Below are positions 1-20,626 of a stretch of 20,626 bases of DNA, piece by piece. Source of the DNA: a virus. The stretch's first letter is position 1. Each line of letters begins with the position of its first letter. Location: positions 1-20,626 of the IMG/VR virus record IMGVR_UViG_3300010970_000029; one strand, 5' to 3'. The translations under genes were made by a program, and so were the position numbers. The notes under the pieces are model-generated. The model worked only from the letters and a program-made list of their open reading frames with translations. It was not told the DNA's origin and made no database searches.

Positions 1-929
1 CCGAACAAGTTGTTGAGATTAAACTTGCCTTTGCCCTTATCTTTTTCGGGCTTCCAGCTATAGCGCTGGTTAGCGGCCCACTGAGCTTCAAGTTCCGGGC
101 TAGCTTCGGGGATGCGATTGAAGATACTTTTCTCGTCGCCAGCGGGGTTTAGACCGATCAGATTACTCAGCACAGCCCACTTACCGCCACGGAAGTTTTC
201 ACCGGAAGACCCGAGACCGCCGCCGTTCACCAAGTCGCGTGCAAGGGCACTGATTCCACCTTGCTGTAGGTCGTTTACAACCGCACCGAGCCCACGGATG
301 TTTGTGCCCGGTTTAGCATAGGAGCCGCCCATGCCCCCGCCGTTGATCATATCAAAAGCATTTGTATAGCCCGCACCGGGACCACCGCCGTTGATACGAT
401 CCCAGAAGTTTTTGTACTGGCCGGGGGTAGATGCTACGGCTGCTTTGCTTCCGCCACCGCTCGAAGACCCTGACGAAGACCCCAAGTATTTCTGTAGGTT
501 TGCAGGAATCGGCGTGCCCGTCTTAGCGTTGTCCATGGCAGCGTACATCGCCGAGGCTTTCTGGTTAGCCTCGTACCTGTCAGATTTAGCCGCCGCTTGG
601 CCACTGTCTGCCGCACCGCCGCCAGCCATGTAATCCACAGGACCGCCTTCGGCTTTCTTTTTTGCCTTATCGTCTGCGGGTTTCTCGAACTTAACCGGGG
701 CTTTGAAGCCGTAGTTCCATTCAGGGTCAACACCGTAGCGGTAGCCGGGAGGCGGCATAGACATACCGGGAGCAGGGGTAGCGGGAGCAGCAGGGCCAGA
801 AGGTAGTGCGGCAATCCCTGAAGGGGCCATGGCGGTGGGCGCGTTGCGGCTAGCCAACCACGTTTGGAATGGGACATTAGGCCGCGCTTGCAGATATGCC
901 TGTAGTTGCTGAAGGAACTCTGGAGCCAT
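1..929 (-). CDS. Phage virion-associated protein, partial (cut by left edge)
   Basis: This reading frame starts at an ATG at 929 and stays open to base 1, giving 309 residues without a stop, so the C-terminus lies outside the window. The first 30 residues (MAPEFLQQLQAYLQARP) look like a short amphipathic helix. A Pro/Ala-rich linker follows at about residues 33-62, then a basic patch (DDKAKKKAEGG) near residue 85. From about residue 140 the chain is rich in Gly and Ser, with a repeated NGGG-type word (INGGGPGAGY, INGGGMGGSY, LVNGGGLGSS). No catalytic motif or known domain is visible. Its place after the nozzle-like and 99-aa genes, at the end of the virion operon, suggests a minor structural or internal (ejected) protein. 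That is inference from position only. That the gene is real is well supported by the long open frame and codon use like its neighbours. Confidence 0.75.
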   Translation of the reverse strand, partial: MAPEFLQQLQAYLQARPNVPFQTWLASRNAPTAMAPSGIAALPSGPAAPATPAPGMSMPPPGYRYGVDPEWNYGFKAPVKFEKPADDKAKKKAEGGPVDYMAGGGAADSGQAAAKSDRYEANQKASAMYAAMDNAKTGTPIPANLQKYLGSSSGSSSGGGSKAAVASTPGQYKNFWDRINGGGPGAGYTNAFDMINGGGMGGSYAKPGTNIRGLGAVVNDLQQGGISALARDLVNGGGLGSSGENFRGGKWAVLSNLIGLNPAGDEKSIFNRIPEASPELEAQWAANQRYSWKPEKDKGKGKFNLNNLF

Positions 930-957
930 GATGTAACCCGTTACCCGTTGTTGCAGT

Positions 958-987
958 ATAATAGCACAATGTAGTGCATAAGTTCCA
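958..987 (-). promoter_or_regulatory. Possible extended -10 promoter before the left-edge gene
   Basis: In the 66-bp gap between the 99-aa gene and the left-edge gene, the minus strand carries TGC-TATTAT, with the hexamer at 958-963. This matches an extended -10 with one mismatch in the hexamer. The -35 is poor (TGGAAC at 982-987, 18-bp spacer). A small inverted repeat, GCAC-TACATT-GTGC, sits directly upstream of and overlaps the extended -10. No T-run terminator is present. The call is weak and based only on sequence likeness. Confidence 0.3.
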
Positions 988-995
988 TACGAAGT

Positions 996-1295
996 TTATG
1001 GAGCCTTGGTTATCTGGCCGACCCCACCCGTTGCAGCTAGTCCACCGACATTTGGTTCATTTGCTACGGCCACTTTGAGGTAGTAGTTACCGTCACGGAA
1101 CACAGCTCCGGGCTCCAACCCTTGGTCATTATCCTGCAAAGCGGTGAAGACCGTGAATGTGTTACGACCCTGCCCGGGGTTCTGTATCTGCTGTTGGTAC
1201 AGCGCGAACACGCGAGTGAGCTCCGACATATATCGGGGGTCGTATTCCTTTGGTGGTACTGGAAAGAGTGGGGCTGGGATATTACGAGAAGCCAT
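996..1295 (-). CDS. Conserved-type phage hypothetical protein, 99 aa
   Basis: The product is a 99-residue soluble protein. The N-terminal half is Pro-rich (NIPAPLFPVPPKEYDPRY) and followed by a helix (SELTRVFALYQQQIQNPG). The C-terminal half contains a beta-type stretch ending in a Gly-rich tail (LKVAVANEPNVGGL). The ATG at 1295 lies inside the 3' end of the upstream endonuclease gene, an overlap of 14 bases. The SD is poor: only a G-rich TGGGGTAG sits upstream. I recognise the general pattern (a short helix with LYQQQI, then a D-GLE-G--F segment) from small proteins near the end of virion operons in aquatic phages, but no function is assigned to it. A minor tail or internal virion protein is the likeliest role, by position. 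Confidence 0.7.
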   Translation of the reverse strand: MASRNIPAPLFPVPPKEYDPRYMSELTRVFALYQQQIQNPGQGRNTFTVFTALQDNDQGLEPGAVFRDGNYYLKVAVANEPNVGGLAATGGVGQITKAP

Positions 1296-1908
1296 GGTTA
1301 CTACCCCAGTGTATAGCTATTAAGTTACTACGTGCTGCCCTTGCTTCTTCTACAGTGTTGAACCCTTTTGTATATATTTTTTTGCGGGCTACACTAACTT
1401 CTCCATACCAACGCTTACCCCGCAACCGTACACCAATATTGGTATGTTGTTGAATATTGCGCGCCTGAATAGTTGGGGATGCCCAGCGACAGTTACCCGG
1501 TACATACCCAGAGTTCGGCTGTATGCGGTCAAGTGTTTCATTACCGATAGGTTCACCCATATCGTATGCAAAAGTCTCATAATCGTGCCACGGTAGATGT
1601 ACATAAATGCCCCGTGCACCATACCGCGAGTAGTCTTTATCTTTTTCGTTGTAGCAGCGCCGCATCATAGCCCTCCAAGTATTGTATGAGGACTTATTAC
1701 TACCACCGTGCGTAGTAATGGATTCTACCGATAAGCACCCGCATGAGTGCGTATTCCCCGAGCTTAAGCTGCTACCCACCACACGTACTGTTGCCCCACA
1801 ATCGCATACACATTCCCATAGGCGCTTACCATGTGAGCTGCGACCAATATCACATATAGCAACTAACCTGCCATACCTGACCCCGACCCTATCTACTTTT
1901 TTCGGCAT
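1282..1908 (-). CDS. Free-standing HNH homing endonuclease with zinc ribbon and AP2 domain
   Basis: This 208-aa protein has three recognisable parts. Residues 31-59 form a zinc-ribbon-like element with Cys33, 35, 37, 56 and 58 (WECVCDCG and SCGCL). Residues 78-145 are an HNH-type nuclease core of the family with W--M--RCYN, YGARGI, LDRI (126-129) and PGNCRWA (137-143). Residues 159-200 match an AP2-type DNA-binding domain (GVRLRGKRWYGEV, then GFNTVEEARAAR). Such proteins are mobile endonucleases that cut a related phage's DNA so that the gene is copied into the break. The ATG at 1908 has a near-perfect SD, AAGGAGGTAGAT. The gene sits between the nozzle-like gene and the 99-aa gene, overlapping the latter by 14 bases. 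It looks AT-richer than its neighbours by eye. The family call is confident; the target site is unknown. Confidence 0.9.
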   Translation of the reverse strand: MPKKVDRVGVRYGRLVAICDIGRSSHGKRLWECVCDCGATVRVVGSSLSSGNTHSCGCLSVESITTHGGSNKSSYNTWRAMMRRCYNEKDKDYSRYGARGIYVHLPWHDYETFAYDMGEPIGNETLDRIQPNSGYVPGNCRWASPTIQARNIQQHTNIGVRLRGKRWYGEVSVARKKIYTKGFNTVEEARAARSNLIAIHWGSNHGFS

Positions 1909-1931
1909 ATCTACCTCCTTGCGACAGAGTC

Positions 1932-1960
1932 TTTATCGCTATAATCATAGCATATGTCAA
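1932..1960 (-). promoter_or_regulatory. Putative sigma70-type promoter for the HNH/AP2 endonuclease
   Basis: On the minus strand TTGACA (1955-1960) matches the -35 consensus exactly. It is separated by 17 bp from GATAAA (1932-1937), which has 4 of 6 matches to the -10 consensus. The -35 overlaps the TGA stop of the upstream 623-aa gene. A small hairpin, GCTAT-GATT-ATAGC, lies in the spacer. The predicted start falls just ahead of the SD of the endonuclease gene, so the mobile gene may be expressed independently of the late operon. Confidence 0.5.
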
Positions 1961-3828
1961 CGGCGACCGTCTGTGCGTATGTCGAGGCGAGGTGCACCAA
2001 GACGCCATGTGGTACCGACCTCTGTGCTTGCCACCTTGAACGTGAAACTACGACCGCGCAGGCGCGTGAACACCTGATGCGTAAACTGTTCGACAGGATA
2101 TGAGCTCGTCTTTGTGATTACGTTCGAGTTTGTCTGGCTAAAGTCTGCACCGGGGAAGTTCGACATACTGACGGTAAACGTGGCCTGCGGATTAACTGCT
2201 TCAGAGTTCCTGAACGTCAAGTCGGGGATCAGACGCCAGATAAACGCGAACGAGTCCCCATCCCCAAGGTCTTGCCCCGTGGATTCAATGTAGGCTGAGA
2301 TGCCCACAGGGGGGTTTTGGCTCCCATCATCAGTTCCGACTTCGTGCAGGTATGTATAGCTATCGGCGGGCGATGCCGCGATAGGGTAGATACCAAGGTT
2401 CTTATGCGTCCATGCAGAACGCGCCATTGTCCCGAAGTACCAGATGCGCTGCTGGTAGTTATAGCAGACGTAGGAATCGTTATCGGTCGCGCCCTCAGTA
2501 TTGCTTTGGTAGAACCACCAAACTTCCCCAAAGTTGATGTTGGCCCCGGCCACGACTTTCTGGGTCTGTGAAGTGTCGATACGGGAGAATATATAGTCTT
2601 TCACATCGCAGGGTATCTGCGTCACAGTGCCGTTATAGACGTAGAAATCGCCTTCCCCCATCCAGTACACAGCATCGTCCACAGCAATTGCAGCGTTAGG
2701 ACTCGTGATAGAGATGTTGTCCGAGACCATCGTCAGGCCGAACGTAAACGGAGGGCCCAGATACTGTAGCGCGTGCACTGATGTATCAGTGATAACGAGT
2801 ATCTGCTGCTTAGTTTCAACTGCGGTAATGATAGCGGAACCCGAACCGATACGGATAGACCCTGCACTGTTCGTAGGAAGTGACCTCCACTCCGTGAGGT
2901 CTTCGGCTTCGCTAAAGCGGATCAATAGTGGGTCTTGCGTACCAATGCTAAACTCGTCATCGCAGCCAAAAGCGAGCACGTGGCGGTCATTATCGCTTAC
3001 CATAACCTGCTTTGCGATAGTCGGAGCTTTACCGTCAGTAGCCCCAGCCAAGGAGGACAGCTCTACGGCACGGGGATATGAGGTGTTCTTAACCCAGTAG
3101 TAGATGCCACCGTTACGCACGTTGAACAGCAGGTTCTCGCCGTAGTTGTCATGCCCCCACAGACGGAGCTGCGCACCCGGCGTGGTTGTCGTAGCAGGAT
3201 CACCCCAACCTACACCACCCCAAACCCCTGCGCCCCACCCGGTACCTAGGATGGAAGTATCCAGACCCGTGTTGATTTGGTACTCCGCGAGAACCGTTCC
3301 GCCTCCAGTTACACCCCCTGCGGACGCTGACCCCCCAGTATCTATAGTATAAGTGTTTCCTGTCGGAGTCGTCAGGACTTGATGTTCTTTGTTTAGCTGC
3401 GCTGTGGTGATTCCATCTACCGCGGTAGCCCCGGAAAAAGTAACAAAGTCGCCCGGATAGCAGCCGTGGGCAACATCGGTAACAGTAACAATCCCCGACC
3501 CTGCGGATACAGTTGTGAAGGGGTCTGTAAGCGTAGGGCTAGGAAGCCGTAGAGGTGTGATGTCGTTGAGCGCGCCGCTGCCCGAAACATAGTATTTCAA
3601 GTTGGTGCCGAACCCGATGTATTCGTTGCCGTCGAGCGCCACCCATGGATGAATAGCACGGCAAGTGCCGAGCAGGGCGGCAGGGTTAAACTTCTGCCAC
3701 CCACCAATTTTCTCTGGGTATCCTGCACGGAAACGGACTTTATCAGAGTCCCACCAGCCACCCTCGTTCGCATAAGCGGTGGTTTCGCGGTTTAGTCCCG
3801 GCTGGAACTGGAGCTTCATTAACGGCAT
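1957..3828 (-). CDS. Tail nozzle / DNA-stabilisation-like structural protein, 623 aa
   Basis: This 623-residue protein begins MPLMKLQFQPGLNRETTAYA, followed by GGWWDSDKVRFRAGYPEKIGG. That N-terminus is typical of a large phage structural family in aquatic podovirus-like genomes, compared functionally with P22 gp10 or the T7 gp12 nozzle. The middle is beta-rich with regularly spaced Trp/Gly blades (GAGVWGGVGWGD, RLWGHDNYGENLLF, AVYWMGEGDFYVYNG, VWWFYQSN), as expected of a beta-propeller. Residues of about 107-180 carry an insertion-like module (VTDVAHGCYPGDFVTFSG) also seen in the 157-aa head protein. The C-terminus ends TWRLGAPRLDIRTDGRR, which recurs in this family. The ATG at 3828 has AGGAGG five bases upstream. 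The family recognition is from memory; the exact gp10 or gp12 equivalence is inference. Confidence 0.75.
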   Translation of the reverse strand: MPLMKLQFQPGLNRETTAYANEGGWWDSDKVRFRAGYPEKIGGWQKFNPAALLGTCRAIHPWVALDGNEYIGFGTNLKYYVSGSGALNDITPLRLPSPTLTDPFTTVSAGSGIVTVTDVAHGCYPGDFVTFSGATAVDGITTAQLNKEHQVLTTPTGNTYTIDTGGSASAGGVTGGGTVLAEYQINTGLDTSILGTGWGAGVWGGVGWGDPATTTTPGAQLRLWGHDNYGENLLFNVRNGGIYYWVKNTSYPRAVELSSLAGATDGKAPTIAKQVMVSDNDRHVLAFGCDDEFSIGTQDPLLIRFSEAEDLTEWRSLPTNSAGSIRIGSGSAIITAVETKQQILVITDTSVHALQYLGPPFTFGLTMVSDNISITSPNAAIAVDDAVYWMGEGDFYVYNGTVTQIPCDVKDYIFSRIDTSQTQKVVAGANINFGEVWWFYQSNTEGATDNDSYVCYNYQQRIWYFGTMARSAWTHKNLGIYPIAASPADSYTYLHEVGTDDGSQNPPVGISAYIESTGQDLGDGDSFAFIWRLIPDLTFRNSEAVNPQATFTVSMSNFPGADFSQTNSNVITKTSSYPVEQFTHQVFTRLRGRSFTFKVASTEVGTTWRLGAPRLDIRTDGRR

Positions 3829-3864
3829 AGCAGCCTCCTGTTGCCGGGATTATATCGCAAGAGG

Positions 3865-4041
3865 TTAGAGAGTCCAACCTTTGCGCTTGGCGATGGTGTA
3901 GATGGTCTCGTTCAGCGCACCGACAGCTCCCGCTGCGACCGTAACAAGGTCAGGATTACCCACAGCAATATCAGCAGCATTAGCGCCGAGGATAAGACCA
4001 ACGCCATAACGGATAAGGATTCGAGCGATAGGAGCATACAT
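3865..4041 (-). CDS. Small holin-like membrane protein, 58 aa
   Basis: A 58-aa reading frame runs from an ATG at 4041 to a TAA at 3865-3867, one base after the lysozyme stop. It begins MYAPIARILIRYGVGLILGA and ends YTIAKRKGWTL. Two hydrophobic stretches (about residues 5-22 and 30-45) are joined by an Asp-containing turn (NAADIAVGNPD), and the tail is basic. This size and layout fit a small two-helix holin, which makes the inner-membrane lesions that let the lysozyme out. It closely resembles the general pattern of small phage proteins annotated as putative holins beside lysozymes. The SD is modest (GGGAAG). The helices are short and interrupted by polar residues, so a non-holin membrane role remains possible. 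Confidence 0.65.
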   Translation of the reverse strand: MYAPIARILIRYGVGLILGANAADIAVGNPDLVTVAAGAVGALNETIYTIAKRKGWTL

Positions 4042-4042
4042 C

Positions 4043-4594
4043 TTATTTCTTCCCGAAAAGCGCCAAGAGGGCGCGGATGATTACAACAACGAGCGACTCA
4101 GATTTTTCTTCTGTAAAGGTCGCCACGTGCATATCCGCAACGAGAACATCCTTAGTCAGAAACAGCTCAACTTCGGCGTCACGGCGAGCCATGAGACCCT
4201 TCACGACACGACCACCAGCTTTGTTCCACATATGAAACGCACCCGCTGCGGCGGACTTATTACCCGCATTAAGCTCGCGCAAGACGGTGGATTTATCAAA
4301 CGCGCCCAAGCCAATGTTGTAGGACAACATCACGCAAGCACCGAACTCGTTTGCCGTCACTGGAACCTTGAGCAGCGATGCGACTTTCGCGGCAAAATTA
4401 TCGAGGGTCTTGTGGAGCAACTCGTCTGCTTGCTCTTGTGTGATCGTCATGCCGTTGTGGGGTTCGATACCAACACCAGCGTTTGCAGTTGTGCCGTAGC
4501 CGATGGTCCAAATCCCAGCGATGTCTTGGTAGGCGGTTAGCTTGCAGCCTTCCCACCGCTTGATCAGCTCAATCGTGCGCTGGTTGACGATCAC
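4043..4594 (-). CDS. Endolysin, GH24 (T4-type) lysozyme
   Basis: This 183-aa muramidase cleaves the beta-1,4 bond between N-acetylmuramic acid and N-acetylglucosamine in peptidoglycan. The GH24 catalytic signature is complete: Glu15 in RWEG, Asp24 in AYQDI and Thr30 in WTIGYG. The spacing (9 and 6 residues) is the same as E11-D20-T26 of T4 lysozyme. The rest of the fold follows, with NEFGACVMLSYNIGLGAF and VVKGLMARRDAEVELF. There is no N-terminal signal, so export would need a holin. Oddly, the protein has an extra C-terminal hydrophobic and basic tail (residues about 168-183, LVVVIIRALLALFGKK). The start is a GTG at 4594, overlapping the TGA of the upstream membrane protein (GTGA). The gene sits between two small membrane proteins in a lysis cassette. 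Confidence 0.95.
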   Translation of the reverse strand: MIVNQRTIELIKRWEGCKLTAYQDIAGIWTIGYGTTANAGVGIEPHNGMTITQEQADELLHKTLDNFAAKVASLLKVPVTANEFGACVMLSYNIGLGAFDKSTVLRELNAGNKSAAAGAFHMWNKAGGRVVKGLMARRDAEVELFLTKDVLVADMHVATFTEEKSESLVVVIIRALLALFGKK

Positions 4595-4836
4595 TTACGA
4601 ATCTCCTTCTGGATTTCGTCCAATTTTTTTAGCACATCGCTGAAGCCTTGCTTGACCTCCTTGAACTCACGGTCATGGTTTTCTTTGACCAGTGCGTGTT
4701 CTGACTTCATCACGGCGATTTCAGTCGCATGACCCTGTGTTGTTTTGTAGTGCATCCACATGAATGCTATGATCGGCACGATGGCAAACTGGAGGACGAG
4801 CTTGGCAATCTCAAGCATATTGGGGTCTTGTTGCAT
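4591..4836 (-). CDS. Single-TM coiled-coil lysis-cassette protein (spanin- or holin-like)
   Basis: The product is 81 aa from the ATG at 4836 (82 aa if the GTG at 4839 is used). One hydrophobic segment of about 19 residues (IAKLVLQFAIVPIIAFMWM) is followed by a polar, Lys/Glu-rich helix to the end (HDREFKEVKQGFSDVLKKL) with heptad spacing suggesting a coiled coil. A short N-terminal stretch, one membrane helix and a coiled coil fit an inner-membrane spanin subunit or a haemolysin XhlA-like protein. I cannot tell these apart, and no outer-membrane lipoprotein spanin partner is visible nested in it. The start overlaps the tail-fibre stop (TGATG) and the stop overlaps the lysozyme start, so translation of all three is probably coupled. 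Confidence 0.7.
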   Translation of the reverse strand: MQQDPNMLEIAKLVLQFAIVPIIAFMWMHYKTTQGHATEIAVMKSEHALVKENHDREFKEVKQGFSDVLKKLDEIQKEIRK

Positions 4837-6206
4837 CACCGCACCCCGTAGACGTAAACTGAACCTGCATCAAACGTAGACCCACCACTAATCGCACCCA
4901 ACGTCACGGTAGTCGTGGCGGTTGAATATCCTGATAGGTCTTGGGTATTATTTGACAAGTTTGCCGGAAGGCTTTGACGAACCAAAAGTGGAACTGCAAG
5001 CCCAGTAGCAAGCGAAACCCAAACCATACCGTAAACAGCATCAGTTGCGGTAACACCACTGATCAAATCCGCAGTTCCAAACTTCAGTGTTTGGCTTGAT
5101 CCGCTATTGTTGTGGCTGACCCCATTAAACACAAGCTGAAGCATTTTATAGCTGGTCAAGTCTAAGCCAGTCAGCGACTGGGACGAACCACTCGTCGTTG
5201 TCAGCGTCCCAAGCAACGTCATGCCGCCCACCACAGTCTGCGCCGTAATGGCCTGTTTGGTTTGCAACGGCGTCATCAGCTTATTGGCGTCAGTTCCGGC
5301 TTCGGCTTCGGATTGCGATGCCAAGATTGGGGCCAGCGTGGGGTTGCCCGCTACGCCGTCTCCGTTGGTCACAGTAAGCGATGAGTTTCCTGTGATGGTG
5401 CGGCCCGTGAACGTGTCCGCGGCGGTCTGCGTCATCAGACCATTGGTGTTGTAAGCAGCCAAAGCAGTCAGTGTGGCGTCTGTGGTTTGCTTAGCGTTCA
5501 ATTGCGTTTGAATGGCCGAAGTGACACCAGAGACGTACCCAAGTTCAGTATCTGTTGTGGCGGACACCGCCAACTTACCCGAAGCGTTCGAGATAGCAGC
5601 GCGAGATGCCGTAAGGTCAGAGGACACAACTGTGGTGGCAGCGCCAGTGATTGTAGCTTGTGCTCCGAGGTTTGTCCGTGCCGTGGCAGCGTCTGATGCG
5701 CCTGTGCCACCATCAGCGATAGCGAGGTCAGTGATCCCGCTAATCGTGCCACCCGTGACGGTCACGCTGCTCATCGACAGGTAAGAAGTGAAGTCAAACA
5801 CTGAGGCGGTTGCACCCGTGCCATTCGTGTAGATTAGCTTAGAGGTACCGTGGGCAATGTCCACCGTAGCGCCGCTGCCCTGATAGATCGTGACTGTATA
5901 GCCGCAGGTGTTCTTGAAGAAGTACAGCTTTGTCGCGTCTTGCGGAACGATGTTAACTTTAACCGCTGCACCCGGCGACCCTGTGAAGGTGATGATCATA
6001 AACTGTCCGGGAGACAGCGTTCCATCTGTGGTCGTTAGCTCGTAGGGGCTTGCTACGCTGTACCCCGCTAGGGATATGTCCGTGACACCATTAACGAGCC
6101 TGTCGATAATGTCGTAGTTTGTGTTAGCCGTAGTGCCCCAAGAGCCCGACTGTTCACCATTGCCCGGTTTCTGGATACCGCCACTGGAAGTATATGTGCT
6201 AGGCAT
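4836..6206 (-). CDS. Tail-fibre-like protein, 456 aa
   Basis: This 456-aa protein has the composition of a phage fibre: rich in Thr, Ser, Gly and Ala with almost no Lys or Cys. The N-terminal part (about 1-130) contains a short motif ([21 protein letters not shown]) of the kind found in fibre attachment domains. About residue 165 it has the widespread fibre motif [20 protein letters not shown], which often marks the start of a trimeric shaft. The middle alternates short helical and beta repeats ([39 protein letters not shown]). The C-terminus (about 330-456) is a beta-rich domain likely to be the receptor-binding tip. The ATG at 6206 has GAGGTG nine bases upstream. The fibre assignment is confident; the receptor is unknown. 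Confidence 0.85.
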
Positions 6207-6217
6207 CTTGTATCACC

Positions 6218-7948
6218 TCATACAGTGGTAGGGGACCAGATTGGGTTCTGGGCAGGAGTTACGTCACTATACCCTGTAGAAGTAGCTGGGACAACACCCA
6301 CGTAACTAGGCGTCTGGTTAGGCGTTACGTTTGAGTACGCAGCCGAAGTGCTGGGGATCAGCGGGTTATAGTTCGGGTCTTGGCCGGGTACTACGACACC
6401 CCAAACAAGTGCATTTCCGACATAACCATAGGCGGATACGCCTGTGACGTATACGATACGGGAAATCTTAACAGTGACAGAACCGACTGCGCCTGTCGCC
6501 AACACGCCTGTGACTAGGACGTTTGCCACACCAATTACTGATGCGGAGCCCACTTGCCCAGTGGCGGCTACGCCTGTGACCGACACACGAGCCTTTGCGA
6601 TTACGGTTACTGTGCCTACTGCACCAGTGGCAGCTACGCCTGTGACCGACACACGAGCCTTGGCGACAACAGTTGCAGTGCCGACTTGGCCTGTAGCTGC
6701 AACACCCGTGGGTAGAACTCGCGCCTTAGCGACAACGGTCGCAGTGCCAACCTGACCTGTGGCTGAAACGCCCGTGACCGGGGCTATCGCCTTGGCGACA
6801 ACAGTCGCAGTGCCAACCTGACCTGCGGCTGAAACGCCCGTGATAGGGACAATGGCTTTTGCTACTACTGTAGCCGTGCCTACCTGACCTGTAGCTGCAA
6901 CGCCCGTGGGTAGGACTTGTGCCTTGGCAACAACAGTGACCGAGCCTACCTGACCAGTTGCGGAAACTCCGACTAGGGAGACCCCAACAACTGCGGTTCC
7001 CACCTGACCTGTAGCGGCTACGCCTGTGACAGGTACAGCCGCCTTGGCTACGACTGTAGCTGTGCCAACTGAGCCTGTGGCAGCTACCCCAGTGACGCTA
7101 ACAGATACACTGGTAATTGTGGTTACGGTGGCAGTACCGACCTGACCCGTGGATTCCAGCCCAGTAACGGAGACAGATACTGTCTGAGGTATTAGGGGGT
7201 CGCCGACCTGCCCAGTAGCAGATACACCTGTGACTGAAACCGCGGTTGTAGTAGGACGCAATGCCAATGTAGCCGCGGTCCATGCGTAAGCGGTGCTGTC
7301 GGCAGTTAGCGCCCACGCAGCGGGATCGTATGAAACTCCACTTGGTTGCCCAGTAACATAGCCAGACCCACCTGTGCCTCTGTAAGTACCACCACTACGA
7401 GCTACTTGACGAAAATCCGTCATGTACGCAGTTGACCCAGCGGTAAACGTAGCTGTAGCTCCAGAGGCGGCTGCGGAGTTGCCAAAAATAGCTATGACGT
7501 TGCCGCTGTACGCTGGGGTTATAGCCGCAGGGTTCACGTTACCTGAATTACTACCCGTAGCAGTCGTGGTAGTCGGGTCAAAAGGTGTTGTTGTGTTTAC
7601 ACCGCGCCAGACCTGAATGTTTACAGTGGCAGCAGCGTTTGAAGAAGTTGCGCCCACAACAACAAGGTTGGTGTCGGGCGTACCACCCATAAATTTACTA
7701 AAGACTGCAAGGTTGGAGTTGTTTGTGTCGGCTGCGAAGAGTTCAGTAATTAGCGAGAAACCGCCCGTAGATATACGGGCAGAGAGAGTTGCGTTACCGC
7801 CAGCACCTTCCCCGTAGCCTACGATTACAAGGTCGCCAGCGGCGGGTACAGAGTTGGAGCCACCAGTTAATGCGTAGGTGATTGTGTTGGTGGAGGGTGT
7901 GGCTACGGTTACAGAAAAAGTCTGACCGCCAACGTATGAGATAGCCAT
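6218..7948 (-). CDS. Repeat-containing tail/adhesin-like structural protein, 576 aa
   Basis: The N-terminal 230 residues look like a beta-sandwich (jelly-roll) domain common in phage tail proteins: TFSVTVATPSTNTITY, AAGDLVIVGYGEG, VNIQVWRGVNTTTPFD and finally AATLALRP. About thirteen repeats of 21-24 residues follow, with the core TGVAATGQVGTATVVAKA (see the repeat entry). The last 60 residues are Pro/Thr/Ser-rich with a different short repeat (YSNVTPNQTPSY and YSDVTPAQNPIW). The protein is probably an extended surface or tail spike component, but no enzymatic motif is visible. The ATG at 7948 directly abuts the stop of the 104-aa gene. The gene lies next to the fibre gene, which supports a tail location. 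Confidence 0.75.
   Translation of the reverse strand: MAISYVGGQTFSVTVATPSTNTITYALTGGSNSVPAAGDLVIVGYGEGAGGNATLSARISTGGFSLITELFAADTNNSNLAVFSKFMGGTPDTNLVVVGATSSNAAATVNIQVWRGVNTTTPFDPTTTTATGSNSGNVNPAAITPAYSGNVIAIFGNSAAASGATATFTAGSTAYMTDFRQVARSGGTYRGTGGSGYVTGQPSGVSYDPAAWALTADSTAYAWTAATLALRPTTTAVSVTGVSATGQVGDPLIPQTVSVSVTGLESTGQVGTATVTTITSVSVSVTGVAATGSVGTATVVAKAAVPVTGVAATGQVGTAVVGVSLVGVSATGQVGSVTVVAKAQVLPTGVAATGQVGTATVVAKAIVPITGVSAAGQVGTATVVAKAIAPVTGVSATGQVGTATVVAKARVLPTGVAATGQVGTATVVAKARVSVTGVAATGAVGTVTVIAKARVSVTGVAATGQVGSASVIGVANVLVTGVLATGAVGSVTVKISRIVYVTGVSAYGYVGNALVWGVVVPGQDPNYNPLIPSTSAAYSNVTPNQTPSYVGVVPATSTGYSDVTPAQNPIWSPTTV
6400..7245 (-). repeat. About thirteen 66-bp coding repeats (22-aa units)
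   Basis: Within the 576-aa gene a unit of about 66 bp recurs about thirteen times, encoding [VL]-x-TGV-[AS]-ATGQVGTATVVAKA. The central units are nearly identical at DNA level; for example the word cctacctgacc recurs 66 bp apart at 6879 and 6945. The outer units are diverged and differ in length (21-24 residues). The pattern of alternating small and branched residues predicts a short beta-strand per half unit, hence a repetitive beta structure. Central homogeneity with diverged ends is typical of arrays that grow by unequal recombination. Confidence 0.9.
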
Positions 7949-8263
7949 TTAGCCCCCCACGAGACTAATCGAAGCCTCTTTCACCTGTCCGTCAATAGTC
8001 ACTGTGGAGAATGCGTCAACATCCGCAACGTAGTTCAAAAGATAGCTAATTTCATCAATACCGATTGAAACGGCGTAGCCCGACACGTGTTCTTCGCCAA
8101 CTATTTGGGTGTCGAAGTTATCCCCGTTCCACACAGAGGTGATCTGTATGGCTGGCTGGTCCACCGTGATGATGACGGTCATACCTACGGAAGAAACAAC
8201 AAGTGCCTTAACACAAGCTATCTGATCCTGACTTAGTAGGATTGACCCGACCCACGCCGTCAT
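7949..8263 (-). CDS. Small phage structural-region protein, 104 aa
   Basis: The 104-aa product has beta-type sequence with a conserved-looking centre (VGMTVIITVDQPAIQITSVW, then NGDNFDTQIVGEEH). It is acidic in its C-terminal half (IGIDEISYLLNYVADVDAF). No signal peptide, membrane helix or catalytic motif is visible. The ATG at 8263 lies 8 bases after the preceding gene, and the stop directly abuts the start of the 576-aa repeat protein. That suggests co-translation and perhaps assembly with it. I do not recognise a specific function. A minor tail component or fibre-attachment protein is a guess from position. Confidence 0.65.
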   Translation of the reverse strand: MTAWVGSILLSQDQIACVKALVVSSVGMTVIITVDQPAIQITSVWNGDNFDTQIVGEEHVSGYAVSIGIDEISYLLNYVADVDAFSTVTIDGQVKEASISLVGG

Positions 8264-8271
8264 ACGTCACC

Positions 8272-8709
8272 TTATGCAATACGGATGATGGCGTTGGTTG
8301 CATCAGCGGTCGGGAACACGATGGTGAAGTCACCAGCGGTTGAGGTCTTATCCGCACCGAAGTCCAAGATCACAACAGTCGGGTTGGTCAAGCCAACCGA
8401 GGAAGTGGTGTTGGGGGTGGTGTTGTAGATCATCGCGCCACGGGCAGTGATGGTTGCCGTAGTGAAGGTCAGGTCGGCAAAGTCGGTGAATGCCGTAGTC
8501 CCTGAGTTTGTTGCAGTGATGTTGGTCAACGTACCGCCGCCAGCAGCGTAGGAACCCGAAGCTGCGACTTCGTTGGTTGCCGTGTAGGCCGTGGTTGCAG
8601 CGGTGAAGGACGCTGTGTTGGTGTACAAAGCCAACTTAAACGCATCACCAGTGATGAGGGTGAAGTCGTGGCAACCCTTCAAGAGCTCCGTCTTGAAAGA
8701 AGTAGCCAT
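8272..8709 (-). CDS. Putative virion structural protein, 145 aa
   Basis: From the ATG at 8709 the product begins MATSFKTELLKGCHDF, followed by DAFKLALYTNTASFTAATTA. It then becomes a Thr/Ala/Gly-rich beta domain ending VIFPTADATNAIIRIA-like. This start pattern (a short helix, then F-K-x-A-L-Y-T) is one I know from small structural proteins of aquatic phages, so I prefer this start. An in-frame TTG at 8730 would add seven residues and has a much better SD, contributed by the end of the upstream endonuclease gene; the ATG has only a weak GGA. The compact, Thr-rich, beta-type composition fits a virion surface or tail protein. Exact function unknown. Confidence 0.75.
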   Translation of the reverse strand: MATSFKTELLKGCHDFTLITGDAFKLALYTNTASFTAATTAYTATNEVAASGSYAAGGGTLTNITATNSGTTAFTDFADLTFTTATITARGAMIYNTTPNTTSSVGLTNPTVVILDFGADKTSTAGDFTIVFPTADATNAIIRIA

Positions 8710-8726
8710 AAAATTTCCGGTAAAGC

Positions 8727-9299
8727 TCAAGGCCGTATCTCCTCTTGTTTGGTAGCGGCCTTCCTATCGGCCCACCATAGTTTCATCAACATAGAATGTT
8801 CATCACGCCGTGCTTGCTGCGCGCTCACCATCTTTGCGCGGGTGTCATCGTTATGTACCTTACCATAACGATGAGACATTTCAGTAGGGAGGCCCGCATT
8901 CCATACAGCTTGCCCCTTTTTGAACTCAGTCTTTGGAGAGTTTCTGCCCCGCGCTTTGGCAGCGGCACTCATCTTCAAGCGAGACTCATCCGTATACTTA
9001 AAATCCTTGCGCGACACGGTTGCGCGCTCCCGCTCAGATGCAAAGATACGCGCAGTAAAGCCCGCCATTCTTCCGCTCATGGCCAACAGCGCCACCCATA
9101 ACCCGTGAGAGCTTGGATGTATACGAACGAGGAGTTTATGCGCGATGAAGTGTTCTTTTGCGGTTAACAATACTAGGTTGCTCTTTGTGTTGGAGCCACC
9201 CATACACTTGGGAACTATATGGTGCTTCTCAGCGTATCCAACCAACTGACGTTGAGAGGCTTTTTCCATTAATGCAGTATAAAGCCTCCCGTAGTCCAT
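8727..9299 (-). CDS. Free-standing HNH homing endonuclease with NUMOD3-like motifs
   Basis: This 190-aa protein has an N-terminal HNH core: EKHHIVPKCMGGSN at residues 24-37 gives the His pair 26-27, Asn41 lies in SNLVLL, and His50/His54 in AKEHFIAH. Downstream are two NUMOD3-like DNA-binding words (DESRLKMSAAAKARG near 103-117 and DDTRAKMVSAQQARR near 151-165), the usual modular DNA-binding elements of homing endonucleases. The long basic linker between them fits DNA tracking. The ATG at 9299 follows the upstream stop by one base, with AGGAGG eight bases ahead. The C-terminal stop overlaps a possible TTG start of the next gene. It differs in architecture from the other two endonucleases in the window. 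Confidence 0.9.
   Translation of the reverse strand: MDYGRLYTALMEKASQRQLVGYAEKHHIVPKCMGGSNTKSNLVLLTAKEHFIAHKLLVRIHPSSHGLWVALLAMSGRMAGFTARIFASERERATVSRKDFKYTDESRLKMSAAAKARGRNSPKTEFKKGQAVWNAGLPTEMSHRYGKVHNDDTRAKMVSAQQARRDEHSMLMKLWWADRKAATKQEEIRP
8739..8745 (-). promoter_or_regulatory. Shine-Dalgarno inside the HNH gene, serving a possible TTG start
   Basis: On the minus strand AGAGGAG lies 8 bases before a TTG at 8730-8728, within the codons for the last residues of the NUMOD3 endonuclease (QEEIRP). The TTG overlaps the endonuclease TGA as TTGA. This decides between two starts of the downstream structural gene: TTG with a strong SD, or the ATG at 8709 with a poor one. Confidence 0.5.
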
Positions 9300-9300
9300 T

Positions 9301-9597
9301 TTAGAGCCTCCTGATTAGGTCAGCGAGGTCAGGGCGACCCGCATCTTTGAGTGCATTATACACAGTTGTGCGGTCGCTGGCGATAGCTTCGCGCATATAC
9401 AACGCAACGACTTTTTCAATGTGTTCTTTGAAGGCCAGCGCTTGCTCGCGAATAGCCATCGGGGCCGTATCCGCCACAGACATCAAGCGATCAGCACAAC
9501 GTGCGGCGACTTCTTCCGGCGTGAAGCCACGACCAGAAGTCGTGTGTACTTGCACTAGCGGGATATCCCGCGGGAGGTCCATAAATCCAGAGTTCAT
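9301..9597 (-). CDS. Conserved-type phage hypothetical protein, 98 aa
   Basis: The product is a 98-aa helical protein: after a short N-terminus (DLPRDIPLVQVHTTSGRGF) come TPEEVAARCADRLMSVADTA, then helices with AIREQALAFKEHIEKVVALY and RTTVYNALKDAGRPDLADLI. No catalytic motif, signal or membrane segment is visible. Its start overlaps the stop of the second adaptor-like gene by four bases (ATGA), so translation is coupled. I recognise the pattern as one commonly placed beside the adaptor gene in aquatic phage genomes, where it has no assigned role. It could be a connector accessory or assembly factor. It now directly precedes the NUMOD3 endonuclease. Confidence 0.7.
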   Translation of the reverse strand: MNSGFMDLPRDIPLVQVHTTSGRGFTPEEVAARCADRLMSVADTAPMAIREQALAFKEHIEKVVALYMREAIASDRTTVYNALKDAGRPDLADLIRRL

Positions 9598-10244
9598 GTG
9601 TTGGTCCTGATCTGTCCATCGCGATAATCATCGCGTTTGCCACGTACATCAAGCATACCAAGGTTCATCAATGCCGCCTGATACCGTTCCGCATAGGTAG
9701 CCATCAGGTCTTGGTCGCCCTTCATGAAGGTATAAGCCTCGATGAGGCTTCCGTACAAGAGGACGGTATCAGCATTTTCGCCCAACCACGAAGTTTCGGA
9801 GTCCACGATGGACGGCGGATCGTAGAAGTAATGGAGCTCTACCTGATAATTCGAATCCGGGGTCGGGCCCAAGATGAAGTTACCGTAGGTAGAGACGGGG
9901 CCATCCCCGTCGAACTGTGCGTAATACTTGGGAAGCCCAGTCACGGTCGGTGACGGATAAGCCTCACGCATAAAGTTCACATCTTTGTCGATCAGGTACA
10001 GATAGTTCCCATCGCCATCAATGACAGCGATGGAGAACACCGTGAGAAAGTCGGTAGGACGAGCGAGGTATTTGTTCCCGCTCGTCAGAGAGCCTGTGAC
10101 GTTCTTCCGCAGTTCGGGGATCATCACCGACCGATACACACGCTCCTCAGTCTGGCGCACAAACGTGGGGATATTATCCACGAATGTGGTTTCGGTGTTT
10201 TCAGTGTAATCCTGAATAGCCTGTTTGAGTTGCGTGTAGTTCAT
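9594..10244 (-). CDS. Head-to-tail adaptor-like protein (second copy type), 216 aa
   Basis: This 216-aa protein starts MNYTQLKQAIQDYTENTETT and then has FVRQTEERVYRSVMIPELRK. That helical N-terminus is followed by a beta region with Pro/Tyr motifs (ARPTDFLTVFSIAVIDGDGN, ILGPTPDSNYQVELHYFYDP) and a C-terminal helical segment (LLYGSLIEAYTFMKGDQDLM, then YAERYQAALMNL). This layout is characteristic of phage adaptor proteins of the gatekeeper/adaptor type that sit under the portal in podovirus-like virions. The family match is from memory of the signature L--WLGENADTVLLYGSL-EAY-F and is fairly secure. It is one of two adaptor-like genes here; the other is at 11252-11935. Its C-terminus ends RDDYRDGQIRTNT. 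Confidence 0.85.
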   Translation of the reverse strand: MNYTQLKQAIQDYTENTETTFVDNIPTFVRQTEERVYRSVMIPELRKNVTGSLTSGNKYLARPTDFLTVFSIAVIDGDGNYLYLIDKDVNFMREAYPSPTVTGLPKYYAQFDGDGPVSTYGNFILGPTPDSNYQVELHYFYDPPSIVDSETSWLGENADTVLLYGSLIEAYTFMKGDQDLMATYAERYQAALMNLGMLDVRGKRDDYRDGQIRTNT

Positions 10245-10247
10245 GAC

Positions 10248-10922
10248 TTAGCAAGACCCTGTGAAGCGTTTACCACGGATGGCCGCACCAGCACCGCGCA
10301 TAGTGCCACCGTCAGATTTTTTCACGACACCGCCGCTCATCATCTTCTTGGGGGCATCGTGCTTCTTGTCAGCAGCCGACTTTTCCCAGTTCTTCATGGT
10401 CATGCCGCGCTTCTTGGCCATGGCCTTGTCTTCGCGCATATCCTTAGCGGAACCCTCTTTCATTTTCACGACACCGCCTTTTTTGTACGCGGGAAGGTTT
10501 GCTTTTTGCTTATCAAGGTCAGCTTGCAACCCAGATAGCGCAGTACGTGCAGAGCGTGCTTCCGATGCGCTTAACTTCCCAGACTTCAACTGATCTGTAT
10601 AGTTCTTGATGGCACGATTTTGCGGCATACTAGCAGCTTTACCTTCGGGGCGTGCGCCACCGGGACGGCTAGATGTGCCTAATACTTTCATGGTTGCTGC
10701 TGCGGTGTCTTCTGGCAAAGGAGACGTAGTGACCGGAACAGTCTTGATGCCCTGTAGCTTCGGCTTTGCCTTCGGCGCTGCTGCCTTGGGGGCCGGAGCA
10801 TTCTTAGCGTCTTTTTCGGCTTTGGTGAAGAAGCGGCGGCTCTTATACCCGCCCTTATCGACCATTTCGAAGTCCACGCCTTCTTTGTACTTCATGCCGT
10901 TGTCGTCGTCGTCCTTAGCCAT
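10248..10922 (-). CDS. Basic, low-complexity phage protein with C-terminal RG motif, 224 aa
   Basis: This 224-aa protein starts acidic (MAKDDDDNGMKYKEG), then becomes Lys/Ala/Pro-rich (APAPKAAAPKAKPK) and mostly disordered. A helical part follows in the middle (about 100-140, LSASEARSARTALSGLQADL). Two GGVVK words (KKGGVVKMK and MSGGVVKKSDG) lie in a highly basic tail. The last 20 residues, GGTMRGAGAAIRGKRFTGSC, resemble the end of the 210-aa GGM-repeat protein. No enzyme motif is visible. Strong charge and disorder fit a DNA-contacting internal or connector protein, but this is inference. The ATG at 10922 has AAGGAGG six bases upstream, overlapping the stop of the previous gene. Confidence 0.7.
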   Translation of the reverse strand: MAKDDDDNGMKYKEGVDFEMVDKGGYKSRRFFTKAEKDAKNAPAPKAAAPKAKPKLQGIKTVPVTTSPLPEDTAAATMKVLGTSSRPGGARPEGKAASMPQNRAIKNYTDQLKSGKLSASEARSARTALSGLQADLDKQKANLPAYKKGGVVKMKEGSAKDMREDKAMAKKRGMTMKNWEKSAADKKHDAPKKMMSGGVVKKSDGGTMRGAGAAIRGKRFTGSC

Positions 10923-10932
10923 GATGGCCTCC

Positions 10933-11250
10933 TTACGAAGTAGTTACTGTTACAGTTCCCACTGAGCCTACCATATATTGGATAGGATTCCCAACAGGGT
11001 TCCACCCCCAGAGCGCGTTTGCTTCGGCTTCTGCGGTGTCAGGGCGCGGGTCTTTCAGAGCCTGCGGATCATTGATCTTGAGACGCCCAATAAAGAGCTG
11101 CGGTTGGTCTGGATCAACGACATCTATACCAACACGGAACCCGGTACGCCGTCCGTTGCGAATCTCCCAGACAAGTTCGCTCAGCGGGTAACGAAACCCA
11201 GTGAGGTCACAGAATCCAAAAGCCTTACTGCCACGGGCGTATGCGGGCAT
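10933..11250 (-). CDS. Conserved-type phage protein between the two adaptor genes, 105 aa
   Basis: The 105-aa product begins MPAYARGSKAFGFCDLTGFR, followed by YPLSELVWEIRNGRRTGFRV. The FCDLTGFRYPL segment resembles a half-lost zinc knuckle (one Cys kept, the usual second Cys replaced by Thr). The rest is a soluble alpha/beta region with many Pro/Asp turns (DVVDPDQPQLF, NDPQALKDPRPDTAEAEANAL) and a Val/Thr-rich C-terminus. The ATG at 11250 is one base after the upstream stop; the SD is poor (GGGGAA), which suggests coupled translation. I know this type only as an unassigned protein near the head-tail connector in aquatic phages. Function unknown. Confidence 0.7.
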   Translation of the reverse strand: MPAYARGSKAFGFCDLTGFRYPLSELVWEIRNGRRTGFRVGIDVVDPDQPQLFIGRLKINDPQALKDPRPDTAEAEANALWGWNPVGNPIQYMVGSVGTVTVTTS

Positions 11251-11251
11251 C

Positions 11252-11935
11252 TTAGTTCCCCAGCATCATGGTGTTGAACGGGGTGAACATGACCGAAGAA
11301 CGGTCACGATCTTCATCTGCGGCAAGCGAGAACTGCTCGTCGTAAACAGCTTTGAGCATTGGAACCAAAGCCTGCGACTTGGGCTTCTTCATGGCGATGT
11401 AGTACGCCAGACCTGCTACGAGAGCAGGCACGAAGCGCGGAGGGACCGAGGTCGTATCTCCGCCAATACCTGAAGCGAGGCCATCAATGCCCTTCAGGCG
11501 GTAGTACGCAACCGTGTACGTCTGCGTATTATCTGGCACGGGCCACATGGTGAACTTAGTCTCCGTAGAGAGGCGCTGTACGAAGATTTGAGTGGGGCGA
11601 CCCGTGATCAATTTGTTGGTCTGCTGCGAATAGGTGGAGACACTGATACGCTCTAGGTAGGTGTCTACCTGTGCGGTGCCCGTCCCAGTACGCAGTTGGT
11701 GTTCAATCAGGTCAATCGTGCCTGTGGGGAGCGTGTAGGTAGCCGTACCAGCGGTCAGGAGTTGCGTACCCGACTCGATAGTAAACAGGTTCAGACCCCG
11801 GTTCTGCCACTCTAGGGTGAGCAGGTTGAGGCTACGGCGGGCTGTCTTCAGGTCATAGCCCGACTGCATTTCGAGGCCAGCACGTTCATAGGCTTCCTCA
11901 AAGAGTTCTGGCAGATCAGGTACGACAACAGCCAT
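11252..11935 (-). CDS. Head-to-tail adaptor / tail-tubular-like protein, 227 aa
   Basis: From the ATG at 11935 the protein starts MAVVVPDLPELFEEAYERAG. It then has the helical signature LKTARRSLNLLTLEWQNRG followed by NLFTIESGTQLLTAGTATYT, and beta segments (LPTGTIDLIEHQLRT, FTMWPVPDNTQTYTVAYYRL). A C-terminal helical region follows (PPRFVPALVAGLAYYIAMK). The RRSLN-L--EWQNRG-NLFT pattern is well known in phage adaptor proteins that join portal and nozzle. An upstream in-frame start at 11977 would add 14 residues inside the previous gene; the ATG at 11935 has GTGAGG just ahead and is preferred. Together with the 216-aa gene it would build the ring stack under the portal. Confidence 0.85.
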   Translation of the reverse strand: MAVVVPDLPELFEEAYERAGLEMQSGYDLKTARRSLNLLTLEWQNRGLNLFTIESGTQLLTAGTATYTLPTGTIDLIEHQLRTGTGTAQVDTYLERISVSTYSQQTNKLITGRPTQIFVQRLSTETKFTMWPVPDNTQTYTVAYYRLKGIDGLASGIGGDTTSVPPRFVPALVAGLAYYIAMKKPKSQALVPMLKAVYDEQFSLAADEDRDRSSVMFTPFNTMMLGN

Positions 11936-11942
11936 GGTAGCC

Positions 11943-12068
11943 TCACTTCGCTTTTTTCGTAGGTTTCGGCTTGGCAACAGGTTTAGGTTCGGGCTTAGCG
12001 ATGCCCGTCAGGGCTTCCACCTTGTCCTTGGCCGTATTCGGGTAGATTTTGATACCAACACGCAACAT
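11943..12068 (-). CDS. Small Lys/Pro-rich peptide, 41 aa
   Basis: A 41-aa frame runs from the ATG at 12068, one base after the stop of the GGM-repeat gene, to a TGA at 11943-11945. The first 24 residues (MLRVGIKIYPNTAKDKVEAL) form a compact alpha/beta-like piece. The last 17 are a Lys/Pro repeat (KPEPKPVAKPKPTKKAK) resembling nucleic-acid-binding histone-like tails. A longer in-frame start at 12131 would overlap the upstream gene in another frame and is unlikely. Tight spacing and codon pattern support a real gene. The role is unknown; binding DNA or another acidic polymer is inference from charge. Confidence 0.6.
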   Translation of the reverse strand: MLRVGIKIYPNTAKDKVEALTGIAKPEPKPVAKPKPTKKAK

Positions 12069-12069
12069 C

Positions 12070-12702
12070 TTAGTACACCTTTGCCCCGTTCTTACCACGG
12101 ACAGCGCAGCCGCAACCGCGGACAGAGCCACCTTTTTTCATGTTCTGCGGGGTCGGACCCTTGGGCATCGTACCCACACCACTCGGAGGCATTGGAGCCA
12201 TTCCGCCGCTCGTCGCTACTCCAATAGCGGGCTTAGCCGGAGACATACCACGCGGAGGCATTCCGCCCATACCACGCGGGGGCATTCCGCCCATACCACG
12301 CGGAGGCATTCCGCCCATACCACGCGGGGGCATTCCGCCCATACCACGCGGAGGCATTCCGCCCATACCACGCGGGGGCATTCCGCCCATACCACGCGGA
12401 GGCATTCCGCCCATACCACGCGGGGGCATTCCGCCCATACCACGCGGAGGCATTCCGCCCATACCACGCGGGGGCATTCCGCCCATACCACGCGGGGGCA
12501 TACCACCGGGGACGATACGTGACGGAGAAGACATAGCCGTCTTCATGCCACCCTGCTGCGCCTGTGCAGCGATGTCGCGCCCGCGAGTGTTCATCATGTC
12601 AGTGGGGGTAACGAGACCGCCCATTGCCATCTTCTTGGATTTCTTAGCTTTCTGGCGGTTGCCGAAGAACTCTTTAGACATTCCGCTGCGTCCGATTGCC
12701 AT
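12070..12702 (-). CDS. GGMPPRGM-repeat protein, 210 aa
   Basis: This 210-aa protein has three parts. The N-terminus (1-65) is basic (FFGNRQKAKKSKKMAMGG) with a possible helix (DIAAQAQQGGMKTAM). Eleven perfect or near-perfect GGMPPRGM octapeptides follow, encoded by a 24-bp tandem array. The C-terminus ends KKGGSVRGCGCAVRGKNG and resembles the end of the 224-aa protein. No enzyme motif is visible. Gly-Gly-Met runs are also known at the C-terminus of GroEL, and RG-rich repeats can bind nucleic acid. Neither parallel proves a function here. The ATG at 12702 has AGGAGAG about five bases upstream, overlapping the preceding TAG. It sits between head proteins and adaptors, so it is probably virion-associated or an assembly factor. 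Confidence 0.75.
   Translation of the reverse strand: MAIGRSGMSKEFFGNRQKAKKSKKMAMGGLVTPTDMMNTRGRDIAAQAQQGGMKTAMSSPSRIVPGGMPPRGMGGMPPRGMGGMPPRGMGGMPPRGMGGMPPRGMGGMPPRGMGGMPPRGMGGMPPRGMGGMPPRGMGGMPPRGMGGMPPRGMSPAKPAIGVATSGGMAPMPPSGVGTMPKGPTPQNMKKGGSVRGCGCAVRGKNGAKVY
12244..12507 (-). repeat. 24-bp tandem array, eleven units with 48-bp higher-order pattern
   Basis: The unit on the plus strand is cataccacgcggNggcattccgcc; starts fall every 24 bases from 12244 to 12484. The variable third-codon base N alternates a, g, a, g, a, g, a, g, a, g and then g, so the true recent unit is a 48-bp pair present five times plus one extra unit. The last unit also has a different end (ataccacc). The 24-bp period keeps all three minus frames open, so other frames produce shadow repeats. 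Confidence 0.97.
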
Positions 12703-12711
12703 CTTACTCTC

Positions 12712-12966
12712 CTAGCATTTCCACGCCCGAAGGCTTTTGTTGATACGGCTGTTGGGATCGTTAGCCGTCTTAGCGCTTGTCAGCTTCTTCTTCATGCCTG
12801 TCATCCGAGCACAGAAAGAATCCCGACGAGCGCCGCCTTCAGGCTGTGGAGCCTTCAACCCCGGCTTACCGGGATTGGCTTTGTTATAGGCGGCACGGCC
12901 CTTAGCATTGAGCCCACCTTTAGGATTTTTACCTTCTTTGCGGGTCCACGCCGGGGTCTTAGCCAT
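12712..12966 (-). CDS. Small basic phage protein, 84 aa
   Basis: The ATG at 12966 gives 84 residues: MAKTPAWTRKEGKNPKGGLN, then AKGRAAYNKANPGKPGLK, then GGARRDSFCARMTGMKKKLT, ending SRINKSLRAWKC. An upstream extension in frame would overlap the previous gene heavily and is not needed. The protein is very basic and short of hydrophobic residues. I recognise this pattern (W-RKEGKNP-GGLN-KGR, then RR-SFCARM-GM) as a widespread phage domain of unknown function, often encoded near head genes. The start overlaps the previous gene's stop by eight bases. It may bind DNA or the capsid; no direct evidence. Confidence 0.8.
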   Translation of the reverse strand: MAKTPAWTRKEGKNPKGGLNAKGRAAYNKANPGKPGLKAPQPEGGARRDSFCARMTGMKKKLTSAKTANDPNSRINKSLRAWKC

Positions 12967-13432
12967 AGAACACCGTGGTGTGGATGTCTGTTGCCAAAAA
13001 TACCCGGATTCCATTTTTAGCCAGAATGCCTTCGCCGGGTATGTACATATTGAACGCTGTGGCGTTAGACGCATCGGCTTGCAGCAAAACTTCCGGCCAG
13101 ATAGTTACGGACCCGCTTGCTGCGCCAGTGTTTGTGACGGTGACAGTGAACGTATTGGTACCCGTAACAGTGACTTGGTAGGGGTTGTCTGTCAAATCCC
13201 AGTCCAAATACACCCACTGCCCCGTAGCCAACCCGTGAGCTGCGGAAGTGATCGTAGCAGTGGTCGTAACCCGGGTATATGTGCCGGAAATAGAGCTATT
13301 ATCCACAAAAGCTGAGTAACCAGTAGCCCCAGTGAACGGGAAGACCACAGCGCCTTTTAGGCGTGTACGGTACGGAACCATCAAGCCGGATGTTGCGGCG
13401 TGTTGGGATTTAACGTCAGCTTGCATCGACAT
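12959..13432 (-). CDS. Putative virion structural protein, 157 aa
   Basis: This 157-aa protein begins MSMQADVKSQHAATSGLMVP, followed by YRTRLKGAVVFPFTGATGYS. Its middle holds a beta module with ITSAAHGLATGQWVYLDWDL, then TVTGTNTFTVTVTN, and SGSVTIWPEV. That HG-L-TG--VYLD pattern occurs in many phage virion proteins and also in the 623-aa nozzle-like protein of this window. The C-terminus (IPGEGILAKNGIRVFLATDI) reads like a strand-rich surface domain. The ATG at 13432 has AGGAG seven bases upstream, located just after the GC-rich hairpin. Head or head-vertex structural protein is the best guess from neighbours. Confidence 0.75.
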   Translation of the reverse strand: MSMQADVKSQHAATSGLMVPYRTRLKGAVVFPFTGATGYSAFVDNSSISGTYTRVTTTATITSAAHGLATGQWVYLDWDLTDNPYQVTVTGTNTFTVTVTNTGAASGSVTIWPEVLLQADASNATAFNMYIPGEGILAKNGIRVFLATDIHTTVFYG

Positions 13433-13443
13433 CGGAGTCTCCT

Positions 13444-13470
13444 AAGAAAGGAGGGGGGCCGAAGCCCCCC
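13444..13470 (-). terminator. GC-rich cUUCGg hairpin, probable weak terminator
   Basis: The minus strand reads GGGGGGC-TTCG-GCCCCCC (13453-13470), a perfect 7-bp stem closed by a C(UUCG)G tetraloop, followed by TCCTTTCTT. It begins 3 bases after the stop of the 151-aa gene. The U-tract is interrupted, so it may be a partial terminator or an RNA 3'-end stabiliser; the SD of the next gene follows within the tract region. Confidence 0.65.
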
Positions 13471-13473
13471 GGA

Positions 13474-13929
13474 TTAAACGTCCCAGACGCCGTTGTTGTA
13501 GATCGTGAAGACGAACACGCCAGTGAACGTACCCGCAGCGGCGGAAGCGCCGGAGATGCCATACACGGGGGTTTGGGCGGTCAAGCCTGTACCAACAACC
13601 AGCGAGCCGTTCGCGCCGATCAAGGTGCCCTTGGTATCAGCGTCAACTTCATTGAAGAAGCCGTCTGTGGTGGCCGCGGAACCGATGTCAATCGTGGGGT
13701 TTGTACCCGTAGCGCCACCAATGGTCAGCATATACAGTGGGACAGCGCCAACAGGCAGTACAAACGGGGTGCCAGTGGTACCCGATGTACCAACGCGCAC
13801 AACGGCGGCGGTACCAGATGCAACGAAGGAAACGACAACTGCCATCGTCAGGGGGGCGGGGGTCACACCAGATTCTTTAGCTGCGCCGCCGCTGGACCGC
13901 ATAAGTCCTTGGAAAGTGTTCAGTGCCAT
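13474..13929 (-). CDS. Putative virion structural protein, 151 aa
   Basis: This 151-aa protein starts MALNTFQGLMRSSGGAAKES and is otherwise rich in Ala, Val, Gly and Thr, with beta-type stretches (LTMAVVVSFVASGTAAVVRV, VGAVPLYMLTIGGATGTNPT). A more polar centre (DGFFNEVDADTKGTLIGANG) is followed by FTGVFVFTIYNNGVWDV. There are no Cys and few charges. This composition fits an abundant, trimeric capsid-decoration or other surface protein; the position after the capsid gene and its own flanking promoter/terminator signals fit high expression. The ATG at 13929 has AGGAG seven bases ahead. The decoration role is inference. Confidence 0.75.
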   Translation of the reverse strand: MALNTFQGLMRSSGGAAKESGVTPAPLTMAVVVSFVASGTAAVVRVGTSGTTGTPFVLPVGAVPLYMLTIGGATGTNPTIDIGSAATTDGFFNEVDADTKGTLIGANGSLVVGTGLTAQTPVYGISGASAAAGTFTGVFVFTIYNNGVWDV

Positions 13930-13953
13930 GTAGGTCTCCTGTCATTGGCTAGT

Positions 13954-14004
13954 CGGGACAATCCCGTCAGGAACAAGTATAGCATACAGTGCTTACGCAC
14001 TAAA
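13954..14004 (-). promoter_or_regulatory. Possible promoter and inverted repeat ahead of the 151-aa gene
   Basis: The 70-bp gap carries TGC-TATACT on the minus strand (hexamer at 13976-13981), an extended -10 with five of six matches. The -35 at 17-bp spacing is poor (TTTAGT, 13999-14004). Just upstream is GTGC-GTAA-GCAC, a small hairpin with a GNRA loop. Downstream, between the -10 and the SD, is CGGGA-TTG-TCCCG (13954-13966), which could act as an operator or 5' leader hairpin. Confidence 0.35.
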
Positions 14005-14575
14005 AGGAAGAGGTACTTAGTTTGTTGGATTTAGCGCAGTTATCGTTGTGGGTCATAATCTGGAGGTTCCATGGAACGTGGAGACCGCACACTACTTCTG
14101 ACCGCAAGGGGACAATATGATCGACTACGTGCTTGATCTTAGTCAGCTTCGTCATTGTCCGTGCCTGTGCGTACATAGCAGAAATAGCTGCTTTTTGCAT
14201 GGGGGTTAGCCAATGTGGCGCGGCCTCACGTGCACGACGTTTCCACGCATTTGCGGATATCTGTACATACTCGGGATTTCTGCTTTTCCAAGAACGTTTG
14301 TATTCGCGTACCATATCTGGTGCCCGAGATACAGCGCGAGCCTTTACAAGGTCTTTGTTCTTTTCGTAATAGCGGCGTCCCGCAGCTTTAGCGGCTTCAC
14401 TCTTAGGGTTTTCGGCGCGGCGGAGATTATCCGTAGTCCAGTCCTCTTTCATACACTCAGTACAAACTCCTTTGGTCTTACGAGGGGCTATGTGCCCGCG
14501 TGTGCAGGGCTCACTAGTGAAGTAGTATTTTGCCCCAGTATCTTTAGCTTCTTTGCGTGTTTTAGGGTAGTCCAT
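14000..14575 (-). CDS. Free-standing HNH endonuclease with N-terminal zinc motif
   Basis: The protein is 191 aa from the ATG at 14575. Residues 20-41 hold a zinc-binding pattern (EPCTRGHIAPRK and GVCTECMKE; Cys24, His28, Cys38, Cys41). A long basic helical middle (about 50-115, NKDLVKARAVSRAP) probably contacts DNA. The HNH core is C-terminal: HVVDHIVPL at 149-157, VCGLHVPWNLQI at 162-173 and NCAKSNK near the end. An earlier in-frame TTG at 14629 lies inside the -35 element, while the chosen ATG has a perfect GGAGGT four bases ahead. The gene interrupts the spacer between the capsid gene and the 151-aa gene and has its own promoter. It is probably a mobile homing endonuclease. Confidence 0.9.
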   Translation of the reverse strand: MDYPKTRKEAKDTGAKYYFTSEPCTRGHIAPRKTKGVCTECMKEDWTTDNLRRAENPKSEAAKAAGRRYYEKNKDLVKARAVSRAPDMVREYKRSWKSRNPEYVQISANAWKRRAREAAPHWLTPMQKAAISAMYAQARTMTKLTKIKHVVDHIVPLRSEVVCGLHVPWNLQIMTHNDNCAKSNKLSTSSF

Positions 14576-14579
14576 AGGT

Positions 14580-14585
14580 ACCTCC
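14580..14585 (-). promoter_or_regulatory. Strong Shine-Dalgarno fixing the HNH start
   Basis: GGAGGT on the minus strand lies four bases before the ATG at 14575. It rules in favour of the shorter HNH protein over the longer frame that would start within the promoter. Confidence 0.8.
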
Positions 14586-14600
14586 ATATACGATACTGGA

Positions 14601-14629
14601 AACATACCTAGTGTAGGGTTCACGGTCAA
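14601..14629 (-). promoter_or_regulatory. Putative sigma70-type promoter for the HNH gene
   Basis: TTGACC (14624-14629; five of six) and TATGTT (14601-14606; four of six) are separated by exactly 17 bp on the minus strand. The site lies directly after the capsid-gene terminator and ahead of the endonuclease SD, so it would restart transcription for the endonuclease and the structural gene behind it. Confidence 0.6.
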
Positions 14630-14631
14630 TA

Positions 14632-14663
14632 GGAAAAGAAAAAGCCCACCGAAGTGGGCTTTT
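14632..14663 (-). terminator. Strong intrinsic terminator after the capsid gene
   Basis: The minus strand reads AAAAGCCCAC-TTCG-GTGGGCTTTT (stem 14640-14663), then continues TCTTTTCC. A perfect 10-bp stem with a cUUCGg tetraloop and a T-rich tail is a textbook rho-independent terminator. It lies 25 bases after the capsid stop. The A-run on the other side would let it work on the plus strand as well, but no plus-strand gene needs it. Confidence 0.9.
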
Positions 14664-14688
14664 CCATAATGTTTTCAAGTAGTTAGGC

Positions 14689-15594
14689 TTATGCCCCCGT
14701 ACTGCCATAAATGCCCAACGGGTCCGAAACGCCGAAGCTATAACGTTCACGAGCCTTGTAGCGAACGTTGCCTGTATCAAAATCTCCGTCCATTGCAGTC
14801 GTCATGGCGGTACGCACAAAGTGCTTCATGCCGTTCGGAACGTCAGTGGTCAGGAACCAAGCATCGGTGTCGGTCAGGTAGTGGTTGACCGCATAGCCAC
14901 CGGGGATCGTGCCGTTGTTACGGATCGCGTTCACATCGTTGTCGGCGGTGCCTACGCGCTGATCCGACTCAAGGAGACGGGTAGCGATAAACATCGTCGA
15001 GGGTGGGATGATCAGCTTGCGCGGACGGGCAGCAATCAACAGACCACGTTCGTCTTTGAACGCAGCAATATCAATCGTGGCCTGTTCCAGAGCCGTTTCG
15101 TTCAAGTCAACGTCCGTCGAAGGACGGTTGGCGTTGGTGATGCCCGAAACAGTGGGGTGCGCAGTGTTGAACAGGGTCACGCCGTCACCCGAGGTGAAGG
15201 TGGTAAAGCCCGTGTTCAGCAGCGAAGCAGCTTTGACCTGCTTGGTGTACGCCATACCGCGGGCCAGAGCCTTGGTGTAGCGAGCCGACAGCGAGTCGTA
15301 CAGGTTATCTTCCATCGCTTCTTCAGTGATGGCGAAACCCATAGCCACGGTCTCGTGGGTATAACGAGCCGTGAACGATTCCTGCGCATTGTCATAAACG
15401 ATGGCAGAACCTTCGTTTTTAACAGGAGCTGCGCCGAAGCCCGACAGCTTGACTTCCTCTTCGAACGAACGTTCGGAGTTTTCGGTCTCGTAGATTTCCG
15501 TGTGCTCGTTTTCGTACTTCTTGTATTCCAGACCGAACAGAGCGTTCAGACCGGGCAGAAGTTCTTTGAGAGCCTGTGCGCGTGAAATTGCCAT
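14689..15594 (-). CDS. Major capsid protein, Mu gpT-like HK97-fold type
   Basis: This 301-aa protein is the probable main capsid subunit. After MAISRAQALKELLPGLNALF come EYKKYENEHTEIYETENSER and the beta-strand region FTARYTHETVAMGFAITEEA, then LYDSLSARYTKALARGMAYT, a spine-helix-like segment. GVTLFNTAHPTVSG is the NTAHP motif familiar from Mu gpT-like capsid proteins. AARPRKLIIPPSTMFIATRLL, shortened here, precedes the C-terminal domain with YFLTTD-type strands and FDTGNVRYKARERYSFG. Length suits this family. The position after scaffold and the strong SD (AAGGAGGG, overlapping the upstream stop) suit high expression, and the strong terminator behind it marks the end of the head transcript. 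Confidence 0.88.
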   Translation of the reverse strand: MAISRAQALKELLPGLNALFGLEYKKYENEHTEIYETENSERSFEEEVKLSGFGAAPVKNEGSAIVYDNAQESFTARYTHETVAMGFAITEEAMEDNLYDSLSARYTKALARGMAYTKQVKAASLLNTGFTTFTSGDGVTLFNTAHPTVSGITNANRPSTDVDLNETALEQATIDIAAFKDERGLLIAARPRKLIIPPSTMFIATRLLESDQRVGTADNDVNAIRNNGTIPGGYAVNHYLTDTDAWFLTTDVPNGMKHFVRTAMTTAMDGDFDTGNVRYKARERYSFGVSDPLGIYGSTGA

Positions 15595-15607
15595 TTATCA
15601 GCCCTCC

Positions 15608-16228
15608 TTACACGCCAACGGCGTTTGTCAGGCTGTGATAGCCCGGATTGAACTTCACCAGCACTTCGCCATAGGTGTCACCCGATGCCGATACGATGCT
15701 GACGATACGGAACGCAGCCGTGGTAGTGACCACGGTGGACTCCAGCGCGGAAGTCGAGTTGCCGTTCGGGATGTTCCCCGTCGAGGTGGACTGAGCCGCC
15801 GCGAAGAAGGTGTTGGTCCCGATGGCCGACTGAGCGACAGCACCGTCCAGTTGCGCTTGGAACAGCACGTTCGGATCATCGACAACGTATGCCTTGATCG
15901 AAGTGCCAGTGGGGGCAACGTACCCGGTCGGGTAGTATTGCGCGAAAATCAACTGCCCTTGGGCGTTGACATATTCGCAGCCGACAAACACGCCCAGCGA
16001 ACCAGTCAGCGTACCGCTGCCCGGAAGCGAGTTGGTGGTGCCGTCTGCGCCCGTCCCGGTAGACAGGACGAGGTAGCCGCTGGAGTTCAAGTTGACGACC
16101 TGACCATTATAGATGTTGGTCGAGGCCCCAGCGGGGTCGATAAGGTACTGGGACGTTGCCCCAGCATAAGCCATGCCATCTGCCCGCTTTACGGGCTTAA
16201 GGCCATAGGGTGCGTTGACCATCGACAT
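15608..16228 (-). CDS. Virion structural protein upstream of capsid gene, 206 aa
   Basis: This 206-aa protein begins MSMVNAPYGLKPVKRADGMA, followed by YAGATSQYLIDPAGASTNIY. That N-terminal pattern (N-P-GL-PV-----G) is typical of a structural protein encoded just before the capsid gene in many aquatic phages. The rest is beta-rich with few charges: VNLNSSGYLVLST, LGVFVGCEYVNAQGQLIFAQ and YYPTGYVAPTGTSIKAYVVD. It could be a capsid-decoration or capsid-stabilising protein; a maturation partner is an alternative. The ATG at 16228 has AGGAG nine bases ahead. The stop lies inside the capsid gene's SD, so expression is probably coupled to the capsid. Confidence 0.75.
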   Translation of the reverse strand: MSMVNAPYGLKPVKRADGMAYAGATSQYLIDPAGASTNIYNGQVVNLNSSGYLVLSTGTGADGTTNSLPGSGTLTGSLGVFVGCEYVNAQGQLIFAQYYPTGYVAPTGTSIKAYVVDDPNVLFQAQLDGAVAQSAIGTNTFFAAAQSTSTGNIPNGNSTSALESTVVTTTAAFRIVSIVSASGDTYGEVLVKFNPGYHSLTNAVGV

Positions 16229-16269
16229 GAGTCGAGTCTCCTACAATTTAGTTTCGGTGTGGCTCGGGA

Positions 16270-16716
16270 TTAACCCCGGCCAAACGTAGTGCGGGACGAA
16301 CGCTCCGGCGCAAGGACGGGCATCCGTGGGTCAGACTCGCGGAGGTAGTTACGATCCACGGCATCCATCTGAGCTTGCGCTTCGAGGGATTGGCCAATGG
16401 CGCGGTCCTCCGCAACTTCGGCGGGAATTGCACAGAGCAAGAGCCCACCGACTTCGATGTTCTCAGGGAAGCGCGAGTCAATATCAGTCATGATATGGAG
16501 CTCGGGAAATTCGGTCGCCTTTACAGGCACATAACCCTCACGAAAACGCCGAGACACGTTCGTCATATCTGCCTGACCCAAGGCGGAGGTGCGAACCCAC
16601 CGGAACTTCATTCCAGCACGGGGTTCGGGGGTCGGCAACATGGACTGCCGTTTCCAAGAACTTTTACGCTCGCCAGCTTCGCGAGTCTGTTGGGCACGGG
16701 GAGTACGTTCAGCCAT
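16270..16716 (-). CDS. Head-module hypothetical protein, 148 aa
   Basis: From the ATG at 16716 the protein is 148 aa and starts MAERTPRAQQTREAGERKSS, a disordered basic region to about residue 45 (WKRQSMLPTPEPRAG). A folded core follows with MKFRWVRTSALGQADMTNVS, FREGYVPVKATEFPELHIMT and GGLLLCAIPAEVAEDRAIGQ. The C-terminus is polar and ends RSSRTTFGRG. The alternative start ten residues earlier falls well within the scaffold gene and lacks a good SD, while the chosen ATG has AAGGAA eleven bases ahead. I recognise the F-RWVR pattern from proteins between scaffold and capsid genes of aquatic phages, without a function. A capsid assembly accessory is plausible. Confidence 0.75.
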   Translation of the reverse strand: MAERTPRAQQTREAGERKSSWKRQSMLPTPEPRAGMKFRWVRTSALGQADMTNVSRRFREGYVPVKATEFPELHIMTDIDSRFPENIEVGGLLLCAIPAEVAEDRAIGQSLEAQAQMDAVDRNYLRESDPRMPVLAPERSSRTTFGRG

Positions 16717-17620
16717 TGGAGGATTCCTTGAGGAGTTGCGCCGCATAAACTTCAGGCTTGAGACCCAGACGCTTGGCGAGTGCGACCTGAGTTGAGGTCA
16801 AGACAACCTTGCGCGGTGTGACATTGGTCTGACGACCAGCAGGAGCCACCACGGAACTCATTTGACGGCGGGTTGTCTTTTCCTCAGTTTTCCCATCGTC
16901 AAACCTGTCTGCGAACACACGGCGAACCGATGTGTTAATTTGATTATAGTATTCTTCGCTATCTGGCGCAACACCTTGCTTAATCAGGCGTTCATGCACG
17001 CCGTAAGCGTACCCGGTCATCTCGTCGTCCTTTTGGAACCACGGATTTTGTTGGGCCCAAGCGGTCGCACGCGAGGATGGAGGCGGCGGACCTGCGGGAC
17101 GTTGAGCAGGCGGTTGAGCCTGCTGTTCCTTTGTCGGGCGCTGCGGGCGGAAGGCGTTAACACGCGATTCCTCGTTTTTCAGCTCCGTCATACGCAGTTG
17201 TGCTTCAGTCAGGGCATCGCCATCACCAGCTTCGTATGCGGCTTTAAACTGCGCCTTAGCCTGCTCCAGTGCCGTACCGATACGCTGCTTGGCTTGGTCA
17301 AGCGAAACATCTTCGGTCGCTTCCAGACGGCGGGCCATGTGGTCCCGCTCTTCCTTCAGCTTGACCGCGATGTTGATGGCCTCTTCACGGAGGCGTGCAT
17401 CTTCTTCGCGGGCGCGGCGCTCAGCATGATAGTCATACTTCAGCTTGTTGATGCGCTTCTTAACCTTGTCGGAGTACCCTTCAAGGTCATCATCGTCATC
17501 GTTAGACGCTGCGGCCTGCGTTTCGGTAGCTTTCGGCTTACCGCGGTCAGGTTCCGGCGTATCGTCGATGATTTCCAGCTCGATTTCGCCTTCGTCATCG
17601 GTTTGATTATTGTCGTTCAT
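16709..17620 (-). CDS. Capsid scaffolding-like protein, 303 aa
   Basis: The N-terminus is strongly acidic (DDEGEIELEIIDDTPEPD and NDDDDDLEGYSDK). A long Lys/Arg/Glu-rich coiled coil follows at about residues 48-105 (KKRINKLKYDYHAERRAREE, then DARLREEAINIAVKLKEERD). A Pro/Gln linker lies near 165-185 (QQAQPPAQRPAGPPPP), then a helical segment (WFQKDDEMTGYAYGVHERLI). The C-terminus is basic (TPRKVVLTSTQVALAKRLGL) and could bind the capsid subunits, as in other scaffolds. Scaffold proteins direct procapsid size and leave before packaging. The start overlaps the co-chaperonin stop by four bases (ATGA), so the two are co-translated. The call rests on architecture and gene order; no protease motif is seen. 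Confidence 0.82.
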   Translation of the reverse strand: MNDNNQTDDEGEIELEIIDDTPEPDRGKPKATETQAAASNDDDDDLEGYSDKVKKRINKLKYDYHAERRAREEDARLREEAINIAVKLKEERDHMARRLEATEDVSLDQAKQRIGTALEQAKAQFKAAYEAGDGDALTEAQLRMTELKNEESRVNAFRPQRPTKEQQAQPPAQRPAGPPPPSSRATAWAQQNPWFQKDDEMTGYAYGVHERLIKQGVAPDSEEYYNQINTSVRRVFADRFDDGKTEEKTTRRQMSSVVAPAGRQTNVTPRKVVLTSTQVALAKRLGLKPEVYAAQLLKESSNG

Positions 17621-17985
17621 GCGCGGCTGTACCCCCGTGGGTCTTCGACGACTGCCTCTACGGTATCGTCATTGATTAAGCGGAACTCTTTGCCCAGCAC
17701 CTTGAAGCGGGTGCCTGAGTAAGAGCGGAAGATGATGAAGTCACCTTCGGCGCAGTACGGGCCGTTCGGGAACTTATTCTTGTCCACATAGCACTCCGCA
17801 CCAAGTTTGATGACATACCCTACTACGGATGCCACTTCTTCTTCGCGCTTGAGCTTGTTGGGGATGTAGACGCCACCCTTGGTGGTATCGCTTAGTTCGG
17901 GTACCGCGATCAGGATGTGGTAGCCCACTGGGTTAGGCAGCTTCGCGAGAACTTCCGCGTCTTCGACTTTATCAGCCGTATACAT
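17617..17985 (-). CDS. GroES-like co-chaperonin (Cpn10 family)
   Basis: This 122-aa protein matches the Cpn10 fold along most of its length: PVGYHILIAVPELSDTTKGG at residues 19-38 starts the barrel and leads into the mobile loop. The loop motif KGGVYIPN (36-43) corresponds to the KGGIVLT-type tripeptide that docks on GroEL. VASVVGYVIKLG (51-62) is the conserved V--G-V---G strand, and GDFIIFRSYSGTRFKVLGKE (81-100), ending with VEAVVEDP, matches the C-terminal barrel. An insertion (CYVDKNKFPNGPYC, 65-78) is longer than in GroES. Phage co-chaperonins such as T4 gp31 replace GroES to fold the capsid protein. This one sits between portal and scaffold genes, fitting that role. The SD is GGAG, eight bases before the ATG at 17985. 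Confidence 0.92.
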   Translation of the reverse strand: MYTADKVEDAEVLAKLPNPVGYHILIAVPELSDTTKGGVYIPNKLKREEEVASVVGYVIKLGAECYVDKNKFPNGPYCAEGDFIIFRSYSGTRFKVLGKEFRLINDDTVEAVVEDPRGYSRA

Positions 17986-18025
17986 ATCAATCTCCGCAAC
18001 AGTTTTAGGTACTGTCGTTACCTTG

Positions 18026-18085
18026 CGTGGAACTACTCCACGATGCGTTTAAGGAGTAATCTACATTGTACTATAGTTCAATGTA
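18026..18085 (-). promoter_or_regulatory. Two hairpins in the leader of the co-chaperonin gene
   Basis: The 85-bp gap before the co-chaperonin holds TACATTG-N10-CAATGTA (18062-18085, spanning the stop of the 62-aa gene) and CGTGGA-GTAGT-TCCACG (18026-18042). Neither is followed by a U-tract, so these are not classic terminators. They may limit read-through or shape the leader of the co-chaperonin mRNA. No convincing promoter is visible here. Confidence 0.35.
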
Positions 18086-18259
18086 CCTTTTCTCCAGTTC
18101 TTTGATGTCTGCTTCCGTATCGCTCAGTGCGGCGTATTCGCCGACTAAACGGCAGTAATCTTCAAAGTTTTTGGCCCCGCCAGTGGCGAGACCTTGTTCG
18201 ATATGCTGCTTACGCTCGTTGATCCTGCGTAGGAGGAGTTCGAAGATGTTACTTTCCAT
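18071..18259 (-). CDS. Small head-module protein, 62 aa
   Basis: The product is a 62-aa, highly helical protein: MESNIFELLLRRINERKQHI, then EQGLATGGAKNFEDYCRLVG, ending ADIKELEKRYIEL. It is soluble and charged, with heptad-like Leu/Ile spacing. The NF-DY-RLVGEY-AL pattern is one I associate with small proteins encoded directly after the portal gene in aquatic phages; function is not known. The start overlaps the end of the portal gene by 11 bases, so translation is coupled. It may assist portal assembly or be a small terminase- or connector-related factor, but nothing in the sequence proves this. Confidence 0.75.
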   Translation of the reverse strand: MESNIFELLLRRINERKQHIEQGLATGGAKNFEDYCRLVGEYAALSDTEADIKELEKRYIEL

Positions 18260-20626
18260 TTGAGGTATTCCGTGTTGCGTCCATGACTAGCTTGGCACGA
18301 TCAAGCACGCGCTTATGGTCGTTGGCTTCGCGCTGTACCCCGATCTGGGCCCCAGCACGCTTGTTCTCAGACTCGAGGCGCTGCTTCTGAATCTCAATGT
18401 TCGCCTGATTGTTCTGCGCCGTGACTTGTAGTTTCTGTTGCTCAAGCTGCAACTTGCCCTGAACCTGCATCTCTTTGATCTGCAACTCTTTCTGCTGAAT
18501 CTGGGTCAGTGGGTCTTGGGCATCCTGCTGTGCTTGTTGCTGCTGTACCTCTGCTTGGTTCTTCTGGAGCAGCTTCTGCGCGGCTTGGGCCACAACTTGC
18601 GACAGTTGGACTTCGACATCCTCAGGGAGTGCTTCATCCTCGGAGGGCAACGGTACACCAAGCTGCTTCTCAATACCTTTGCGGTACGCCATAGCGAGGT
18701 GCTCGTTGATATGCGCTAGCATGGCAGACTGGATAGCCTGTGCGAACGGCGACTGGCCGATCATCTGCTGGAGCTTGGGGTCTTGCATAGCCGCTTGGTG
18801 GACAGCGATGTGCGCATCGTGATCCTGATACAAGAACGCCTTGATGGGCTCCTGCTTGAGCAGCGCCATGTTTTCCGTAACCGGGTCTTTCGGCTTCATG
18901 TCTTCCGGCAGCTTGATGATGTTATCCGCATCCTTGATGCCAAGAACTTCCAGCATCTGCTGGTGAAGTTTCCCAAGGTCGTAGAGCTGCGGTGCTTGCT
19001 GCGCCAGTTGGAGGGCCGCTTGGTACTGCATAACGCGCTGAGCCATAGTAGCAGCGTTAGGGTCTGACACAGGGATAATATCGACGGGCCCACCAAAGTC
19101 CTCCTGACGGTTGAAGTCGCCCTCAACCTCGTAGTCGTACTCGGGAGGCATATACTCTTTGATGATACCCGCCAGCAGACGGAGTTCATCTTTCATGGCG
19201 GCGTGCAGGCGTGCCTGTACCCCAGACATAACCTTCAGGCTACGTTCGAGGATAGCGAGGGTCGTACCCACGGGGGCTTGGCCACCCATGTCGCTGATAG
19301 AGATGTCGGCTACGGAACCGATACGCCGTCCTTCCTCGACCACGTTACCCAAGAGCGTATAGAGGACTGCGGAGGGTTCCTTATACGGCATCGGGAACAG
19401 AGAGTCGCGGAGCGTACCGCCTGCAACGTCTGCGTCTCGCCACTCACCGGGCATCAGCGGAGTGTTATCCCCTTTGATACGCAGCGAGCGGGACTTTAGC
19501 CCTGCCGGGAGGTTAGACAGGGAGCCAGCGTCGATGAGCTGTCGCAGGATCGACGTAGCCGACTTCGCGAGTCCACCAATCAGGTGGATCAAACCTGTGC
19601 CGTAGAACCCCATACCCGGCAAGTACGGGTAGTGTACCACGTGCATACGCTTCTTCTTGGCCTCGTCATCTTCATACCAATTACGGCGAATCGACAGAAT
19701 TGTCTTAGAACTCTTGTCGATAGTGATGACGTAGGGCAGGGCAATGCCATCTTCGGACGAAAATTCGCCCGGAAGATCAACGTCTACGTGCATTTCGAGG
19801 ATGGTATAGCGGTCATCGTCGGTCAAATACGTGGGGTCTTGACCCTCAATTTCGTTGTATTTTTCCTCAATATCGCTGCGATCTGGCTCTGGATCGGGCA
19901 AATCTACTTCCCGATAGAAGCCCACAGACTGCAATTTTGCGATGTCGTTGGCCGTTTTACGCATCAAATGGGTGTAGCGCGGGCAGGTACGGAGGTTAGA
20001 GGCCCCATAAGAGACCACAAAATCCTCTGCGGGGACGAAAATAGACACCGGACGCTTCTCGATGGGGTCGAAATACAGCTTTTTGAAGGCTGAACCTGCC
20101 AAAGGCAGGCGGAACAGCATCTGTTCCATCTCGTTGCGGTAATCGGGCATCTGCTCGGTGATCTGGTAGTTCATCTCCTGCTCGACACGGTAGGCTTGGC
20201 GCGTCTTTTCAGGGGTGATCTTACCCACGATCTTGCTGCGTGCGGGCCCGCTGGCGGGCATCAGCTCGCCCATAGCTTGCGCTTGGAACCGGACCACAGC
20301 TTCGGACAACATAGGGTGATACACCCCGGAGGCACCCATCCACGGCTGCGTGCGGTCCTCAACCTTCATGCCAAGCAGGTCTAGACCCTTGATGTAGGCC
20401 ATAGCCCACTCTTTACGGCTGGTCTGGTCGGCCAAGAATCCATCTACGAGCTCATTTGCGAGCGTACCAAGCTCAGGGTCATCCATGAACTCTGCAAGGT
20501 TCGCATCATGGTCCGTAGCACCCTCGGAATCGCTATCGCCGCCGCCAAAGTCGATGATCACGCCGCCATCTTCGGTTTCGGTGACGATACTATCTAGCGG
20601 AGAAGTCTCTCCAGTCTCAAGATCGA
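18249..20626 (-). CDS. Portal protein, partial (N-terminus beyond right edge)
   Basis: The frame is open from 18249 to the right edge. A GTG at 20561 could be a start, but 21 further codons (ending SIVTETEDGG) run in frame to base 20626 without a stop, so the true start is probably outside. From that GTG there are 770 residues. Portal signatures: DVDLLG-type helix YIKGLDLLGMKVEDRTQPWM, then GASGVYHPMLSEAVVRFQAQ and AMGELMPASGPARSKIVG. The middle has NEMEQMLFRLPLAGSAFKKL and HYPYLPGMGFYGTGLIHLIG. The C-terminal 150 residues are a Gln-rich coiled coil (KNQAEVQQQQAQQDAQ and LQIKEMQVQGKLQLEQQK). The portal is the dodecameric DNA channel at the head vertex. Its family is one common to podovirus-like aquatic phages. 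Confidence 0.92.
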   Translation of the reverse strand, partial: DLETGETSPLDSIVTETEDGGVIIDFGGGDSDSEGATDHDANLAEFMDDPELGTLANELVDGFLADQTSRKEWAMAYIKGLDLLGMKVEDRTQPWMGASGVYHPMLSEAVVRFQAQAMGELMPASGPARSKIVGKITPEKTRQAYRVEQEMNYQITEQMPDYRNEMEQMLFRLPLAGSAFKKLYFDPIEKRPVSIFVPAEDFVVSYGASNLRTCPRYTHLMRKTANDIAKLQSVGFYREVDLPDPEPDRSDIEEKYNEIEGQDPTYLTDDDRYTILEMHVDVDLPGEFSSEDGIALPYVITIDKSSKTILSIRRNWYEDDEAKKKRMHVVHYPYLPGMGFYGTGLIHLIGGLAKSATSILRQLIDAGSLSNLPAGLKSRSLRIKGDNTPLMPGEWRDADVAGGTLRDSLFPMPYKEPSAVLYTLLGNVVEEGRRIGSVADISISDMGGQAPVGTTLAILERSLKVMSGVQARLHAAMKDELRLLAGIIKEYMPPEYDYEVEGDFNRQEDFGGPVDIIPVSDPNAATMAQRVMQYQAALQLAQQAPQLYDLGKLHQQMLEVLGIKDADNIIKLPEDMKPKDPVTENMALLKQEPIKAFLYQDHDAHIAVHQAAMQDPKLQQMIGQSPFAQAIQSAMLAHINEHLAMAYRKGIEKQLGVPLPSEDEALPEDVEVQLSQVVAQAAQKLLQKNQAEVQQQQAQQDAQDPLTQIQQKELQIKEMQVQGKLQLEQQKLQVTAQNNQANIEIQKQRLESENKRAGAQIGVQREANDHKRVLDRAKLVMDATRNTSNGK

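Follow-up and report, generated by a model that had tools for sequence, protein, structure and literature searches.

Why a phage should keep a co-chaperonin gene among the genes of its head, and how it might set the dose of such a folding factor, are questions raised by a stretch of 20,626 nucleotides (hereafter the window; positions 1 to 20,626 of IMG/VR virus record IMGVR_UViG_3300010970_000029). Among phage co-chaperonins, T4 gp31 has so far served as the main worked example. For the window, our best explanation, which we consider likely, is that a phage Cpn10 protein caps host GroEL for head building and that a leader RNA tied to its gene controls its translation. It is above all this leader, a covarying pseudoknot, together with a tight link to the head genes, that makes the locus worth pursuing.

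A GroES-family protein among head genes

The groES ORF lies on the minus strand, reading from 17985 to 17617, with an ATG start and a Shine-Dalgarno GGAG, and encodes 122 amino acids. The original prediction had called its product a Cpn10-type protein and had named an HMM search and a predicted structure as ways of checking this; the ORF is real, and both checks agree with the call. Four approaches place the protein in the GroES family: Pfam PF00166 (Cpn10) scores 41.9 bits, well over its curated cut-off of 21.1, PHROG 3188 ('co-chaperonin GroES') matches at 5e-15, a PDB sequence search returns Cpn10 chains (best 3e-7), and the leading PDB matches of an AF2 model (pLDDT 83.6) are all Cpn10, T4 gp31 among them. 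This model was built on 79 diverse sequences (the window and its IMG/VR or MAG relatives), an alignment of 34 close relatives having given a pLDDT of 59 and been set aside; it has the Cpn10 beta-barrel fold and matches PDB Cpn10 chains with Z scores of 9.5 to 7.1, the best over 94 residues at 3.3 Å. Compared with the nearest relative (locus L001), groES has a dN of 0.04 against a dS of 1.4, the latter near saturation, and is therefore a constrained gene under strong purifying selection.

The surrounding cassette, all on the minus strand, begins with a portal protein (18249..20561; phrog_1216, 2.9e-40) whose gene start probably lies beyond the window, the ORF being longer in a related locus (L167). 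Between portal and groES sits a 62-aa ORF (18071..18259), recognised from the ORF list and from relatives. Downstream of groES come a 303-aa hydrophilic ORF (16709..17620; phrog_28737, of unknown function), a 158-aa ORF (16270..16746; phrog_36003), a 206-aa ORF (15608..16228; phrog_37556) and a Mu gpT-like major capsid protein (MCP) of 301 aa (14689..15594; PF10124, 9.6e-9; phrog_371, 1.4e-24). The stop codon of groES had been said to overlap the start of a scaffold gene. The overlap is there, a 4-nt ATGA at 17617..17620, and the same −4 offset is kept in 75 of 80 IMG/VR relatives. That the overlapping 303-aa ORF is a scaffold is plausible from its position, which is the same in relatives' cassettes, and from its composition (GRAVY −1.11, low aromatics); searches of Pfam and PHROG gave it no functional family match.

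Mobile loop, roof hairpin and tail

The KGGVYIPN mobile-loop motif described in the original prediction is present, with its two glycines and hydrophobic tripeptide, and residues 31-50 around it form the part of the AF2 model predicted to be flexible (pLDDT 57-65). VYI in place of IVL had been suggested as a possible adjustment to the host GroEL; nearly all close relatives carry a V/I-x-hydrophobic tripeptide (V/I-x-M/I/L) where the window has GGVYI, and this class is ordinary for Cpn10. What truly differs from bacterial GroES is a fixed addition of four residues after the tripeptide. Between the GG of the loop and the conserved Gly that follows, the spacing is 17 in the window and in all complete close relatives versus 13 in 35 of 35 bacterial GroES, which puts the extra residues at about 46-49 (17839..17850, minus strand), on the C-terminal flank of the loop; the PDB alignments show the same gap, its exact placement depending on the aligner.

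Residues 65-78 (17752..17793, minus strand) had been read as a 14-residue Cys-flanked insertion that might enlarge the folding chamber. The spacing between the flanking glycines identifies them instead as the usual roof hairpin, which exceeds its bacterial counterpart by a single residue (18 residues in the G62-G81 segment versus 17 in 33 of 35 bacterial GroES). Since the segment is no insertion, it cannot enlarge the chamber. A disulphide-closed chamber enlarger, considered as a variant of the same idea, is ruled out by the missing insertion and by the variability of Cys65, which is Ala in 82 of 94 close relatives. Cys78 is invariant among close relatives and Val or Leu in bacteria, and the fold is followed by a DPRGY(S/T)RA tail conserved in relatives.

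These features set the protein apart from both of its better-known counterparts. With bacterial GroES and with mitochondrial and mycobacterial Cpn10 it shares fold, tripeptide and roof hairpin; it differs from them in the four residues after the tripeptide, the conserved Cys78 and the tail, and the NCBIfam GroES models, built for housekeeping bacterial proteins, give it at most 37.4 bits where their cut-offs are 96 and up. T4 gp31 is likewise a phage Cpn10 (30.8 bits in Pfam) and is matched by the AF2 model at Z 7.1-7.7, yet the two have no usable sequence similarity. The mobile loop of gp31 has 22 residues against 16 in GroES, and its roof hairpin is missing (PMC6318259). In gp31 the loop is extended mostly ahead of the tripeptide, in the window protein behind it, and the gp31 roof is 10 residues long against 18 in the window, where the hairpin is kept; the window protein is thus not of the gp31 type. 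The genes are also placed differently: in the T4 stretch displayed, that of gp31 is not among the head genes, and that of the window lies inside the cassette.

Linkage to one capsid lineage

The claim that few phages carry a co-chaperonin proved wrong for this lineage, relatives of the window's groES being encoded in at least 595 IMG/VR stretches. Co-chaperonin GroES has already been listed as a core gene of HTVC023P-type pelagiphages (PMC9599517), and the window shares the arrangement that marks this type, with groES between the portal and an MCP of the phrog_371/Mu-gpT-like lineage. The order portal, small ORF, groES, ORFs of about 300, 155 and 200 aa, MCP is common to relatives and recurs in GenBank phages of Pelagibacter, Roseobacter, cyanobacteria, Caulobacter and Alcaligenes and in phages from spring water; departures from it are minor, for instance additional ORFs that separate groES from the portal gene. 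The GroES proteins of HTVC023P-type phages, HTVC027P, MinM2/Pag-Yong1, DSL-LC04 and CRP-901/902 belong to the same family, are likewise encoded ahead of the 300-aa ORF and the MCP, and are 25-50% identical to the window protein; those of the HTVC023P type have a longer N-terminus. The window co-chaperonin is an added member of a known family, ordinary for its phage lineage. Among about 85,000 species genomes, close relatives were found on only seven MAG contigs. A Maricaulis MAG (G005) gave eleven Cpn10 matches on many contigs, most likely because contigs of several phages ended up in one bin.

To avoid choosing loci by groES itself, we surveyed loci selected by their MCP, each with at least 2.7 kb of upstream sequence. 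A Cpn10 protein lay between portal and MCP in 95 of 95 (57/57 with a window-like MCP and 38/38 with one like that of the Alcaligenes phage), even where Cpn10 identity falls to about 20-25%. The sister group of ct7ZZ929 and vir526 has it in the cassette in 0 of 9 loci. We can rule out that this clade went without groES owing to an archaeal host without GroEL, since whole-record searches found Cpn10 outside the cassette in vir526, in ct7ZZ929 and in the record of a further locus (L316); the group's other records are fragments. Loci L373 and L374 (records BK063670.1 and MW202601.1) have Cpn10 outside the head cassette; the vir526 gene, from a virus that has been assigned to Methanomicrobiales, is just upstream of the terminase genes. 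Every head cassette examined of this MCP lineage thus has Cpn10 inside it, or elsewhere in those records of the sister clade that were checked whole, and a co-chaperonin appears indispensable to a large set of phages, most of them aquatic.

So strict a place within the head cassette could also mean that the Cpn10-like protein is no cap for GroEL any more and belongs to the head itself, as a structural component or an assembly factor such as a ring associated with portal or scaffold. The much altered mobile loop of some clades (QDWS535 type) and the long N-terminal extensions of the HTVC023P type would suit such a role. We nevertheless regard it as quite improbable, given that the window clade and most others keep the GG-hydrophobic tripeptide loop, that this loop is predicted to be flexible and that vir526 and ct7ZZ929 have their Cpn10 away from the cassette.

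Probable chaperonin partner and client

No phage Cpn60/GroEL was found in the 13 phage records searched, and the partner is therefore presumably a host chaperonin. Of six MAGs searched that include a contig with a close relative of the window's groES, five also encode a housekeeping GroES of their own, which scores highly. At locus L271, noted together with contig C376 of MAG G006, an ORF of 566 aa (1477-3177, minus strand) contains at least two Cpn10-like units, perhaps more, and adjoins a partial GroEL-like gene (3-1085, minus strand); the arrangement is possibly phage-borne.

We propose that the phage Cpn10 would form a heptamer, bind host GroEL and cap it during head building, replacing or competing with host GroES. 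Service to the capsid had been predicted from the gene's place in the head operon. The link to the head is strongly supported by the fixed order at all MCP-selected loci, and the main client is most likely the MCP or another head protein. T4 gp23 has about 56 kDa (PMC6318259). The window MCP, with 301 aa and a mass we put at about 33 kDa, is well below this, so a larger cage would not be needed for its size, and the size-based case for one should not apply here.

Alternatively, the co-chaperonin might serve host or general phage proteins by boosting or reprogramming host GroEL, its place in the operon setting no more than the timing. In its favour, T4 gp31 also stands in for GroES with host clients (PMC6318259), and in the T4 stretch displayed its gene is away from those of the head. 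Against it, groES stays inseparable from a single MCP lineage whose hosts differ widely, and we consider the idea unlikely. With so many phages apparently in need of a co-chaperonin, the question of which capsid proteins need a chaperonin, and why, becomes testable outside E. coli.

A covarying pseudoknot before groES

A structured leader, which the original prediction does not mention, first became visible in the 85 nt upstream of groES in relatives, as a hairpin and two interleaved pairs of complementary segments. In the window it spans 17983..18046 on the minus strand (covariance model 33.5 bits, E 3.7e-7) and consists of a hairpin, an H-type pseudoknot, the Shine-Dalgarno sequence and the ATG. 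Hairpin H1 (CGUGGA/UCCACG, 18026..18042) is paired in 100% of alignment cells, with two-sided change at each of the five pairs counted. Pseudoknot stem S1 (18007..18023) joins AGGUA at 18023-18019 with UACCU at 18011-18007; its first pair is AU, GU, GC or CG among leaders. Stem S2 (17997..18017), interleaved with S1, joins CGACAG at 18017-18012 with CUGUUG at 18002-17997; four of its six pairs change on both sides, the closing C-G pair is conserved, and the adjacent pair is usually U-U (G-U in the window). The Shine-Dalgarno GGAG (17992..17995) follows directly on the pseudoknot's UGC end.

When 24 leaders are aligned with plain MAFFT, 92.8% of the cells of the three stems are paired versus 24-51% when the partners are slid, and seven pairs change on both sides. 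The covariation score was reached by 0 of 500 shuffles, a count that is not a probability, as shuffling destroys kinship. With 54 leaders aligned to a covariance model, 93.4% of cells are paired, and slid controls, in which kinship is kept, fall to 26-56%; two-sided change occurs at 11 of the 15 pairs and in 80 cells. The model had been built from the hairpin and S2 only, and S1, outside the model, is still 95% paired. Distant relatives have rewritten helices (AAGCG/CGCUU, AAGGG/CCCUU, GGAG/CUCC) and cores (CUGGA/UCCAG, CGGAA/UUCCG, CCACUU/AAGUGG) and keep one frame, C-U-core ... core'-U-G-C. Single-sequence folding scored the window leader no better than shuffled versions (z −0.4), a nested folding that cannot see a pseudoknot, and a first, loose pseudoknot scorer was dropped as evidence as it fitted 19% of shuffled leaders. 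The comparative data show that the leader is a covarying RNA, made up of a hairpin and an H-type pseudoknot immediately upstream of the ribosome-binding site of groES. That the motif is conserved DNA instead, such as a promoter, operator or recombination site, has nothing beyond its place upstream of a gene to recommend it and is extremely improbable: the compensatory changes include G-U pairs, which occur on the mRNA-sense strand, the stems are interleaved, the spacing to the start codon is near-fixed, and pairing is nearly lost once the partners are slid.

With the covariance model, 79 of 80 IMG/VR relatives prove to have the element where groES starts, as does the window. Two DNA patterns, one for each of two divergent leader variants, were also scanned against all of IMG/VR without regard to genes. 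Cpn10 was the next ORF in 60 of 60 contigs for the first and, among the matches listed, in 78 of 78 assessable for the second (2 of 80 had no assessable ORF), together 138 of 138 assessable among the matches listed. The element is thus tied to groES. It is absent from the HTVC023P, Pag-Yong1, Caulobacter RW and Alcaligenes QDWS535 types and from locus L063, and the other phages compared above, HTVC027P, MinM2, DSL-LC04 and CRP-901/902, also have groES leaders without it; groES can therefore do without the leader.

In Rfam 15 no family scored above its gathering threshold in the window, and with E relaxed to 10 the sole match, an unrelated one of 10.7 bits, fell outside the leader. Two families invite comparison: the Pseudomon-groES RNA (RF01721), named for groES in Pseudomonas (PMC2864571), and the Mu-gpT-DE RNA (RF03012), found downstream of the MCP in this phage operon. 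The groES leader is matched by neither model, for the window leader even at E up to 10. The leader is thus absent from Rfam 15, and it may figure under another name in the Weinberg 2017 supplement.

Proposed control of groES translation

The leader is probably a cis-acting element of translational control. As the pseudoknot ends within a few nucleotides of the Shine-Dalgarno sequence, the folded leader should hinder 30S binding until unfolded or released and would in this way set or switch groES translation; the ATGA overlap would pass this effect on to the next head gene. Our first guess at the effector is a protein, perhaps a head protein or GroES itself. A phage parallel is the pseudoknot in the leader of T4 gene 32, an mRNA structure associated with autogenous translational repression (PMC3014915, PMC535899); we set the two side by side as an analogy only. 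Whether the leader represents a new class of cis-regulatory pseudoknot, specific to phage co-chaperonins and matching their supply to head assembly, possibly through feedback by a head protein or the co-chaperonin, is in our judgement evenly balanced.

The leader might instead be a metabolite riboswitch and not a protein target or fixed translation brake. Small riboswitches with a compact pseudoknot beside the Shine-Dalgarno sequence are known, and the groES leader resembles them in this. Even so, we find a riboswitch doubtful: few unpaired bases are invariant, groES is the sole gene found downstream of the element, and one leader (L112) seems by eye to hold tandem copies. The helix sequences also vary freely, which would fit a protein effector better than a metabolite pocket. 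The L112 arrangement, at about 3430-3512 on the plus strand before groES, appears to consist of two tandem pseudoknots and a hairpin in the same frame. As a short, well-defined RNA with groES as its only observed downstream gene, the leader pseudoknot offers a way to study how a phage regulates the dose of a folding factor.

Further observations in the window

A second structured leader may be present in the same operon, where a sub-threshold match to the Rfam Mu-gpT-DE model (13927-13972, minus strand; 32.7 bits, E 1.9e-5) ends at the ATG of an ORF after the MCP; a full match to this RNA occurs in locus L079 (6676-6728). Several minus-strand ORFs elsewhere in the window are also of interest. 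The ORF at 8727-9299 is like NUMOD3/HNH homing endonucleases, and those at 14000-14629, directly after the MCP, and 1282-1908 are by eye similar to it, with no Pfam match. A protein with about ten tandem GGMPPRGM repeats is encoded at 12070-12702, and the product of 6218-7948, with many VTGVAATGQVGTATVVAKA-like repeats and no Pfam match, is a probable tail or virion protein.
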